NCBI RefSeq assembly: GCF_003254565.1
Contig: NZ_QJRI01000181.1
Coordinates: forward strand, 186,001 to 250,000
Source of the DNA: Flavobacterium nitrogenifigens
GTDB lineage: Bacteria; Bacteroidota; Bacteroidia; Flavobacteriales; Flavobacteriaceae
Length of the DNA stretch: 64,000 bases
Reading direction: 5' to 3'
The notes under the pieces were generated by a model that saw only the letters and a program-made list of their open reading frames with translations, had not been told where the DNA came from and did no database searches. The position numbers were made by a program, and so were the translations under genes. Below are positions 1 to 64,000 of the stretch, one piece after another (position 1 is the first letter of the stretch; the number at the start of each line of letters is the position of its first letter).

Positions 1-473
1 TCGTATTCAAACAAACTTAAATCATGTCTGTTTTCTGATTGTTCAGCTCTTAAACCTGTAATCCAAACTGAATTTCCTGCCAAAGCTTTTCTCAACGGAA
101 CTACTTTTCGAATAAAACAGCATTCTTTTCTGTTTTCAACGGAATCGTAAAAGCTGTTTGGTCCCTTTGTTTGAAGCAGATTTTCTACTGAAGCCGCTTC
201 TGGAAAATAAACCTCAATTGGTCTTTTGTATTTTTTTAATGTCTTATGAAAAACATCATACGTTTCCTGAAATAATCTTCCTGTGTCTAAAGTAAACACC
301 TTAATATCTGTGTTACTTTTTGCAATAAAATCGGTAATTACCTGATCTTCTTGACCAAAAGAAGTTGAGAAAATTACTTTTCCCGGAAATTCTTTTGCTA
401 AAAAAACTAAAGTTTCGTCAAGCGAAAGAGCTGCAGTTTTCTCTAATAATTCTTGTACAATACTCGCACTCAT
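1..473 (-). CDS. cysH: Phosphoadenylyl/adenylyl-sulfate reductase, 3' end outside window
   Basis: The first ~157 residues of an assimilatory (P)APS reductase, which reduces activated sulfate to sulfite in the cytoplasm. Visible signatures are the nucleotide-binding stretch FSTSFGQEDQV, the conserved FTLDTGRLFQET, the cysteine pair in KECCFIRKVVPL and TGLRAEQS. The CC pair is typical of the [4Fe-4S]-containing APS reductase branch; its partner C-x-x-C would lie past the window edge, so APS versus PAPS preference cannot be settled. The ATG is at 471-473, 27 bases downstream of a TauE/SafE gene, so the two probably share the promoter near 1450-1480. Family identity is clear. Confidence 0.93.
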   Translation of the reverse strand, partial: MSASIVQELLEKTAALSLDETLVFLAKEFPGKVIFSTSFGQEDQVITDFIAKSNTDIKVFTLDTGRLFQETYDVFHKTLKKYKRPIEVYFPEAASVENLLQTKGPNSFYDSVENRKECCFIRKVVPLRKALAGNSVWITGLRAEQSENRHDLSLFEY

Positions 474-500
474 AATATCTTTTTCTTTCTAAAATTATTT

Positions 501-1388
501 TTATAATAATTTAGATAATGTTTTTAAACTCAATAATATAATTAGAATCCCAACAGCAACCATCATTGGTTTTCTTTTGATTTTATTTACTAAATAAGCT
601 GCTAAAGGTGCTGAAACCACTCCTCCTAAAATCAGTCCGATGATAACCTGCCAGCCGTGGATTCCTCCAAAAAGCATAAAAGTAATTCCACTTGCAAATG
701 AAATCGCAAACTCAGCTGCGTTTACTGAACCAATAGTATATCTCGGATTTCTTCCTCTTCCTAATAAAGTTGAAGTCACAATTGGTCCCCAGCCTCCGCC
801 TCCAACTGAATCCATGAATCCGCCGAAAACTGCTAAGGCTCCTAACTTCTTAGTTTTCTTTTTTACAATATTCTTTTTTAACGCTTTTCTGATAATGATA
901 ATTGCCAAAACAATCATGTAAACTGCGATAAATGGCTTGATAACATCTCCATCAATTACATCAGACAATAAATAAGCTCCTGTAATAGAACCCAAAACTC
1001 CTGGAATCAATAAATGCTTTACCAGTTTTTTATTTATGTTACCAAAGCGATGGTGAGAAAGTGCCGATGCTCCTGTTGTAAACATTTCTGAAACGTGAAC
1101 TGCTGTACTGCTTACCACTGGCGGAACTCCGTAAGCCAATAAAAATGACGTTGAAGTCGCTCCATAGCCCATTCCTAAGGTTCCATCGACCAATTGAGCA
1201 AAAACTCCAATGGCAAAAAACACCAAAAACTCTTCATTAAAACCATTCACAAATCCATCCCACGTAAATTCTGCGTGATGATTGTATATTAAAACAGATA
1301 ATAAACCTACTAGTAAAACAACAGGAATTCCAATCCAAAGCTTTTCTTTAAAAGAATCAGCCGTATTTATTTTCAGTTCTTTTTCCAT
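501..1388 (-). CDS. TauE/SafE family sulfite/anion exporter
   Basis: A 295-residue polytopic inner-membrane protein of the TauE/SafE family, which moves sulfite, sulfonates or related anions. It starts with a hydrophilic ~15-residue tail, then about eight hydrophobic segments. The family repeat signature is seen as DGTLGMGYGATS around residue 70 and again as the Gly-rich GGFMDSVGGGGWGP around residue 190. It is the first gene of a probable operon with cysH, so a role in sulfite or sulfate handling is the natural inference; transport direction and substrate cannot be read from sequence. A palindromic operator candidate lies just upstream of the ATG. Confidence 0.85.
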   Translation of the reverse strand: MEKELKINTADSFKEKLWIGIPVVLLVGLLSVLIYNHHAEFTWDGFVNGFNEEFLVFFAIGVFAQLVDGTLGMGYGATSTSFLLAYGVPPVVSSTAVHVSEMFTTGASALSHHRFGNINKKLVKHLLIPGVLGSITGAYLLSDVIDGDVIKPFIAVYMIVLAIIIIRKALKKNIVKKKTKKLGALAVFGGFMDSVGGGGWGPIVTSTLLGRGRNPRYTIGSVNAAEFAISFASGITFMLFGGIHGWQVIIGLILGGVVSAPLAAYLVNKIKRKPMMVAVGILIILLSLKTLSKLL

Positions 1389-1420
1389 ATTAAAAAAATG
1401 ATTGAATTTGTTTCGAAAAC

Positions 1421-1482
1421 CTATTACCCTATCGGGTTAGTAGATTACTTTGCAAAAATACTACTTATTTCTAAATTACAAA
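1421..1482 (-). promoter_or_regulatory. TauE-cysH promoter with palindromic operator candidate
   Basis: On the minus strand there is a -7 box TATTTTTG (1453-1460) and a -33 TTTG (1479-1482), an 18-base spacer, matching the Bacteroidetes consensus. Just downstream, 1421-1443 holds an imperfect inverted repeat (arms CTATTACCC and GGGTTAGTAG on the + strand) that would overlap the first transcribed bases, a repressor-like position. The 13-mer CTATTACCCTATC recurs at 17689, upstream of another sulfur-regulon promoter. The Rrf2 gene at 2558-2968 is the obvious candidate binder (inference). The rest of the gap 1389-1704 shows only AT-rich sequence and the start region of the divergent TauE gene. 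Confidence 0.55.
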
Positions 1483-1704
1483 GCAATATTATTATTTTTT
1501 TAAAACTCATTTCATCTATTTATTGTATTCTAAAAGAGAGTTTTAGCAATTTTACTGTATAATTTCACAAATAACACCGTAATCCAAGATATTCAAACAA
1601 TATATACATCAAAAACATTTGTTTATTAAATACCTTTTTCTAATCTCTATAAAATCGATAGGATTATTATAAAATTGTTGTATTTTAGCGGCAAATAATT
1701 TTTC

Positions 1705-2487
1705 ATGGATTTTCAGATCGGTCTTGTAATTGCAGGTTTAGTAGTTGGTTTTATTGTCGGATTAACAGGTGTTGGCGGAGGCTCATTAATGACTCCTATT
1801 TTATTATATTTTAATATTCCGCCAACAACCGCAGTAGGAACCGATTTATTATACGCCGCATTTACTAAAGCAGGTGGTGTTTTTGTTCACAATAAAAAAG
1901 GCAATATCAACTGGAAAATTACAGGCTGGCTAACTCTCGGCAGTGTTCCCGCTTCTTTAATAACGTTATGGATTTTAAACAGCATTAAAACTGATATTGA
2001 AACTATAAATAGCGTTATTAAATATAGTTTAGGTTGGGCTTTACTATTTACCTCTGTTGCAATTATTTTCAAAAAAAGGCTTTTAAAGTTCTCTCAAAAA
2101 CATGCTGGAGATAAATTCCATAGCGAAAGCACTACACAAAATATGCTGACAATAGGAATAGGAATACTATTAGGAGCAACTGTAACGTTAACTTCTATTG
2201 GAGCAGGAGCTTTAGGAACTGTGACTTTATTTTTCCTTTATCCACTTTTACCAACACCTCGTTTAGTTGGAACTGAAATCGCACACGCTGTCCCTTTAAC
2301 TTTAGTTGCTGGAATTGGACATGCATCAATGGGAAATTTAGATTTAGGTTTGCTAGGACAATTATTAATGGGGTCACTTCCTGGAATATATTGTGGAAGT
2401 ATGTTAAGCGGAAAAGTTCCCGATCAGTTTCTTAGAAATGCGATTGCTGTAATGCTTTTCTTAGCAGGTTATAAATTGATTTTCTAA
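1705..2487 (+). CDS. Second TauE/SafE family exporter, divergent
   Basis: A 260-residue inner-membrane protein with about eight hydrophobic segments. The family's duplicated motif is visible as VGFIVGLTGVGGGSLMTP near the N-terminus and GATVTLTSIGAGALGT near residue 155, the two halves of the internally repeated TauE fold. It is only distantly similar to the other TauE/SafE protein at 501-1388 and is transcribed away from it, so the two are not a recent duplication. The setting next to cysH and an Rrf2 regulator suggests sulfite or sulfate transport, but the family also handles other organic anions. Confidence 0.85.
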   Translation: MDFQIGLVIAGLVVGFIVGLTGVGGGSLMTPILLYFNIPPTTAVGTDLLYAAFTKAGGVFVHNKKGNINWKITGWLTLGSVPASLITLWILNSIKTDIETINSVIKYSLGWALLFTSVAIIFKKRLLKFSQKHAGDKFHSESTTQNMLTIGIGILLGATVTLTSIGAGALGTVTLFFLYPLLPTPRLVGTEIAHAVPLTLVAGIGHASMGNLDLGLLGQLLMGSLPGIYCGSMLSGKVPDQFLRNAIAVMLFLAGYKLIF

Positions 2488-2505
2488 TACATCATAAATA
2501 AAAAA

Positions 2506-2532
2506 AGACCATTTCAAATTCAGAAATGGTCT
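2506..2532. terminator. Bidirectional intrinsic terminator
   Basis: Ten-base-pair stem AGACCATTTC/GAAATGGTCT, with an A-run on the left and a T-rich stretch on the right. It sits between the convergent TauE/SafE gene (+) and the Rrf2 gene (-), so it can end both transcripts. Confidence 0.85.
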
Positions 2533-2557
2533 TTTGTTTTATAATTAATAGTAGTTT

Positions 2558-2968
2558 CTAAAATGCAATATCTGCTAAAGAATTACTTTCTAATATTTTA
2601 AGTGTATTATCACGAACTTCTGTCATTAAACGTCGTGCCGCACAAGTTGATTCGTCGTCGCAGTCATCACATCTTTCGTAAAAATTATGACTCGCGCATG
2701 GCAATAATGCAATTGGCCCTTCTAGAATTCTGTAGACTTTTGCCATACTAATATCTTTTGGATCTTTTATCAGATAATAACCTCCGCCTTTTCCTTTTTT
2801 GGCACCAAGAAAACCCGAGTTTCTTAACAACAATAAAATACTTTCTAAAAATTTAATTGAAATATGTTCGCTTTTCGCAATTTCAGCTATTTGTACCGGT
2901 TCATTGTTTTCACGTCTTGCTAAATAAGTTAAAGCTTTAATTCCGTATTTTGTTTTCTTTGAAAGCAC
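2558..2968 (-). CDS. Rrf2-family transcriptional regulator with four clustered Cys
   Basis: A 136-residue winged-helix regulator of the Rrf2 family (IscR, NsrR, CymR relatives). The N-terminal winged-helix region reads KTKYGIKALTYLARR, with recognition helix SIKFLESILLLLRNSG and wing KKGKGGGYYL. After the dimerisation helix comes a cysteine cluster at C91, C100, C103 and C109, in the place where IscR/NsrR carry three [2Fe-2S] ligands, but with different spacing and one extra Cys. Translation appears to begin at GTG (2966-2968); no in-frame ATG is nearby. Its position beside cysH and two TauE genes suggests a sulfur or redox-sensing repressor of this region (inference). Confidence 0.88.
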   Translation of the reverse strand: MLSKKTKYGIKALTYLARRENNEPVQIAEIAKSEHISIKFLESILLLLRNSGFLGAKKGKGGGYYLIKDPKDISMAKVYRILEGPIALLPCASHNFYERCDDCDDESTCAARRLMTEVRDNTLKILESNSLADIAF

Positions 2969-3030
2969 TAATGTAAAATTTAGATTGCCGAATTTAATTT
3001 CAAATCAAACTCTTGCAAATTATTGAATAA

Positions 3031-3063
3031 CAAAAGTATGCTTTTTGTTTGAACTATCACAAA
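3031..3063 (-). promoter_or_regulatory. Promoter of the Rrf2 gene
   Basis: The minus strand reads TACTTTTG (3031-3038), an exact TAnnTTTG -7 box, with TTTG at 3060-3063 about 21 bases upstream. The predicted transcript would start about 55 bases before the GTG codon. Confidence 0.55.
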
Positions 3064-3090
3064 GAATAAAGTTAAATTCTACTAAATCTA

Positions 3091-3597
3091 TCAGATTACT
3101 TCCTTTTGTCCAATTAAATCTAAAGAATAAAAATTTTCCATATCTTGTTCTAAATCTTTTTTCTCCACCACATAAGTTTTAGAAAAAGAGTCATGCCAAA
3201 ATCTTGCCGATTTACTTAAAAACGATAATGCTTCAAAAGGAATTAAACGACATAAAGTTCTAACGAAAATAATTCTGAAACTTGGTTTTAAACCATTTTC
3301 ATCTACTACAACACTTCCAGTGACAATTTTCCCAATTGTTCTTCCAAAAAGACCTTCTAAAAACAAATAATAAAGCATTGCAAAAGAAAGATATGTCCCT
3401 ACTAGCCCAAGGCTTATCATAATTTCTACCCAAACACTATAAATATCCCATTGAAAAACATTACCCATAATTACAATCACAAGCGTAAAAACAAATATGC
3501 TTACTGAAATAAAAACAAAATCAATAATACCATTAAAGAAACGATCACGATCAGATGTCAACAATTTCTTTTCCACCACATATGTAGAATTATCCAT
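3091..3597 (-). CDS. RDD family membrane protein
   Basis: A 168-residue inner-membrane protein with the RDD domain. The conserved Arg and Asp are in RDRFFNGIIDFVF at the first membrane segment, and the loop signature GRTIGKIVTGSVVVDENG follows the third. There are about three hydrophobic segments and a hydrophilic C-terminal tail. RDD proteins have no single agreed function; some act in ion or osmolyte transport. It stands alone between the Rrf2 gene and a hydrolase gene on the same strand, and nothing in the context identifies a substrate. Confidence 0.8.
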   Translation of the reverse strand: MDNSTYVVEKKLLTSDRDRFFNGIIDFVFISVSIFVFTLVIVIMGNVFQWDIYSVWVEIMISLGLVGTYLSFAMLYYLFLEGLFGRTIGKIVTGSVVVDENGLKPSFRIIFVRTLCRLIPFEALSFLSKSARFWHDSFSKTYVVEKKDLEQDMENFYSLDLIGQKEVI

Positions 3598-3657
3598 TTT
3601 TTCACTTTGATTATTAAATATTCTAGATCCACAAAAATATACCTTTTAAAGCATTAA

Positions 3658-4170
3658 TTACAAAAAATTACTACAAATAAGAAAAGCATAATCTTTTTCC
3701 TGATACAAAATATGATCTTGATTTTCAATAATCTCAGTTGAAATTTTTAAGTCCAAAAACCACTGCATATTAGGTTTATTCAAATCTTTTTCACCATAGT
3801 AAAGTTTCACTTTACAACTAGGAATTTCAGTTTCGAAACGCAATCTTGTTGAAGAAACAGCCAGTAATTGTGTAATCTCTAAGCCTCTTAGAGATGCTTT
3901 CCACGCAATAGTTCCGCCAATGCTAAAACCTAAAATGGCCACTTTTTCTTTTTCAAAATCCAATAAGTTATTTACTGCTTTTTCAATTCCGCCATTCAAA
4001 AATTGATTATGGATTTCCTTTTCATCACGTGAAGAATCAATCTGAGCTAATTTTAAAATATCATAATATTGAACATCAAATTTAATTTCTAAAATTTCGA
4101 TATAATTCTGAATCCATTCAGGATTGCCTCCAAACAAATCTGACAGCAAAAGCAATCTTGGTTTTTTCAT
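3658..4170 (-). CDS. Alpha/beta hydrolase family protein
   Basis: A 170-residue compact alpha/beta hydrolase-like protein. The N-terminal strand KPRLLLLSDLFGG resembles dienelactone-hydrolase-like folds. The nucleophile elbow reads GFSIGG (G-x-S-x-G), and a terminal His follows in NQDHILYQ. It is shorter than a standard 220-280-residue hydrolase and lacks a cap domain. I place the start at the ATG 4168-4170; a TTG three codons upstream is less likely. Reaction unknown. A terminator separates it from the upstream transsulfuration gene. Confidence 0.7.
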   Translation of the reverse strand: MKKPRLLLLSDLFGGNPEWIQNYIEILEIKFDVQYYDILKLAQIDSSRDEKEIHNQFLNGGIEKAVNNLLDFEKEKVAILGFSIGGTIAWKASLRGLEITQLLAVSSTRLRFETEIPSCKVKLYYGEKDLNKPNMQWFLDLKISTEIIENQDHILYQEKDYAFLICSNFL

Positions 4171-4211
4171 ATGTTGCAAAACTAAATTAAGAAAAGTGGT
4201 TCTTTCAATAA

Positions 4212-4245
4212 CAAAGAAAGGGCTATTTCAAAAAAAATAGCCCTT
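4212..4245 (-). terminator. Intrinsic terminator after the transsulfuration gene
   Basis: Eleven-base stem (AAGGGCTATTT/AAATAGCCCTT), about 20 bases past the stop codon at 4267. On the minus strand it ends in a T-rich tract. It probably closes the metX-thrA-...-4267 transcript. Confidence 0.8.
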
Positions 4246-4266
4246 CAAAAGTATTATATTTTATGT

Positions 4267-5439
4267 TTAAGCCAACGCTTGTTTCAAATCTGCAATTACA
4301 TCTTCAACCGTTTCTAAACCAACAGAAACACGAACTAAACCTTGTGTGATTCCAACTGCTAATTGATCTTCTTCAGATAATTTGCTGTGTGTTGTAGAAG
4401 CTGGATGCGTAACAATTGTTCTTGTATCTCCAATATTTGCTGATAATGAGCAAAGTTGAATTGCATTCAAGAATTTTCTTCCTGCTTCGATTCCGCCTTT
4501 AATTTCAAATGCAATGATGTTTCCACCAGCTTTCATCTGTTTTTTAGCAATTTCATACTGTGGGTGCGATTTCAAGAACGGATATTTTACGCTGTTTACA
4601 TTTGGATGACTTTCTAAAAACTCAGCTACTTTTAAAGCATTTTCACAGTGTCTGTCTACACGAACTGCCAATGTTTCTAAACTTTTTGAAAGAACCCAAG
4701 CATTAAACGGAGATAAAGCTGGTCCTGTATTTCTTGAAAACAAATAAATCTGTCTGATTAATTCTGCGTCTCCAACTGTTACTCCACCTAAAACGCGTCC
4801 TTGTCCGTCAATTAATTTTGTTGCTGAATGGATAACCAAATGTGCTCCAAATTTAATTGGCTGCTGTAAATATGGTGTTGCAAAACAGTTATCGATAATT
4901 AAAATCAAGTTGTGTTTTTTAGCAATATTTCCCAACAATTCTAAATCGATTACATCAACTCCAGGATTTGTTGGAGATTCGGCGTATAATATTTTGGTGT
5001 TTGGTTTAATAAAACTTTCTATTGTCTCTGGCTTATTGATTTCAAAATAAGAAGTTTCGATATTCCATTTTGGGAAATAAGTCATGAACAAAGCGTGAGT
5101 AGAACCAAAAACACTGCTTGCAGAAACAATATGATCTCCAGAATTTAACAATGCTGCAAAAGTAGAATATACTGCTGCCATTCCGGTTGCAAATGCATAA
5201 CCAGAATCGGCTCCTTCCATTTTGCAGATCTTTTCTACAAATTCTGTAGTGTTCGGGTTACTAAAACGGCTGTAAATATTTCTTTCTTTTTCTTCTGTAA
5301 AAGAAGCTCGCATATCTTCTGCATCTTCAAATATAAAACTTGACGATAAGTATAATGGCACCGAATGCTCTAAATACTGAGATCTTTCCAATTGTGTTCT
5401 AATGGCTTGTGTTTCAAAACCAAATTCTTCTGTATTCAT
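4267..5439 (-). CDS. PLP-dependent O-acylhomoserine sulfhydrylase / transsulfuration enzyme
   Basis: A 390-residue member of the Cys/Met metabolism PLP-enzyme family. The pyridoxal lysine is K208 in VIHSATKLIDGQG. Other family marks are YSRFSNPNTTEFVEK (active-site Tyr/Arg region), ATGMAAVYSTF (phosphate-binding loop) and the C-terminal SLGDTRT-type segment seen as SANIGDTRTIVTHP. Length and motifs fit MetB/MetZ-type enzymes that put sulfide or cysteine onto acylated homoserine; gamma-synthase, lyase or sulfhydrylase activity cannot be told apart here. I chose the ATG at 5437-5439 because the 35 codons before it do not resemble the family. It lies downstream of metX, thrA and osmC-like genes on the same strand. 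Confidence 0.88.
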   Translation of the reverse strand: MNTEEFGFETQAIRTQLERSQYLEHSVPLYLSSSFIFEDAEDMRASFTEEKERNIYSRFSNPNTTEFVEKICKMEGADSGYAFATGMAAVYSTFAALLNSGDHIVSASSVFGSTHALFMTYFPKWNIETSYFEINKPETIESFIKPNTKILYAESPTNPGVDVIDLELLGNIAKKHNLILIIDNCFATPYLQQPIKFGAHLVIHSATKLIDGQGRVLGGVTVGDAELIRQIYLFSRNTGPALSPFNAWVLSKSLETLAVRVDRHCENALKVAEFLESHPNVNSVKYPFLKSHPQYEIAKKQMKAGGNIIAFEIKGGIEAGRKFLNAIQLCSLSANIGDTRTIVTHPASTTHSKLSEEDQLAVGITQGLVRVSVGLETVEDVIADLKQALA

Positions 5440-5625
5440 TGTGTTGTTTTGTTTTTTTGTTTTAACACGAATTGCACTAATTAGCACTAATTCTATTTTT
5501 ATATAAATTTCACAGAGACTCTCAAAGGAAACACAAAGCTTCACTAAGAACCAAAGCGAATTTCATTTTAAGAGGTCAAAAGAATTATCTAATTTTCTAA
5601 TTATCCAATTCTCTAATTAACTAAT

Positions 5626-6051
5626 TTATAAAGCTTCGTTGTTCAAGACAACTTTGTAATTAATTGTCGCTGTTGGTTCAACTGTTTTGGCAACTGAACA
5701 GTATTTCTCAAAAGAAAGTTGTGCTGCTTTTTTTGCTTTATCAGGATTGATTTCTCCTTCTAAATAAAAAACCACATCAATTTCTTTAAAAGGTTTTGCT
5801 TCTTCGATTTGCACACGTGTTCCTTCAACCTCAGCATTAAAAGAAGTGATTTCCTGACGCTGTTTTTTTAAGATCGAAATCATATCAATAGCGCTGCATC
5901 CTGCAACTCCCATTAATACTAATTCCATTGGACTTGCACCTAAATCGCTTCCGCCAAATTCGGCTCTGCTATCAACGTCAACTACGTGTCCGCGTTCATT
6001 TTTTACTTTAAAATGAAATGCGTCATTTACTCTGTTTAAAGTTACTTTCAT
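5626..6051 (-). CDS. OsmC/Ohr family protein
   Basis: A 141-residue OsmC-like protein. Family signatures are the Gly/Ser loop FGGSDLGASPMELVLMGVAGCSAIDMI, here with the single peroxidatic-type Cys in GCSAID, and the C-terminal EKYCSVAKTVEPTATI with the second Cys. OsmC/Ohr proteins reduce organic hydroperoxides using the two cysteines. In this methionine-enzyme operon it may also protect or process reactive sulfur species (inference). About 190 bases of AT-rich sequence separate it from the transsulfuration gene downstream. Confidence 0.88.
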   Translation of the reverse strand: MKVTLNRVNDAFHFKVKNERGHVVDVDSRAEFGGSDLGASPMELVLMGVAGCSAIDMISILKKQRQEITSFNAEVEGTRVQIEEAKPFKEIDVVFYLEGEINPDKAKKAAQLSFEKYCSVAKTVEPTATINYKVVLNNEAL

Positions 6052-6074
6052 TGTGTTGTTATTTTTTTGTTTTT

Positions 6075-6698
6075 TTATTCTGTATTTGAATCAATGTTTT
6101 TTGTTCTTTCAATAACATTGATTTTGTTTTCTATATTAATATGAAAATAGTCATTTAATAAAATAAATAGACCTATTGCCCATATAATTATTAGTGCATG
6201 AATACGATATTTCAGTATAAAACTATTCTCAATATTTCTATTTCTACTTTTCGCTATTAAAGGCAAAAAAATCAAAAAGAGAAGCAATGAATTCCACAAT
6301 ATTGAAAAAATCAACGTAAAAATAATGCTATCATTCACACCAGGAATTACTATTGATTCTTTGTTGTCATCGGGATCAACATAAACCATAATTCTTTTGC
6401 TTTCTTTTAAAACAAGAAACAAAGTATCATGATCTTCTATATTACTCAAGCCGTAGCCAAACCCGATTCTATTTCCCCAATATTTTTGCGCTCCTATTAC
6501 ATAAGAATATTTAATCGCAACTTCATACGAAGTACTTCCTTTTCTAGAATATGAATTCATATCGACTTTTTCGATATTCGCTGGAACTTGAATCCAATTT
6601 TCAGCCTGCACTCCCTTAGTTATGGCGTACAAACTAAAAAACAAAGTTCCTAACCCAACTATTACAAAAGGACCGAGAAATAATATTCCACAGCCCAT
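6075..6698 (-). CDS. DUF3592 domain membrane protein
   Basis: A 207-residue protein with an N-terminal membrane segment (GILFLGPFVIVGLGTLFFSLY), an exported beta-rich domain with the DUF3592-like pattern W-x-x-x-P-A-x-I near the start (WIQVPANIEKV), and SYEVAIKYSYVIGAQKYWGN. Two further hydrophobic segments follow. Function is unknown for the family. It sits between thrA and the OsmC gene in the same orientation and may be co-transcribed, but nothing ties it to methionine synthesis. Confidence 0.65.
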   Translation of the reverse strand: MGCGILFLGPFVIVGLGTLFFSLYAITKGVQAENWIQVPANIEKVDMNSYSRKGSTSYEVAIKYSYVIGAQKYWGNRIGFGYGLSNIEDHDTLFLVLKESKRIMVYVDPDDNKESIVIPGVNDSIIFTLIFSILWNSLLLFLIFLPLIAKSRNRNIENSFILKYRIHALIIIWAIGLFILLNDYFHINIENKINVIERTKNIDSNTE

Positions 6699-6737
6699 CC
6701 CTGCAAAAAAGTCTTAATTTTCAATTTCTACGTGCAA

Positions 6738-9152
6738 TTATCCTTTATCAGACAATCTCAAAATATCTCCGAAAACTCCTCTCGCTGTTACCGCAGAACC
6801 TGCACCAGCTCCCTGAATAACGATTGGACGATCTCCATAAGATTCTGTATAAATTTCGAAGAAAGAATCAGAACCTTTTAATCCGCCCAATGCAGTATCT
6901 TTTGGCACTGAAACTAATTTTACTTCTAGATTTCCTTTATCATTCTGCAAATCTCCAGACAATTCACCAATATATCTTAAAACGTGATTTGGCTGTTGAT
7001 CTGCTTTTATTTTAGCATAAATTGGGTCGAATTCTTTCAATTTCGTCAAGAAATCGGTAGCGCTTCCTTCACGTAAGTGTTCCGGAATTAAATTCTGAAT
7101 TGAGATTTCTTCAAACTCATTTTGCAAATCTAATTCTCTAGCTAAAATTAATAATTTTCTACCAACATCATTTCCGCATAAATCCTCACGCGGATCTGGC
7201 TCTGTATATCCGTTGTCAATAGCTTCCTGCAAGATTTCACTAAAAGGCGCATCTTTTGCAGAAAAATTATTAAATAAATAACTCAATGTTCCAGAGAAAA
7301 CTCCTTTTATTTTTGTGATGTTTTCTCCTGAAAGGTGCAATAATTTAATGGTATCAATTAACGGTAATCCTGCACCAACATTGGTTTCGTATAAATAATT
7401 CTTCTGGTTTTCTGCCAAAGCTTTTCTCAATTCCTTGTAGAAACCATAGCTTAAAGTATTAGCAACTTTATTTGAAGAAATCAAGTCGAAACTGCTTTCT
7501 ACTAGGGGAATATAATTCTCAACGAAAGTTGCACTTGCGGTGTTATCAATCGCAATTAAGTTTTCTAAATGATGTTCATTAGCGTAAGCAATAATATCTT
7601 TTATGGTGTAAGCCTCACCTTTAGCAACAATATCATTTTTCCAATTGCTGTTAACTCCGTACTTGTTTAAAAGCAATTTTTTAGAATTCGCTATAGCGAA
7701 AACATTCAGTTTAATGTCTTTACGTTTTTCAATTGCCGCAGCCGATTCTAAAATCTGATTGATTAAAGTTCCGCCTACTAATCCGTGACCGAAAATGGCA
7801 ATGTTGATCTTTTTAGAAACTCCGAAAATCTCTCCGTGAATTACGTTTAATGCTTTATTTAATTCCTCTTTCTTAACAACCAAACTCACGTTTTTACCTG
7901 TTACGGTGTTGTTGAACAAAATCGGAACAATTTTATTTTTGATTAAAGCGGTGTATGGTTTATGGAAAGTACTCAAATCCTGCCCGATAATCGAAATTAC
8001 AGATACATTGTCTGTCACCGTAATCTGATTTACGTCTTTAGAATAAAAGTCATTTTCAAATTCTTTCTCTAATTCAACCATCGCAAGAGTGGCTTTTTCT
8101 GTTGCTACAACCAATCCGATTCCTCTTTCTGAAGAACCTTGAGAAATTATACTCACGCTGATGTTATGATCACCCATTACTTTAAAAATTCGGGCATCAA
8201 CTCCAGCTTTTCCAAGCAGTCCGCGTCCTTCAAGATTTACAAGAGAAACATTTTCTAAAACAGAAAGTGTTTTAATTCCTTCTTTTGAAGAATCCGATGT
8301 AATTAAAGTTCCTCGATTTTCATGATTGAAAGTATTTAAAATTCGCAACGGAATATTCTTCTCCAACAAAGGAATAATTGTCTTAGCATGAAGAATTGTT
8401 GCTCCAAAATTTGCCAGCTCATTTGCTTCGTTAAATGATAAATATTCAATTTTCTTAGCATCTGCAACCAAATCTGGATTTGCAGTATAGATTCCGTCTA
8501 CGTGCGTGAAGTTTTGTAATTCTTCAGCATTTAAATAATTGGCGATTAACGAAGCGGTATAGTTACTGCCATTTCTACCTAAAGTAGTTGTGTCGTTGTT
8601 GTTATTAGATCCAATGAAACCTGTAACTATATTAACCGTTTCTCCGTTATGTTCTTTAAAATAATTTACTACATTTTTCTTAGAAAGCTGTTCTAAAGGC
8701 TGAGCATCACCAAATTTAGAATCTGTTTTCAACAAATCTCTTGTATCTACAAAATTGGCAGGAATTCCTTTTTCCAACAAAATAGCTGTCAATAATTTAG
8801 CCGAAAGCAATTCACCTTTAGATAAAATCTGATCTTTGATTTTTTTGCTGTAATCTCCAATTAAACTTACGCCTTCAAAAAGTTTGTCTAAGACATTAAA
8901 TTCTTCAGATAAATCAACTTGTGGGTAATCTGAAATTTGATATTTTTTGAAGTTTTCTAATAATTCTTTGTAACTGCCATTTTTAGCCGCAATGCTTAAG
9001 ATAAATTCCAATTCGTCTGTAGCATTTCCGCGTGCAGAAACTACAACGGCAATTTTTTCACCTTGATTTACTTTATCAGAAATGATTGAAACAACTTTGT
9101 TAAGTCCTTCTCCGTTTGCTAATGATTTACCTCCAAATTTTAATACTTTCAT
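6738..9152 (-). CDS. thrA: Bifunctional aspartate kinase/homoserine dehydrogenase
   Basis: An 804-residue fusion: aspartate kinase (about 1-290), ACT-type regulatory region (about 300-440, SVSIISQGSSERGIG) and homoserine dehydrogenase (about 450-804, GHGLVGGTLIN, SSNKVAN, YETNVGAGLPL, GYTEPDPREDL). The dehydrogenase core looks intact. The kinase core departs from canonical sequence at three sites: KFGGKS instead of KFGGTS, GRNGSNYT instead of GRxGSDYT (N197) and THVDGIYT instead of TDVDG (H217). The enzyme supplies homoserine for MetX. It starts one base after the metX stop, so the two are translationally close and under the same SAM riboswitch. Identity is firm; kinase activity is open. Confidence 0.93.
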   Translation of the reverse strand: MKVLKFGGKSLANGEGLNKVVSIISDKVNQGEKIAVVVSARGNATDELEFILSIAAKNGSYKELLENFKKYQISDYPQVDLSEEFNVLDKLFEGVSLIGDYSKKIKDQILSKGELLSAKLLTAILLEKGIPANFVDTRDLLKTDSKFGDAQPLEQLSKKNVVNYFKEHNGETVNIVTGFIGSNNNNDTTTLGRNGSNYTASLIANYLNAEELQNFTHVDGIYTANPDLVADAKKIEYLSFNEANELANFGATILHAKTIIPLLEKNIPLRILNTFNHENRGTLITSDSSKEGIKTLSVLENVSLVNLEGRGLLGKAGVDARIFKVMGDHNISVSIISQGSSERGIGLVVATEKATLAMVELEKEFENDFYSKDVNQITVTDNVSVISIIGQDLSTFHKPYTALIKNKIVPILFNNTVTGKNVSLVVKKEELNKALNVIHGEIFGVSKKINIAIFGHGLVGGTLINQILESAAAIEKRKDIKLNVFAIANSKKLLLNKYGVNSNWKNDIVAKGEAYTIKDIIAYANEHHLENLIAIDNTASATFVENYIPLVESSFDLISSNKVANTLSYGFYKELRKALAENQKNYLYETNVGAGLPLIDTIKLLHLSGENITKIKGVFSGTLSYLFNNFSAKDAPFSEILQEAIDNGYTEPDPREDLCGNDVGRKLLILARELDLQNEFEEISIQNLIPEHLREGSATDFLTKLKEFDPIYAKIKADQQPNHVLRYIGELSGDLQNDKGNLEVKLVSVPKDTALGGLKGSDSFFEIYTESYGDRPIVIQGAGAGSAVTARGVFGDILRLSDKG

Positions 9153-9153
9153 T

Positions 9154-10143
9154 TTATTTCTTTATTGTTTCTGCCTTAAAAATGTCGGCAAGTAAATGAT
9201 CTAATTGTTTGTACTCGATTAAAAAAGCGTCATGTCCGTGAACCGAATCAATTTCGCTATAGAAAACATTGTCTTTAAACTTCTTCAATTCTTCGTAGGT
9301 TTCTACATTTTCTTTTGCTGTAAAAAACAAATCTGAATTGATTCCGACAATATGAATTGAAGCTTTTGTTTTAGACATTAAGTTTTCAAAACTTTCACTA
9401 TTTCTAGTAATATCAATTGTTTTAAGCAACTGATTCATCAATTTATAAGAAGACAACTGAAATCTTTTCTGCAATTTTTTTCCGTGATGCGCCAGCCAGC
9501 TTTCGATATTAAAAATCAAAAGATCTTGATTGATCGTACGCTGGAATTTCTCTTTGAAAGATTCTGGCGAACGGTAACAAAGCATGGCGTGAATTCGAGC
9601 ATCTTCGATTGGTTTTGAAGAATTATTTAGAATTTGCTCTTGCAAAAAGCAATTTGCAATAAGCCAATCAGTAGATTTCCAATCACTCGCAATTGGAATA
9701 AGGTTTTCAGTAATATTTGGTGCTAATGCCAAGATTTCCCACGCAATTCCGCCTCCGACAGAACCTCCGATAACAGCAAAAAGCTTTTCGATTTGTAAAG
9801 CTTTAATTCCTTCAATAAAGATTCTTGCAACATCTCTAGCAGTAAAATCATGGTAATTGTCGATTAAGAAAGAGTTGCTTCCGTTTCCAGGAATATCAAA
9901 GGCTAAAACAGTATAAACAGCAGTATCAATGGTTTTACCTTCGCCAATCAAGTCATTCCACCAGCCATTTTCGCCAGTCACCTGCGAATTTCCAGTTAAA
10001 GCATGATTAACCAAAACAATAGGCGCGCTGTGCAAAGGCTGCCCTGCAAGCGTAAAACTTAATGGTATAGAATGATAAGTTGCACCACTTTCTGTGATGA
10101 AATCTTGAATTATAATGGGATTTGGTATATTTTCCAATTTCAA
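9154..10143 (-). CDS. metX: Homoserine O-acyltransferase-like alpha/beta hydrolase
   Basis: A 329-residue alpha/beta-fold acyltransferase that acylates homoserine, the first committed step to methionine. The nucleophile elbow is GGSVGG with S128. The acidic residue lies in GINSDLFF and the catalytic His in VHGHDAFLIE, matching the MetX pattern (Y-G-H-D-A-F-L). It is somewhat shorter than the usual 350-380 residues. The start codon seems to be TTG (10141-10143); no in-frame ATG is close. A SAM-I riboswitch lies 73 bases upstream and thrA follows after one base. Acetyl versus succinyl donor cannot be decided. Confidence 0.87.
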   Translation of the reverse strand: MKLENIPNPIIIQDFITESGATYHSIPLSFTLAGQPLHSAPIVLVNHALTGNSQVTGENGWWNDLIGEGKTIDTAVYTVLAFDIPGNGSNSFLIDNYHDFTARDVARIFIEGIKALQIEKLFAVIGGSVGGGIAWEILALAPNITENLIPIASDWKSTDWLIANCFLQEQILNNSSKPIEDARIHAMLCYRSPESFKEKFQRTINQDLLIFNIESWLAHHGKKLQKRFQLSSYKLMNQLLKTIDITRNSESFENLMSKTKASIHIVGINSDLFFTAKENVETYEELKKFKDNVFYSEIDSVHGHDAFLIEYKQLDHLLADIFKAETIKK

Positions 10144-10216
10144 ATCTATTGTATTATTGACTTGTATATGGAAATATTAGAAAGAAAAACTAGGTTTAAC
10201 TAGAAAAAATCTTGTT

Positions 10217-10320
10217 GTTATCTTTCCACGTTTGGCGTGGTAGAATGTAGCACCTTCTTCGTTTTACCGAAGGGTTGCTAAGGCTTCATCGGGTCTAATC
10301 CCTCGTCCTTTCTTTATAAC
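10217..10320 (-). ncRNA. SAM-I (S-box) riboswitch upstream of metX
   Basis: Minus-strand sequence has the S-box core in order: GUUAUAAAGAAAGG (P1 5' side), GAGGGAUUAGACCCGAUGAA, GCCUUAGCAACC, a short P3 region, AAGGUGCUA, CUACC, a P4 hairpin (CCACG/CGUGG) and the closing GGAAAGAUAAC. P1 pairs GUUAU with AUAAC. It represses Met genes when S-adenosylmethionine is abundant. No terminator hairpin with a U-run is obvious between it and the metX TTG, so control may be at translation initiation (inference). Confidence 0.93.
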
Positions 10321-10350
10321 ATTTCAATATTTGTTTGAACTTAACGAGTG

Positions 10351-10382
10351 CAAATTAACTACTATTTTCTCTAACAAACAAA
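10351..10382 (-). promoter_or_regulatory. Promoter of the SAM-riboswitch/metX transcript
   Basis: The minus strand shows TTTG (10379-10382), 20 bases, then TTAATTTG (10351-10358), one base off TAnnTTTG. The start would be about 25 bases before the riboswitch, so metX has its own promoter separate from the attenuated transcript upstream. The remainder of the 10144-10513 gap holds only the riboswitch and a short AGGGTTTACCCT palindrome near 10480. Confidence 0.55.
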
Positions 10383-10513
10383 TTTTATCTAAAAGTGTTT
10401 GTTAAATTTCTGAGACTTACTTTAGCAAAAACTATTATACGCAAAAATTTACCGAACAAAAATGCCCAGTAAAATTAAGCAGGGTTTACCCTAGTTTATG
10501 ATACTTTTTCCGT

Positions 10514-10732
10514 TTAGATAAAAAGCGTTTCATTTTCTTTTGAATACATCAAAAACAATAAAGAGTTGGGTGCTTTTTTCTCAGCTGCTTTCCCTTCCTC
10601 TGTGATTCCAGCCTCTGTTATTCCGAATCTTGGATGAGCTAATTCGTTTGTTGGTGGCGGCGGATTATTTTTTCTAGTCCTTCTGTTTTTCAAATCTGAA
10701 ATTTTTTCTGCTAAGTAGTTCAATGTGCTCAT
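10514..10732 (-). CDS. Small hypothetical protein behind tandem attenuators
   Basis: A 72-residue ORF with no family I recognise. It has a basic, Pro-rich N-terminal half (KNRRTRKNNPPPP), a GITEAGITEEGK repeat-like centre and a C-terminal SLLFLMYSKENETLF. No signal peptide or membrane segment. It is the first ORF after two consecutive leader peptide/terminator units, in the same relative place as the 64-residue ORF at 14046-14240, which also ends with an SLLF-x-x-Y stretch. That parallel, rather than homology to known proteins, is the main reason to call it real. Confidence 0.55.
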   Translation of the reverse strand: MSTLNYLAEKISDLKNRRTRKNNPPPPTNELAHPRFGITEAGITEEGKAAEKKAPNSLLFLMYSKENETLFI

Positions 10733-10810
10733 GATATTAAGTTTTAGTTAAGTTGTGTTTTATAATCTTTATTTCTCGTTTATCTTTTTGTTAATTCATT
10801 TTCTGGAATA

Positions 10811-10848
10811 AAAAAACCCTTTTGGATTTTTAGATACCAAAAGGGTTT
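10811..10848 (-). terminator. Attenuator terminator B
   Basis: Twelve-base stem AAACCCTTTTGG/CCAAAAGGGTTT followed on the minus strand by seven T. It lies 30 bases after the stop of leader peptide B. The minus-strand segment AUACUAAAAG (10870-10879), which begins at the leader stop codon, can pair over ten positions (one G-U) with CUUUUGGUAU of the 5' arm, giving an antiterminator. Confidence 0.8.
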
Positions 10849-10878
10849 AAGTTTTTACACTCATATATACTTTTAGTA

Positions 10879-10944
10879 TCAACAGACGTATGCGCAAATA
10901 AGCGCGACAGTAAACATCTTGTTCATCTGTAAGGATTTATTCAT
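10879..10944 (-). CDS. Leader peptide B (Met/Cys)
   Basis: A 21-codon ORF too short for ordinary gene calling. It has Met at 1, 7 and 10 and Cys at 17 and 21, with TGT as the last sense codon before TGA. The QMNKMF stretch parallels VNKMF in leader A just upstream, so the two are probably duplicates. It is followed by terminator B and an overlapping antiterminator segment. Inferred role: ribosome stalling at Cys or Met codons under starvation exposes the antiterminator and lets transcription continue into the 72-residue ORF. Confidence 0.6.
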   Translation of the reverse strand: MNKSLQMNKMFTVALICAYVC

Positions 10945-10990
10945 CTGTGATTTATATTGTATTTTATTTAAATTCTGCATTTGTTGTAAA

Positions 10991-11026
10991 TTAAAAAGCC
11001 TCCTAAATATTTCTTAGGAGGCTCTT
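10991..11026 (-). terminator. Attenuator terminator A
   Basis: Ten-base stem AGCCTCCTAA/TTAGGAGGCT, then TTTTTAA on the minus strand. It lies about 35 bases after the stop of leader peptide A. GAGGCU inside the leader ORF (11076-11081) is complementary to the AGCCUC of the 5' arm, and the same leader segment can instead pair upstream (UCGGU/ACCGA), the classic 1:2, 2:3, 3:4 arrangement. Confidence 0.8.
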
Positions 11027-11057
11027 ACTATATTATTATTGTATTCTTACAATTTTT

Positions 11058-11129
11058 TTAAGCAATAGACACCCCAGCCTCGGTCTTAACCGAAATGGCA
11101 CAAAACATTTTGTTGACTTTTAAGTTCAT
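11058..11129 (-). CDS. Leader peptide A (Met/Cys)
   Basis: A 23-codon ORF, ATG at 11127-11129, with the control-type codons Met8 and Cys10 in NKMFCAIS and a tail KTEAGVSIA whose codons form the pairing segments. A longer in-frame reading back to 11243 exists but would run across the predicted promoter. Together with terminator A it forms the first of two attenuators in series. The remaining gap up to 11371 holds the promoter and AT-rich sequence. Confidence 0.6.
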   Translation of the reverse strand: MNLKVNKMFCAISVKTEAGVSIA

Positions 11130-11156
11130 TTGATTTCTAGTAGTTTTTGGGTATAA

Positions 11157-11188
11157 CAAATATGCAAATATTTTTTTTATTACACAAA
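11157..11188 (-). promoter_or_regulatory. Promoter candidate for the tandem leaders
   Basis: Minus strand TTTG, 20 bases, CATATTTG. The spacing is identical to that of the promoters ahead of leaders C and D, including an A-run in the spacer. The predicted start is about 20 bases before the leader A ATG. Confidence 0.45.
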
Positions 11189-11371
11189 TTAAAATCAAGA
11201 ATTTAATTACAAAATTCGTTGAAAATGTGTTTTTTAACGTCAAAAAACATCTTACAAAAACGAAAACGAAATAATAGAGGTAAAAAACTTACAAAACAAG
11301 CTTGTTTTTCTTAATAATTCCATTTGACAAATCAGTTTATCAAAGAACCTTTTTCTTTTTTTTCTAAAAAA

Positions 11372-12460
11372 TTACAGCCAAACAGCTTCCTTCGTCCTAA
11401 TTCGCTCGACAATTTTCAGAATATCGGTTATAATTCCTCTCGAAATTGCTTGTTTACATGGCGGAGCACTCTGAATTACAATCGGAATATCAGCGTAAGA
11501 TTTAGTATAAATTTCAAAAATAGTGTCAGAACCTTTCAATTGTCCAATTGGAGAAGCTGCTGGTTCTGAAATTAATTTGGTTTCTAAAGTGTCTTTTTCT
11601 AAATCAAATTCTCCTACATATCGAAGCACATGATTTTCTGCTTGAGTAATCTTGGCGATTTTAAAAGATTTATCGACAGCGTCTTTGTTCAATACGCCAT
11701 TTTTCTCCAAATGTTCTTCGGTTATAAATGGCTTAATTTTAATATCTGAAAACTCAAAATCTTTTCCTATTTCTCTGGCCAATATCAAAAGCTTTCTTGC
11801 CGTATCATTTCCTGAAAGGTCTTCTTTAAAATTTGATTTCATTAATCCCAAAAGGCTTGCGTCTTTTAAAACAGATGAAAAAGAAACTTCTTCTGATGAA
11901 AATCGATTAAAGACATAACTCAGATTATCCGAAAAAACGCCTCGAATCTTGGTGATTTTTTCTCCCGAATAGTACAAATCTCTTAAAGTCTGCAAAACAG
12001 GAATCCCAGTTTCAACCGATGTTTCATATAGAAACTCTTTGTCGTACTTTTTAAGATCTGCTCGCAGTTTTTTATACAAGTCAATCGGAAGCGTGTTGGC
12101 TTTTTTGTTTACTGCTACAATATTGAATCCGTTTTTAATTAACGTATTGTAATGTTTTACCAATTCATCGCTGGCTGTTGCGTCTACGGCAATCAAGTTT
12201 TCGAATTCATTTTCATGCGCAAATTCGACAATATCTTCTACTTTAAAAGGAACTGCCAATTGTCTGAAATTGGTTTCCCAAGAATAGCCTACACCTTCTT
12301 TTTCAAAAAAAGCAACCGTAGAATTGGTTATAATGGGAAAATGAAAATCGACATTTTTGCTTTCGAGAAAAAAATCCTGACTTTCAATAATCTGATTAAT
12401 CAAAGTACTTCCGATATTACCAATTCCGAAAAGAATAATGTTTATTTTAAGCTTTGACAT
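11372..12460 (-). CDS. Stand-alone homoserine dehydrogenase-like protein, possibly inactive
   Basis: A 362-residue protein matching only the dehydrogenase half of ThrA: NAD(P) loop FGIGNIGSTLINQI, VNKKANTLP, YETSVETGIPVL, EDLSGNDTARKLLILARE. Two conserved active-site stretches are altered: the TEPDPR motif that binds homoserine is replaced by LMKSNFK, and GVFSGTLSY reads GVFSDNLSY. The gene follows the MetY-type gene on the same strand, after a small repeat element. I place the start at the ATG 12458-12460; an ATG four codons upstream is possible. It could be a catalytically weak paralogue or a regulatory protein (inference). Confidence 0.82.
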   Translation of the reverse strand: MSKLKINIILFGIGNIGSTLINQIIESQDFFLESKNVDFHFPIITNSTVAFFEKEGVGYSWETNFRQLAVPFKVEDIVEFAHENEFENLIAVDATASDELVKHYNTLIKNGFNIVAVNKKANTLPIDLYKKLRADLKKYDKEFLYETSVETGIPVLQTLRDLYYSGEKITKIRGVFSDNLSYVFNRFSSEEVSFSSVLKDASLLGLMKSNFKEDLSGNDTARKLLILAREIGKDFEFSDIKIKPFITEEHLEKNGVLNKDAVDKSFKIAKITQAENHVLRYVGEFDLEKDTLETKLISEPAASPIGQLKGSDTIFEIYTKSYADIPIVIQSAPPCKQAISRGIITDILKIVERIRTKEAVWL

Positions 12461-12483
12461 AATTTCTAACATTTTAGTTTTTT

Positions 12484-12602
12484 AAAACCATATAAGTGAT
12501 GTAAGTTCATTTAATATTTTTTGCATCACAAAGCTAGACGCACTGCGGTGCGTCTCTACAGTGCGTCTCTACAAAATGCACTTATATTCCTTATATGGTT
12601 TA
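12484..12602. repeat. MITE-like inverted-repeat element
   Basis: About 119 bases bounded by inverted arms AACCATATAAGTGATGTAAGT and a ~20-base partner on the right with roughly three mismatches. Inside is a perfect smaller palindrome AGACGCAC-TGCG-GTGCGTCT and a 13-base direct repeat GTGCGTCTCTACA. No ORF. It lies between the MetY-type and HSD-like genes. The GC-rich core differs sharply from the AT-rich surroundings, as in REP or MITE elements. Confidence 0.6.
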
Positions 12603-12688
12603 AATTTTATAAAGATGCTTTTCATAAAAAATTACCTTTAGCAAAACCACTCGCTAAAGGCAATTTTTCAAACAAAAAACAAAAAAAC

Positions 12689-13993
12689 CTAATTTTTATT
12701 GATGCTGAATTGAGAAAGCGAAACGCTCTCAAAAACAGTTTGCAGATCTGCAATTAAATCTTCGATATCTTCAATTCCTACAGAAAGACGAATCAAATCT
12801 TTAGAAACTCCTGTTTCTATTTGTTCTGCTTCTGTCAATTGCTGGTGTGTTGTACTTGCTGGGTGAATAATCAGTGATTTTGTGTCACCAATATTCGCTA
12901 GCAGAGAGAATAATTTTGTGTCATCTACCACTTTTTTAGCCGCATCAAAACCTCCCTTTAATCCAAAAGTGATAATGCCGCTTTGCCCTTCAGGAAGATA
13001 TTCTTTAGCCAAAGCATTATATTTATTCGATTTTAGACCTGGATAATTTACCCAAACCACCTCATCTTGTTTTTCTAACCATTCAGCTAGAGCCAAAGCA
13101 TTTTCACTGTGTTTCTTGATTCGAATTGGAAGTGTTTCTAGTCCCTGAATAATCTGAAACGCATTAAATGGACTCAAAGCAGCACCAAAATCACGCAGTC
13201 CTTCAATTCGCGCTTTTGCAATAAAAGCTGCATTTCCTAAAGCTTCATGATATACTAATCCGTGGTATCCTGCAGATGGCTCGGTAAATTCTGGGAATTT
13301 TCCGTTTGCCCAATCAAAGTTTCCAGCATCAATGATAACGCCTCCTAATGAAGTTCCGTTTCCTGCGATATATTTTGTTAAGGAGTGAATTACAATATCG
13401 GCACCATATTTAATTGGGTTTAATAAATAAGGTGTCGCAACTGTATTGTCTACTATAAATGGTACTTTGAATGCTTTGGCTTCTGCCGAAATTGCTTTTA
13501 AATCTAGTACATCTAATTTTGGGTTTCCAAGAGACTCAACAAAGAAAGCTCTTGTATTTTCTTTTGCTGCTTTGGTAAAATTTTCAGGTTTTGAAGGATC
13601 TACAAATGTGGTAGTAATTCCTAATCTTGGCAAGGTAACTTTTAGAAGATTATAAGTTCCTCCGTATAAACTATTTGACGCTACGATATGATCTCCCGCT
13701 TTTAGCAAAGTCAATAAAGTTGTAGAAATTGCAGATGCTCCAGAAGCTGTTACTACTGCCCCAATTCCGCCTTCAAGTGCTGCAAGGCGCTGCTCTAAAA
13801 TGTCGTTTGTCGGGTTGTTTAATCTGGTGTAGATAAATCCAGCTTCAGCAAGACCAAATAAATTGGCAGCATGATCGGCGTTATTAAACACATATGATGA
13901 TGTCTGGTAAATTGGCACGGCTCTAGTTCCTGCGTTTTTAGTTACGTCGTGTCCTGCGTGTAATGCGTTTGTTGCAAATTTTTGTGTACTCAT
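12689..13993 (-). CDS. metY: O-acetylhomoserine sulfhydrylase, MetY type
   Basis: A 434-residue PLP enzyme that joins O-acetylhomoserine and sulfide to homocysteine. The PLP lysine is K207 in VIHSLTKYIAGNG; YTRLNNPTNDILEQR and SGASAISTTLL are the other cofactor contacts. The insertion around residues 225-260 (FPEFTEPSAGYHGL) and the length of about 430 are hallmarks of the MetY branch, separating it from the 390-residue enzyme at 4267-5439. The gene follows leader C, its terminator and a 64-residue ORF, so it is probably induced when Met/Cys-tRNA charging falls. Confidence 0.92.
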   Translation of the reverse strand: MSTQKFATNALHAGHDVTKNAGTRAVPIYQTSSYVFNNADHAANLFGLAEAGFIYTRLNNPTNDILEQRLAALEGGIGAVVTASGASAISTTLLTLLKAGDHIVASNSLYGGTYNLLKVTLPRLGITTTFVDPSKPENFTKAAKENTRAFFVESLGNPKLDVLDLKAISAEAKAFKVPFIVDNTVATPYLLNPIKYGADIVIHSLTKYIAGNGTSLGGVIIDAGNFDWANGKFPEFTEPSAGYHGLVYHEALGNAAFIAKARIEGLRDFGAALSPFNAFQIIQGLETLPIRIKKHSENALALAEWLEKQDEVVWVNYPGLKSNKYNALAKEYLPEGQSGIITFGLKGGFDAAKKVVDDTKLFSLLANIGDTKSLIIHPASTTHQQLTEAEQIETGVSKDLIRLSVGIEDIEDLIADLQTVFESVSLSQFSINKN

Positions 13994-14045
13994 GATTTCT
14001 TAGTTTTTTAGGTATTTTTAATACGTTTATATATTGTAATTGATT

Positions 14046-14240
14046 TTAATTTTTGAAATTGATTGAAGCTAAAATATCTTCAGCTTCTTCTTCAAGGTCA
14101 TATAAATGAAACAGTAATGATTTCTGCGTTTTTATATGCTGGGCAGGATCATATTTTGGAGTTTCAGTTGATGTCTCTTCCGAATTATTATTTCTTAATA
14201 AGTATTGAAATGCGATTGTATTTATATCTAGTGTATTCAT
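14046..14240 (-). CDS. Small hypothetical protein behind attenuator C
   Basis: A 64-residue acidic ORF of no recognised family. It reads as a helical N-terminus (DINTIAFQYLLRNN), an acidic linker and a C-terminal helix SLLFHLYDLEEEAEDILAS. No signal peptide. It lies between attenuator C and the MetY gene, in the position the 72-residue ORF holds behind attenuators A and B; both have an SLLF-x-x-Y segment. It may be a small regulator or assembly partner of the pathway (inference). Confidence 0.55.
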   Translation of the reverse strand: MNTLDINTIAFQYLLRNNNSEETSTETPKYDPAQHIKTQKSLLFHLYDLEEEAEDILASINFKN

Positions 14241-14265
14241 GATTTAAAATTTAAAATGTTGGAAA

Positions 14266-14302
14266 TAAAAAAAGCCCTTTCGGATGGCGACCAAAAGGGC
14301 TT
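14266..14302 (-). terminator. Attenuator terminator C
   Basis: Stem AAGCCCTTT/AAAGGGCTT with TTTTTTT following on the minus strand. It lies about 30 bases past the stop of leader C and 26 bases before the 64-residue ORF. CCAAAAG at the end of the leader (14336-14342) is complementary to CUUUUGG in the 5' arm (eight pairs with a G-U), a ready antiterminator. Confidence 0.85.
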
Positions 14303-14332
14303 ATAGTTTAACTATAACAAAGATTGTCTCTT

Positions 14333-14413
14333 TCACTTTTGGCAACAGCAAATTGGGATGCACATTTGCATCATCTTACAACACATCATATTTCCTTTTG
14401 CTATTGTTTTCAT
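14333..14413 (-). CDS. Leader peptide C, 6 Met and 6 Cys in 26 residues
   Basis: A 26-codon ORF starting at ATG 14411-14413. It contains Met at 1, 9, 10, 14, 15, 17 and Cys at 11, 12, 18, 22, 23, 24, so 12 of 26 codons are for sulfur amino acids. The core is NMMCCKMMQMC. The last Cys run and stop codon overlap the antiterminator segment. The layout is that of a his- or trp-type leader, here for Met and Cys. Downstream are a terminator, a small ORF and the MetY gene. No functional data; the inference rests on codon content and complementary segments. Confidence 0.75.
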   Translation of the reverse strand: MKTIAKGNMMCCKMMQMCIPICCCQK

Positions 14414-14467
14414 TTTGATTTAAAATTTGAATTCGACTATTTTTTAAATTCGACTAATTCGATAGAG

Positions 14468-14499
14468 TAAATGTAATAAGTATTTTTTTAACGACCAAA
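14468..14499 (-). promoter_or_regulatory. Promoter of leader C
   Basis: Minus strand TTTG, 20 bases, TACATTTA. The spacer begins GTCG and contains an A-run then TACTT, nearly the same as at the leader D promoter (17639-17670), so a shared factor or common origin is likely. The rest of the 14241-14578 gap holds leader C, its terminator and AT-rich sequence. Confidence 0.55.
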
Positions 14500-14578
14500 T
14501 TAAAATTGAAATTTTGTACTATTTTTTTGAAATTTCTTTCAAGCCTTTTAAATAAAGACTTGAAAGAAAATATTTTAA

Positions 14579-17425
14579 TTAAAATTTAAAGCTCAAACGG
14601 GCAAAACCAAATCTTCCGTTTAATCCGAATTGAGAAACTGCTCTTGAATACGCAAACTGATTCGCATTTGTTAAATCTGTACTTGGCGCTGGCGACAAAG
14701 TTGGCGTTGTGTTTGTAAAGGCAGGAGTTGCAGGATTATTTCTATCCGGATAAACATCTCCTATATTATTAACCCCAATTGTTGCTCTCAAATGCTCGTT
14801 GATCTGATATCCTAAAGATAAATCGGTAACCAATTTTGCGCTGTATTCTGGATGCTCGTACACAGAAGAAAATCCGTCTAGATTAACATCTGTTGCTCCT
14901 GGATCTGTAACTTTTCCGAAATAGCTGTTTCTTAAATAAATATCCAGTTTTTTAATATTGAAAGTTGTCATCAAATTGGCTTTCAATTTCGGAATAGCTT
15001 CTTCCAAATATACTCGACTTGATTCTGGAAAGAAAGAATAAATGTAAGGTTCTCCTCCAGCATTAACGATAGATTGCGGAATATGCAGATCTCCTACTCT
15101 TTTCGTTTCGTTAAAACTTAATGCAAAATCGTTTCTAATTGTAAAATCTTGAATTACATCATATTTCTGAGAAATCACCAAATCAATTCCTTTTGTTTCA
15201 GAATCGATTCCGTTTGTCCAAAACGAAGCTCTTTCTACTCCTTTCAAATCAAATGCTTGTTGAAATAAAGTCAACGCCTCTGCCTGTTCTGGCGAAGTTG
15301 CCGCTGCGATCTGTGCATCTGTTGGTCTTGAATATTGCCCAGACAGTACAATTCTGTCGTTTATTCTTGTAAAATAAGCATCAGTAGCAATGGTTATGTT
15401 AGCTTCAGGAATTTTGAATGTAAATCCTGTACTGATGCTTTTTGATTTTTCTGGTTTTAAACTTTCAATTCCAATGCTTTTTGCTGCTTGCGAATCGTTT
15501 GTAAAATAGCCAACTTGGTACGGAGCACCGTTTATAAACTGTGTTGAACTTGACTCAAAATATCTTTGCTGCAAAGAAGGCGCTCTGAAACCTGTCTGTC
15601 CAGAAATTCTCCAATTGATATTATCATTTAATTTTAAAAGCGAAGCCAGTTTAAACGTAACTGTATTTCCAAAATCTGAATAGTTTTCATAACGTGCCGC
15701 TCCATTTATAAGCCATTTTTCAGTGGCATTCAATTCTAAATCAACATAAGCTGCGCCACTTTTTCTGTCTTTTTCTTTAGCATCTGAAGGCTGAAATCCT
15801 GAAAATCCTTGCGCTCCCGCTCCACGCTTGTTTCCGAAGAAATCTGTTACAATTAATGGTGAATTGCTTGGCAAAATTCCTGAAACCAGATTTCCGTTTA
15901 CATCATATAATCCGTAAGAAGCTTCTTCTCCTGCTTTTATTTGATAGTTTTCATATCTGAATTCACCACCGAAAGCAACGTTCAGTCCAGCAAGAACATC
16001 GTATTTTCTGCTGAAATCTAAATTGGTCGTGCTTTGTAAAAAAGAAACTTTTCCAGCATCAAAACTAAATGGAGAATTCGTTCCTAAAGTTGCATTGATG
16101 GTATTATTTACATCATAGTTAAATGAGTTTGTTCCTAAGTTGGTACTTAAATCGGTATCGAACCCAAATAATTGTGTATTTATTCCAACTGCTCCAGAAG
16201 CATCCAAAATTTTTGATTCAATTTCTGGCAAGAATCCATTTTGGTACACTTGCGTGAAAGTTCCAGAACCGTTTGGCAGTCTATTAAATGCATATGATTT
16301 ACCACCTCTATAAGAAACACCTCCAAAAGAATACAATGAAGTTGTTTCGCTCAAAGGATATTTAGCATTAAAATACAATTGTCCCGCAGCCAATTCTGAC
16401 TGGCCAACACTCATATTATAATCACTTCTCTGCTGGCCTCTGTAAGCTAGTTCATTATTTGTAACATCAAAATTTAAAGCCGTCTGCATCTGTGCAATTG
16501 TTGAAGCCGATGCAATAGCGTTTTGCTGAGCTGGTGTAAAATAACTTACTTGCGGCGCATATTGTTTTAATGATGACAAAATCTGAGCTGAATTTGTAGT
16601 CGTATTAATATTGCTAAACAAAGAATTAATCTCTACTCCATCTTGCGCTGCTCTGTTTTCTACTGCATTGTAAGCATTAAAAATAGCATTGCTTCTAATT
16701 CCTGCTCTGCTTGTGGCTTGTCTAGTTACGGCAGTTCCTGTAATATTTAAGAAACTTCCTGGTTTGCCTAATGAAGTTCCGTAGTTTAAATCGATTTGGG
16801 CAGTTTGACCGTCTGCTCCTCCTTCAAAATTATTTGATTCAGAAGATAAATTTGCTCCATACTGAATTCCTCCGGTCAAATAATTAGCGTTTTTCTTTAA
16901 AACAATATTAATAACTCCCGCAATCGCATCAGAACCATATTGTGCGGCAGCTCCGTCTCTTAAAACTTCAATTCTTTCTATGGCAAAAGATGGAATTGCA
17001 TTTAAGTCTGTCCCGACAGATCCTCTACCTGGCGAACCGTTTATATTTACCAAAGCACTTGTATGTCTTCTTTTTCCGTTTACTAAAATTAAAACTTGAT
17101 CTGGCCCTAATCCTCTTAATTGTGCAGGATCAACGTGGTCTGTTGCATCTGCTGTAGAAGTTGGATTACTCGTAAATGAGGGAGCAACATAATTTAAAAT
17201 TTGAGTTACGCTAGTTTGCGGCGCTCCTTTTGTTATTTCTGATACGTTAAAAACATCAACCGGAACTGGCACGTCTGTTTTAACCCTGTTTTTACTTCTT
17301 GATCCAATAATAGTAACTTCAGACAGTTCGTTGTTTTTTAAACTGTCTTGCTCTTTTTTATTGTCTTGAGCATAAAGTCCTGAAAATGTCACAAGACCTA
17401 AAACGATTAGTACATTTTTCTTCAT
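14579..17425 (-). CDS. TonB-dependent receptor under Met/Cys attenuator
   Basis: A 948-residue outer-membrane receptor. N-terminal signal peptide (KNVLIVLGLVTFSGLYAQ), a plug domain at about 40-190 with QLRGLGPDQVLILVNGKRR and the plug-end box VEVLRDGAAAQYGSDAIAGVIN, then a beta-barrel ending in the typical aromatic FARLSFKF. It lacks the long CarboxypepD-like extension of SusC proteins. The substrate is not evident from the protein. It stands directly behind leader D and its terminator and near an operator-like motif shared with the cysH promoter, so import of a sulfur-containing compound is a reasonable inference. Confidence 0.9.
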   Translation of the reverse strand: MKKNVLIVLGLVTFSGLYAQDNKKEQDSLKNNELSEVTIIGSRSKNRVKTDVPVPVDVFNVSEITKGAPQTSVTQILNYVAPSFTSNPTSTADATDHVDPAQLRGLGPDQVLILVNGKRRHTSALVNINGSPGRGSVGTDLNAIPSFAIERIEVLRDGAAAQYGSDAIAGVINIVLKKNANYLTGGIQYGANLSSESNNFEGGADGQTAQIDLNYGTSLGKPGSFLNITGTAVTRQATSRAGIRSNAIFNAYNAVENRAAQDGVEINSLFSNINTTTNSAQILSSLKQYAPQVSYFTPAQQNAIASASTIAQMQTALNFDVTNNELAYRGQQRSDYNMSVGQSELAAGQLYFNAKYPLSETTSLYSFGGVSYRGGKSYAFNRLPNGSGTFTQVYQNGFLPEIESKILDASGAVGINTQLFGFDTDLSTNLGTNSFNYDVNNTINATLGTNSPFSFDAGKVSFLQSTTNLDFSRKYDVLAGLNVAFGGEFRYENYQIKAGEEASYGLYDVNGNLVSGILPSNSPLIVTDFFGNKRGAGAQGFSGFQPSDAKEKDRKSGAAYVDLELNATEKWLINGAARYENYSDFGNTVTFKLASLLKLNDNINWRISGQTGFRAPSLQQRYFESSSTQFINGAPYQVGYFTNDSQAAKSIGIESLKPEKSKSISTGFTFKIPEANITIATDAYFTRINDRIVLSGQYSRPTDAQIAAATSPEQAEALTLFQQAFDLKGVERASFWTNGIDSETKGIDLVISQKYDVIQDFTIRNDFALSFNETKRVGDLHIPQSIVNAGGEPYIYSFFPESSRVYLEEAIPKLKANLMTTFNIKKLDIYLRNSYFGKVTDPGATDVNLDGFSSVYEHPEYSAKLVTDLSLGYQINEHLRATIGVNNIGDVYPDRNNPATPAFTNTTPTLSPAPSTDLTNANQFAYSRAVSQFGLNGRFGFARLSFKF

Positions 17426-17490
17426 TTCTTCTTTACTGATTAATTATTGTTTTTGGCTTAAAAAAAATCTTACAGGTTTCATTTTGACAT

Positions 17491-17521
17491 AAAAAAAACC
17501 TCTGCGGTTCGGCAGAGGTTC
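17491..17521 (-). terminator. Attenuator terminator D
   Basis: Stem AACCTCTGC/GCAGAGGTT with a short loop and eight T on the minus strand, 65 bases before the receptor ATG. GCAGAG within leader D (17559-17564) is complementary to CUCUGC of the 5' arm, and the same leader segment can pair upstream as CGGA-AUUA-UCCG, again a 1:2/2:3/3:4 arrangement. Confidence 0.85.
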
Positions 17522-17546
17522 TATTTATATTTTTATTGAAAAATAA

Positions 17547-17615
17547 TTACAATAGTGTCTCTGCGGATAATTCCGGCATCTTACAAGACATCATATTGCA
17601 AACTGTAAATTTCAT
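17547..17615 (-). CDS. Leader peptide D (Met/Cys)
   Basis: A 22-codon ORF, ATG 17613-17615. Control codons cluster at Cys6, Met8, Met9, Cys11 and Met13 in VCNMMSCKMP, followed by a nine-residue tail whose codons carry the antiterminator segment. The core NMM(S/C)CKM is shared with leader C, so they are likely related. It precedes terminator D and the TonB receptor. A ribosome held at the Cys/Met codons would free the pairing segment, which is correctly placed about 4-10 codons further on. Confidence 0.72.
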   Translation of the reverse strand: MKFTVCNMMSCKMPELSAETLL

Positions 17616-17638
17616 TTGTTTCTTTTGTTTTAACGGGG

Positions 17639-17670
17639 CAAAGTTGCGAAGTATTTTTTAATCGACCAAA
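17639..17670 (-). promoter_or_regulatory. Promoter of leader D/receptor transcript
   Basis: Minus strand TTTG, 20 bases, CAACTTTG. The spacer matches the leader C promoter in its GTCG start, A-run and TACTT end. The predicted start is about 20 bases before the leader ATG. Confidence 0.55.
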
Positions 17671-17688
17671 CAAAAAACAAAATATTTT

Positions 17689-17711
17689 CTATTACCCTAT
17701 CAAAATAGTAT
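17689..17711. promoter_or_regulatory. Second copy of the TauE-cysH operator motif
   Basis: Shares the exact 13-mer CTATTACCCTATC and an inner TACTA half with the site at 1421-1443 (about 18 of 23 positions). It sits about 19 bases upstream of the -33 box of leader D, unlike the first copy, which is downstream of its -7 box. Candidate Rrf2 site (inference). Confidence 0.4.
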
Positions 17712-17759
17712 GCTACTGTTAAATTTCTGCTATAAAAAATAAAAAAAGTTGAACTTTAA

Positions 17760-17789
17760 TTTGCAAATCAAAATGGTTTCATACCTTTG
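17760..17789 (+). promoter_or_regulatory. metK promoter
   Basis: TTTG (17760-17763), 18 bases, then TACCTTTG (17782-17789), an exact TAnnTTTG box. The transcript would begin near 17795, giving a 5' leader of about 178 bases that contains the structured RNA. Confidence 0.65.
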
Positions 17790-17800
17790 CACCCGAAATA

Positions 17801-17934
17801 GAGGAAAAATTTGAACTGATTGCAACCTCTTCATAATGAAATGATTTCGTTATGAATGCTGAGAAATTAATTTCAGCAGTAAAAAATGCTAAAGCAGATA
17901 CTCTCCTTTAGCCCTTTTTAGCAATCATTTCCTC
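17801..17934 (+). ncRNA. Candidate cis-regulatory RNA upstream of metK
   Basis: A closed multi-branch fold can be drawn by hand. The outer stem is GAGGAAA (17801-17807) with UUUCCUC (17928-17934), stacked on UGAUUGC (17817-17823) with GCAAUCA (17921-17927) across a nine-base one-sided bulge. It encloses three hairpins: 17830-17856, 17857-17878 and 17888-17912 (GCUAAAG/CUUUAGC). The last is followed by CCUUUUU, so it could act as a weak terminator exclusive with the closing stem. GCAACC and UGCUAAA recall the SAM-I clan, but the S-box core is absent. Position before metK suggests a SAM-responsive element; class unassigned. Confidence 0.55.
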
Positions 17935-17972
17935 GCTTAAATTTAAAATTAATACATTTTTATTACATTATT

Positions 17973-19223
17973 ATGGCTTATTTATTTACGTCAGAATCTG
18001 TTAGTGAAGGGCATCCAGACAAAGTTGCAGATCAAATTTCGGATGCATTAATTGACAACTTTTTGGCATTTGACGCTGACTCAAAAGTAGCTTGTGAAAC
18101 ATTAGTTACAACTGGTCAGGTTATTTTAGCAGGTGAAGTAAAATCGAATACTTATCTTGATGTTCAGCAAATTGCACGTGAAGTAATCCGTAAAATTGGA
18201 TATACTAAAAGTGAATATATGTTTGAAGCGAATTCTTGTGGAATTCTTTCAGCTATTCATGAGCAATCTGCAGATATTAACCAAGGTGTTGACAGAGCTA
18301 AGCCAGAAGAGCAAGGTGCAGGTGACCAAGGAATGATGTTTGGTTACGCTACAAACGAAACTGAAAACTTCATGCCATTGGCATTAGATTTATCTCATAA
18401 ATTATTACAAGAGTTAGCAATTTTAAGACGTGAAAACAAAGAAATCACGTATTTACGTCCAGATGCTAAATCTCAAGTTACATTAGAATATAGCGATGAT
18501 AACAAACCAACTCGTATTGATGCGATTGTTATCTCAACTCAGCATGATGATTTTGATGAAGAAGCTGCAATGTTGGCTAAAATCAAAAAAGACATTATCG
18601 AAATCTTGATTCCTAGAATTATCGCTAAAAACCCAGAGCACGCTCACTTATTTAACGATAAAATCAACTACCATATTAACCCAACAGGAAAATTCGTTAT
18701 TGGAGGACCTCACGGAGATACTGGTTTAACAGGAAGAAAAATTATCGTGGATACTTACGGTGGAAAAGGTGCTCACGGTGGTGGTGCATTCTCTGGAAAA
18801 GATCCAAGTAAAGTAGATAGAAGTGCTGCTTATGCAACTCGTCATATCGCTAAAAACTTAGTTGCTGCTGGTGTTGCTGACGAAATCTTAGTTCAGGTTT
18901 CTTACGCAATTGGAGTTGCTGAGCCAATGGGAATTTTCATTGAAACTTACGGAACTTCTAAAGTAAACTTAACTAACGGTGAAATCGCTAAAAAAGTAGA
19001 AGCTATCTTTGATATGCGTCCTTACTTTATCGAACAACGTTTGAAATTAAGAAACCCTATTTACAGTGAAACTGCTGCATACGGACACATGGGACGTAAA
19101 CCAGAAACTGTAACTAAAACTTTCTCTGCTCCAGGCGGAAACGAAAAAACAGTTACTGTTGAGTTGTTTACATGGGAAAAACTTGATTTTGTTGACCAAG
19201 TAAAAGCTGCATTTGGATTGTAA
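17973..19223 (+). CDS. metK: S-adenosylmethionine synthetase
   Basis: A 416-residue methionine adenosyltransferase making SAM from methionine and ATP in the cytoplasm. Signatures: [16 protein letters not shown] near the N-terminus (ATP-binding His/Asp), [12 protein letters not shown] around residue 110 and the phosphate-binding [25 protein letters not shown] around residue 260. Length is slightly above the usual ~385-400. Its product is the ligand of the riboswitch in front of metX, so this gene closes the regulatory loop of the region. It is monocistronic with a strong terminator. Confidence 0.98.
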
Positions 19224-19245
19224 TTCAATCTAAATCTTAAATATA

Positions 19246-19282
19246 AAAAACGGCTGTCTAAAATTTTAGACAGCCGTTTTTG
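19246..19282 (+). terminator. metK terminator
   Basis: Near-perfect palindrome, arms AAAACGGCTGTCTAAAA and its complement, followed by TTTTT. Symmetric enough to serve the convergent gene ending at 19323 as well. Confidence 0.9.
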
Positions 19283-19322
19283 TTTTCAACTATAATCAAA
19301 CCTGACAAGTTTCGTACTATAC

Positions 19323-21593
19323 TTAATATGTTCCGTTACTCATTTTAGTTAAAACTTCTTTCATTTGATTTGCAGTTTCTTCATCAACATCACTAGTAAT
19401 ATATTTTACCGCTAAAACCTGTGTTTCGATAGCTTTTTGTGTCTGTCCATCTTTATAATACAATTGTGCTAAAGTATCTAAATAGTACGGATTGTTTTTA
19501 GATATTACCAAGCTATATTCAGACCATTTAATAGCGTCTTTAATAAAGTTTGAATTCTGTGGCTTTAATACAACTGCCCAAGCCGCATTGTTACAAATAT
19601 CTGAATGGTAAAGTTTAAATGAATTCCATCCATCATAAGAATAACTTGAACTAGAATCTAAACCTCCAAAAATAGCATCTAATTTTTCTATCGGACTTGG
19701 CCCTGCCAAAGTGTTATCAAAATATGTACTGAACTCTTTCAAGTAAGTAGTCTTAGAACCGTCCTGATCTTCAATCTGGCTTAAATAGTAGAAGTAATTT
19801 CTATAAACATCAAAATTTCCTTTTCCAGATGCGATGATCTTTTTATAAACAGAATTGATTTTTTCTTTGTTCATTTCACCTGTAAGTCCGTCCTGAGAAG
19901 CGTATAGATTTTGCTGTAATGCATTAGAAATTTCAGAAATAACATTCTCTAAATTATGAATACTGGAATCTGTACCATTAAATGTCGTGCGCTTGCTTTC
20001 GATTTCGTCAGAATGTTTTAATAAATAATCAATTGCTAGAAAATCGGTATCATTTAAGATTCTGTCTTCATTGAAAAGTTGTTTAGTAAATCCTTGATTT
20101 TTGATTTCTTTTACAATGGTTTCCACCAAAAACATATTGGCATTTTTATCTTTCTGATGCGCTTCAATCAATTTTTTCCATGTTTGAGCTACTTCTTTAT
20201 TATCAAATGTTGTTTTTGAAATCACAAACTCTGTCGGATCTTCTGAAGTGTAAGCTGAATCATAGTCGTATGATATTTCCAATAAAGCCGCTTTGTTAAA
20301 AGCCTGAATTAAATCTGCATCCGATGCTTTTTTATTTTTTAATGTTTTGTCAACAGAGAGAAAAGCATCTGCTCTCAATAGCTTGCGATAGAAATCTCCG
20401 TAATAACTAAACTGATATTGTTTTGAGGTTAAATCTGATTTTGCAATAGCTAATACATCGCCTTTTCCGTTTAATATAACGATACTTGGCTCGTTGGTTA
20501 TCTTATTATTTTTAAGCCATTTTTTATCATCGTTTCCGGCAAGATAATAATTATAGACATCATAAAGCGGATCGTATTTGTCGTACATATTATATCCAGT
20601 CTGAGTTTCCTGATCTTTTACAAAAGCATCAAAAGTTTCTTTTGCTGTATTATTTTTATTGTCAGCATAGATTACCAGAAACTTTTTTGGTGTTTCTTTA
20701 GTCGCTTTGATTGCTTTATCAAGACTATTCTCAATTTTTAATTTAAAAGCATAACCCGAATAAGCTGACGTGCTATACGGATAATCTACCGCCGCTGCAT
20801 CAACTACAGCTACACTGTCAACCGCAACTACCGCACTGTCAACTGCTGCTGCTCCATAACTATCTCCATAATATGGATCTTTTCCAGGATAGGTCCAGTT
20901 TGTTATGTTCTGCGTTTCAAGAGGAATTATCGATGGAGTTTTTTCAGGAAGAGGAGTTTTTTCGTTTACAAATACCAAAGGATCTTTTCCTGTTTGATCC
21001 GAAATTTTTAATTCTTTTGTATTCTTATCAAATGATCCTGCAAGATTTAAATCATTCAGAACAGCAAAATCATAATTGATTGTTATCTCTGAAGCATCTT
21101 TTGGCAATGCATATTTATTAACATCACTTTTCCCTCCATATTCTTCATAAACCAAATAAAGGAAATCTACTTTGTCTATCTCAAAATCTAAATCTGTTTT
21201 GATATAATCAGGATCTACTTTCGCTTTTATGTCTGAAAGTCTTTGGTATTGAACTGTTTCTGTTCCTTTTTGAGTTCCTATGTAAAAAGAATAATAAGAC
21301 GGATTCAAAAACTTAATCTTAATTTTTTTTGCTTTTTTATCTTTAGCAAAAGAAAGATCAAATCTATTATTTACAGTATTTTGATTTTTTAAGAAAACTA
21401 AAGAGTCGCCTTTAATCTCGTAACCTCCTGAATAAAAAACCAATTCATATTTATTATTATCCAATAAATTCAATTTGATTTTTCCTCCTTTATTAGTAGA
21501 TAAATAGGTGCCTTTTTCTATTCCATTTGTTTGAGCGAAAGAGATAGAAATTCCAGCAAACAGGAGCGATACACTCCAAATAAAATTGCGCAT
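19323..21593 (-). CDS. Exported thioredoxin-fold-like/TPR-like protein
   Basis: A 756-residue exported protein; the ATG at 21591-21593 gives a clean signal peptide (NFIWSVSLLFAGISISFAQ). Residues about 150-240 are low-complexity (Ala/Val/Asp). A thioredoxin-like domain follows at about 300-410 (KKFLVIYADNKNNTAKETFDAF ... EPSIVILNGKGDVLAIA), without a CxxC pair. The C-terminal ~250 residues are helical with a TPR-like ending (PYYLDTLAQLYYKDGQTQKAIE). I know no named family for the whole. It may be a periplasmic or surface scaffold; function unknown. Confidence 0.6.
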   Translation of the reverse strand: MRNFIWSVSLLFAGISISFAQTNGIEKGTYLSTNKGGKIKLNLLDNNKYELVFYSGGYEIKGDSLVFLKNQNTVNNRFDLSFAKDKKAKKIKIKFLNPSYYSFYIGTQKGTETVQYQRLSDIKAKVDPDYIKTDLDFEIDKVDFLYLVYEEYGGKSDVNKYALPKDASEITINYDFAVLNDLNLAGSFDKNTKELKISDQTGKDPLVFVNEKTPLPEKTPSIIPLETQNITNWTYPGKDPYYGDSYGAAAVDSAVVAVDSVAVVDAAAVDYPYSTSAYSGYAFKLKIENSLDKAIKATKETPKKFLVIYADNKNNTAKETFDAFVKDQETQTGYNMYDKYDPLYDVYNYYLAGNDDKKWLKNNKITNEPSIVILNGKGDVLAIAKSDLTSKQYQFSYYGDFYRKLLRADAFLSVDKTLKNKKASDADLIQAFNKAALLEISYDYDSAYTSEDPTEFVISKTTFDNKEVAQTWKKLIEAHQKDKNANMFLVETIVKEIKNQGFTKQLFNEDRILNDTDFLAIDYLLKHSDEIESKRTTFNGTDSSIHNLENVISEISNALQQNLYASQDGLTGEMNKEKINSVYKKIIASGKGNFDVYRNYFYYLSQIEDQDGSKTTYLKEFSTYFDNTLAGPSPIEKLDAIFGGLDSSSSYSYDGWNSFKLYHSDICNNAAWAVVLKPQNSNFIKDAIKWSEYSLVISKNNPYYLDTLAQLYYKDGQTQKAIETQVLAVKYITSDVDEETANQMKEVLTKMSNGTY

Positions 21594-21684
21594 AACTACA
21601 TTTTTGTTGTTAATAATATAGCGCAAAGATATTTGATTCTTCTTTAAACAAATCACAAAAGGTGATAATCTTGCAATTAAAATA

Positions 21685-24372
21685 CTACAAATTATATTTC
21701 ATTGAAAATATGATATAACGTGGCTGTACAGTATATTGAGAAACCCTTGTAGAGAATTGTGAAAAGCTGTCATCGTTAAGATATCTAGTATTCAGCAGAT
21801 TGGTTGCCGAGACTTTATACTCCCATTTACTGTTCTTTTTTTGATAAATTAAACTAGCGCTTAAAAAATCATATTCGTTATCAACCGTTTTATCTCCATT
21901 ATAATAATGGTAAAACTCATATTCCGAAACAAATGAGAAACTATCCAAGAAATAATAATCTAATCTAGCAAATGGCTTATCAGTGTAAAAAGTTGAGCCA
22001 CTGTATTTATTGACCAAAAGATTATAGCCAAATTCTATATTTGGAAGATTTTTATAATTTGTTGAAACTCGAACGGTATAACTCTGGCTGAAACTTTCGG
22101 TAGTCGACAATTGATTGTTTTGAATGTTATTAAATTTCGACCAATTAAAACTTGCATTTGCAGAAGCTTTATAATTCTTTAAAAACGAACGTCCATAATT
22201 TCCCATTCCAGTAAAAGTCTCATCGGCTAAATTGGAATTGTACGGAACAGAAGATTGGTTAATTCCATCAAAATTGGCTTTTGTTTTAATCGCATCAACT
22301 TTTCTTGTATAGGTTGCGTTGGCAAAAATGTTCTCAAAATTGAACATATTATACTTGAAATAACGAAGCGAATGCACTTGTGAAGTCGCATTTTCTAAGA
22401 AACGATTCCCACGAAACAAACTGCTATAATTAGACAAAACATAACTCGAAGCCAACTGATTGATATCTGTAAAATCATTTGTTAGCGAAAAATTATACGT
22501 CAATGTTTCTGATTTTTTAATTTGATATAAAGCAAAGAAATCTGGAAGCACTTTCGTGAAATTCTGAGAATAATCGGTTCCCAATTGTCCGTTTGTCATT
22601 TGATACGTATGAAAGCTTACTCCAGGCGTAAACGTAAATTTCCCTGTAAGGATTTTATAATGAAAACCTAAGAAAGCATCATTAAAACGATAATCTACGT
22701 CATTATTATTTTCAGCATTATTCAAATCATTTCTTGTTCCATTATCTAACATTTGGAAAATGTGAGAATTAAAGTTCTGATACGAATACGTGTTTCCTAA
22801 CGTAATATTGAAATTGCTTTTTGGTGTAACCATATAATAATAATCCAATTTCGCATCCAATTTATTGGTTTTTACAAATCGGTCTTGATTATAATCATTT
22901 CTGTTTTGTCCCGAAATATATCCTGATAAATCAAAAGGAAGTGTTTGCAGGTTAGCATTATAAAATGGATTTTCATCTTGATATAAATGCTGCATTTCAA
23001 AAGCAAATATATTTTTAGCACTTTGCGTATAATACAAACTCAAATTCTGATTAATCGAAGTAGGATCTTGTTTTTTGGTTGTAAAAATGTCTTCTGAAGT
23101 CGCAACATTTTGAACAATCTGCTCTCTAAATAAATCTGAATATTCTTCTTGTTTAGTAAGTTTGGTTAAGATATCGTAATCAAACTGAAATTTGTCGCTT
23201 GGCTTATAAGTTGAGCTTAATTTAAAAAGTCCCAAATTATTTTTCTGACTAGTATTTTCGTTACTTTTCTGCTGATCTCCAGAATCTAAAATTGTTGTTT
23301 GCGATTTGGTTTCCAATTCTGTTTTTGAAGTTGATAGAATTCCAAAACCACTAATATTCCAAGCTTTATTGACAGAATAAGCAAAGTTTGTCGCGCCAAA
23401 TTTGGTTTCAATTTCTTTTGCACGATTATTTCTAAGCAATGAAATTCCCAAATCATTGGAAGAAACATTAAAGCTACTCCCTCCTTTTTTCATCACGTTT
23501 TTGAATCCTCCTGTAAACTTGAAATAGTCTTGAGCCGTAAGAGGCAGTTCTCCAATATTATTAAAATTGGTAATCAAATTGATACTGTATTTTGGACTGT
23601 AATAAAATAGTTTTGGATTAATGAGATAACGACTGTCTAATTCCGCAACACCAATGCCTGCAGTAACATCTCCAAACCAAAAGTTCTTTTTTCCTTCTTT
23701 CAGTTTAATATTCATCGCTACATTTTCCTGATCATTTTCTAACCCCTTTAACTGGCTTACTTCATTATAATTTCGTAAAACCTGAACTTTATCAATAGCA
23801 TCGGCTGGAATATTTTTAACGCCTAATTTTGTGTCTCCGTCAAAGAAATCTTTTCCTTCAACCATCAATTTGCTCACTTTCTTTCCTTCCACTTCAATTT
23901 CTCCATCAGCATTTACCTCAACTCCCGGGAGTTTCTTTAAGACATCTTCAAGCTTTTTTTCGGTTCCAGATTTAAAAGAATCAGCATTGTAAACAATTGT
24001 ATCTCCTTTTATAGAAACGGGCATTTCACGAACAATTTCAACACCTTCCAATTCTATTCCAGCACCATCCAAAACAATGTTCTGAATCATGTTTTCAGAC
24101 TTTGTCGATACTGCCATTTCTTTAGATTTCATTCCTAAATAACTCACCTTGATCGTATAAGCTGTATTAGGTTTCAAAGTCAACTGAAACTTTCCTTTAT
24201 CATTCGTAATTCCATAAGAATCCATTGCTTTTGTGCCATTATTAATAGCCATAATATTGGCCATTTCTAACGGATTTTTCTGCTCGTCCTGAATCAGACC
24301 GTCAAAACGGATACTTTGTGAAAAAGAAATAGAGGTAAAAAGTAAGGCGAATACAAAAAGTATCTTATTCAT
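21685..24372 (-). CDS. Outer-membrane beta-barrel protein with CarboxypepD-like domain
   Basis: An 895-residue TonB-receptor-like barrel. Signal peptide NKILFVFALLFTSISFSQ, then a carboxypeptidase-regulatory-like beta-sandwich (about 25-105; ITNDKGKFQLTLKPNTAYTIKVSYLGM), a plug-like domain (LEDVLKKLPGVEVNADGEIEVEGKKV) and a long barrel ending FSMKYNL. The start is the ATG 24370-24372, since the preceding 17 codons would ruin the signal peptide. It is paired with a GLPGLI gene just upstream on the same strand, a common flavobacterial arrangement of unknown purpose. Substrate unknown. Confidence 0.85.
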   Translation of the reverse strand: MNKILFVFALLFTSISFSQSIRFDGLIQDEQKNPLEMANIMAINNGTKAMDSYGITNDKGKFQLTLKPNTAYTIKVSYLGMKSKEMAVSTKSENMIQNIVLDGAGIELEGVEIVREMPVSIKGDTIVYNADSFKSGTEKKLEDVLKKLPGVEVNADGEIEVEGKKVSKLMVEGKDFFDGDTKLGVKNIPADAIDKVQVLRNYNEVSQLKGLENDQENVAMNIKLKEGKKNFWFGDVTAGIGVAELDSRYLINPKLFYYSPKYSINLITNFNNIGELPLTAQDYFKFTGGFKNVMKKGGSSFNVSSNDLGISLLRNNRAKEIETKFGATNFAYSVNKAWNISGFGILSTSKTELETKSQTTILDSGDQQKSNENTSQKNNLGLFKLSSTYKPSDKFQFDYDILTKLTKQEEYSDLFREQIVQNVATSEDIFTTKKQDPTSINQNLSLYYTQSAKNIFAFEMQHLYQDENPFYNANLQTLPFDLSGYISGQNRNDYNQDRFVKTNKLDAKLDYYYMVTPKSNFNITLGNTYSYQNFNSHIFQMLDNGTRNDLNNAENNNDVDYRFNDAFLGFHYKILTGKFTFTPGVSFHTYQMTNGQLGTDYSQNFTKVLPDFFALYQIKKSETLTYNFSLTNDFTDINQLASSYVLSNYSSLFRGNRFLENATSQVHSLRYFKYNMFNFENIFANATYTRKVDAIKTKANFDGINQSSVPYNSNLADETFTGMGNYGRSFLKNYKASANASFNWSKFNNIQNNQLSTTESFSQSYTVRVSTNYKNLPNIEFGYNLLVNKYSGSTFYTDKPFARLDYYFLDSFSFVSEYEFYHYYNGDKTVDNEYDFLSASLIYQKKNSKWEYKVSATNLLNTRYLNDDSFSQFSTRVSQYTVQPRYIIFSMKYNL

Positions 24373-24462
24373 TATAAGAATATTAAGAGTTTGGACCCGA
24401 GCGATAGTGAACAGGCAAAGCAATTTGGAATTTGGAATTTAAAAATTGGAATTTTAAAGATA

Positions 24463-25353
24463 TTATCTACCCATTGGAGGAGGTGGCCCGCCTGCTCTGC
24501 CGCGATTCATCTCTCTAAATTCTTCCATTTTTTTAATTACCGTTTCGTCATATTCTTTCTGAGAAATTACTTTTCCTTTTTTAGAAGGCTTTATTTCCAC
24601 TTTATCCTTGGCATTTAAGACAATTTTTGAGCACAAAATTGTAGTTGTTCCATCATTGATTTCTAAGATTAATCCCGGAAGTCCCCAATAATTTTCTGGT
24701 CCTTGATTGATCGGAATTTCTGGTGTATACCAAGCTGTCACGACAATTTCTTTTGGAATTTCAAAATTATCGGCAAAATTGGTCTTTGTCTCGCCCGAAG
24801 TCTTTTTCACTTCGTCTTTTTTGTCCTCATTATTTTTAGGTCTAAAGTTTCTGAAATCAGTTTTGCTAGCCTGTTTTACTGCTGTTGCTTTGAAGCAATT
24901 GTAACCACCTATTTGTTTGGTTTCCTGTTCCAATTTCCAGTTTAATTTTGGTAGAGAATCTACAACAAGAAATTCCTTGCCCATAAATTCTTTATCGACC
25001 GTATACGTTTTTGTTTTTACATCTTTATAAAAAGTGCCTCCGCCTCCTGTTAAAGAACCAAACATCATGCGAAAACCTCCCTGCTGTTGGCCTGGCGCTT
25101 CTAGTTTTTCTTCTTCTTTGTAAATTGATGCTGCTTTATCAAAATTTAAAATGAATGTTTTTTCGAGCATTTTTTTCATGCGCTCTTCCATATTTTTCTG
25201 CATTTCCGGCGTAATGTCTCTATTCCCACGCATGCCTTCAAATTTTGGTGCCTGTGTTTTGGACTCGTAAACAGCCATTCCCTGAAAATCTTTTTGCGCT
25301 TGAATCTGTAAAGAAACAAGTAGTATAATCATATAAAAAAATATCTTTTTCAT
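24463..25353 (-). CDS. GLPGLI family protein
   Basis: A 296-residue exported protein whose conserved WGLPGLILEIND gives the family its name. Signal peptide KKIFFYMIILLVSLQIQAQ after the ATG at 25351-25353. Other family parts are YNCFKATAV near the middle and VVTAWYTPEIPINQGP just before the signature. The C-terminus is Gly/Pro-rich (RGRAGGPPPPMGR). GLPGLI proteins are restricted to Bacteroidetes and usually sit beside an outer-membrane barrel gene, as here. Function is unknown; a periplasmic partner of the barrel is the common guess. Confidence 0.92.
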   Translation of the reverse strand: MKKIFFYMIILLVSLQIQAQKDFQGMAVYESKTQAPKFEGMRGNRDITPEMQKNMEERMKKMLEKTFILNFDKAASIYKEEEKLEAPGQQQGGFRMMFGSLTGGGGTFYKDVKTKTYTVDKEFMGKEFLVVDSLPKLNWKLEQETKQIGGYNCFKATAVKQASKTDFRNFRPKNNEDKKDEVKKTSGETKTNFADNFEIPKEIVVTAWYTPEIPINQGPENYWGLPGLILEINDGTTTILCSKIVLNAKDKVEIKPSKKGKVISQKEYDETVIKKMEEFREMNRGRAGGPPPPMGR

Positions 25354-25565
25354 TTCATTTTCTTTAAGTGAGTAAATCCGACAAAACTTACATTCAAATG
25401 TATTATTAATTTTAAAACCCAAAAAACTAAATATATAAACGGCATTAAGGCATAGATAGAACCGCTTATTTTTTAGACTATTAGAATTTAAAAAGGTTTA
25501 AGACTCCAAATTGAAATTTTAAGAAGAGATTTTTGTAATTTGGTGCTCTTGTAAAATAATTTCTA

Positions 25566-26381
25566 ATGCGTAAAATGGTGCAAAAATTTTTATTCTCCGT
25601 ATTTCTTTTCTGCACTTTTCATGCGCTTTCAGCTCAAGATTTGAGTATAAATCCAACTTTAATTTCTCAATATAAAAATACTTCTGATACGTTTTTAGGA
25701 TATGATGCTTTTGGATATTCGTATCAGATCACGAATAATGTTTTTAGCAAGATTAAAGGAAAAGAAATCTTCGAATACAAGAATGTTTCTTTGGGAAAAA
25801 TCACAAAAGTTGATCTCCAGAATCCGCTAAAGATTGTTCTATTTTATGAAGATTTCAATAGTGTTGTTTTATTAGATAATCAATTAAATAAAATGACCGA
25901 AATTAACTTTTCTCAAAACGCTACTCCAATTGTGGTGAGCGCCATCGGAATGTCTACTCAAAATCAGTTATGGATTTACAACACTCTGAACCAGCAAATT
26001 GGTCTATTTGATTATTTAAAAAACGAATACAAAACGGTTTCAATTCCGCTGATTGAACCTATTCAGTATTATCAAACCGATTTTAATACTTTCTATTGGA
26101 TTGACAAGAAAAACAATTGGTACTCTTGCGACATTTTTGGGAAAATCACTTCGCTAGGAAAGATTACTGATTTTGACAGAATCACTATCGTTAATTCTTC
26201 TCAATATCTTTTCAGTAAAGATAATTTATTGTATTTTAAAGGAATGAATAAATTGAATCCCGGAGTAATTTCTGAAATTAAAGTTTTGGAAAAAACCTTT
26301 GACAATTTTTATTACAAAGACCAAATTTTATCTATTTTTACAGCTACAGATATATCAAATTATAAAATCGTAACACCGTAA
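25566..26381 (+). CDS. Conserved exported hypothetical protein
   Basis: A 271-residue protein with a signal peptide (QKFLFSVFLFCTFHALSAQ). The mature part is made of short beta-rich repeats with aromatic residues (LGYDAFGYSYQI, KIVLFYEDFNSVVLLDNQ, FYWIDKKNNWYSCDIFGKI), suggesting a beta-propeller-like fold. No catalytic motif. Its stop codon overlaps the ATG of the deoxynucleoside kinase by one base, so the two are translationally coupled, though a link between an exported propeller and nucleotide salvage is not obvious. Confidence 0.65.
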   Translation: MRKMVQKFLFSVFLFCTFHALSAQDLSINPTLISQYKNTSDTFLGYDAFGYSYQITNNVFSKIKGKEIFEYKNVSLGKITKVDLQNPLKIVLFYEDFNSVVLLDNQLNKMTEINFSQNATPIVVSAIGMSTQNQLWIYNTLNQQIGLFDYLKNEYKTVSIPLIEPIQYYQTDFNTFYWIDKKNNWYSCDIFGKITSLGKITDFDRITIVNSSQYLFSKDNLLYFKGMNKLNPGVISEIKVLEKTFDNFYYKDQILSIFTATDISNYKIVTP

Positions 26382-26995
26382 TGCACATAGCAATAGCAGG
26401 AAATATAGGCGCAGGAAAAACTACTTTGACCAAATTATTGGCGAAACATTTCAAATGGGAACCTCATTATGAAGATGTAGTTGATAATCCGTACTTAGAT
26501 GATTTCTATCATCAGATGGAGCGCTGGTCGTTTAATCTTCAGATTTATTTCCTTAACAGCCGTTTCCGTCAAGTGCAGCAAATTCGCGAAAGCGGAAAAA
26601 AAATTATTCAGGATAGAACGATTTATGAAGATGCCCATATTTTTGCTCCCAATTTATACGCAATGGGATTAATGACAAGCCGTGATTTTGAAAATTACAC
26701 GTCTTTGTTCGAATTAATGGAATCTTTGGTTAAAGCTCCAGATTTATTAATCTATCTTAGAAGTTCTATTCCAAATCTAGTGGGACAAATCCACAAACGC
26801 GGACGCGAATACGAAAACTCTATTTCTATAGATTATCTAAGCCGTTTGAACGAAAGATACGAAGCTTGGATTCAGACTTATAGTAAAGGAAAATTACTAA
26901 TCATTGACGTTGACAACATTAATTTTGTTGACAATCCTGAGGATTTAGGAGATATCATTAATAAAATTGATGCTGAACTAAACGGATTGTTTTAA
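26381..26995 (+). CDS. Deoxynucleoside kinase
   Basis: A 204-residue dNK/dGK-dCK-type kinase that phosphorylates deoxynucleosides for salvage. P-loop GNIGAGKTT at residues 7-15; the DRTIYEDAHIFA stretch carries the conserved catalytic-type acidic and Arg residues, and RGREYE is the lid-region Arg motif. Exact nucleoside preference cannot be read. It follows the exported hypothetical gene with one-base overlap and is closed by a terminator, after which the HigBA module begins. Confidence 0.9.
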   Translation: MHIAIAGNIGAGKTTLTKLLAKHFKWEPHYEDVVDNPYLDDFYHQMERWSFNLQIYFLNSRFRQVQQIRESGKKIIQDRTIYEDAHIFAPNLYAMGLMTSRDFENYTSLFELMESLVKAPDLLIYLRSSIPNLVGQIHKRGREYENSISIDYLSRLNERYEAWIQTYSKGKLLIIDVDNINFVDNPEDLGDIINKIDAELNGLF

Positions 26996-27025
26996 AACAC
27001 AAATTACACAGATTTACACTAAATA

Positions 27026-27060
27026 AAAAAGCCTCTAAAATTATTTTAGAGGCTTTTTGT
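27026..27060 (+). terminator. Terminator after deoxynucleoside kinase
   Basis: Stem AGCCTCTAAAAT/ATTTTAGAGGCT followed by TTTTTG. Nearly the same sequence recurs at 27813-27846 beyond higA. Confidence 0.88.
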
Positions 27061-27097
27061 TTAAATATTTTCTTACATTTGTTTTGCTTTAAATTCA

Positions 27098-27129
27098 TTT
27101 CCCTATTTGGGAAAAAATAAATATATTTG
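27098..27129 (+). promoter_or_regulatory. higBA promoter with inverted-repeat operator
   Basis: An exact TATATTTG -7 box at 27122-27129, 12 bases before the higB ATG. Perfect inverted repeat TTTCCC-TATTT-GGGAAA at 27098-27114 lies in the spacer, where HigA-type antitoxins usually bind to autorepress (family knowledge; site is inferred). Confidence 0.6.
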
Positions 27130-27141
27130 CAAAACTAAATT

Positions 27142-27438
27142 ATGAGAATAATAGCAAAGAGAACCTTGCAAAATTTTTGGGAGCGATTTCCAAATTCAAA
27201 ACAGCAATTATTATCCTGGTATCAAGTTTTTGATAAAAATAACTTTTCTAATTCCAATGCTGTGAAATCTTTTTTTGGTACAGCAGATTTTGTTGGAAAT
27301 AATAAAGTAATCTTCAATATCTGCGGAAATCATTATCGTTTGATTGTAAAAATCAATTATGAAACCCAAATTGTATACATTCTTTTTATAGGAACACATA
27401 ATGAGTATGATGATTTAAATGACATTAAAAATTTGTAA
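27142..27438 (+). CDS. higB: HigB-type toxin, mRNA interferase
   Basis: A 98-residue HigB-family toxin of the RelE fold, which cleaves mRNA on the ribosome. The family pattern is visible as WYQVFDKNNFSN, NKVIFNICGNHYRLIVKI and IVYILFIGTHNEYDD. Toxin-first order and the six-base gap to the antitoxin are typical of hig loci. It has its own promoter with an operator-like palindrome and is flanked by near-identical terminators, as if inserted between kinase and pyrophosphatase genes. Confidence 0.9.
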   Translation: MRIIAKRTLQNFWERFPNSKQQLLSWYQVFDKNNFSNSNAVKSFFGTADFVGNNKVIFNICGNHYRLIVKINYETQIVYILFIGTHNEYDDLNDIKNL

Positions 27439-27444
27439 AATAAT

Positions 27445-27813
27445 ATGAATATAAAGCCAATAAAAACAGAACATGACTATAGTTTAGCATTGGAAAGAGT
27501 TAATTTTCTTTTCGACGCCAAACCAGATACTGCTGAAGGAGATGAGCTAGATATTCTGGTAACACTTATCGAAAAATACGAACAAATCCATTATCCAATT
27601 CCTGAACCTGATCCTATTGAAGCCATTAAATTTATGATGGAACAAAACGGATTAAGTGATGCTGATTTAGGAATTATTTTAAACAGCAGATCGAGAGTGT
27701 CGGAATTATTTAATCGTAAAAGAGCCTTAACAATAAAGCAAATAAGAGTTTTAACTGAAACCCTTCATATTCCCGCCTCTACATTAATTAAAGAATATGC
27801 TTTAAATCAATAA
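27445..27813 (+). CDS. higA: HigA-type antitoxin with HTH domain
   Basis: A 122-residue antitoxin. The N-terminal half has the HigA pattern YSLALERVNFLFDAKP and GDELDILVTLIEKYE; HYPIPEPDPIEAIKFMMEQNG leads into an XRE-type helix-turn-helix (LSDADLGIILNSRSRVSELF). It should neutralise HigB and repress the operon. The stop is at the edge of the downstream terminator. Confidence 0.9.
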   Translation: MNIKPIKTEHDYSLALERVNFLFDAKPDTAEGDELDILVTLIEKYEQIHYPIPEPDPIEAIKFMMEQNGLSDADLGIILNSRSRVSELFNRKRALTIKQIRVLTETLHIPASTLIKEYALNQ

Positions 27814-27846
27814 AAAAAGCCTCTAAATACTTTTAGAGGCTTTTAA
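27813..27846. terminator. Terminator between higA and the pyrophosphatase gene
   Basis: Stem AGCCTCTAAA/TTTAGAGGCT with A-run left and T-run right; bidirectional between convergent genes. Near-copy of the hairpin at 27026-27060. Confidence 0.85.
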
Positions 27847-27871
27847 TGTTTTAAGAAATTTTGTAAAATTA

Positions 27872-30415
27872 TTATTTCACAGCTTCTACTTTCGCTAAAA
27901 CTTCTTCTTCAGTTCCTTCAAAAACTTCGGTTGTTGTTTTTCCGTCTACTGTTTTAGTAACCGTTCCCGTAGTTTTTCCGTTAATATTTTTAACCTCAAC
28001 ACGAACCGATTGTTTCTCATATTTACTGGTATCAAAACAATCTGTTTTTTGATATTTTCCAGTTTTATCAAAATGAGCCAGACATTTAGCTGTTTCTTCT
28101 TCAGAACAACCTTTTTCTTTACACATTTTAATGCATTCTTCTTTTGTCATTCCAGACATATCACCGCATTTCGACATTCCTGCATGCATTTCTGTTTTAG
28201 CACAGCAAGAAGCTTTTCCTGCAATGTTTGACTCAGAATGTCCTTCTCCTAAAATTGGAGCAACAACCAATCCAATCAAACAAGTTAATTTAATCAAGAT
28301 ATTCATTGATGGCCCAGAAGTATCTTTAAACGGATCTCCAACTGTATCTCCAGTTACGGCTGCTTTATGTGCATCAGAACCTTTATAAGTCATTTCTCCA
28401 TTGATCATAACTCCTGCTTCAAAAGATTTCTTAGCGTTATCCCAAGCTCCTCCAGCATTATTTTGAAAAACTGCCCAAAGTACACCAGACACCGTAACTC
28501 CAGCCATATATCCTCCTAACATTTCAGCAATTAACTGATTGTTATCTGCATAAACCAATTTGCCAATAATAACAATTAAAATTGGAAAACCGATAGTTAA
28601 AACTCCTGGAAGCATCATTTCGCGTAAAGCGGCTTTTGTAGAAATTTCAACACATTTTCCATATTCTGGTTTTCCTGTTCCTTCCATAATTCCAGCAATT
28701 TCTTTGAACTGGCGACGAACTTCATACACCATATCCATTGCTGCTTTTCCAACAGAATTCATCGCTAAAGCTGAGAAAACCACCGGAATCATTCCACCAA
28801 CAAATAACATCGCTAAAACTGGTGCTTTAAAGATATTAATTCCGTCAATTCCTGTGAAGGTAACATAAGCTGCAAACAAGGCCAATGAAGTTAAAGCCGC
28901 AGAAGCAATTGCAAATCCTTTTCCGGTTGCTGCCGTTGTATTTCCTACTGAATCTAGAATATCAGTTCTAGTACGAACCTCTTTTGGCAATTCACTCATT
29001 TCGGCGATTCCTCCAGCGTTATCCGAAATTGGTCCGAAAGCATCGATTGCCAATTGCATTGCTGTTGTAGCCATCATTGCAGAAGCTGCTAAAGCCACCC
29101 CATAAAATCCTGCTAAAGCATACGAAATCCAAATTGCCACCGCAAACAATAATACGGTTGGAAAAGTAGAAATCATACCTGTTGCTAAACCAGCAATCAC
29201 GTTTGTTCCTGCTCCTGTAGAAGATTTTTGAACAATTGCCAAAACTGGTTTTGTTCCTAATCCTGTATAATATTCTGTCACTGATGAAATAGCTCCACCA
29301 ACTACTAATCCGACTAAAGTAGCGTAGAAAACACGCATTGATGAAATCGCTTTAGAACCTTCTCCAAAGAAAGTCATTTGCATTGTTTCAGGAAGCATGT
29401 GCTGTACTAAGAAGAAACAAGCAACGGCTGTTAAAACAATAGAAACCCAGTTTCCTATATTTAATGCTTTCTGTACTTGCGCTTCTTTAGCATTGTCATC
29501 TGATATTTTTACTAATGTTGTTCCGATAATTGAAAACAAAATTCCGAAACCGGCAATTGCCATTGGAAGTAAAATTGGACCAATTCCGCCAAAAGCGTCA
29601 TTAATGCTTCCGCCCATATCTTTTATCACATAGTTTCCAAGAACCATTGCAGCTAGGACAGTTGCTACATAAGAGCCAAATAAATCGGCACCCATACCTG
29701 CAACGTCTCCCACGTTGTCTCCTACGTTATCTGCAATTGTAGCAGGATTACGTGGATCATCTTCTGGAATTCCTGCTTCAACTTTACCTACTAAATCGGC
29801 TCCAACGTCGGCTGCTTTTGTGTAGATTCCACCACCCACTCTAGCAAACAAAGCGATTGATTCTGCACCAAGCGAAAATCCCGCTAATGTCTCCAAAACA
29901 ACTGTCATTGTATCGGTATCTTTCCAAACTCCACCAGAGAATAAATGAAAGAAAATTATAAAAAATGATGTTAAACCTAAAACGGCTAAACCAGCAACGC
30001 CTAATCCCATTACGGTTCCGCCTCCAAAAGAAACTTTTAATGCCTGCGGAAGACTTGTACGAGCCGCCTGAGTAGTTCTAACGTTTGTTTTTGTTGCGAT
30101 TTTCATTCCCATATTTCCTGCTAAAGCAGAAAAAAATGCACCAAAAATAAATGCAATTACGATTAATAAATGTGTTTTTACTCCCGGAATAAAAGTAATT
30201 CCTGCCAAAGCTAAACTGGCAATAATTACAAAGATGGTTAATAGTTTGTATTCAGCTTTTAGAAAGGCTAAGGCTCCTTCGTAGATGTAATCTGAAATCT
30301 CTTTCATCTTACCGTCTCCAGCATCTTGTTTTAAAACCCAAGTCCTTTTTATTCCCATGAAAAGTAATCCTAAAACTGCCATAATAATCGGCAGGTAAAT
30401 CATAAATGCATTCAT
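27872..30415 (-). CDS. hppA: Membrane-bound ion-pumping pyrophosphatase with Cys-rich tail
   Basis: An 847-residue integral membrane pyrophosphatase that couples PPi hydrolysis to H+ or Na+ export. The substrate motifs are present: DVGADLVGKVEAGIPEDDPRNPA, DNVGDNVGDVAGMGADLF, and GDTVGDPFKDTSGPS near the last helix. GNTTAATGKG indicates the K+-dependent subfamily. The core ends near residue 722; the last 125 residues are an extra domain with eight Cys (two adjacent as SCCAK) and then a Thr/Val-rich segment. By family topology this tail would be outside the cytoplasm. Pumped ion not determined. Confidence 0.93.
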   Translation of the reverse strand: MNAFMIYLPIIMAVLGLLFMGIKRTWVLKQDAGDGKMKEISDYIYEGALAFLKAEYKLLTIFVIIASLALAGITFIPGVKTHLLIVIAFIFGAFFSALAGNMGMKIATKTNVRTTQAARTSLPQALKVSFGGGTVMGLGVAGLAVLGLTSFFIIFFHLFSGGVWKDTDTMTVVLETLAGFSLGAESIALFARVGGGIYTKAADVGADLVGKVEAGIPEDDPRNPATIADNVGDNVGDVAGMGADLFGSYVATVLAAMVLGNYVIKDMGGSINDAFGGIGPILLPMAIAGFGILFSIIGTTLVKISDDNAKEAQVQKALNIGNWVSIVLTAVACFFLVQHMLPETMQMTFFGEGSKAISSMRVFYATLVGLVVGGAISSVTEYYTGLGTKPVLAIVQKSSTGAGTNVIAGLATGMISTFPTVLLFAVAIWISYALAGFYGVALAASAMMATTAMQLAIDAFGPISDNAGGIAEMSELPKEVRTRTDILDSVGNTTAATGKGFAIASAALTSLALFAAYVTFTGIDGINIFKAPVLAMLFVGGMIPVVFSALAMNSVGKAAMDMVYEVRRQFKEIAGIMEGTGKPEYGKCVEISTKAALREMMLPGVLTIGFPILIVIIGKLVYADNNQLIAEMLGGYMAGVTVSGVLWAVFQNNAGGAWDNAKKSFEAGVMINGEMTYKGSDAHKAAVTGDTVGDPFKDTSGPSMNILIKLTCLIGLVVAPILGEGHSESNIAGKASCCAKTEMHAGMSKCGDMSGMTKEECIKMCKEKGCSEEETAKCLAHFDKTGKYQKTDCFDTSKYEKQSVRVEVKNINGKTTGTVTKTVDGKTTTEVFEGTEEEVLAKVEAVK

Positions 30416-30471
30416 AATATTTTAATGGTTTTGGTTAATAGTCAACAATCTAACTAAAACGAATTTAAACA

Positions 30472-30510
30472 AAAAAGCAATACTCCTGACGGCAGTATTG
30501 CTTTTTTTAT
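30472..30510 (-). terminator. Terminator of ppa
   Basis: Stem AGCAATACT/AGTATTGCT with flanking A- and T-runs, about 20 bases past the ppa stop. Confidence 0.8.
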
Positions 30511-30528
30511 ATTAGAATACGGTTAAAA

Positions 30529-31059
30529 TTATTTAATGCTAAATAATCCTGCTGGTTTATTCTCAATGTCATCAAAACGCTTTGTACACTCAGCGATAAT
30601 ATCGTAAGCTTCTTTCACATCTCCCCATCCTTCTACATCTACTTTTTTGTTCTCAAGGTCTTTGTAAACTTGGAAAAAGTGCTCGATTTCTTTTAATAAG
30701 TGAGCATTAATATCAGAAAGATCGTTTAATGAATTCCAGATTGGATCTGAAACTGGTACACAAATAATTTTCTCGTCTGGTCCTTTATCATCTGCCATGT
30801 GGAATACACCAATAGGCTTAACTTCCATCACACATCCAGGAAAAGTTGGTTCGTTTACCAAAACTAATACGTCAAGAGGGTCACCATCTAAAGCTAAAGT
30901 TTCTGGAATAAATCCGTAATCAGCTGGGTACATCATTGAAGAGAATAACATTCTGTCGAAACGCATTCTTTTAATTTCAAAATCGTACTCGTATTTATTT
31001 CTGCTTCCTCTTGGTATTTCGATTAATACATCGAAAGTCGTTAATTTGTCTGCGGTCAT
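30529..31059 (-). CDS. ppa: Inorganic pyrophosphatase, soluble
   Basis: A 176-residue family I pyrophosphatase. Visible: EIPRGSRNKYEYD at the N-terminus, YPADYGFIPETLALDGDPLDVLVL holding the metal-binding DxxxDPxD-type aspartates, and KKVDVEGWGDVKEAYD near the end. It hydrolyses cytoplasmic PPi. Just upstream of hppA on the same strand, so the cell's two pyrophosphatases are neighbours, although a terminator separates them. Confidence 0.95.
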   Translation of the reverse strand: MTADKLTTFDVLIEIPRGSRNKYEYDFEIKRMRFDRMLFSSMMYPADYGFIPETLALDGDPLDVLVLVNEPTFPGCVMEVKPIGVFHMADDKGPDEKIICVPVSDPIWNSLNDLSDINAHLLKEIEHFFQVYKDLENKKVDVEGWGDVKEAYDIIAECTKRFDDIENKPAGLFSIK

Positions 31060-31170
31060 TTTCGTTTTTTATTGTTTCTATAATTTCGGTTGCAAAAATA
31101 ACTAAAGAATCTAGTTTTACAATAAAAAACAAGGTTAAATTATCTTCATTAGGGTTTAAAAAACAAGCAT

Positions 31171-31770
31171 TTAATAGGTAATTGTTCGATTTCTTTTCTT
31201 CAGGTAATAATGCCACAGCAAATAGGTTGCGTAAGAACGATACGGACTCCACTGTTTGGCATGAATTTCCATTTCTTGTTTGTCATGAATATTCAATAAT
31301 TCTTTAATTGTATTAATAACTGCAATATCCCCTAGCGGAATCAAATCGGGTTCTTCCAAACAGAACATTAAATAAATATCAATTGTCCAATTGCCAATTC
31401 CTTTTAATTTAATAAGCTCTTCTCGAACTTGTTTTGCCGATTTTGAAGCCAAACTTTCAATATCTAATTCTTTGTTTAAAACTGCTTCCGCTAAAATCTT
31501 GATGTATTTCGTTTTTTGTCGACTTACTCCAAGACTTCTAAATTCCTCATCAGAAAGAACAGCCATGTTTTCAGGATTACAAGTTGTAAAAGCTTTGATT
31601 TTTAAGAATGTGGCTTTCGCCGAATCTATAGAAACCTGCTGCTCTAGAATTAATAAAACCAAAGTTTCAAATCCAGGCGGGCGCCTTGGAATTGGCGGCA
31701 ATCCGTATTTTTCAATAATTTCTAGAAATATTGGATTTTTATTGGTTAGAAAGTCGATAGCTTCTTGCAT
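31171..31770 (-). CDS. DNA-3-methyladenine glycosylase 2-like (HhH-GPD)
   Basis: A 199-residue base-excision repair glycosylase of the AlkA/HhH-GPD superfamily. The helix-hairpin-helix is LIKLKGIGNWTIDIYLM with the catalytic Asp in LIPLGDIAV about 20 residues on. It lacks AlkA's N-terminal domain and the Cys-rich cluster of endonuclease III. It removes alkylated bases from DNA. The gene overlaps nothing and seems single. Confidence 0.87.
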   Translation of the reverse strand: MQEAIDFLTNKNPIFLEIIEKYGLPPIPRRPPGFETLVLLILEQQVSIDSAKATFLKIKAFTTCNPENMAVLSDEEFRSLGVSRQKTKYIKILAEAVLNKELDIESLASKSAKQVREELIKLKGIGNWTIDIYLMFCLEEPDLIPLGDIAVINTIKELLNIHDKQEMEIHAKQWSPYRSYATYLLWHYYLKKRNRTITY

Positions 31771-31849
31771 GGTTCTGGATTTCGAAAGTAAATCAAAAAT
31801 AAGAAAAATGAAATTAGTTCTCGCAAAGACGCCAAGTCGCTAAGTTTTT

Positions 31850-31977
31850 TTTCACGCAGATCTAGCAGATAAATTAAAATTTTTAAAGAATATCAAATCT
31901 GCTTTATCTGCAAAATCTGCGTGAGACAAAATATTTAAACACAAAAAAGTCGCAAAGATTTTTAAACCTTTGCGACT
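31850..31977. repeat. Intergenic inverted repeats
   Basis: Inverted arms TCACGCAGAT (31852) and ATCTGCGTGA (31915) with an inner pair AGCAGATAAA/TTTATCTGC form a long hairpin. A second hairpin, AGTCGCAAAG/CTTTGCGACT, follows at about 31947-31976 and may terminate the gene ending at 31171-side or arise from the same repeat family. No ORF in 31771-32010. Such elements appear to be dispersed repeats, but I cannot count copies from this window. Confidence 0.5.
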
Positions 31978-32010
31978 CTGTAACTTTGAACCTTTGTCTC
32001 TAAAATACAA

Positions 32011-34512
32011 TTAAAAATAAAACCCGAAAGATCCTTTAATTGCAAATTTGTGCGCGTCTGGCATATCTAGATAATTTCCTCTCCAAGAAAAATCAAGACG
32101 GAAAACTTTAAAGATATTTCCAATTCCTGCATTGTACTCCCAGTATACTTTTTCAGGAGCGTTATAAGGTAATCCCGAAGCATTAATGGCACGATTGGCA
32201 TCAGAAATGGTTCCATGTACCGCTCTAATTCCGACAAACTCTCTCCAATTCAGTTTTCTCATGAATGGAATTCTGGCAAACAACCTACCTCCAAAATCAT
32301 GATTCCACTGCAAAGTTGTATATTGATCTGTAACGAATTCATAGAAATTCAAGTTGCTGAAAGTATTCTCAATCGTAAAATAAGTTTGGTTACCCGGAAT
32401 TACACTCATCAAACCTAACGGGATTGTACCAAAAGTTTTCCCTGTTTCGATTGTAATATTCGTTCTTCCTAAAGGCCCGATAATAATTGGCTGTCTATAG
32501 AAAACTTGAATCTTTTCGTACGCAAAATCACTATCAAAAACTCCTTTTAATCCGTAGCTAAAATTCACGAAGAAATGGCTAAAAGGGCTATCAACCAAAC
32601 TCCTTTCTACACCATAACCGATAGTTTTTCTGTTTGGCATAAACTCAAACTGAATATTAGCTTCAGATTGTTTTACCATGCTTTCAACAACTCCAGCTGG
32701 ATTTGCCGCGGTTGGTAAAGTTGTATAATAATCTAAACTAAATGTTTTTGATGCCGATTCTAATGTTCGATATGAAAGTCCTGCCGAGACAATAAAATTC
32801 TTTTTAGGCTCCATTTCTACAGAAACGTTACTCAAATTAATATTGGTCAATTTTCCGTTACTTCCTGTCGTAAACAGCGCAGAAGAGGCAAAACTTCGTC
32901 CTAAAACATCATTTGTGGTGGTTAAACTGGCACCTATTTGTTCAATATCGCGCCTGTTTCCTCCAGAAATAATAACTCGGTTTTTCTTATCAACCATCCA
33001 TTTTCCAGAAACACCGTATTTAAATTTATTATCATCAAATCCGTAAGCTGTGTAAGCTTGAATACGCCAAGGATCATTTGGTCCAAAATAGGTTCTTCCA
33101 CCAACTCTTAGCCTTATACCTTCGACTTCATTATATCCGAAAGTGGAGAAAATTGGTCCATAATCGAAGTTTTTAAATTCAATGTAACCGCTTCCTAAAA
33201 TCGAAACGAGATTATACAGCTGTTTAAATCGCTTGACGGTTTGCAATGTATCAAGCATTTTATAAATTCCCTGTTCGTCTTTATTTAGTTTTTCAAAACG
33301 ATTTTCTTCCCAGAATTCAGGCGGTCGTTCATAAACGGCATTGTCTATAAAATTGACTTCTTCTTTATAAAACTTCTCAGGTTTCTGAATGTTGAATTTA
33401 TGGTTGCGGTATAAAGTTGTTCTTTTACCGTAAACTCCTTTTGATTTTTCTTTCTTGTTTAAAGCAAAATCAGACATCATGTAATCACGAGTCAAAAGGA
33501 ATACAGAATCGTTTTCAACCTCAAATTCCTGTTCGATATAAATATCTTTTACCCAGTTAATATTGGCACTTTTAGTTACACCCATATTAATTTTCTTGAT
33601 GGCAAAAGTGGTATCGTTAACCCAGAAGTCACCTTTAAAAGTCAATTCATTTTTACGTCTCGGATAAAATACAATATTATAACACCATTTTTTATCTACA
33701 AATGCACTATCTTTTAGAACATAATTGTAAACATCGATTCCTGTTCTTGAAAGTGGACTTGTAAAACTTTTATCAAAAAATTTAAGATGATTATCGTAAA
33801 TATTATAATCTGAATAAAGATCTTTTACAAAAGACAGGATCTGCTGATTTCCGTTAAAACCAGACATTTTATTTCCAGTCAGATTTTCTTTTACTTTCTT
33901 TAATTTGTTATCTCCATAAACATCATAAACCGATTCGTTGATAAAAATTGGCAAATAAGTTTTCCCTGTAACATCAGAAGTATCAACATGATTAAAGATA
34001 AACTCCATTCCTTTAAAAAGCTTATTCTTCATGAATGCACTATCAATAGTGTTCATGTCAAATTCTACTTTTTCATATTTCTGCATTTGATATTGATTAA
34101 ACAGGTACAGACCGTTTTTACGTTTTCTTTCCCAGATTTTTCTCAAAATATCCAATGCTGGATTGTTCTTCTTTGACGTTTTTCCGGTATAAATTACAAC
34201 TTCATTAAGTACTTGTTCTTCAAACAAAACAATTTTGAAATTGTAATTGACTGCTTTTTCCAAAGGAACTTCCTTATCTGAAAATCCTGCCGAAGTTACC
34301 ATAAGTGCTGTATAAGTATTTGGCGACTCTAAATAAAAACGTCCGTCTTCATTAGAAACGATTCCAATATTAGAACCTTTAAATACCACATTTGCAAAAG
34401 GTATCGGCTGATTGCTTTTGTCCAAAACAACTCCACTCACCTTAGTTTGTGCAGTAGCGACATTCGCAAAAGCAAATAAAAAATATAAGAGAAGTAGAGT
34501 TAATTTGTTCAT
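32011..34512 (-). CDS. DUF5686 outer-membrane protein with CarboxypepD-like domain
   Basis: An 833-residue exported protein. Signal peptide NKLTLLLLYFLFAFANVATAQ, a carboxypeptidase-regulatory-like beta-sandwich at about 22-105 (GVVLDKSNQPIPFANVVFKG), then the large DUF5686 region, ending in a probable barrel with the aromatic terminus FAIKGSFGFYF. Repeated YGVSGKWMVDKKNRVIISG-type strands support a membrane beta-barrel. Bacteroidetes-specific and of unknown function. Confidence 0.85.
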   Translation of the reverse strand: MNKLTLLLLYFLFAFANVATAQTKVSGVVLDKSNQPIPFANVVFKGSNIGIVSNEDGRFYLESPNTYTALMVTSAGFSDKEVPLEKAVNYNFKIVLFEEQVLNEVVIYTGKTSKKNNPALDILRKIWERKRKNGLYLFNQYQMQKYEKVEFDMNTIDSAFMKNKLFKGMEFIFNHVDTSDVTGKTYLPIFINESVYDVYGDNKLKKVKENLTGNKMSGFNGNQQILSFVKDLYSDYNIYDNHLKFFDKSFTSPLSRTGIDVYNYVLKDSAFVDKKWCYNIVFYPRRKNELTFKGDFWVNDTTFAIKKINMGVTKSANINWVKDIYIEQEFEVENDSVFLLTRDYMMSDFALNKKEKSKGVYGKRTTLYRNHKFNIQKPEKFYKEEVNFIDNAVYERPPEFWEENRFEKLNKDEQGIYKMLDTLQTVKRFKQLYNLVSILGSGYIEFKNFDYGPIFSTFGYNEVEGIRLRVGGRTYFGPNDPWRIQAYTAYGFDDNKFKYGVSGKWMVDKKNRVIISGGNRRDIEQIGASLTTTNDVLGRSFASSALFTTGSNGKLTNINLSNVSVEMEPKKNFIVSAGLSYRTLESASKTFSLDYYTTLPTAANPAGVVESMVKQSEANIQFEFMPNRKTIGYGVERSLVDSPFSHFFVNFSYGLKGVFDSDFAYEKIQVFYRQPIIIGPLGRTNITIETGKTFGTIPLGLMSVIPGNQTYFTIENTFSNLNFYEFVTDQYTTLQWNHDFGGRLFARIPFMRKLNWREFVGIRAVHGTISDANRAINASGLPYNAPEKVYWEYNAGIGNIFKVFRLDFSWRGNYLDMPDAHKFAIKGSFGFYF

Positions 34513-34520
34513 TATAAAGT

Positions 34521-34563
34521 AAAAAAAAACTTCACCAATCCATTCTGTCTGATGAAGTTTTAT
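34521..34563 (-). terminator. Probable pdhB terminator
   Basis: Arms AAACTTCA and TGAAGTTT around a 16-base loop, with a T-run on the minus strand; weaker than the others in the window. Confidence 0.55.
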
Positions 34564-34581
34564 GAGTATTTTATATTTGTA

Positions 34582-35559
34582 TTATTTGTATAATACTTTT
34601 TTTACTGCTTTTACTACATCACCTGCATTTGGTAACCAGTCTTTTAGCAATACTGGAGAATACGGTGCAGGAGTATCTGCAGTTGTAATACGTTGAATTG
34701 GCGCATCAAGGAAGTCGAATGCTTGCTCTTGAACAATATAAGAAATCTCAGAAGAAAGGCTGGCAACTGGCCAAGCTTCTTCAAGAATAACTAAACGGTT
34801 TGTTTTTTTAACCGATTTTAAGATCGCATCTTTGTCCATTGGACGAACAGTTCTTAAATCGATAATCTCACAAGAGATTCCTTCTTTAGCTAATTCATCA
34901 GCAGCGATAAAAGCTTCTTTGATGATTTTTCCGAAAGAAACAATAGTTACATCAGTTCCTTCACGTTTAACATCAGCAACACCAAGAGGAATTGTGTATT
35001 CTCCGTCTGGCACTTCACCTTTGTCTCCGTACATTTGCTCAGATTCCATGAAAATAACTGGATCGTTATCACGGATAGCAGATTTTAAAAGTCCTTTTGC
35101 ATCATAAGGAGTTGAAGGAACAACAACTTTTAAACCTGGAGTATTAGCAAACCAGTTTTCTAAAGCTTGTGAGTGAGTAGCTCCTAATTGACCAGCAGAA
35201 GCTGTTGGTCCGCGGAAAACGATAGGCACATTAAATTGTCCTCCTGTCATCTGACGCATCTTAGCAGCGTTATTTATAATTTGATCAATACCAACTAAAC
35301 AGAAGTTGAATGTCATATATTCTACAATAGGTCGGTTTCCGTTCATTGCAGAACCTACTGCAATTCCTGAAAATCCAAGCTCAGCGATTGGAGTATCGAT
35401 TACTCTTTTTTCACCAAACTCAGCAAGCATTCCTTTAGAAGCTTTGTAAGCTCCATTGTATTCTGCAACCTCTTCTCCCATTAAATATATGGATTCATCG
35501 CGACGCATTTCTTCGCTCATCGCTTCACAAATGGCCTCTCTAAATTGTATTGTTCTCAT
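34582..35559 (-). CDS. pdhB: Pyruvate dehydrogenase E1 component, beta subunit
   Basis: A 325-residue transketolase-like subunit. Conserved parts: GEEVAEYNGAYKASKGM, DTPIAELGFSGIAVGSAMNG, VPIVFRGPTASAGQLGATHSQ and the C-terminal PYSPVLLKDWLP. With an alpha subunit and E2/E3 it converts pyruvate to acetyl-CoA. The alpha subunit gene is not adjacent here, so the complex is encoded elsewhere in pieces. Acting on pyruvate rather than branched-chain keto acids is the likelier reading from overall similarity. Confidence 0.9.
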   Translation of the reverse strand: MRTIQFREAICEAMSEEMRRDESIYLMGEEVAEYNGAYKASKGMLAEFGEKRVIDTPIAELGFSGIAVGSAMNGNRPIVEYMTFNFCLVGIDQIINNAAKMRQMTGGQFNVPIVFRGPTASAGQLGATHSQALENWFANTPGLKVVVPSTPYDAKGLLKSAIRDNDPVIFMESEQMYGDKGEVPDGEYTIPLGVADVKREGTDVTIVSFGKIIKEAFIAADELAKEGISCEIIDLRTVRPMDKDAILKSVKKTNRLVILEEAWPVASLSSEISYIVQEQAFDFLDAPIQRITTADTPAPYSPVLLKDWLPNAGDVVKAVKKVLYK

Positions 35560-35591
35560 ATTTTATATTGTATGTTGAATTTTCTGAAAAG

Positions 35592-35625
35592 CAAAAATAA
35601 ATATTTTAAATAACTTAAAAGCAAA
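35592..35625 (-). promoter_or_regulatory. pdhB promoter
   Basis: Minus strand TATTTTTG (35592-35599) with TTTG at 35622-35625, 22 bases apart, about 33 bases before the ATG. Fits the phylum consensus. Confidence 0.5.
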
Positions 35626-36060
35626 AATTGAATTTAAAATCGCATGAACTTCTATCTGTTCTCAGGTTTTAACTTTTTAAACTTTATTGTGATAATTACG
35701 AAATCGATATAATAGCGTATTATCAACACTTAATTCTTTCTAAAATATTTTTTAGACAAACTTTTATCGATTTGTTTAATTCTTGTCTCTCCAAAATTCA
35801 TTCATCTAAACGTAAAAAACCAAAAGTTAGTATTTCTCATACATAATTAATTTGCTCTCCAACTATCGGTTATTGCAAAATTCCTAACAATCAGACAAAA
35901 TGAATATTGTTTTATTTTTAGATTCCGATGAAATTCACTCCAAACTGCATAATCAGCGAAATCGTAATAGTTTTAAAAAATATTATGCATGCATAGTATA
36001 ATTATTCCAAATTAAATTCTAAATTTGTAAAAGCATATTATAAATTCAAAATATATACTT
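35626..36060. other. Gene-free divergent intergenic region
   Basis: About 435 AT-rich bases between pdhB and etfB. I see no ORF or strong hairpin. An exact TAnnTTTG box (TAAATTTG, 36020-36027) 34 bases before etfB is its likely promoter, without a clear -33 partner. A GCATGCAT-type palindrome lies near 35987. Confidence 0.4.
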
Positions 36061-36807
36061 ATGAAAATACTAGTTTGCATCAGCCATGTGCCTGATACTA
36101 CTTCAAAAATCAACTTTACCAACGGTGACTCAGAATTTGACACTAATGGAGTACAATATGTAATTAACCCTAACGACGAATTCGGTCTTACACGCGCTAT
36201 CTGGTTTCAAGAGCAACAAGGTGCAAATGTAACGGTTGTAAACGTTGGAGGTCCTGATACTGAACCAACTTTACGTAAAGCATTAGCAATTGGAGCAAAC
36301 GAAGCAATTCGTGTGAATGCTAATCCTACAGATGGTTTCTTCGTTGCAAAACAATTAGCAGAAGTAATTAAAAATGGCGGTTACGATCTTGTAATTGCTG
36401 GTAAAGAATCTTTAGATTATAACGGAGGAATGGTTCCTGGAATGATTGCTGGAATTTTAGGATACAATTTCTTAAACTCTTGTACAGCTTTAACTGTTGA
36501 TGGAAACAATGTAAAAGCTGTTCGTGAAATTGATGGCGGAAAAGAAACTGTAAGCACTACTCTTCCTTTAATCATTGGAGGTCAAAAAGGCCTTGTTGAA
36601 GAAAAAGACTTACGTATCCCAAACATGAGAGGAATTATGACTGCAAGAACAAAAGCGCTTACTATTCTTGAGCCAGTTGATGCAGCGGTAAATACAAAAG
36701 CGGTAAAATTTGAAAAACCAGCTCCAAAATCAGCAGTAAAACTAGTTTCTGCAGATAATTTAGATGAGTTAATCAATTTATTACACAACGAAGCGAAAGT
36801 AATCTAG
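36061..36807 (+). CDS. etfB: Electron transfer flavoprotein, beta subunit
   Basis: A 248-residue ETF-beta. N-terminal strand KILVCISHVPDT, the DxxG-type GKESLDYNGGMVPGMIAG and the recognition-loop region LRIPNMRGIMTARTK are family marks. With EtfA it shuttles electrons from acyl-CoA dehydrogenases to the quinone pool. etfA follows after about 65 bases. Confidence 0.95.
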   Translation: MKILVCISHVPDTTSKINFTNGDSEFDTNGVQYVINPNDEFGLTRAIWFQEQQGANVTVVNVGGPDTEPTLRKALAIGANEAIRVNANPTDGFFVAKQLAEVIKNGGYDLVIAGKESLDYNGGMVPGMIAGILGYNFLNSCTALTVDGNNVKAVREIDGGKETVSTTLPLIIGGQKGLVEEKDLRIPNMRGIMTARTKALTILEPVDAAVNTKAVKFEKPAPKSAVKLVSADNLDELINLLHNEAKVI

Positions 36808-36872
36808 TAATCAGTTTTCAGTCGCGGTTTTCAACTTGAAACCTGAAACTTTAAACCTCAAAACAAAAAATC

Positions 36873-37841
36873 ATGTCAATATTAATATACGCAGAATCTG
36901 CAGAAGGAAAATTTAAAAAAGTTGCTTTCGAATTAGCTTCTTACGCTAAGAAAGTAGCTGAATCATTAGGAACAACTGTTACTGCTTTAACAGTAAACAT
37001 CAGTGATGTTAGCGAGTTAGGCAAATACGGAGTTGATAAAGTTTTAAAAGTAAGCAACGACAAATTAGCTGGTTTTAATGCAAAAGCTTACGCTGATGTT
37101 ATCAAACAAGCTGCTGAAAAAGAAGGAACAAAAGTAGTATTGCTCTCTTCTACAACAGATAGCATTTATCTTTCACCGCTAGTTGCTGTGGCTTTAAATG
37201 CTGGTTTTGCTTCAAATGTTGTAGGATTGCCAGTTAGCACTTCTCCATTTCAAGTAAAAAGAAACGCTTTCTCAAACAAAGCTTTCAACATTACACAAAT
37301 CGATACAGATGTAAAAGTTCTTGGTTTAGCTAAAAACTCTTACGGACTTTTTGAAAGCACAGGAGCTGCTGCCGCAGAAGACTTCAATCCAACTGTTGGT
37401 GACAATGACTTTGGAGTAAAAGTAGAATCTGTAGAAAAAGTATCTGGAAAAGTTTCTATTGCTGACGCAGATATCGTAGTTTCTGGTGGACGCGGATTAA
37501 AAGGCCCTGAAAACTGGGGATTAGTAGAAAATCTTGCTGCTGTTCTTGGCGCTGCCACTGCTTGTTCTAAACCAGTTTCAGATTTAGGATGGAGACCTCA
37601 TAGCGAGCACGTTGGGCAAACAGGAAAACCAGTTGCAACCAACTTATATATTGCTATAGGTATTTCTGGAGCAATTCAGCACATTGCTGGTATTAACTCT
37701 TCTAAAGTAAAAGTAGTGATCAATAACGATCCAGAAGCTCCTTTCTTCAAAGTTGCTGATTATGGTGTAGTTGGAGATGCTTTTGAAATTGTGCCACAAT
37801 TAACAGAGAAATTAAAAGCTTTCAAAGCTCAGCATTCTTAA
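36873..37841 (+). CDS. etfA: Electron transfer flavoprotein, alpha subunit
   Basis: A 322-residue ETF-alpha. The FAD-binding C-terminal domain shows VSGGRGLKGPENW, GWRPHSEHVGQTGKPVATNLYIAIGISGAIQH and INNDPEAPFFKVADYGVVGD, the family signature. It forms a dimer with EtfB from the gene upstream. A long terminator follows. Confidence 0.96.
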   Translation: MSILIYAESAEGKFKKVAFELASYAKKVAESLGTTVTALTVNISDVSELGKYGVDKVLKVSNDKLAGFNAKAYADVIKQAAEKEGTKVVLLSSTTDSIYLSPLVAVALNAGFASNVVGLPVSTSPFQVKRNAFSNKAFNITQIDTDVKVLGLAKNSYGLFESTGAAAAEDFNPTVGDNDFGVKVESVEKVSGKVSIADADIVVSGGRGLKGPENWGLVENLAAVLGAATACSKPVSDLGWRPHSEHVGQTGKPVATNLYIAIGISGAIQHIAGINSSKVKVVINNDPEAPFFKVADYGVVGDAFEIVPQLTEKLKAFKAQHS

Positions 37842-37865
37842 TACAAAGAATTCTCTTTAAAAATA

Positions 37866-37916
37866 TTGCTGCCTAAAAACAAGATGTTGTATCTTTGTTT
37901 ATAGGCAGCTTTTTTG
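37866..37916 (+). terminator. etfBA terminator
   Basis: Long imperfect stem starting GCTGCCTA and ending TAGGCAGC, followed by TTTTTTG. A strong operon end. Confidence 0.9.
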
Positions 37917-38006
37917 TTCCATATTTTTTGATTAAAATTGCAGCTTTATTTTCCAAACCAAAATAGTATTAAAATAAGGTGCTAAGTGCCTTTTTTACAA
38001 ACATAT

Positions 38007-38630
38007 ATGAGTCTAGTAAAATTATCCATAAAAGGAATTTCATACAGTCAAACTCAAAATGGCGCTTATGCCTTAATTTTGAATGAAGTCGACGGCGAAA
38101 GAAAATTACCTATTGTTATTGGCGCTTTTGAAGCCCAGTCGATCGCTATTGCTCTAGAGAAAGAAATAAAACCGCCACGTCCGTTAACACACGATTTATT
38201 TAAAAATTTTGCCGAAAGATTTGATATCGTGGTAAAACAGGTTATCATTCACAAATTGGTTGACGGTGTTTTTTATTCAAGTTTAATCTGCGAAAGAGAT
38301 AAAATCGAAGAAATTATCGACGCAAGAACTTCTGATGCTATTGCTTTGGCACTGCGTTTCAACGCTCCTATTTTTACCTATAAAAACATCTTGGACAAAG
38401 CTGGTATTTATTTAAAATCAAATACTGCTGAAACAGATTCTGGCGCTCAAGAAATTGATGATGTCCTTTCAAACCCTGAAACTTTTGGACATGAAGAAGA
38501 AAGCAACCAATCTGGAGACGTTTACGCAAAACATTCTTTACAAGAATTAAACGAGCTTTTAGACCAAGCCGTTTCTCAGGAAGATTACGAAAAAGCAGCA
38601 AAAATTAGAGACGAAATCTCTAGAAGATAA
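38007..38630 (+). CDS. Bifunctional nuclease family protein (DUF151 + UVR motif)
   Basis: A 207-residue protein. The N-terminal DUF151 bifunctional-nuclease domain spans about 1-135 (RKLPIVIGAFEAQSIAIALE, ARTSDAIALALRFNAPIFT). A UvrB/UvrC-type motif follows at the C-terminus (QEDYEKAAKIRDEI). I chose ATG 38007 over an upstream in-frame ATG because it opens the domain directly (SLVKLSIKGISYS). Family members have been linked to nuclease activity, but the in vivo role is unclear. Confidence 0.88.
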   Translation: MSLVKLSIKGISYSQTQNGAYALILNEVDGERKLPIVIGAFEAQSIAIALEKEIKPPRPLTHDLFKNFAERFDIVVKQVIIHKLVDGVFYSSLICERDKIEEIIDARTSDAIALALRFNAPIFTYKNILDKAGIYLKSNTAETDSGAQEIDDVLSNPETFGHEEESNQSGDVYAKHSLQELNELLDQAVSQEDYEKAAKIRDEISRR

Positions 38631-38640
38631 TTTTTAAGCT

Positions 38641-38804
38641 TTAAGCTATAAGCAATAGGCTATAAGCTAAAAGACGAAAGATACAGCAAACGATTACAAT
38701 ATAAAAAAGCTTAAAGCCTAAAGCTTAAGGCCTAAAGCAATACAAAAACAAGCTAAAAGCATTAGGTAAAAAGCCTAAAGCTTAAAGCCTAAAGCCTAAA
38801 GCAA
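38641..38804. repeat. Heptamer-type repeat array before thyA
   Basis: Degenerate runs of GCCTAAA and GCTTAAA units in loose tandem (clearest at 38708-38740 and 38770-38803), plus related GCTATAAGC pieces at the left end. It reaches to two bases before the thyA ATG, so it would form the 5' untranslated region. No promoter box could be picked out within it. Confidence 0.65.
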
Positions 38805-38806
38805 AA

Positions 38807-39658
38807 ATGAAACAATACTTAGATTTAGTAAAACACGTTTTAGAAAACGGCAATCAAAAAGGAGACCGTACCGGAACAGGAACTAAAAGCGTTTTTGGCT
38901 ACCAAATGCGTTTTGATTTAAGTGAAGGTTTCCCAATGGTTACAACCAAAAAACTTCATTTAAAATCCATCATTTACGAATTGCTTTGGTTTTTAAAAGG
39001 AGACACCAATATTAAATACCTTCAGGAAAACGGAGTAAAAATCTGGGATGAATGGGCAGATTCTAATGGCGATTTAGGGCCCGTTTATGGTCATCAATGG
39101 CGCAACTGGAACAGCGAAGAAATCGATCAGATTTCGGAATTAATCACTGAATTAAAAACAAATCCGAACAGCCGAAGAATGCTGGTTTCTGCATGGAATC
39201 CTTCGGTTCTGCCAGATACCAAAAAATCTTTTGAGGAAAATGTAGCCAATAACAAAGCGGCTTTACCTCCTTGCCATGCATTTTTTCAGTTTTATGTAGC
39301 AAGCCCAGATCCTGAAAAAGGTGAAACAAAAGGAAAACTTTCTTGTCAATTATATCAACGAAGTGCCGATATCTTTTTAGGAGTGCCTTTTAACATTGCT
39401 TCGTACGCATTGTTGACCATGATGATTGCACAAGTATGCGACTTAGAACCAGGTGAATTTATTCACACATTTGGCGACGCGCATATTTACAACAATCATT
39501 TTGAACAATTGGAACTGCAATTAACGCGTGAACCAAAACCATTACCAAAAATGATTTTAAATCCAGAGATTAAAAACATTTTTGATTTTGATTTTAATGA
39601 TTTTACACTTGTAGATTACGATCCGCATCCTGCCATTAAAGGTAGTGTCGCTGTATAA
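38807..39658 (+). CDS. thyA: Thymidylate synthase
   Basis: A 283-residue ThyA making dTMP from dUMP and methylene-tetrahydrofolate. Signatures: [20 protein letters not shown], the catalytic Cys in [32 protein letters not shown] and GDAHIYNNH. An insertion of about 20 residues around residue 145-160 ([15 protein letters not shown]) makes it longer than the E. coli enzyme. folA, whose product regenerates the folate cofactor, lies about 1 kb downstream. Confidence 0.97.
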
Positions 39659-39662
39659 AACA

Positions 39663-39697
39663 AAAAATCCGCTTTAAAAATTAAAGCGGATTTTTTT
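39663..39697. terminator. Bidirectional terminator after thyA
   Basis: Stem AAATCCGCTTTAA/TTAAAGCGGATTT between convergent genes; T-run on the right, A-run on the left. It overlaps the stop of the minus-strand gene by two bases. Confidence 0.88.
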
Positions 39698-39992
39698 ATA
39701 CAATTAAAACACTGTTTTCACTTCCAGCAAAGTCATTCCATTTATAAGAATCGGCTTCTGGATCATTCACATAATTCCCGTCAACTAGATACTTAAATTC
39801 GTAAATCGCATCTTTCACCAAATCGTAAGTTGCTTTAAACGTTCCGTTTTTCAACTTGCTCAAAGCTCCTTCTGAGGCATTCCAGTTATTAAAATCTCCA
39901 ACCACCGCTGCCGAATCAGCATCTTTGGCATCTATTGAAAATGTAACTTTAACAACCGGCTTCGTTTTGATAAATTGTTTTTTCAAAGACAT
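39696..39992 (-). CDS. Glycogen-binding/isoamylase N-terminal-like domain protein
   Basis: A 98-residue stand-alone CBM48/AMPK-beta-like domain. Typical strand order with VKVTFSIDAKDADSAAVVGDFNNWN and YEFKYLVDGNYVNDPEADSY; the Trp in FNNWN usually contacts sugar. Such single domains occur often in Bacteroidetes and may bind glycogen or alpha-glucans. The ATG at 39990-39992 is preferred to one nine codons upstream. Confidence 0.85.
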   Translation of the reverse strand: MSLKKQFIKTKPVVKVTFSIDAKDADSAAVVGDFNNWNASEGALSKLKNGTFKATYDLVKDAIYEFKYLVDGNYVNDPEADSYKWNDFAGSENSVLIV

Positions 39993-40231
39993 AACTATTT
40001 CGTTTTTAGATTTATACATCTAAAATTAATTAAATTCAGCGAAACACTAACTACCGCTAGAACCGATTTATGATAATACTAAAAACAACATATTTTTTTC
40101 GCTTTATTGGTAATTTAAAGCGGTTAAAATTTTGTTTTTCAAATTCTTAGATTATTAAAAAGCAAATATTCTATACCCAAAATATTGTCTTTCGAAAATA
40201 AATTCTAACTTTATAATCTCATTTTTATCTT

Positions 40232-40576
40232 ATGGAAAAAGAAGTGCACGAACAATACGAATACGCTAGACGCCGATTAAGACAAAAAAAGGTCTTATAT
40301 TTTCATTTTGTACTTTTCCTGCTTGGAAGTTTATTTTTATTTATTGCCAATAGATTTTTTGGCTTTGGACAAGGCACAAGTCAAAACTGGTGTATTTGGG
40401 GAATCACTATCTGGCTTTTCCTTTTTATTCTTCATTTCATAAAAGTGTATATAACCGACCGTTTTATGAATAAAAAATGGGAAAGAGAACAAATTGACCG
40501 CTTAGTTGCTTTACAGCAAAAAAGAATCAGCCAGCTTGAATCTTCTATCAACGAAGAGAATGAAAATAAAATTTAG
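40232..40576 (+). CDS. 2TM domain-containing membrane protein
   Basis: A 114-residue inner-membrane protein of the 2TM type: an N-terminal helix with EYARRRLRQKK, two hydrophobic hairpin segments (VLYFHFVLFLLGSLFLFI; WGITIWLFLFILHFIKVYI) and a charged C-terminal coiled-coil-like tail (WEREQIDRLVALQQKRISQLE). In other Bacteroidetes the 2TM domain is fused to histidine kinases, so a signalling role is possible. folA starts 11 bases later. Confidence 0.82.
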   Translation: MEKEVHEQYEYARRRLRQKKVLYFHFVLFLLGSLFLFIANRFFGFGQGTSQNWCIWGITIWLFLFILHFIKVYITDRFMNKKWEREQIDRLVALQQKRISQLESSINEENENKI

Positions 40577-40587
40577 TTAAGCATACC

Positions 40588-41070
40588 ATGATTATAATGA
40601 TAGCGGCTGCGGCCGAAAATAATGCGCTTGGAAAAAACAACGAATTAGTATGGCATCTGCCAAATGATTTTAAAAGATTTAAATCGCTTACAACTGGTCA
40701 CCATATTATTATGGGAAGAAAAACTTTTGAAAGTTTTCCGAAACCGTTACCAGATCGCGTTCATATTGTAATTTCACGTCAAGAAAATTATAAACCAGAA
40801 GGATGTATTGTAGTAGATAGTATTGAAAAAGCAATTGCTATTTGCCCTGAAAATGACGACAGTTATGTTATAGGCGGTGGTGAAATTTACAATCTTGCCC
40901 TTCCATTTACTGATATCATTGAACTAACCAAAGTGCATCATTCTTTTGATGCAGATGCTTTTTTTCCTAAAATAAATAAAAGCGAATGGGTCTTGGTAGA
41001 ATCTGAAGAAAATTATAAAGATGAAAAACACCTTTATGATTATACGTATGAAACTTACATTAGAAAATAA
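40588..41070 (+). CDS. folA: Dihydrofolate reductase
   Basis: A 160-residue DHFR reducing dihydrofolate with NADPH. N-terminal MIIMIAAAAENNALGKNNE, the WHLPNDFKRFK substrate region, GRKTFESFPKPLPDR and YVIGGGEIYNLALP are diagnostic. It is probably co-transcribed with the 2TM gene, and completes the thymidylate cycle with thyA nearby. Confidence 0.97.
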   Translation: MIIMIAAAAENNALGKNNELVWHLPNDFKRFKSLTTGHHIIMGRKTFESFPKPLPDRVHIVISRQENYKPEGCIVVDSIEKAIAICPENDDSYVIGGGEIYNLALPFTDIIELTKVHHSFDADAFFPKINKSEWVLVESEENYKDEKHLYDYTYETYIRK

Positions 41071-41072
41071 AT

Positions 41073-41106
41073 AAAAAACATCCTCTTTTTAGGGAGGATG
41101 TTTTTA
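41073..41106 (+). terminator. folA terminator
   Basis: Stem AACATCCTC/GAGGATGTT with TTTTT behind it. Confidence 0.88.
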
Positions 41107-41649
41107 AATAATTGATTTTTGAAGCCTAACTCGCTCAAGAAGAATTTTGTTTAAAAAAAATCACAAATGTCGAGAAACATATGTAAAACTGAATAACATT
41201 TAATGTTATTTGAGACCTAAGCCTCAAACGCCTCTAATAACAAATACCACTAAGATATTAAAGGCAGAAAATTAAAATTTCCAAAAACAAATTTAATCCT
41301 AAGAACGTACTTTGTGCTTAAATATAGTATTTCCCCCCAAGAACAATACTTACAAAACTCTTTCATGAACAAATGAAATTACCAGCACAAAAAAAGTAAT
41401 CATCTGTTTAAGTCATGGCGACATTATCAATCATTAAAACTTAATCATTTTTACTTGAACAAAGTTGCTCATAATAACGCTATTAGACAATACCAAGATT
41501 TAGGGATTTTGGCAAAATACCTAGATTTAGGGATGGCAAAATGCTGGCTTAATCTCTTTTAAAACAAATCCTCCAAAACATTTATTTTACAAATTAAAAA
41601 ACTCAATTACAGTTAAACTAGATTGTTTATATTTGCCTAAATAAAAAAA
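41107..41649. other. Gene-free region with tandem repeat and palindrome
   Basis: No ORF above about 20 codons. It contains a perfect palindrome AATAACAT-TTA-ATGTTATT near 41192-41210. Two adjacent ~26-base direct repeats sit at 41491-41517 and 41518-41542 (TACC-A/T-AGATTTAGGGAT...GGCAAAA). The ubiE -7 box TATATTTG is at 41628-41635. A decayed gene or an unannotated small RNA could lie here; I cannot support either. Confidence 0.45.
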
Positions 41650-42381
41650 ATGTCTGAAAAAATAACTCCGTATAAAGACTCTTCTTTAGGTAAAAAAGAG
41701 CAAGTAACCCAAATGTTCGATACCATTTCTGGAAATTACGATAATCTTAATCGTGTAATTTCATTTGGAATCGACGTTAAATGGCGCAAAAAAGTATTAA
41801 AAATAGTATCAGACAAAAAACCAAAAGTTATTCTTGATATTGCAACTGGAACTGGCGACTTGGCCATTTTACTTTCACAAACTAATGCCGAAAAAATTAT
41901 TGGACTAGATATTTCTGCAGGAATGCTAGAAGTGGGAAAAAAGAAAGTAGAAGAAAAAAAACTTTCGAATGTAATTGAACTAGTTTTAGGTGATTCTGAA
42001 AATATGCCATTTGAGGACAATTATTTTGACGCTATCACAGTTGGTTTTGGAGTAAGAAATTTTGAAAACCTAGAGAAAGGCTTCTCAGAAATCTTAAGAG
42101 TTTTAAAGCCAAATGGCGTATTTGTTATATTGGAAACCTCTGTTCCGGATAAATTTCCTTATAAACAAGGCTACAATTTCTACAGTAAAAACATACTTCC
42201 GTTAATTGGAAAATTATTTTCTAAAGATAATGATGCTTATGGCTATTTGTCTGAATCAGCTGCTGCTTTTCCTTATGGAGAAGCCTTAAACAATATTTTA
42301 AGAAAAACTGGGTTTATAGATGTTGTGGCAATGCCTCAAACTTTTGGTGTCGCAACAATTTATTCTGCATCTAAAAAATAG
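41650..42381 (+). CDS. ubiE: Demethylmenaquinone methyltransferase
   Basis: A 243-residue SAM-dependent methyltransferase for the last step of menaquinone synthesis. Motif I is [15 protein letters not shown]; the UbiE signatures appear as [17 protein letters not shown] and [22 protein letters not shown]. It uses SAM made by MetK. Its stop is one base before the porT ATG, so they are co-transcribed. Confidence 0.95.
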
Positions 42382-42382
42382 T

Positions 42383-43093
42383 ATGAAAAAAGTTGTAATC
42401 TTATTTTTATTGGTCTTAACGACAAAAGGACATTCGCAATTTGCTAAAAACATGTTTAGCAAAGATCCTATTATTAATCTTGAAAACTGGCAAAAGCAAC
42501 GTATCTACTTTGGTTACTATTTAGGTTTTAATAGTTTCGACTTTAAATTTGATTACAAAACTCCTGTACAAGAAGATATTCAGGTTAAAAAAACAACTGG
42601 TTTTAATGTGGGTGTTGTGGCCGATTTAAGACTTCAGGAATATATTAACCTGCGCTTTGAACCAGGTTTGTATTACACAAAACGAGATTTATATTTCCCT
42701 GGCATAAGCAACAAAGAAAGTGATTATTTGAGAGAAGTAAACAGTACTTACATTCACTTTCCTTTGTTATTGAAATTTTCTGCTTTGCGTACAGGGAATA
42801 TACGCCCATATTTGGTTGGCGGTATGTCTACTACTTTAAATCTATCTAGCAATGCTAAATCTAAAGACGATAACTTTGAGCAGAAATTTAGAGTAAAACA
42901 ATGGACTGCTGCTTACGAATTAGGTTTAGGAATTGATATTTTTACCGAATACTTTATCTTCTCTCCTTCTGTTAGAGGAATGTTTGGCATAACAGATGAA
43001 CTTATTAGAGATAACACTCCAGACAGCCCATGGACAGGAAACATTGATTCGATGAAATCTAGAGCACTTTTAATAAATTTCACTTTTCATTAA
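42383..43093 (+). CDS. porT: PorT family outer-membrane protein, type IX secretion
   Basis: A 236-residue outer-membrane beta-barrel. Signal peptide KKVVILFLLVLTTKGHSQ, then strands such as RIYFGYYLGFNSFDFKF, LRFEPGLYYTKRDLYF and TAAYELGLGIDIFTEYF, ending ALLINFTFH. PorT/SprT is needed for type IX secretion and gliding, and the ubiE-porT order is the arrangement known from other Bacteroidetes. The ATG at 42383 follows the ubiE stop by one base. Confidence 0.88.
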   Translation: MKKVVILFLLVLTTKGHSQFAKNMFSKDPIINLENWQKQRIYFGYYLGFNSFDFKFDYKTPVQEDIQVKKTTGFNVGVVADLRLQEYINLRFEPGLYYTKRDLYFPGISNKESDYLREVNSTYIHFPLLLKFSALRTGNIRPYLVGGMSTTLNLSSNAKSKDDNFEQKFRVKQWTAAYELGLGIDIFTEYFIFSPSVRGMFGITDELIRDNTPDSPWTGNIDSMKSRALLINFTFH

Positions 43094-43102
43094 AACAAAG
43101 TA

Positions 43103-43831
43103 TCAACTATTTCGTTTAAATTCACTAAGAATAATTGCTGTTGCAGTAGCTACATTTAAACTTTCGGTTTTTTGAAGCTCTCCAAATCTAGGAATTGTGA
43201 GACGGCTGGTGACAGTTTTTTCAATCTCTTCTGAAATCCCATTGGCTTCATTACCCATAATAATGATTCCATCCTGAGGCAGTTTTGATTGGTAAATATT
43301 TTCTCCGTCCATAAAGGTCCCAAAAACAGGCAGTTTAGTTTGAGCAAGAAAAAGTTTTAAATCAACATAACTTACATTTACTCTGGTAATAGACCCCATT
43401 GTAGCTTGTACCACTTTTGGATTATAAATATCTACTGTTTCTTTAGAACAGATAATCTGCTCAATGCCAAACCAATCGCAAAGACGTAAAATAGTACCTA
43501 GATTTCCTGGGTCTCTAATGTCGTCTAAAGCTAAAATTAAGCCTGAATGAATTATTTCTTTTTCGGCTGGAATTTTAAAAACTGCCAAACAAGAATTTGG
43601 AGTCGACAAAGCACTTATTTTTTTCAGTTCTTGTTCATTAATAACAGTGCGTTTTGAGGCATGAACCGTTTGAAAATCATTCAATGTGGTGTATAAATGT
43701 TCTAATTCAAAATTGGATTGCAGCAATTCTTGAATTACTTTTACTCCTTCGGCAAAAAATAATTGATTGGCAAAACGCTGCTTTTTTTGATGCAAGCCTG
43801 ATATTAGTTTTATTTGGTTTTTACTAACCAT
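43103..43831 (-). CDS. TrmH/SpoU family RNA 2'-O-methyltransferase
   Basis: A 242-residue RNA methyltransferase with an N-terminal substrate domain (KNQIKLISGLHQKKQR, FFAEGVKVIQELL) and a SPOUT knot domain: LDDIRDPGNLGTILRLCDWFG, GIIIMGNEANGI and PRFGELQKTESLNVATATAIIL. The three motifs are complete. The exact nucleotide target in rRNA or tRNA is unknown. The ATG at 43829-43831 is chosen; a longer reading would overlap the divergent gene. Confidence 0.92.
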   Translation of the reverse strand: MVSKNQIKLISGLHQKKQRFANQLFFAEGVKVIQELLQSNFELEHLYTTLNDFQTVHASKRTVINEQELKKISALSTPNSCLAVFKIPAEKEIIHSGLILALDDIRDPGNLGTILRLCDWFGIEQIICSKETVDIYNPKVVQATMGSITRVNVSYVDLKLFLAQTKLPVFGTFMDGENIYQSKLPQDGIIIMGNEANGISEEIEKTVTSRLTIPRFGELQKTESLNVATATAIILSEFKRNS

Positions 43832-43868
43832 AAAATAATGTACTTTTGAATTAAATATTAAAAAACAC

Positions 43869-46442
43869 TTGAAAAATAATTCCACAAAAATAATAGCATT
43901 TCTTCTAATTGCAATATTAATTTGCGCTTGTAATGCCGTAAAAAGAGTTCCCGATGGAAAAAACCTTCTTGTAAAAAATAATATTCTTGTTAACGGAAAA
44001 TCGACAAACGATGAGACGGCTTCAAATCAGATGTACCAAAAACCAAATGGTAAATTATTAGGTTATAAGCTTCGATTAAATCTGTACAATTTAGCAAATT
44101 TAAATCCCGATTCTACTTATCAGGCCAAATTTAAAAACAATCCTGGAAAGTATGAACGTATGTCTAAAATATTCTCTGCAAAGCAGGTAGACCGTCTTGG
44201 ACAATCTTTCTATTACAAAGGAATTCATGAATTTCTAAAAAACACTGGTGAACCTCCTGTAATAATTGACACTTCGAAAACTAAAAAATCATTACTGCGA
44301 TTAAAATACTATTATTTTAACAGTGGCTACTTCAATGTCACAACCGATTATACTATTGATACAGTAGGAAAAAAGAGAGCCGAGATTAATTATAACATCA
44401 CAACAGGTCCAGCTTACAAATTAGATACTATTAGAACTAAAATAATGACTCCTGCCCTAGACTCATTATATAGAACTAATAACGAACCTTCTTTATTAAA
44501 ATCTGGAAATCAATACAAAACTACAGATTTTGACGAAGAGAAAAACCGTATTACAACTTACTTTAGAAATCACGGAGCTTACTATTTTCAACCAACTTAT
44601 GTGACTTTTGACATTGATACTATTGGCAAAAAAGCCAAAGCTGATGTAACCTTAATTATAAACAACAACACAATTCAAGGAAGAGATTCTAGCCGTACAG
44701 AACCTTTTAAATTGTATAAAATTAGTGATGTAAATATCTACACCGATTATTCTGCTGCAAATGCCAAGAAGAAACCAACAGATAGTGTAACATACAATAA
44801 TTTCAACCTATACAGCTACAAGACTTTAAAATACAAACCACGTGCCATCACAGATGCTATTTTTATTACAAAAGGAAGCACTTTTGCCGATTTCAGAACG
44901 ACTCTTTCTTCTCGCTATTTAAACAATTTAAGGATTTTCAACTATCCTTCAATCCAATATGAAGTAGACAAAAGAGATTCTACAGCACAATCTCTTATTG
45001 CTAATGTTTATTTGACTCCGAGAAAAAAATACAGTTTTGGAGCCACTCTTGACGTAACGCATTCTAACATTCAGGACTTCGGAATTGGAGCCAGTGTTTC
45101 TGAAACTATTCGAAATGTATTTAACCGTGCCGAAACTCTTGAAATTTCTGCGCGTTTAAACGTAGGCTCTTCCAGAGATATGGCCAACCCTAACGATAAT
45201 TTCTTTAATGTTTCTGAATATGGTCTAGATATGAAATTGAATTTCCCTAGAATCCTACTCCCCTTTGGAACTGAAAAAATTATCCCCAAGAGTATGATTC
45301 CCTATACTTCGATAACTTCTGGTTTCTCGAAACAGCGAAATATTGGTTTGGATAAAGAAAATTTTACGGGCGGTATCTCATACAACTGGACACCAAAACG
45401 CCATAACACAGCAAAATTCGAATTGTTAAATGCACAGTTTGTTCGTAACTTAAATCCAGACAACTACTTTAATGTGTATACTTCATCTTATGATGATTTG
45501 AATTATATTGGTAAAGATTACAACGTTGATCCTCTTAACTGGGGAGACACAACAGAGGAGCAAGCCAGAAAAGACTTGACTATACCAAAAGGAACTACAG
45601 GATTTACGAATGACGTATTAACCGGAAAAACAGCTTTGACTCCTGGGAGCTCACAGTACCAAGAAGTTGAAAGCATCGAAGAAAGAAGAGTTCGTTTGAC
45701 TGAAAATGATTTTATTCTCGCCACAAGTTTTTCTTTTACCAAGACAACCAAAAAAGATTTAGCGGACAATAATTTCTATCAATTCAGAACCAAAATTGAG
45801 TCTGCAGGAACATTGCTTTCATTGATTTCTGAAGTTGGAAATCTTCCAAAAAATACAAAAGGCAATTACGAAATTTTTAATCTGGAATATTCAGAATACA
45901 TAAAAACCGAATTTGATTATATTAAACACTGGGATTTTGGAAAAGAGAAAGTTCTGGCGGTGAGAAGCTTTTTCGGAATTGCAATTCCGTTTGGAAATTC
46001 AAACTATATACCGTTTTCACGAAGTTATTATGGCGGAGGTTCCAATGATAACCGTGCTTGGCAACCTTATGCTTTAGGGCCTGGAAGCACCAATGCCGTA
46101 AACGACTTTAACGAGGCCAATATGAAAATTGCGGCAAGTGCCGAATTTCGTTTCAAAATTTTTGGAGATGTTAAAGGTGCATTCTTTGCAGACGCTGGAA
46201 ATATCTGGAATGTACTCGATAATGTGATCGATCCGAAAGCAAGATTCGACAACTTAAACGATTTAGCTGAAATTGCTTTAGGTACAGGATTCGGTTTAAG
46301 ATACGATTTAAGCTTTTTTGTGATTCGTTTAGATTTAGGCTTTAAGACTTATAATCCAGCACATGAGAAGGGAGACAGATGGTTTAAAGAATACAATTTT
46401 GGACACTCCGTTTTAAATTTTGGTATAAATTATCCGTTCTAA
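43869..46442 (+). CDS. tamL: TamL-type lipoprotein, BamA/TamA superfamily
   Basis: An 857-residue Omp85 protein with a lipoprotein signal (IIAFLLIAILICACNAVK), POTRA-like domains up to about 430 and a C-terminal 16-strand-type barrel with FFADAGNIWNVLD and RYDLSFFVIRLDLGF, ending LNFGINYPF. A lipidated TamA is characteristic of Bacteroidetes (TamL), thought to act in outer-membrane protein insertion or lipid transport. The likely start codon is TTG at 43869; 37 bases separate it from the divergent methyltransferase ATG. Confidence 0.85.
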   Translation: MKNNSTKIIAFLLIAILICACNAVKRVPDGKNLLVKNNILVNGKSTNDETASNQMYQKPNGKLLGYKLRLNLYNLANLNPDSTYQAKFKNNPGKYERMSKIFSAKQVDRLGQSFYYKGIHEFLKNTGEPPVIIDTSKTKKSLLRLKYYYFNSGYFNVTTDYTIDTVGKKRAEINYNITTGPAYKLDTIRTKIMTPALDSLYRTNNEPSLLKSGNQYKTTDFDEEKNRITTYFRNHGAYYFQPTYVTFDIDTIGKKAKADVTLIINNNTIQGRDSSRTEPFKLYKISDVNIYTDYSAANAKKKPTDSVTYNNFNLYSYKTLKYKPRAITDAIFITKGSTFADFRTTLSSRYLNNLRIFNYPSIQYEVDKRDSTAQSLIANVYLTPRKKYSFGATLDVTHSNIQDFGIGASVSETIRNVFNRAETLEISARLNVGSSRDMANPNDNFFNVSEYGLDMKLNFPRILLPFGTEKIIPKSMIPYTSITSGFSKQRNIGLDKENFTGGISYNWTPKRHNTAKFELLNAQFVRNLNPDNYFNVYTSSYDDLNYIGKDYNVDPLNWGDTTEEQARKDLTIPKGTTGFTNDVLTGKTALTPGSSQYQEVESIEERRVRLTENDFILATSFSFTKTTKKDLADNNFYQFRTKIESAGTLLSLISEVGNLPKNTKGNYEIFNLEYSEYIKTEFDYIKHWDFGKEKVLAVRSFFGIAIPFGNSNYIPFSRSYYGGGSNDNRAWQPYALGPGSTNAVNDFNEANMKIAASAEFRFKIFGDVKGAFFADAGNIWNVLDNVIDPKARFDNLNDLAEIALGTGFGLRYDLSFFVIRLDLGFKTYNPAHEKGDRWFKEYNFGHSVLNFGINYPF

Positions 46443-46503
46443 TGCTAATTAATTCTTATTTTTGCAACCTAAAAACTAAAAACAACTATAAAAAAAAATT
46501 AAA

Positions 46504-47571
46504 ATGGCACACAACATTAAACCAGGAGTAGCTACAGGAGATCAAGTACAAGAGATCTTTAATTATGCGAAAGAGAAGGGTTTTGCTCTTCCAGCAGTAA
46601 ACGTTACTGGGTCAAGCACAATTAATGGAGTTCTTGAAACTGCAGCGAAACTTAACGCGCCAGTTATCATTCAATTTTCTAACGGTGGAGCTCAATTCAA
46701 CGCTGGAAAAGGATTATCAAATGCAGGTGAAAAAGCAGCAATCGCGGGAGGAATCGCAGGAGCAAAACATATTCATACTTTGGCAGAAGCTTACGGTGCA
46801 ACTGTAATCTTACACACTGACCACTGTGCAAAAAAACTTTTACCTTGGATTGATGGTTTATTAGATGCTTCTGAAAAACATTTCGCAGAAACAGGAAAAC
46901 CATTATTCAGTTCTCACATGATCGATTTATCTGAAGAGCCAATCGAAGAAAACATCGAAATCTGCAAAGAATATTTAGCTAGAATGAGCAAAATGGGAAT
47001 GACATTGGAAATCGAACTTGGTATTACAGGTGGAGAAGAAGATGGCGTTGACAACTCAGACGTAGATAGCTCAAAATTATATACTCAACCAGAAGAAGTA
47101 GCTTACGCTTACGAAGAATTATCTAAAGTGAGCCCTAAATTTACAATTGCTGCTGCTTTCGGAAACGTTCACGGTGTTTACAAACCAGGAAACGTAAAAT
47201 TAACTCCAAAAATCTTAAAAAATTCTCAAGATTTCGTACAACGCAAATTCAACACTGGACACAACCCAGTTGATTTCGTTTTCCACGGAGGTTCAGGTTC
47301 TACACTTGAAGAAATTAGAGAAGCTATTGGTTACGGAGTTATCAAAATGAACATTGATACAGATTTACAATTTGCATATACTGAAGGAATCCGTGATTAT
47401 ATGGTAAACAATATTGAGTACTTAAAAACTCAAATTGGTAACCCAGAAGGTGCTGATGTTCCTAACAAGAAATACTACGATCCAAGAAAATGGGTTCGTG
47501 AAAGCGAAGTGACATTCAACGCGAGACTTGAACAAGCTTTTGCTGATTTAAATAACGTAAACACGTTGTAA
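46504..47571 (+). CDS. fbaA: Class II fructose-bisphosphate aldolase
   Basis: A 355-residue zinc-dependent aldolase of glycolysis and gluconeogenesis. VILHTDHCAKKLLPW gives the metal and catalytic His/Asp, GITGGEEDGVDN the active-site loop, FVFHGGSGSTLEEI and IKMNIDTDLQFAYTEGI the phosphate-binding region. Length is typical of the FbaA subtype. accD lies just downstream. Confidence 0.96.
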   Translation: MAHNIKPGVATGDQVQEIFNYAKEKGFALPAVNVTGSSTINGVLETAAKLNAPVIIQFSNGGAQFNAGKGLSNAGEKAAIAGGIAGAKHIHTLAEAYGATVILHTDHCAKKLLPWIDGLLDASEKHFAETGKPLFSSHMIDLSEEPIEENIEICKEYLARMSKMGMTLEIELGITGGEEDGVDNSDVDSSKLYTQPEEVAYAYEELSKVSPKFTIAAAFGNVHGVYKPGNVKLTPKILKNSQDFVQRKFNTGHNPVDFVFHGGSGSTLEEIREAIGYGVIKMNIDTDLQFAYTEGIRDYMVNNIEYLKTQIGNPEGADVPNKKYYDPRKWVRESEVTFNARLEQAFADLNNVNTL

Positions 47572-47583
47572 TTAACAATTAAC

Positions 47584-47620
47584 AATTGTCAATTGATAAT
47601 TAATTTATCAATTGACAATT
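47584..47620. repeat. 16-bp-arm palindrome between fbaA and accD
   Basis: Arms AATTGTCAATTGATAA and its exact complement with a five-base TTAAT loop, flanked by further TCAATTA repeats. It may act as a weak terminator or processing hairpin, or be a simple AT-rich repeat. Confidence 0.65.
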
Positions 47621-47639
47621 ATCAATTATCAATTAAAAT

Positions 47640-48494
47640 ATGGCTTGGTTTAAAAGACAAGAAAAAGGGATTACGACCGCTACTGAAGATAAGATGGACG
47701 TTCCGAAAGGATTGTGGTACAAATCTCCTACTGGAAAAATTATTGATGCTGACGAATTGGCGAGAAATTTGTTCGTGAGCCCTGAAGATGATTTTCACGT
47801 TCGAATTGGAAGCGCAACCTATTTTGAAATTTTATTCGACAACAACGAATTTGTTGAGTTAGATAAAAACATGACTTCTAAAGACCCTCTGCACTTTGTT
47901 GATACAAAGAAATATGCAGATCGTTTGAAAGATGTAATGGAAAAAACTCATCTTAAAGACGCTGTACGTACGGGAGTAGGAAAATCTAAAGGAAAAGAAC
48001 TTGTAATCTGCTGTATGGACTTTGCATTCATCGGTGGATCTATGGGTGCTGTCGTAGGTGAAAAAATCGCGAGAGGTATTGATCACGCTATTAAAAACAA
48101 ACTTCCTTTTGTAATGATTTCTAAATCTGGTGGAGCTCGTATGATGGAAGCTGCTTATTCTTTAATGCAATTAGCAAAAACTTCTGTAAAACTAGCTCAA
48201 TTAGCTGAAGCTAAATTACCATATATCTCTCTTTGTACAGATCCAACAACGGGTGGAACAACTGCATCTTACGCAATGTTAGGAGACATCAATATCTCTG
48301 AGCCAGGCGCTTTGATTGGTTTTGCTGGTCCTCGTGTTGTTCGCGATACTACAGGAAAAGATTTGCCAGAAGGTTTCCAAACTGCTGAATTCTTATTAGA
48401 GCACGGTTTCTTAGACTTTATCACGCCAAGAAAAGAATTGAAAGATAAGATTAACTTATATATCGATTTGATTCAAAATAATGATATTAGATAG
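47640..48494 (+). CDS. accD: Acetyl-CoA carboxylase carboxyltransferase, beta subunit
   Basis: A 284-residue AccD, partner of AccA in making malonyl-CoA. The carboxyltransferase core is complete: [44 protein letters not shown] and [14 protein letters not shown]. At the N-terminus, [13 protein letters not shown] aligns with the usual KGLWxKCPSC segment, but all four zinc-ribbon Cys are absent. The rest of the ribbon region is still there, so this is substitution rather than deletion. Confidence 0.94.
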
Positions 48495-48515
48495 TTTTAA
48501 AACTACTTAAAATAG

Positions 48516-48548
48516 AAAATCCCAAGAATTGCTTCTTGGGATTTTTTT
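48516..48548 (+). terminator. accD terminator
   Basis: Stem AAATCCCAAGAA/TTCTTGGGATTT followed by TTTTT. Confidence 0.9.
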
Positions 48549-48575
48549 ATATCTTTATTTTAAATCTAATTTTCT

Positions 48576-49151
48576 ATGGCAAGAATTTTTATTGGTTTTA
48601 TGATTTGTTTTCTCTTTTTGAATTGTGACAAAAAAGAAAACGCCCCTTATTTAATTTCTATCGAAAAAATCAAATTATTAAATGAATTAAAGAAGAAAAA
48701 CATTCCTCCGCCACCTCCTGGTTTTTATTCATACAATAATATCATCATCGATCAAAAAGGTAATTTTTATTTTTATCAGAGAGAATCTACTCCTTGGCAT
48801 TGTATACCATCAGAAAAAGACACAATTCCAGATTTCTTCGATATCAAACCAATTGAAATTACAAAAATCCCAAACAACACTATTACCGATTTCATTAAAC
48901 AAAATGTAACAAGTAAAAATGAGATGAAACGTATTTTAATTATAGCATCTCAAAATGACACAATAAAGGACAAGACTTTAATTTCTTATTTAAACGAAAA
49001 TGAATTACGAGCTTTCTGCATAAGAAGAACAACTCAAGAAGAAGACACAGTTTTAAAATACAAGAAAAATAACGAATACTACAGTTATAAGAATATTAAA
49101 TGGGACCAAAACAGAATTATACTTCCCTTTTACAAAACTGAAGCTAAATAA
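48576..49151 (+). CDS. Hypothetical lipoprotein
   Basis: A 191-residue protein with a lipoprotein signal (IFIGFMICFLFLNC, cleavage before the Cys). Mature part has a Pro-rich PPPPPG stretch and a mixed alpha/beta region. I recognise no family. It is preceded by the accD terminator and stands alone. About 95 bases after it contain two CATTC(T/C)TACGGAA copies. Confidence 0.6.
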   Translation: MARIFIGFMICFLFLNCDKKENAPYLISIEKIKLLNELKKKNIPPPPPGFYSYNNIIIDQKGNFYFYQRESTPWHCIPSEKDTIPDFFDIKPIEITKIPNNTITDFIKQNVTSKNEMKRILIIASQNDTIKDKTLISYLNENELRAFCIRRTTQEEDTVLKYKKNNEYYSYKNIKWDQNRIILPFYKTEAK

Positions 49152-49246
49152 ATATCTCATTCTTACGGAACTTCTTAATTCTCGCTTCATCTTTTCAACG
49201 AAATAAATTCCGTTGCTACCGACATTTCATTCCTACGGAATTTTTC

Positions 49247-50134
49247 TTAGCTCGCTTTCTTCAAATCCTTCTTCAATTCTTTTTCAGCAATTTTAAAGAC
49301 TAATTTTTCACGCCAAAGCGCATAACGTTCTCTAAAAACTACTTTTATAGCGCTATCTACTGCACCATGCATAAATAAACTCCAAACGCTGGCCATTTTT
49401 CTACTAATCGATTGATCCCATGCGCGAAGCGTAAGCGAAAAAGAACCATCTATATAACGCATCCAGTGCCACATTCCTGTTGGCATGAATAATGTATCTC
49501 CGTGTTCCAGAAAAACTTCGTAACCTTCTACTCCTTTCAAAGCAGGAAATTTTTCAAAATCAGGATTGGCAACATCGTAATCTTCTAAAGCATAAGTCGT
49601 ATTTGGAAGACAGTAAAGCCTTTTTTTCCATTTATTATCGAATAAAATAATATGTTTTCGCCCTCCGAAATGAGTATGGAAAAGATGTGGCAAATCGATA
49701 TCATAATGCAGAAAAGTAATCGCTTTTGAACCGCCAAAAAACATGGCTGGCATACTTTCTATAAAACCGCCCATTAATTCTTTTGGGATTTTTACATCGT
49801 CAATTAATTCGGGTCTATGTTTAAAAAGATTGAAGAAAAAAATACGCAGTTGTGTTGGTTCACGTTTGATCAAATCCAGATATTCTCCAAATTTCATACT
49901 GGCAATAGAAGCGTTGATCACTTTTGTTGGATCTGCCTTTGAGTTATCTACAAGTTTAACCTCTATATCTCCAGCAATCTGCTTGAAATAATCTGTTGAC
50001 CATTTTTCTCTTGCAGGCCAATCCTTAGTGAGTCCCTTTATAATCAAGGGCTTTCTTTTGTCTAAATAATTCTTTTTGAAATCTTCTCTAGAAATAGACT
50101 CAACGGTATCGACAGATCTAAGGTTAAAGCTCAT
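49247..50134 (-). CDS. Cupin-like/JmjC-type Fe(II) oxygenase-like protein
   Basis: A 295-residue protein of the cupin_8/JmjC-related group. The N-terminal RKPLIIKGLTKDWPA is the usual opening. Metal ligands are likely His/Asp in TFLHYDIDLPHLFHTHFGG and His in FMPTGMWHWMRYIDG. Relatives hydroxylate proteins or small molecules using 2-oxoglutarate. Substrate unknown; no partner gene is nearby. Confidence 0.8.
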   Translation of the reverse strand: MSFNLRSVDTVESISREDFKKNYLDKRKPLIIKGLTKDWPAREKWSTDYFKQIAGDIEVKLVDNSKADPTKVINASIASMKFGEYLDLIKREPTQLRIFFFNLFKHRPELIDDVKIPKELMGGFIESMPAMFFGGSKAITFLHYDIDLPHLFHTHFGGRKHIILFDNKWKKRLYCLPNTTYALEDYDVANPDFEKFPALKGVEGYEVFLEHGDTLFMPTGMWHWMRYIDGSFSLTLRAWDQSISRKMASVWSLFMHGAVDSAIKVVFRERYALWREKLVFKIAEKELKKDLKKAS

Positions 50135-50223
50135 TTATTTAGTGGTTTAGGTTCTTGGTCTATCAAAAATATCTAATTATTTCGAGCCATCAAAATTTAC
50201 AGTAAAATAACACAAAAACAATA

Positions 50224-51471
50224 TTACATTCCTGTACGAATGGCCTCTACAGGATCTAAACTTGCTGCCGAAACTGCTGGCAGTATACCAGAAATCAGTC
50301 CAATAAAAGCAGCTAAACTTGTTCCTAAAACTATATTTCCAAGACTTAAAACAAATTCAAAATCTAGCAATTTTGTTAAAGCCAAAGCAATTCCCCAAAC
50401 CATTAGCAGGCCAATGATTCCGCCAATAACTGACAGAATAATAGCTTCAAACAAAAATTGGAATAAGATAAATTTATTTTTAGCCCCTAAAGATTTCTGG
50501 ATCCCTATAAGATTGGTTCTTTCTTTTACCGAAACAAACATAATATTGGCAATTCCGAAACCACCAACTAGAAGAGAAAACCCGCTGATGATCCAGCCTA
50601 CAAAGTTCATCTGGCCTAAAATTCCATCAATAAAATCAGTAAATCCAGAAAGGACATTAATAAAGAAATTATCCATTTCCCCTGCTTTCATTCCGCGGAT
50701 TGCTCTCAGTTTTTGTGCAATTTCTGCTTTATAGGCATCCATATCGACACCTTTCACTGGTTTTAATACAATAACTGGCGTCATAGAATCGCTATCTCCG
50801 TACATTCTTCTTAAAAAATTTGCCGGAAGATAAACCGAAGTATCATTGCTGTCTCCAAAAAAACCAGCTCCTTGTTTTGCAATTACGCCAATTACAGTAA
50901 AGCGCTGTCCGTACAAACGAATATTTTTCCCAATGGGATCACTTGCTCCAAAAAGCCCATCCGCGATATCATATCCTAGAACAATAACAGGAGTTCCAGA
51001 ATTAGATTCAGATTCATTATAAAATCTTCCTTTATCAAAACTCAGTCCGTCGATATCGACCATTTCGCTTGACGCTGGAATAATATTTACATCGCTGACA
51101 GTTTTAGAATCGTATTTTAAACTTTCTCTATTTACAAAAAGCTGATATGCTACTTGATCTGTATTATTCATTGAGTTTTTCAGACCGATATACTCATCAT
51201 ATTTTACATTTGGAAACTGCTCTCTCTTCCATTGCGGAATTTCAGATGGCCCAAAGCAATATTTCATTAAATAAATCGTATTTTTATCTAAGCTGCTCAA
51301 ATCTTTAGAGATTTTTTTATCTAAAGAGTCAACAGCGGCCAAAACAGCGATAATTGAAAAAATACCGATCGTAACACCTAAGAGCGACAATAAAGTGCGT
51401 AATTTATTATTTCGCAAAGCATTGATGGCAAAACTCAAACTTTCTTTTAATAATCTTAGATAAACGATCAT
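50224..51471 (-). CDS. MacB-like ABC transporter permease
   Basis: A 415-residue FtsX/MacB-type permease: N-terminal membrane helix (NNKLRTLLSLLGVTIGIFSIIAVLAAV), a large periplasmic core domain (about 45-265) and three C-terminal membrane segments with NIMFVSVKERTNLIGIQKSLGAK, the FtsX signature. It needs an ATPase encoded elsewhere. Such systems export peptides, lipoproteins or drugs. Confidence 0.9.
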   Translation of the reverse strand: MIVYLRLLKESLSFAINALRNNKLRTLLSLLGVTIGIFSIIAVLAAVDSLDKKISKDLSSLDKNTIYLMKYCFGPSEIPQWKREQFPNVKYDEYIGLKNSMNNTDQVAYQLFVNRESLKYDSKTVSDVNIIPASSEMVDIDGLSFDKGRFYNESESNSGTPVIVLGYDIADGLFGASDPIGKNIRLYGQRFTVIGVIAKQGAGFFGDSNDTSVYLPANFLRRMYGDSDSMTPVIVLKPVKGVDMDAYKAEIAQKLRAIRGMKAGEMDNFFINVLSGFTDFIDGILGQMNFVGWIISGFSLLVGGFGIANIMFVSVKERTNLIGIQKSLGAKNKFILFQFLFEAIILSVIGGIIGLLMVWGIALALTKLLDFEFVLSLGNIVLGTSLAAFIGLISGILPAVSAASLDPVEAIRTGM

Positions 51472-51604
51472 ATTTTCGTATTTTTCAATAAAGTAAAATT
51501 CAATAATTTAAATTCAAAAACCTAATAAAAGTTAACTTACTCATCAGTAGATTTTTTTAGCATTTTGTTACACTAATTTTTTTTAATATAATATATAAAA
51601 AAAC

Positions 51605-51612
51605 TACTTTTG
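51605..51612 (+). promoter_or_regulatory. purH -7 promoter box
   Basis: Exact TACTTTTG. It places transcription start near 51618, so the first in-frame start codon at 51610 would not be on the message with room for initiation; this supports ATG 51637 as the real purH start. Confidence 0.5.
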
Positions 51613-51636
51613 CAGTCTCAAAATCATAACTACACA

Positions 51637-53163
51637 ATGAGCACAACTAAAAAAATACAATCGGCATTAATTTCTGTTTTTTCTAAAGATGGATTAGAAC
51701 CAATTGTTAGAAAATTACACGAACAAAATGTAACACTTTATTCAACTGGAGGAACTGAAGATTTCATCAAAAACCTTGGTATTCCAGTAGTTCCTGTTGA
51801 AGACATCACTTCTTTCCCTGAAATTCTTGGTGGAAGAGTTAAAACTTTACACCCAAAAATTTTTGGTGGTATCTTGAATCGTCAAGACAACGAAAGCGAT
51901 GTTCAGCAAATGAAAGAATTTGATATTCCTCAAATCGATTTAGTGATTGTTGATTTATATCCTTTTGAAAAAACGGTTGCTTCTGGAGCTAGCGAACAAG
52001 ATATTATTGAAAAAATTGATATCGGTGGCATCTCATTAATTCGTGCTGGTGCGAAGAATTTCAAAGACACTGTAATCGTTGCTTCTGTTAACGAGTATAG
52101 CTTGCTTTTGGATTTGATTACAGAGCAAGATGGAGCAACAACTTTGGAGAACAGAAGATTGTTGGCTACTAAAGCATTCCACGTTTCATCTCATTACGAT
52201 GGAGCTATTTTTAATTATTTCAATACAGACGAGACTATTTACAAAGAAAGTATTGCAAACGGTCAAGTTTTAAGATATGGTGAAAACCCTCACCAAAAAG
52301 GATTCTTCTTTGGAGATTTTGACGCAATGTTCAAAAAACTTCACGGAAAAGAATTATCATACAACAACTTACTAGATGTTGATGCTGCGGTAAATTTAAT
52401 TGCTGAGTTTAAAACAGACGGACCAACATTCGCTATTTTAAAACACAATAATGCTTGCGGATTAGCTTCAAGAAAAACAATCAGCGAAGCTTATTTAGCA
52501 GCTTTAGCTTGTGATCCTACTTCAGCTTTTGGAGGAGTGTTAATTTCTAACACAAAAATTGATTTAGAGACTGCACAGGAAATCAACAAATTATTCTGCG
52601 AGGTTGTAATCGCTCCAGCTTATGATGCTGAAGCAGTTACAGTTTTACAAGAGAAGAAAAACAGAATCATATTAGTACAAAACGACGTTGAATTGCCAGC
52701 TCGTCAAGTAAGAACTTGTCTTAACGGATTGTTAATTCAGGACAGAAATAATATTACGGATAATAAAGAGCATTTAAAAACCGTTACAATAACAGAACCT
52801 ACTGCTCAAGAGATCGAAGATTTGATCTTTGCTTCTAAAATCTGCAAGAATACAAAATCAAATACTATTGTTTTTGCTAAAAACGGAACATTGATTTCAT
52901 CAGGTACAGGTCAGACTTCAAGAGTTGACGCTTTAATTCAAGCTGTTGACAAAGCAAAAGCTTTTGGATTTGATCTAAATGGAGCTTCGATGGCAAGTGA
53001 TGCATTTTTCCCATTTCCGGATTGTGTAGAATTAGCCAAAAAAGCAGGAATAACTGCTGTAATTCAGCCAGGAGGTTCGATAAAAGACGAATTAAGTATA
53101 AATTATTGCAACGAAAATAATCTTGCAATGGTATTTACAGGAACTCGTCATTTTAAACATTAA
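51637..53163 (+). CDS. purH: Bifunctional AICAR transformylase/IMP cyclohydrolase
   Basis: A 508-residue enzyme for the last two steps of IMP synthesis. The cyclohydrolase domain (1-~190) has FSKDGLEPIVRKL, STGGTEDFI and GGRVKTLHPKIFGGIL; the transformylase domain has LRYGENPHQKGFF, AILKHNNACG, DPTSAFGGVLISN and the C-terminal SDAFFPFPDCVELA with KDELSINYCNENNLAMVFTG. Complete and ordinary. Confidence 0.97.
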   Translation: MSTTKKIQSALISVFSKDGLEPIVRKLHEQNVTLYSTGGTEDFIKNLGIPVVPVEDITSFPEILGGRVKTLHPKIFGGILNRQDNESDVQQMKEFDIPQIDLVIVDLYPFEKTVASGASEQDIIEKIDIGGISLIRAGAKNFKDTVIVASVNEYSLLLDLITEQDGATTLENRRLLATKAFHVSSHYDGAIFNYFNTDETIYKESIANGQVLRYGENPHQKGFFFGDFDAMFKKLHGKELSYNNLLDVDAAVNLIAEFKTDGPTFAILKHNNACGLASRKTISEAYLAALACDPTSAFGGVLISNTKIDLETAQEINKLFCEVVIAPAYDAEAVTVLQEKKNRIILVQNDVELPARQVRTCLNGLLIQDRNNITDNKEHLKTVTITEPTAQEIEDLIFASKICKNTKSNTIVFAKNGTLISSGTGQTSRVDALIQAVDKAKAFGFDLNGASMASDAFFPFPDCVELAKKAGITAVIQPGGSIKDELSINYCNENNLAMVFTGTRHFKH

Positions 53164-53219
53164 TTTGTTTAACTTTGTTCGATAAATAATTTATAACATT
53201 TTAAACCCCTAAAAAACTT

Positions 53220-54248
53220 ATGGGATTTTTTGATTTCATGACCGAGGATATTGCGATAGACCTTGGAACCGCAAACACTTTAATCATTCATAATGATAAA
53301 GTTGTCATTGATAGTCCATCTATCGTTGCACGTGATAGAGTATCAGGCAAAATCATTGCTGTTGGTAAGGAAGCCAATATGATGCAAGGTAAAACACATG
53401 AAAACATCAAAACTATAAGGCCTTTGAAAGATGGTGTAATCGCTGATTTTGATGCTTCGGAAAAAATGATCAATATGTTCATTAAAAGTATTCCTGCATT
53501 GAAAAAAAGAATGTTTACTCCAGCTTTACGTATGGTTGTATGTATTCCTTCTGGTATTACTGAAGTGGAGATGAGAGCGGTGAAGGAATCTTGTGAGAGA
53601 GTAAACGGAAAAGAAGTTTACTTGATTCATGAACCAATGGCGGCGGCAATTGGTATTGGTATTGATATTATGCAACCAAAAGGAAACATGATTGTCGATA
53701 TCGGAGGTGGTACAACAGAAATTGCTGTTATCGCTTTGGGCGGAATTGTTTGTGACAAGTCTGTTAAAATTGCGGGTGACGTTTTTACAAACGACATCGT
53801 GTATTATATGCGTACACAGCACAACTTATTTGTTGGAGAAAGTACTGCTGAGAAAATTAAAATTCAGATTGGAGCGGCTATTGAAGATTTAGATGGCCCG
53901 CCAGAAGATATGTCAGTTCAAGGTAGAGATTTGCTTACTGGTAAACCAAAACAAGTAGATGTTTCTTACCGTGAAATTGCAAAAGCATTAGACAAATCTA
54001 TTCAGCGTATCGAAGATGCGGTAATGGAAACATTATCTCAGACCCCGCCTGAGTTAGCAGCAGATATCTACAACACTGGTATCTATTTAGCTGGTGGAGG
54101 ATCTATGTTAAGAGGTCTTGACAAACGTATCTCTCAAAAAACAGATTTGCCTGTTTATATTGCTGAAGATCCTTTGAGAGCTGTTGTTCGCGGTACAGGA
54201 ATGGCTCTTAAAAACATTGCAAAATTCAAAAGCATCTTAATCAAATAA
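53220..54248 (+). CDS. mreB: Rod shape-determining actin-like protein
   Basis: A 342-residue bacterial actin. Phosphate-1 loop IAIDLGTANTLI, connect-1 region HEPMAAAIGIGI, phosphate-2 VDIGGGTTEIAVIALGG and adenosine loop GIYLAGGGSMLRGL are all present. It forms membrane-bound filaments guiding lateral wall synthesis with MreC, MreD, PBP2 and RodA, all encoded in order downstream. Confidence 0.97.
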   Translation: MGFFDFMTEDIAIDLGTANTLIIHNDKVVIDSPSIVARDRVSGKIIAVGKEANMMQGKTHENIKTIRPLKDGVIADFDASEKMINMFIKSIPALKKRMFTPALRMVVCIPSGITEVEMRAVKESCERVNGKEVYLIHEPMAAAIGIGIDIMQPKGNMIVDIGGGTTEIAVIALGGIVCDKSVKIAGDVFTNDIVYYMRTQHNLFVGESTAEKIKIQIGAAIEDLDGPPEDMSVQGRDLLTGKPKQVDVSYREIAKALDKSIQRIEDAVMETLSQTPPELAADIYNTGIYLAGGGSMLRGLDKRISQKTDLPVYIAEDPLRAVVRGTGMALKNIAKFKSILIK

Positions 54249-54278
54249 GATTCAAAATAATAATCAATTTACTTTTAT

Positions 54279-54308
54279 AAGGGTCAAATTACAACCTTTT
54301 GACCCTTG
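54279..54308 (+). terminator. Hairpin between mreB and mreC
   Basis: Stem AAGGGTCAAA/TTTTGACCCTT (one-base offset) with only a short T-run. It may partly terminate and so keep mreB in excess over mreC-rodA. Confidence 0.5.
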
Positions 54309-54359
54309 TAAAAACTGAAACCTTTAAGCATATCCTGAAACAAAATAACCAGACAAGAA

Positions 54360-55184
54360 ATGCAGCAAATATTTAATTTCCTTATAAGAAACAGTAATCG
54401 ATTGCTGTTTTTGCTGCTTTTAGGTATTTCGTTAGGACTCACTATTCAATCTCATTCTTACCACAGAAGCAAAATAATCAGTTCTGCCAATTTTCTAAGC
54501 GGAGGTGTTTATGAAAAAATCAATCGTTTTAATGAATATTTGAATTTAAGAGCTGAAAACGACGAACTTGTACTTGAGAACGCAAGATTAAAAAGTCTTT
54601 TATTCAACAAAGAAGACACATCAAAATTACCTTTACCTGATACCATTAAAGGTGTAAAACCTGCTGACATCATTGTATCAAAAGTAATTCATAACACATA
54701 CAGCACACACGAAAACTTTCTTACTTTAAATTCTGGATCTAACGAAGGCGTTAAACCAGATATGGGAGTAATAAACAGTTTAGGAATTGTGGGTATCATA
54801 GATGATACATCTCCAAGATATTCTACAGTTGTGAGTATTTTGAACATGAAATCAAGGATTAATGCCAAGTTAAAAAAATCAAATCATTTTGGTTCTTTGA
54901 CCTGGGATGGAAAAAGCACTGGATTTGTACAGTTAAGAGATGTTCCGAGGCTAGCTTCAGTTAAAAAAGGAGATACAATTGTAACAGGAGGACAATCTGT
55001 AATTTTCCCTGAAGGAATCAACATTGGAACCGTTGAAACAATTTACAAAGAGACCCAAACAAGTTTTTACGTTATAAAAGTTAAGCTATTTAACGACATG
55101 ACAAACTTAGGACATGTTTATATTATCAAGAGCAAAGACAGAGAGGAACTTATTAATTTAGAAAACAAAGAAAAAAATGAATAG
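54360..55184 (+). CDS. mreC: Rod shape-determining protein MreC
   Basis: A 274-residue inner-membrane/periplasmic protein. One N-terminal membrane segment (LLFLLLLGISLGLTI), a coiled-coil (about 65-95, LRAENDELVLENARLKSLL) and the beta-rich MreC core (LTLNSGSNEGVKPDMGVI, VVSILNMKSRINAKLKKS). It scaffolds the elongation machinery. It overlaps mreD by eight bases. Confidence 0.95.
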   Translation: MQQIFNFLIRNSNRLLFLLLLGISLGLTIQSHSYHRSKIISSANFLSGGVYEKINRFNEYLNLRAENDELVLENARLKSLLFNKEDTSKLPLPDTIKGVKPADIIVSKVIHNTYSTHENFLTLNSGSNEGVKPDMGVINSLGIVGIIDDTSPRYSTVVSILNMKSRINAKLKKSNHFGSLTWDGKSTGFVQLRDVPRLASVKKGDTIVTGGQSVIFPEGINIGTVETIYKETQTSFYVIKVKLFNDMTNLGHVYIIKSKDREELINLENKEKNE

Positions 55185-55683
55185 CGCTCTGTTAGTCAAT
55201 ATTTTTCGATTTATTATGTTGCTGGCAATTCAAATTGTTATTTTTAACAATATGAATTTCTTAGGATATATAAGTCCGTTTCCGTATATCTTGTATATCA
55301 TTCTTTACCCTGTAAACAGTAATAAAGCAGGATTAATTATTTCTAGCTTTTTCTTAGGATTAATAATGGATATGTTCTGTAATTCTGGCGGGATACACGC
55401 CACTGCGTGTGTTATATTAGCATATTACAGGCCTTACATTTTTAAATTTTCTTTTGGTTTAAGTTACGAATATCAAACCATTAAATTGAATGACTCCTTA
55501 ACACCAGAACGATTTTCATTTATATTGGTTTCGGTTTTAATGCATCATATTGTATTATTTGTCTTAGAAGCATTTCAATTCAAATTCATCTGGGACATTT
55601 TGCTTCGAACCTTATTTAGTTCTATCTTTACTATAATCACCTCAATAATAATAATTTATCTTATTAAGCCCAATAAACGATGA
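55177..55683 (+). CDS. mreD: Rod shape-determining protein MreD
   Basis: A 168-residue inner-membrane protein with about five hydrophobic segments (FIMLLAIQIVIFNNMNFLG, LIISSFFLGLIMDMF). Assigned from hydrophobic pattern and its fixed place between mreC and the PBP2 gene; overlaps both neighbours (8 and 4 bases). Confidence 0.9.
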   Translation: MNSALLVNIFRFIMLLAIQIVIFNNMNFLGYISPFPYILYIILYPVNSNKAGLIISSFFLGLIMDMFCNSGGIHATACVILAYYRPYIFKFSFGLSYEYQTIKLNDSLTPERFSFILVSVLMHHIVLFVLEAFQFKFIWDILLRTLFSSIFTIITSIIIIYLIKPNKR

Positions 55684-57665
55684 GAAAAGTCCTGCTGCCC
55701 ACTATAATTATTATTGCAGCGTCTTTGCTAGTGATTAGAATTTTTTACCTGCAGATTATCGATGATTCTTTTAAACTGAAATCAGAAAATAATGCGATAA
55801 AAAAAGTATATGACTACCCTGAAAGAGGTTATATTTATGATCGTAACGGAAAACTTCTAGTTGCGAATCAGGCTTCTTATGATATCATGGTTATTCCAAG
55901 AGATATAAAAAAAGACTTAAATATTGCCGAGTTCTGTGCTCTTTTGAATATTACTGAAGAAGAATATCATAAGCGTATTGAAAAAGCAAAAGTGTACAGC
56001 CCAAGACTTCCATCTGTATTTTTATCTCAGCTGAATAAAAACGAATTTGCTGCTTTTCAGGAGAAAATCAGAAAATATGATGGCTTTTATTTCCAAAAAA
56101 GATCACTTCGTGACTACGAAGTAGATTACGGAGCAAATATTTTTGGTTTTATTACTCAGGTAAACGAAAAACAAATCGAAAAGAATCCGTACTATAATAG
56201 TGGCGATTTAATTGGAAAGCAAGGTGTAGAAGAAAGCTATGAAGAGATTTTACGCGGAATAAAAGGTGTAAAATACATTCAGAAAGACAAATACAATCGA
56301 GAAATTGGCCCTTATAAAGAAGGGAAGTACGATACAATTGCCGTTGCTGGAGAGGACATTAATTTAACGATCGATGCGGAACTTCAAAAATATGGCGAGG
56401 AATTGATGATTAATAAGCGAGGAGGAATTGTTGCTATTGAACCTAAATCTGGAGAAATTCTAGCATTGGTTACAGCTCCTTCTTATGATCCAGGTATTTT
56501 AGTAGGGCGTCAGAGATCTAAAAACTACACACTTTTATATCACGATTCTATTGCAAAACCTTTATATGACAGAGGGCTTTTAGCAGAGTATCCTCCAGGT
56601 TCTCCATTTAAAATCCTGACTGGTTTGGTTGCGCTTCAAGAAGGTGTTGTAAATGAACAGACTACTTTCATGTGCCATCACGGATTTAGTTATGGAGGAG
56701 GCCGTTTTATGAAATGCCACGGTTTTGGCCCGCATCAATTGCATAACGGAATTTACAACTCTTGTAATACTTATTTTGGCCAAGCTTATATGCTGACAAT
56801 CAACAAGTATAAAGACCCCGGTCACGCTGTTGATGTTTGGAGTAGTCACATAAAAAGTTTTGGTTTAGGTCAGTTTATGGGGTATGATTTGCCTACAGGA
56901 AAAAGAGGAAATATCCCGACTTCTAAAACATATAAAAGAATTTATCCTAACGGCGGATGGAGAAGTTCAACTATTGTCTCTAATGCAATTGGTCAGGGAG
57001 AGGTTTTGATGACCCCTATTCAGCTAGCCAATATGATGGCAACCGTTGCCAATCAGGGTTATTATTATACTCCTCACATCATTAAAAAGATCGAAGGGGA
57101 AAAGATTGATGAAAAGTTCACGACAAAACATGTGACTACGATTGATCAAAAGTATTTTCCACCGGTTATCAGCGGATTATTTGATGTGTACAATAAAGGT
57201 ACAGCTTATGCTCTTAGAGTAGAGGGAATAGATATTTGTGGAAAAACAGGTACCGCAGAGAACTTTGCTAAAATAAACGGCAAAAGAACACAGCTTAAAG
57301 ACCACTCTATATTTGTTGCTTTTGCCCCAAAAGACAATCCAAAAATTGCTATTGCTGTTATGATTGAGAATGGAGGTTTTGGAGCAACAGTAGCTGGTCC
57401 GATTGCGAGTTTAATGATTGAAAAATATCTAAGAAAGAAAATTACAAGAACCGATCTAGAAGTAAGAGTATTGAATAAAAGCTTACTTTCTGAATATGCT
57501 AAAGTAGGCGGAATAAGTGATGCTCTTAAAATTGAATCTGTACCAAAAGATTCTGTTTTACAAGCAAAAATTATAAAACCAAAAGCACCAGCAGCCGTAA
57601 CAGCACCTAAAACGGAAGTTAAAAAAACAGCAGTAGACACAACTAAGAAAGATTATTTCAAATGA
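55680..57665 (+). CDS. mrdA: Penicillin-binding protein 2, transpeptidase
   Basis: A 661-residue class B PBP of the elongasome. N-terminal membrane anchor, pedestal domain with PERGYIYDRNGKLL, then the transpeptidase domain: S308-x-x-K311 in PPGSPFK, SCN in YNSCNTYFG and KTG in CGKTGTAENF. The C-terminus carries an extra Lys/Pro/Ala-rich tail of about 50 residues (KPKAPAAVTAPKTEVKK). It overlaps rodA by four bases (ATGA), so the polymerase-crosslinker pair is translationally coupled. Confidence 0.96.
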   Translation: MRKVLLPTIIIIAASLLVIRIFYLQIIDDSFKLKSENNAIKKVYDYPERGYIYDRNGKLLVANQASYDIMVIPRDIKKDLNIAEFCALLNITEEEYHKRIEKAKVYSPRLPSVFLSQLNKNEFAAFQEKIRKYDGFYFQKRSLRDYEVDYGANIFGFITQVNEKQIEKNPYYNSGDLIGKQGVEESYEEILRGIKGVKYIQKDKYNREIGPYKEGKYDTIAVAGEDINLTIDAELQKYGEELMINKRGGIVAIEPKSGEILALVTAPSYDPGILVGRQRSKNYTLLYHDSIAKPLYDRGLLAEYPPGSPFKILTGLVALQEGVVNEQTTFMCHHGFSYGGGRFMKCHGFGPHQLHNGIYNSCNTYFGQAYMLTINKYKDPGHAVDVWSSHIKSFGLGQFMGYDLPTGKRGNIPTSKTYKRIYPNGGWRSSTIVSNAIGQGEVLMTPIQLANMMATVANQGYYYTPHIIKKIEGEKIDEKFTTKHVTTIDQKYFPPVISGLFDVYNKGTAYALRVEGIDICGKTGTAENFAKINGKRTQLKDHSIFVAFAPKDNPKIAIAVMIENGGFGATVAGPIASLMIEKYLRKKITRTDLEVRVLNKSLLSEYAKVGGISDALKIESVPKDSVLQAKIIKPKAPAAVTAPKTEVKKTAVDTTKKDYFK

Positions 57666-58897
57666 AAAATCAAAGTGTAAAAAATAATATTGATTGGATA
57701 AGTGTCTTTATCTACATTGCGCTGGTAACTTTAGGTTGGCTGAATATTTATTCGTCTTCTTTATTATCTACCGATGGAACGTACCAAAAACAGCTGATTT
57801 TTATCTGCTGTACTATTCCATTGATATTTGTTGTGCTTTTTGTTGATGGTAAATTTTACGAAAAATATGCGAGCATCATCTTTGGAGTTTCCTTACTGTC
57901 TCTTGCAGGATTATTCCTTTTCGGAAAAACCATAGCAGGACAGCGATGCTGGTACGCTATAGGGAGTTTTACTTTACAGCCATCTGAGTTTGCAAAAGCC
58001 GCAACTTCTCTAGCATTGGCCAAATATTTGAGCGATACACAAATCAACTTAAAAGAAACCAATAGGCAAATCCAAGCTTTGGCTATTATGCTATTACCTG
58101 TAATATTGATTTTACCACAGCCAGATCCTGGAAGTGCTTTAATTTATAGCGCATTCATTCTTGTTTTATACAGAGAAGGTTTGCCTTCTTGGTATGTATG
58201 GACGGCATTTATAACCATTACACTTTTCGTTCTTACTTTAGTTTTAGAACCATACGCTGTTATCGGAATGGCATTTGTTGTGTTAGCCATTATACATTTT
58301 AAAGGCAGAGTAGTTGATAGAAATATCATTTTAAGCGGAATTTTATTAGTCTTAATATCTGGATTTGTTTTCTCTGTTGATTATGTATTTGACAACGTTT
58401 TCAAACAGCACCACAGAGACCGTTTCAATATTTTACTTGGTAAAACTGTAGATATGAAAGGTATTGGATACAATACCAACCAATCTGAAATTGCTATTGG
58501 TTCTGGAGGATGGCTTGGAAAAGGTTTTCTTGAAGGTACGCAAACCAAAGGAGGATTTGTACCTGAGCAGCACACCGATTATATCTTTACCACTGTTGGT
58601 GAAGAATGGGGTTTTGCAGGTTCATTAGTGGTGATTTTACTTTTTACAGGTCTGCTTCTTAGAGTTATTTATTTGGCAGAAAGACAAAAAACTAAATTCA
58701 GTCGGGTTTACGGGTATTGTGTCGCCGCAATTCTCTTTATCCATTTCTTTGTAAACATTGCGATGGTAATTGGTATTTTCCCAACAATCGGGGTTCCTCT
58801 GCCCTTCTTTTCATATGGAGGTTCTGGACTCTGGGGATTCACTATTTTGCTGTTTATTTTCCTTAAAATGGATGCCAACAAAGTGAACGAATGGTAG
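57662..58897 (+). CDS. rodA: Rod shape-determining glycosyltransferase RodA
   Basis: A 411-residue SEDS-family peptidoglycan polymerase with about ten membrane segments. Family marks: GSFTLQPSEFAKAATSLALA, LPQPDPGSALIY, KGFLEGTQTKGGFVPEQHTDYIFTTVGEEWGF and PLPFFSYGGSG. It polymerises lipid II with PBP2 (mrdA). Last gene of the cluster. Confidence 0.96.
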   Translation: MKNQSVKNNIDWISVFIYIALVTLGWLNIYSSSLLSTDGTYQKQLIFICCTIPLIFVVLFVDGKFYEKYASIIFGVSLLSLAGLFLFGKTIAGQRCWYAIGSFTLQPSEFAKAATSLALAKYLSDTQINLKETNRQIQALAIMLLPVILILPQPDPGSALIYSAFILVLYREGLPSWYVWTAFITITLFVLTLVLEPYAVIGMAFVVLAIIHFKGRVVDRNIILSGILLVLISGFVFSVDYVFDNVFKQHHRDRFNILLGKTVDMKGIGYNTNQSEIAIGSGGWLGKGFLEGTQTKGGFVPEQHTDYIFTTVGEEWGFAGSLVVILLFTGLLLRVIYLAERQKTKFSRVYGYCVAAILFIHFFVNIAMVIGIFPTIGVPLPFFSYGGSGLWGFTILLFIFLKMDANKVNEW

Positions 58898-58971
58898 ATT
58901 TAAAACATTCAATTTTTTAAATCCCAAATTCCAATTCAAAATATCTTTTATATAAAATATAAATAAATTTC

Positions 58972-59011
58972 AAAAGCTGTAATTACGTTTCAAGAACTAA
59001 TTACAGCTTTT
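58972..59011 (+). terminator. Terminator of the mre-rodA cluster
   Basis: Stem AAAAGCTGTAATTA/TAATTACAGCTTTT with TTT following, about 75 bases past the rodA stop. Confidence 0.85.
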
Positions 59012-59112
59012 TTGATTCTACATTTGCTCTATTAACCTTTTTACCGCTAAAAAGAAATATATTATCTATACAATTAGAAATATTATCGCCAATAAACTTT
59101 AATAGCAGACAT

Positions 59113-59148
59113 AAAAAATCCGAAGTTTTTGGCTTCGGATTTTTTTAA
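59113..59148 (-). terminator. dedA terminator
   Basis: Stem AAATCCGAAG/CTTCGGATTT with flanking A/T-runs, 15 bases from the DedA gene's stop codon. Confidence 0.88.
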
Positions 59149-59162
59149 TATTCTTTACTTGA

Positions 59163-59843
59163 TTATATCTCTTCGTGTGGTCTCTTTTTCAAAAGTTTCA
59201 CTAGAACTGGAAACGTTGAAATAATGATGATAATGATAATGATATATTCAATATGTTTCTTTAAATCTATACCTTGTTTTAAGAAAACGCCATATAAATA
59301 ATGTCCTGCGAAGATCAATATAAATGACCAAAGAAAAGAACTCAAGACATTATAAAACATAAATTTCTTTCTGTCCATCGAAACAATTCCAGCAACAATT
59401 GGAGCAAACGTTCTGAAAATTGGCAGGAAGCGCGCATAAATAATTGCCTTTCCTCCATATTTTTCAAAAAAGTCTTTTGATTGAAGCAGGTACTTTTTCT
59501 TAAACCAGAAAGTGTCTTCTTTTTTAAACAAATAATAACCGCTTTTTGCACCAAACCAATAACCAGTCATATTACCTAAAACTCCCATTACAGCTACTGC
59601 TGTTGCAAGCAGAAAAACATTTACAAAATCATTTGGGATAAAAGCAACATTTTCAACTAGATCACGACTGTAAATACCTGCTAAGAAAAGTAAACTATCT
59701 CCAGGCAGAAAAAAGCCTGCAAAAAGTCCTGTCTCAGCAAAAACTATAAACAGAACGATAAACAACCCAATTTGAAAACCTCCGACGCTTAAAGTAATAT
59801 AAAATTCAGGGTTTAGTAACTGAGTCCATTCAAAATTATTCAT
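59163..59843 (-). CDS. DedA family membrane protein
   Basis: A 226-residue DedA/SNARE-associated-like membrane protein. Conserved parts: ETGLFAGFFLPGDSLLF, GNMTGYWFGAKSG, KYGGKAIIYARFLPIFRTFAPIVAGI and FLWSFILIFAGHYLYG. The Arg residues in ARFLPIFR are typical of the undecaprenyl-phosphate/phospholipid flippase group. Substrate not proved by sequence. Confidence 0.93.
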   Translation of the reverse strand: MNNFEWTQLLNPEFYITLSVGGFQIGLFIVLFIVFAETGLFAGFFLPGDSLLFLAGIYSRDLVENVAFIPNDFVNVFLLATAVAVMGVLGNMTGYWFGAKSGYYLFKKEDTFWFKKKYLLQSKDFFEKYGGKAIIYARFLPIFRTFAPIVAGIVSMDRKKFMFYNVLSSFLWSFILIFAGHYLYGVFLKQGIDLKKHIEYIIIIIIIISTFPVLVKLLKKRPHEEI

Positions 59844-59936
59844 AAATGTGATTGGTTATTTTTTATAGTTCGTGAAAGTAACAATAATTTACCTTAACCA
59901 CAATAAAATGCGGTATTTTAAACATAAATTAACTAT

Positions 59937-59967
59937 TAAAAAAAGCCCAAACTAATTGTCTGGGCTT
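59937..59967 (-). terminator. Terminator of the HMA-domain gene
   Basis: Stem AAGCCCA/TGGGCTT around a 12-base interior, with seven T on the minus strand. Confidence 0.8.
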
Positions 59968-59977
59968 CTCTGTATAA

Positions 59978-60319
59978 TTATTCTCTTACATACTTACAAC
60001 AGCTATGAAGGTTGTCATAATCTTCAGTTGTTGCTTTAACTTCCTTAGTATCATGGCCTGCCTTTGCAATTGCTTTATTCAAATCTGCAGGAGAACATTT
60101 CTCTTCATTTAAAATAACCGAAAGCTGATGCGAACCAACATCCCAAGTTGCCGTTTTTACTCCCGGAACGCCATAAGCCGCTTTTTCAATTCGTTTCTTA
60201 CATTGTTCACAGTTGCCGTTTACTTCTGTGGTATATTTTAAATTCTTATTTTTTTTAGTTTGAGCCTGAGCCGAAAATCCTAAAAAAACCATCATTGCTA
60301 TTAAAACTATTTTATTCAT
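59978..60319 (-). CDS. Exported heavy-metal-associated (HMA) domain protein
   Basis: A 113-residue exported protein: signal peptide NKIVLIAMMVFLGFSAQAQ then one HMA domain. The metal site is GNCEQCKKRIE (CxxC), an unusual variant of the GMTCxxC motif. A second Cys pair is near the C-terminus (HSCCKYVRE). Likely a periplasmic copper or other soft-metal carrier. It follows a TonB receptor gene by about 40 bases on the same strand, probably one operon. Confidence 0.87.
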   Translation of the reverse strand: MNKIVLIAMMVFLGFSAQAQTKKNKNLKYTTEVNGNCEQCKKRIEKAAYGVPGVKTATWDVGSHQLSVILNEEKCSPADLNKAIAKAGHDTKEVKATTEDYDNLHSCCKYVRE

Positions 60320-60361
60320 TGCATTTAATTTTATTGTTATTGAAATTGATTTTTACTATTG

Positions 60362-62368
60362 TTATTTAATTTTAAACCTAAGTCCCGCATAATACATCTG
60401 CCCAAAAATTGGTGCGTATGCAATTGATGCATCAAAATTAGGTCCAAAAGGATCGTTGGCTCCTAAAATTGCTTTTTCTTGTCTATAATTCCCAATATTT
60501 TCTCCTCCTACATACACTTCAAAAACTGGAGAAAAAACTCGGGTTACTTGCGCATTCATTACAGCATAAGCAGGTGAAAAATCTGGAAACTGATCTGCTG
60601 AAGGATTTGATGCTGTATACGGCAATTGTTGTTTTCCTGACCAATTATAAGTAAAATCAAACCTCCATTGCTTATCATTATTCATCGTTGTTTCATATTC
60701 TAAATTTCCTAAGAAACGATGTTTAGCCTGAAGCGGACGCTGGAATGTCCCTCTTAAATAATCAGTCTGAATGTCATAATATTTGTAAGCTGTTCTTAAA
60801 TTCAAATTGTGAATCAATTCGTAATTGAATTCAACCTGAAGACTATTTGCAAAAGAACTTCCTTTCAAATCATAAAACAACACTTGTTGTGGACTTTGCA
60901 TCACATCTACAACAGCCTGATTTTGGAAATCGGTTCTATAAAGATCAAAACCTGCATCGGCATTTCTGTTGAAAAGACGGAATTTCTGAGAAAAACTAAC
61001 TCCGTAATTCCATGCAATTTCAGGATTCAAACCGTATATTTTTCCGTTAGAATCTAAAATTGAAAAAGTTCTAGAGCTGGCAAAAAGCTGCTGATTCTCA
61101 GCAAAGATATTAGCAGAACGCTTTCCTCTTCCTGCAGAAAAACGAACTACTCCATTTTTCCAAGGATTATATCTCATGTGCAATCTTGGCGTAACAAAAA
61201 CTCCCAATCGGTTATGATTGTCTACCCTTCCGCCTAGAATCAAACTGAAATTATCTGTATTATCGTAAGTATATTCGAAGAAAGCACCAACTGAGTTATC
61301 AATTCTGCTTACATCTGTCAGGTTTACAAATTCCTGATATTGATCGTAAGTAAAATTCAGACCTGTCGAAAACTTATGCATCGTATTATTGATGATCGAA
61401 TTGAAAATCAAATTGGAATAAAAGCTATTCTGTTTGATGTCGTATTGATTTAAACCATAATAAGAATCCTGTTTGTGACTGTTAAAGGCATTTTGAAAAC
61501 CGATACTTTGATATGGCATATCTTTAAATACATATCCGATTTTTGTAGAAACATCAAAACGCTCTGTATTAATTTCTGAACCCCAGTAATTGGTTGTGCC
61601 ACGATCACGATCTTTATCAAAATCAACCTCTCCAGTTTGTTTTTTATCATTCATATACCTGAAATTGATAAAACTCACCAAGCCACTTTCTGGATTATAA
61701 TACTGATAACGATTTAAAACGTTGATTTGTTTTCCTAACGGATTATCAAGAAAACCATCCTTATTCATATCGTTTTTTGCTACACGCGCATTTCCGTGAA
61801 CAAACAAACTAGTTGCCCATTTATCTGATATTTTTTTATTGAAATGGGTATTTAATTCAAAACGAGAATCTGTAGAACCATAAGCATTTAGAAAGAAAGG
61901 AATATCATTTAAAGGCTTTAAAAGCTCAGTATTAATCTGACCAGAAATGCTTTCGTAACCGTTTATAACACTTCCCGCTCCTTTTGTAATTTGAACACTT
62001 TCAATCCAAGTTCCAGGCGTAAAGGATAAACCATACGCTTGAGACGCTCCTCTTACAGAAGGAATATTTTCTTCTGTAATCATTAAATACGGACTAGTTA
62101 ACCCAAGCATTTTGATCTGCTTAGTTCCCGTTAAAGCATCAGAAAAATTAACGTCGATCGACGGATTGGTTTCAAAACTTTCAGCCAGATTACAACAAGC
62201 TGCCTTAAGCAGTTCTTTACTGGTAATTACAGATGTATTGGCTGTTACTGTGAAGGATTTTTTAATTCCTTTTTGCTTTTTAGTAATTTTTACTTCTTGC
62301 AGATCTTCTTGTGAAAAAGCAGAAAAAGAAAGCAAAATCATTGCAAAAAGCATTATATTTTTTTGCAT
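60362..62368 (-). CDS. TonB-dependent receptor, probable metal-related
   Basis: A 668-residue outer-membrane receptor without a long N-terminal extension. Signal peptide KNIMLFAMILLSFSAFSQ, plug from about 40 to 160 (LTGTKQIKMLGLTSPYLMI, WIESVQITKGAGSVINGYESISGQIN) and barrel ending YYAGLRFKIK. A CC pair in LKAACCNLAESFETNPS near the plug start is unusual. With an HMA protein gene behind and a HYC_CC_PP gene ahead, metal uptake or export-linked sensing is the best inference; copper is plausible but unproved. Confidence 0.85.
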   Translation of the reverse strand: MQKNIMLFAMILLSFSAFSQEDLQEVKITKKQKGIKKSFTVTANTSVITSKELLKAACCNLAESFETNPSIDVNFSDALTGTKQIKMLGLTSPYLMITEENIPSVRGASQAYGLSFTPGTWIESVQITKGAGSVINGYESISGQINTELLKPLNDIPFFLNAYGSTDSRFELNTHFNKKISDKWATSLFVHGNARVAKNDMNKDGFLDNPLGKQINVLNRYQYYNPESGLVSFINFRYMNDKKQTGEVDFDKDRDRGTTNYWGSEINTERFDVSTKIGYVFKDMPYQSIGFQNAFNSHKQDSYYGLNQYDIKQNSFYSNLIFNSIINNTMHKFSTGLNFTYDQYQEFVNLTDVSRIDNSVGAFFEYTYDNTDNFSLILGGRVDNHNRLGVFVTPRLHMRYNPWKNGVVRFSAGRGKRSANIFAENQQLFASSRTFSILDSNGKIYGLNPEIAWNYGVSFSQKFRLFNRNADAGFDLYRTDFQNQAVVDVMQSPQQVLFYDLKGSSFANSLQVEFNYELIHNLNLRTAYKYYDIQTDYLRGTFQRPLQAKHRFLGNLEYETTMNNDKQWRFDFTYNWSGKQQLPYTASNPSADQFPDFSPAYAVMNAQVTRVFSPVFEVYVGGENIGNYRQEKAILGANDPFGPNFDASIAYAPIFGQMYYAGLRFKIK

Positions 62369-62487
62369 AAAAAATTGATTTTAATGTTGAAATAGAATTA
62401 CATTTTTGATGTTTTTCAAAAACAAAAACTATCAAAATGTAAATACACAGTCTTAATCAAGACTTGCATTGCATCTTAACATTAAAA

Positions 62488-62886
62488 TCAGGAATAGAAA
62501 ATATACTGATGGTATAATTTAAATAAGGGGGGCGCATTCGCATCAGCGTAATACGAAAGAACTTCTTTCTTTTTAAAATTTGGAATTTCTAAAAAGACTA
62601 GAGGTTTATAATCTTGTATAACTGCTGGGAATGCAAATTGAAAAAAGAAGAATTTGATAGTAGCATTGTCTGATTTCTTTTCGAAATGAACAACTTTATC
62701 CTTGCAACAAGAGTTTTCCTTCTCTTTAGAACCGCAGCATTTCTTTTCAACAACTGGCTCTGCTGTAGTTTTTAAAGAAACCGAAGCAATTTCTCCGCCA
62801 CAATAATGCACATCAAAAGCAAACCCTATATTGGAAACCAATAAAAGGAGCGCTAAAAACAGACCTGTGCACTTTTTCAAATTCAT
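62488..62886 (-). CDS. HYC_CC_PP family protein
   Basis: A 132-residue exported protein with the features the family is named for: HYC in FDVHYCGGEI, CC in EKKCCGSKE and NSCCKDK, and PP in ANAPPLFKLYHQ. N-terminal signal LFLALLLLVSNIGFAF. A second CC motif is present. Function unknown, but the residues suit metal binding, and the family commonly sits beside this kind of TonB receptor and HMA gene. Confidence 0.85.
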   Translation of the reverse strand: MNLKKCTGLFLALLLLVSNIGFAFDVHYCGGEIASVSLKTTAEPVVEKKCCGSKEKENSCCKDKVVHFEKKSDNATIKFFFFQFAFPAVIQDYKPLVFLEIPNFKKKEVLSYYADANAPPLFKLYHQYIFYS

Positions 62887-62932
62887 ACTGCAAAGCTATT
62901 TAAAAACCGCATAAAAAAAACCTAAACAAATG

Positions 62933-63379
62933 TTATTTTTTAGTTTTTTGAAGCTGATAGTAAAATCCAGGAATAAATAATAGCACTAAAATAGGTTGAA
63001 TCAAAAATCGACGCACATAAAAAAGAAGCCAGCTGCCATCTGCAAAATACCCTAGAATAATAAAAAATGCTATTAGAAAAATGACTAAAAGCACACTATA
63101 AATCAGAAGACTAAATTTAAAGATTTCACGATCCTGAAATAAGGCATAAATCAGCCAAAGCGATAAAGCTGAATTTAAAAAATAACGAAAAAAAAGTCCT
63201 GTAAAAAGTTTTAGGTTTTCTACTGGTGGATATGGAATGGAATGAAAATCGGCATTAAAATACCCTAGAAATGGATCGTAAAACAGTTTTCTTTCGAATG
63301 TTCTAATCAAAGTAAAACCAATTACCACAACAATTGCAATAAAGATTTTAGATTTATTCTCTTTTAGTTTATTTAGCAT
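62933..63379 (-). CDS. Exosortase F system-associated membrane protein
   Basis: A 148-residue inner-membrane protein with about four hydrophobic segments (IFIAIVVVIGFTLIRTFE, FSLLIYSVLLVIFLIAFFIILGYF). It is recognised by its fixed position after xrtF and overall pattern. The ATG at 63377-63379 overlaps the xrtF end by 11 bases, so the two are coupled. Role in protein sorting not known. Confidence 0.8.
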   Translation of the reverse strand: MLNKLKENKSKIFIAIVVVIGFTLIRTFERKLFYDPFLGYFNADFHSIPYPPVENLKLFTGLFFRYFLNSALSLWLIYALFQDREIFKFSLLIYSVLLVIFLIAFFIILGYFADGSWLLFYVRRFLIQPILVLLFIPGFYYQLQKTKK

Positions 63380-63905
63380 ATTTTGAAAATCTATTGATCC
63401 AGAAAATCCATAAAATAAAAACATATCCGTAAATCATTAAAGGAAATAAAGTTCCGTGCAGAAAATGGGAATATTGCGGAAAGTGGTACACCAGTACAAT
63501 CAACAGTGAAATCCTTATGACATTTAGAATATAAATTGACACAACCCCAAACATTATAAATAATAATGTCTTTTTTAAATTTCCTGAAAAAGCTGCCACA
63601 AAAGCTACAAAAAGTATCATAACACTTACAGCATTGCAACCTTCTGTTATACGCGCTATAAACATGCCATTTAAAATAATCTCCTGCCACGGATTTTGGG
63701 AACTTTTCTGAATTATTACATCATAATTAAAAAGCTTCAGTAATTGTTCTGAGTTTTTGCCAGAAATCATGGTTATAGCGTCAAGATCTTCCGCTTGATA
63801 ACTGTCTAAATAAAGCTTATAAAATGACATAAGGACAATATATGTCAGAAAAAAAATGCTTATAAAAATCAGGAATGGCTTAAACTGGACTAAATATTTT
63901 TTCAA
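63369..63905 (-). CDS. xrtF: Exosortase XrtF
   Basis: A 178-residue exosortase/archaeosortase-type cysteine peptidase in the inner membrane. The catalytic Cys is in RITEGCNAVSVMI, the Arg in NVIRISLLIV and the His in YSHFLHGTLFPL, complete and in order. Exosortases cleave and anchor proteins with C-terminal sorting signals. The initiation codon appears to be TTG (63903-63905). The substrates are not in this window. Confidence 0.88.
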   Translation of the reverse strand: MKKYLVQFKPFLIFISIFFLTYIVLMSFYKLYLDSYQAEDLDAITMISGKNSEQLLKLFNYDVIIQKSSQNPWQEIILNGMFIARITEGCNAVSVMILFVAFVAAFSGNLKKTLLFIMFGVVSIYILNVIRISLLIVLVYHFPQYSHFLHGTLFPLMIYGYVFILWIFWINRFSKYAK

Positions 63906-63975
63906 GAGATTTTTTTTTCAAATTTATATATTTTTTGAGTTCAGCTTTAAATACTTTTGTATAAAATTTAATATC

Positions 63976-64000
63976 ATGACATTTCAAGAATTACAACCAC
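63976..64000 (+). CDS. Start of a rightward gene, truncated by the window
   Basis: Only eight codons visible (MTFQELQP). A TACTTTTG -7 box lies at 63952-63959, 17 bases before the ATG, which supports a real start. From memory this opening resembles flavobacterial GAF-domain proteins, but eight residues cannot establish that. Confidence 0.4.

Follow-up and report, generated by a model that had tools for sequence, protein, structure and literature searches.

Tandem Met/Cys-Rich Leader Peptides as Putative Transcription Attenuators of Sulfur Amino-Acid Genes in Flavobacteriaceae

Introduction

Leader-peptide attenuation is textbook knowledge for His, Trp, Leu, Thr/Ile, and Phe. In the E. coli leaders thrL, trpL, and hisL, a short open reading frame (ORF) with repeated codons for the end product is combined with an antiterminator that a stalled ribosome exposes and with an intrinsic terminator. 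Methionine genes are mainly known for SAM riboswitches, repressors, and T-boxes. Methionine also poses a difficulty for a sensor that has to be translated, because a shortage of it blocks initiation as well.

Related systems have been described before. For Flavobacterium psychrophilum, Guerin et al. (2021; PMC9723704) reported, in general terms, clues for leader-peptide attenuation before amino-acid operons. Among conserved 5′ elements, the main text of this study mentions pheA and hisG, and the word methionine does not occur in it; Table S7 and SI Appendix D9, which may list the metY locus, were outside that check. The species belongs to the same genus as the organism examined here, and its metY locus is part of the present set (L045). 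Vitreschak et al. (2004) reportedly predicted attenuators also in Bacteroidetes, together with a Thr/Ile/Met leader in Pasteurellales. In Mycobacterium and other Actinobacteria, leaders with runs of Cys codons precede cys genes (PMC1262725), and Canestrari et al. (2020) describe, according to their title, actinobacterial cysteine leader peptides as Cys-responsive. The leaders in PMC1262725 contain Cys runs only, adjoining the stop codon, and no terminator hairpin was found for them. The main text of a survey of premature terminators (PMC2965389) mentions neither Bacteroidetes nor flavobacteria. In the open-access full texts that we searched, neither a Met+Cys leader nor a Met leader is described in Bacteroidota; subscription papers were not covered.

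The locus described here shares the build of thrL, trpL, and hisL, but its leaders use Met and Cys instead of Thr/Ile, Trp, or His codons, two modules stand in tandem, the antiterminator strand lies inside the leader ORF, and there is no clear protector hairpin. From the actinobacterial Cys leaders it differs by the combination of Met with Cys, by intrinsic terminators, and by a covarying antiterminator. SAM-I and SAM-II riboswitches serve the same genes, and in 24 of 80 loci one of them takes up this position upstream of metY; unlike the Met/Cys leaders, they sense SAM directly and without an ORF. As far as an open-access search can establish, the Met/Cys specificity, the tandem build, the exchange with SAM riboswitches, and the fit between codon content and pathway are new.

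Results

Four Leader Modules near metY and metX

The window, by which we mean the whole stretch of 64,000 nucleotides from Flavobacterium nitrogenifigens that was analyzed, contains four leader modules on its minus strand: A before a TonB-dependent receptor gene, B before metY, and a fainter pair, D and C, before metX. All features below lie on this strand unless stated otherwise. The ORF of leader B (MKTIAKGNMMCCKMMQMCIPICCCQK and a stop codon, 14333–14413) has 26 codons, of which six are Met (start included) and six are Cys. Its last codons form the antiterminator strand GCCAAAAG (14336–14343), in which CCAAAAG (14342–14336) is complementary to the 5′ arm CUUUUGG (14297–14291) of an intrinsic terminator with 12 pairs and a U run (14272–14302). 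This terminator begins 30 nt past the ORF. A preliminary description of the locus had named this ORF, the terminator, and the complementarity, and all of them held; its picture of a single leader before metY has to be corrected, since B is one of four modules and A, C, and D were not listed.

None of 2000 dinucleotide shuffles matched the 11 non-start Met and Cys codons of leader B, and the B region folds better than 200 of 200 shuffles (z −4.64), mostly because of the terminator. The ORF is kept in relatives: codons 11, 12, 14, 15, 17, and 18, all Met or Cys, specify the same amino acid in 30 of 30 aligned orthologues of 26 codons. Downstream follow a small ORF of 64 amino acids (14046–14240), metY (12689–13993), and a homoserine dehydrogenase-like gene (11372–12472). 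The metY product, an O-acetylhomoserine/O-acetylserine sulfhydrylase (TIGR01326, E 5.9e-195), is 99% identical to MetY of F. anhuiense.

The ORF of leader A (MKFTVCNMMSCKMPELSAETLL and a stop codon, 17547–17615) contains the antiterminator strand GCAGAG (17559–17564), which is complementary to the 5′ arm CUCUGC (17517–17512) of a terminator with a U run (AACCUCUGCCGAACCGCAGAGGUU, 17491–17520); strand and terminator are both supported by covariation (see below). The TonB-dependent receptor gene (14579–17425) lies between A and B. Relatives without this intervening gene carry A and B in tandem, 30–250 nt apart, in front of metY. A TonB-dependent receptor behind leader A splits the two modules in some Flavobacterium, and because this receptor stands under the predicted control of leader A, it is possible that it imports a sulfur or methionine source.

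The D and C pair is followed by a small ORF, a SAM-I riboswitch (10215–10322), and a metX-like homoserine acyltransferase gene (9154–10143). Leader D (MNLKVNKMFCAISVKTEAGVSIA and a stop codon, 11058–11129) is A-like and poor in Met and Cys; the GCCUCC arm of its terminator region (10993–11024) is complementary to GAGGC in the ORF. Leader C (MNKSLQMNKMFTVALICAYVC and a stop codon, 10879–10944; longer if it starts at the in-frame ATG at 10980) ends with GAUACUAAAAG, which is complementary to the 5′ arm CUUUUGGUAUC of a terminator with a U run (10810–10847). To search for related elements we used two covariance models, R1 from the A elements and R2 from the B elements of relatives. Leader D, which was not in the training set of R1, matched this model with 35.4 bits (E 7.9e-5) within the window; genome-wide, its E value was 0.0067 and it ranked third, below one ordinary gene-end terminator. 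Leader C, not in the training set of R2, reached 54.8 bits (E 7.1e-8 genome-wide). Dinucleotide shuffles as rich in Met and Cys codons occurred in 4 of 2000 cases for A, 8 of 2000 for C, and 156 of 2000 for D, so that codon content by itself does not set D apart. Leaders resembling D precede metX in other genomes (for example L226–L228). With two leader attenuators and a SAM-I riboswitch in series before metX (10215–11129), two kinds of RNA sensor may possibly act on one gene.

When both strands of the window were scanned for Met/Cys-rich ORFs with a terminator behind them, two places were returned, B and A; a looser scan added C and three unrelated ORFs. Modules A–D gave no Rfam match at the gathering score, the best sub-threshold match being OmrA-B on the terminator of A (26.1 bits, gathering score 40). 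Even when E values up to 1 were allowed, Rfam gave no riboswitch match between 10780 and 17700, the SAM aptamer models (RF00162 and RF01726) before metY included. Of the riboswitches that the window does contain, one precedes metX and the other the divergent metK (plus strand, 17973–19223), this second one being of the SAM-II type (plus strand, 17795–17902). The small ORF behind C (10514–10732, about 72 amino acids) was read by eye. It shares with the one behind B (14240–14046) the C-terminal pattern SLLF.(M/L)Y...E, and a Pfam search found no match for the 64-residue ORF or for a relative of the longer one.

Distribution of the Leaders

Comparison of loci shows that the leaders are conserved. 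Among 80 named metY loci, which are those nearest to the MetY of the window and not a random sample, 56 contain at least one strict leader element upstream of metY; 25 of these 56 contain two within 950 nt, and 24 loci contain none. We also examined all 71 metY loci that were found in 69 of 121 sampled genomes of the genus. A leader with terminator precedes metY in 69 of them, 63 by the strict scan and six more (A element) by model R1. For the other two (L152 and L157), neither a leader nor a SAM riboswitch was found upstream.

Matches to R1 occur in 88 of the 121 genomes of the genus (E ≤ 0.001), with a weak tail that includes false matches. In the family sample, R1 matched 31 of 299 genomes and 24 of 236 genera (E ≤ 1e-4), and metY or metX was present in 25 of 29 loci examined. 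The phylum sample gave matches in 17 of 296 genomes, 16 of which belong to the same genus. The one match from another family (L222) lacks both a Met/Cys-rich leader and a met gene and was counted as false; diverged members may escape this search with R1. Model R2 matched 68 of 299 family-sample genomes (E ≤ 0.001). A strict leader was found at the match in 16 of 28 such loci (L179–L206) and in none of the remaining 12, and therefore 68 of 299 overstates the spread.

In the own genome, R1 and R2 found nothing convincing beyond the modules of the window: L123, L132, L133, L134, L137, and other matches beside these modules are gene-end terminators or overlap coding sequence. Forty stretches from weak or second matches were also inspected; L301, L302, and L304–L309 contain no leader pair. 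Six elements that were spurious or had a terminator more than 60 nt from the ORF were excluded, as was the spurious locus L254. As part of the attenuation reading, we consider it very likely that a family of such elements, often in tandem, controls sulfur amino-acid genes in Flavobacteriaceae; the evidence for this is comparative, and regulation is inferred.

SAM Riboswitches at the Same Place

Each of the 24 named loci that lack a leader carries a SAM riboswitch immediately upstream of metY (23 SAM-I, one SAM-II). An Rfam scan of 12 leader loci detected no SAM riboswitch before metY, and a SAM-I core pattern recovers all 23 SAM-I loci but none of the 56 leader loci, so that the two kinds never overlap in the 80 loci. 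On a MetY tree of these loci, the leader and SAM states require one change (bootstrap 1–3, support 73/76). We read these loci and this tree as the replacement of one RNA sensor by another in front of the same gene.

Pairing and Covariation

For A, covariation clearly supports an alternative antiterminator formed with the terminator's 5′ arm; for B the evidence is weaker. The A alignment (A3) contains 60 of 79 listed elements, with close copies, early-ending ORFs, the divergent L207 pair, and the L055 cysE leader excluded. Between the ORF and the terminator 5′ arm, 88.9% of cells are paired, versus 80.9% after shuffling, and 27 cells are changed on both sides versus 4.6 in shuffles, a number that 0 of 500 shuffles reached. 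Slid versions of the helix are 28–50% paired. In Christiangramia and Salegentibacter, for example, an A-U pair is replaced by C-G. One of the seven pairs (column 22–84) is unpaired in 37 of 60 elements. The A terminator is 99.4% paired in the same 60 elements, with 59 doubly changed cells and double changes in six of eight pairs. For B, 15 pair positions were analyzed (97 of 165 elements); three exceed all 300 shuffles, and the rest do not or do not vary. In a test of own versus swapped arms, the own arm was favored in 66 of 68 A elements and in only 89 of 123 B elements. Single antiterminator helices are short, and on average 8–9% of shuffled leaders pair equally well.

The motif CCGCAG is present in 70 of 89 unique A elements, read as.CC GCA G in 42 and as CCG CAG in 27. 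Since it is read in two frames, it must be kept as RNA and not as peptide. In the B leaders L032 and L043 a frameshift turns the peptide end CCCQK into LLLPK, and the RNA is kept. The RNA shows little conservation beyond the two helices, with a mean column identity of 68% in alignment A1 and of 40% in the B alignment A4 (six rows misplaced by wrong coordinates; excluded from counts).

Codon Position and Folding of the Nascent RNA

In A, the control codons are placed such that a stalled ribosome would leave the antiterminator strand exposed and one at the stop codon would cover it; in B this is true of the upstream codons, but the last Cys codons do not fit. In 88 unique A elements, Met or Cys occupies the three codons nearest to the strand in 0, 2, and 3 cases, the fourth codon in 32, and the fifth in 85, continuing to about the twelfth. 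The Met/Cys codons of these elements end 11–12 nt before the strand (median gap 12 nt). This gap is roughly how far the leading edge of a ribosome lies ahead of its A-site codon. These rows share descent and are not independent. In B elements, Met and Cys occur 4–14 codons upstream and dip at codons 2–3. They also fall on the antiterminator strand, to some extent because its sequence, UUGCCAAAAG, itself encodes Cys; a distance of 9 nt or less between a Met/Cys codon and the strand is found in 93 of 131 B elements.

We folded the nascent RNA with the ribosome footprint masked. For B of the window the antiterminator probability is 0.93–0.996 when the ribosome stalls at codons 9–18 and 0 at the stop codon; a ribosome at codons 22–24 hides the antiterminator, and the three late Cys codons of B are therefore too close. 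The corresponding values for A of the window are 0.97–0.99 and 0. For a stall at the last of the upstream Met/Cys codons, 88 A elements have a median probability of 1.00 and 131 B elements one of 0.97; these values fall to 0.42 and 0.28 at the stop codon, and the difference between the two states exceeds 0.5 in 58 of 88 A and 98 of 131 B elements. As a control, trpL was folded correctly (0.05 without ribosome, 0.55–0.64 stalled, 0.05 at the stop codon), thrL partly so, and hisL wrongly at the stop codon (0.66). Full-length RNA at equilibrium favored the terminator in every state (≥0.88). Since the terminator is the stable state from the synthesis of its 3′ arm onward, the switch has to work kinetically, during transcription.

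In the absence of a ribosome the median antiterminator probability is 0.58 for A and 0.89 for B, versus 0.05 for trpL. These folding calculations identified no clear protector hairpin, and the nascent RNA without ribosome tends to the antiterminator, above all in B. They give no more than a hint that untranslated leaders may read through.

Codon Content and Downstream Genes

Elements of the same build precede cysH-cysD (with cysN assigned by eye), cysE-cysK, metH, metX, and a cystathionine-lyase-like gene, and also TonB receptor genes and operons with an OsmC-like gene. With NCBIfam, cysH and cysD reach the cut-offs, cysE and a metH fragment score strongly but below cut-off, and the lyase-like gene reaches none. 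The codon content follows the pathway: leaders are Cys-rich before cys genes and nearly Cys-free before metH and the lyase-like gene. Counting codons before the antiterminator, the Cys share is 0.43–0.83 before cysH and cysE (nine elements), 0–0.12 before metH and the lyase-like gene (five elements), and 0.12–0.60 before metX and metY (19 elements). The first two groups differ with a Mann–Whitney p of 0.0015, and the same p was obtained for either comparison. Duplicates and elements with fewer than three Met and Cys codons before the antiterminator were excluded, and elements linked to HSD, OsmC-like, or ABC genes, with Cys shares from 0 to 0.83, were kept outside of the test. Genome G090 contains both extremes, a cysH leader with two Met and four Cys codons and a lyase-like-gene leader with seven Met and no Cys. 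Lineage also has an effect, as several metY leaders from the genus Flavobacterium are nearly Cys-free (L172–L177).

Several further elements were observed. Some related leader pairs (L272, L282–L285, L287–L289, L291, L297, L299, L300, L313, L314) are poorer in Met/Cys and contain numerous codons for Trp, Tyr, His, and Thr; they lie before genes of the OsmC-like, homoserine-dehydrogenase-like, metH, or oligopeptide-type ABC kind. In L207 (minus strand, about 1136–870), divergent tandem Met/Cys-rich leaders (MKNNRQNNMNKMRNMMCCKHYLWNELA and MKTLHHNEMCHKSCRCMKMRLCCC) precede an EamA-family transporter gene; the stem sequences of this pair differ and the complementarity is the same. In L280 (genome G062), a nirB-type nitrite reductase gene is preceded by an A-like leader, MKIIANNRCKMMLDYSAGMLL. 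The own genome (G000:C129, near 173.9 kb) contains an ORF with eight Ile among 19 codons, MTNFNNIIIAIISIIAIQQ, followed by a terminator (L128, minus strand, from 1627). This ORF precedes a threonine dehydratase-like gene (L120, judged by eye) and is likely an Ile leader, which suggests that this genome employs attenuation for further amino acids as well.

Discussion

We consider it very likely, based on comparative evidence and without an experiment, that module B works as a ribosome-mediated transcription attenuator with charged tRNA-Met and charged tRNA-Cys as its signals. With ample Met and Cys, the ribosome would reach the end of the leader ORF and cover the antiterminator strand (CCAAAAG in B, GCAGAG in A); the terminator would then form and transcription would stop. 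With Met or Cys in short supply, the ribosome would stall on the upstream Met/Cys codons. The strand, left free, would pair with the terminator's 5′ arm, and RNA polymerase would continue into metY (B) or the TonB receptor gene (A). The leader, its terminator and the complementary strand, their conservation and covariation, the codon positions, and the genes controlled are shown by sequence and comparison. Leader translation, stalling, termination and read-through in the cell, and the response to Met and Cys are inferred.

The proposal of the preliminary description that his/trp-type attenuation is applied here to Met and Cys is thereby supported as to its sequence features, with translation and amino-acid response remaining inferences. 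It had set conservation of the ORF and the pairing in relatives as a test, and both are conserved (leader in 56 of 80 named and 69 of 71 genus metY loci); the covarying antiterminator pairs that it proposed to look for are clear in A and weaker in B. The combined Met+Cys specificity held only in part: Met codons are always present, and Cys codons vary with lineage and downstream gene. That it knew of no described Met+Cys leader in Flavobacteria agrees with the open-access literature searched.

A first alternative would be a ligand-binding riboswitch for SAM, Met, or another metabolite, next to which the ORF is incidental. The genes are indeed SAM riboswitch targets, and SAM-I or SAM-II occupies the same place in relatives. 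Against this stand the absence of any Rfam riboswitch match in 10780–17700, the poor conservation of RNA outside the helices, and the preservation of Met/Cys content, distance to the antiterminator, and pathway fit; we regard this explanation as very unlikely. Similarly improbable is nascent-peptide arrest, in which the ribosome is halted by the peptide itself, acting jointly with Met, SAM, or another metabolite. The TnaC peptide, which arrests the ribosome with tryptophan, is the model for this alternative. Arrest would yield the same RNA switch, and richness in Met and Cys could reflect binding residues, but between genera the peptides keep their composition and not their sequence, and an RNA read in two frames at the ORF end is hardly compatible with an arrest peptide. 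We can all but exclude a small Cys/Met-rich peptide with its own function, such as metal binding: a short Cys-rich ORF with its own terminator would fit, but leaders of several lineages, and those before metH and the lyase-like gene, lack Cys, and neither the complementarity to the terminator nor the codon-free gap would be explained. Chance, that is, an ordinary terminator after an oddly composed ORF, draws some support from ordinary gene-end terminators that score 20–36 bits in the R1 and R2 searches of the own genome; it is contradicted for A and B by the shuffles (0 of 2000 for B), conservation, and covariation, is thus all but excluded, and remains possible for D alone.

Returning to attenuation, a bolder version would comprise a family-wide regulon in which tandem attenuators take the place of SAM riboswitches, the Met:Cys ratio is tuned to each operon branch, and the logic is default-on. 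We consider this version possible but less likely than not. Since no hairpin would force termination of an untranslated leader, stalling at Met codons and failed initiation for lack of fMet-tRNA would, under this bolder version, both switch the genes on.

Conclusions

Both kinds of RNA control occur at the same place before metY in sister genera, and one can therefore ask what is gained by sensing charged tRNA rather than SAM. For annotation, any gene behind such a leader pair, for example the TonB receptor, becomes a candidate for a role in sulfur amino-acid supply. The Met/Cys leader system also makes the question of blocked initiation testable for methionine. If true, default-on logic would solve the peculiar problem of this amino acid, the shortage of which also stops initiation on its own sensor.
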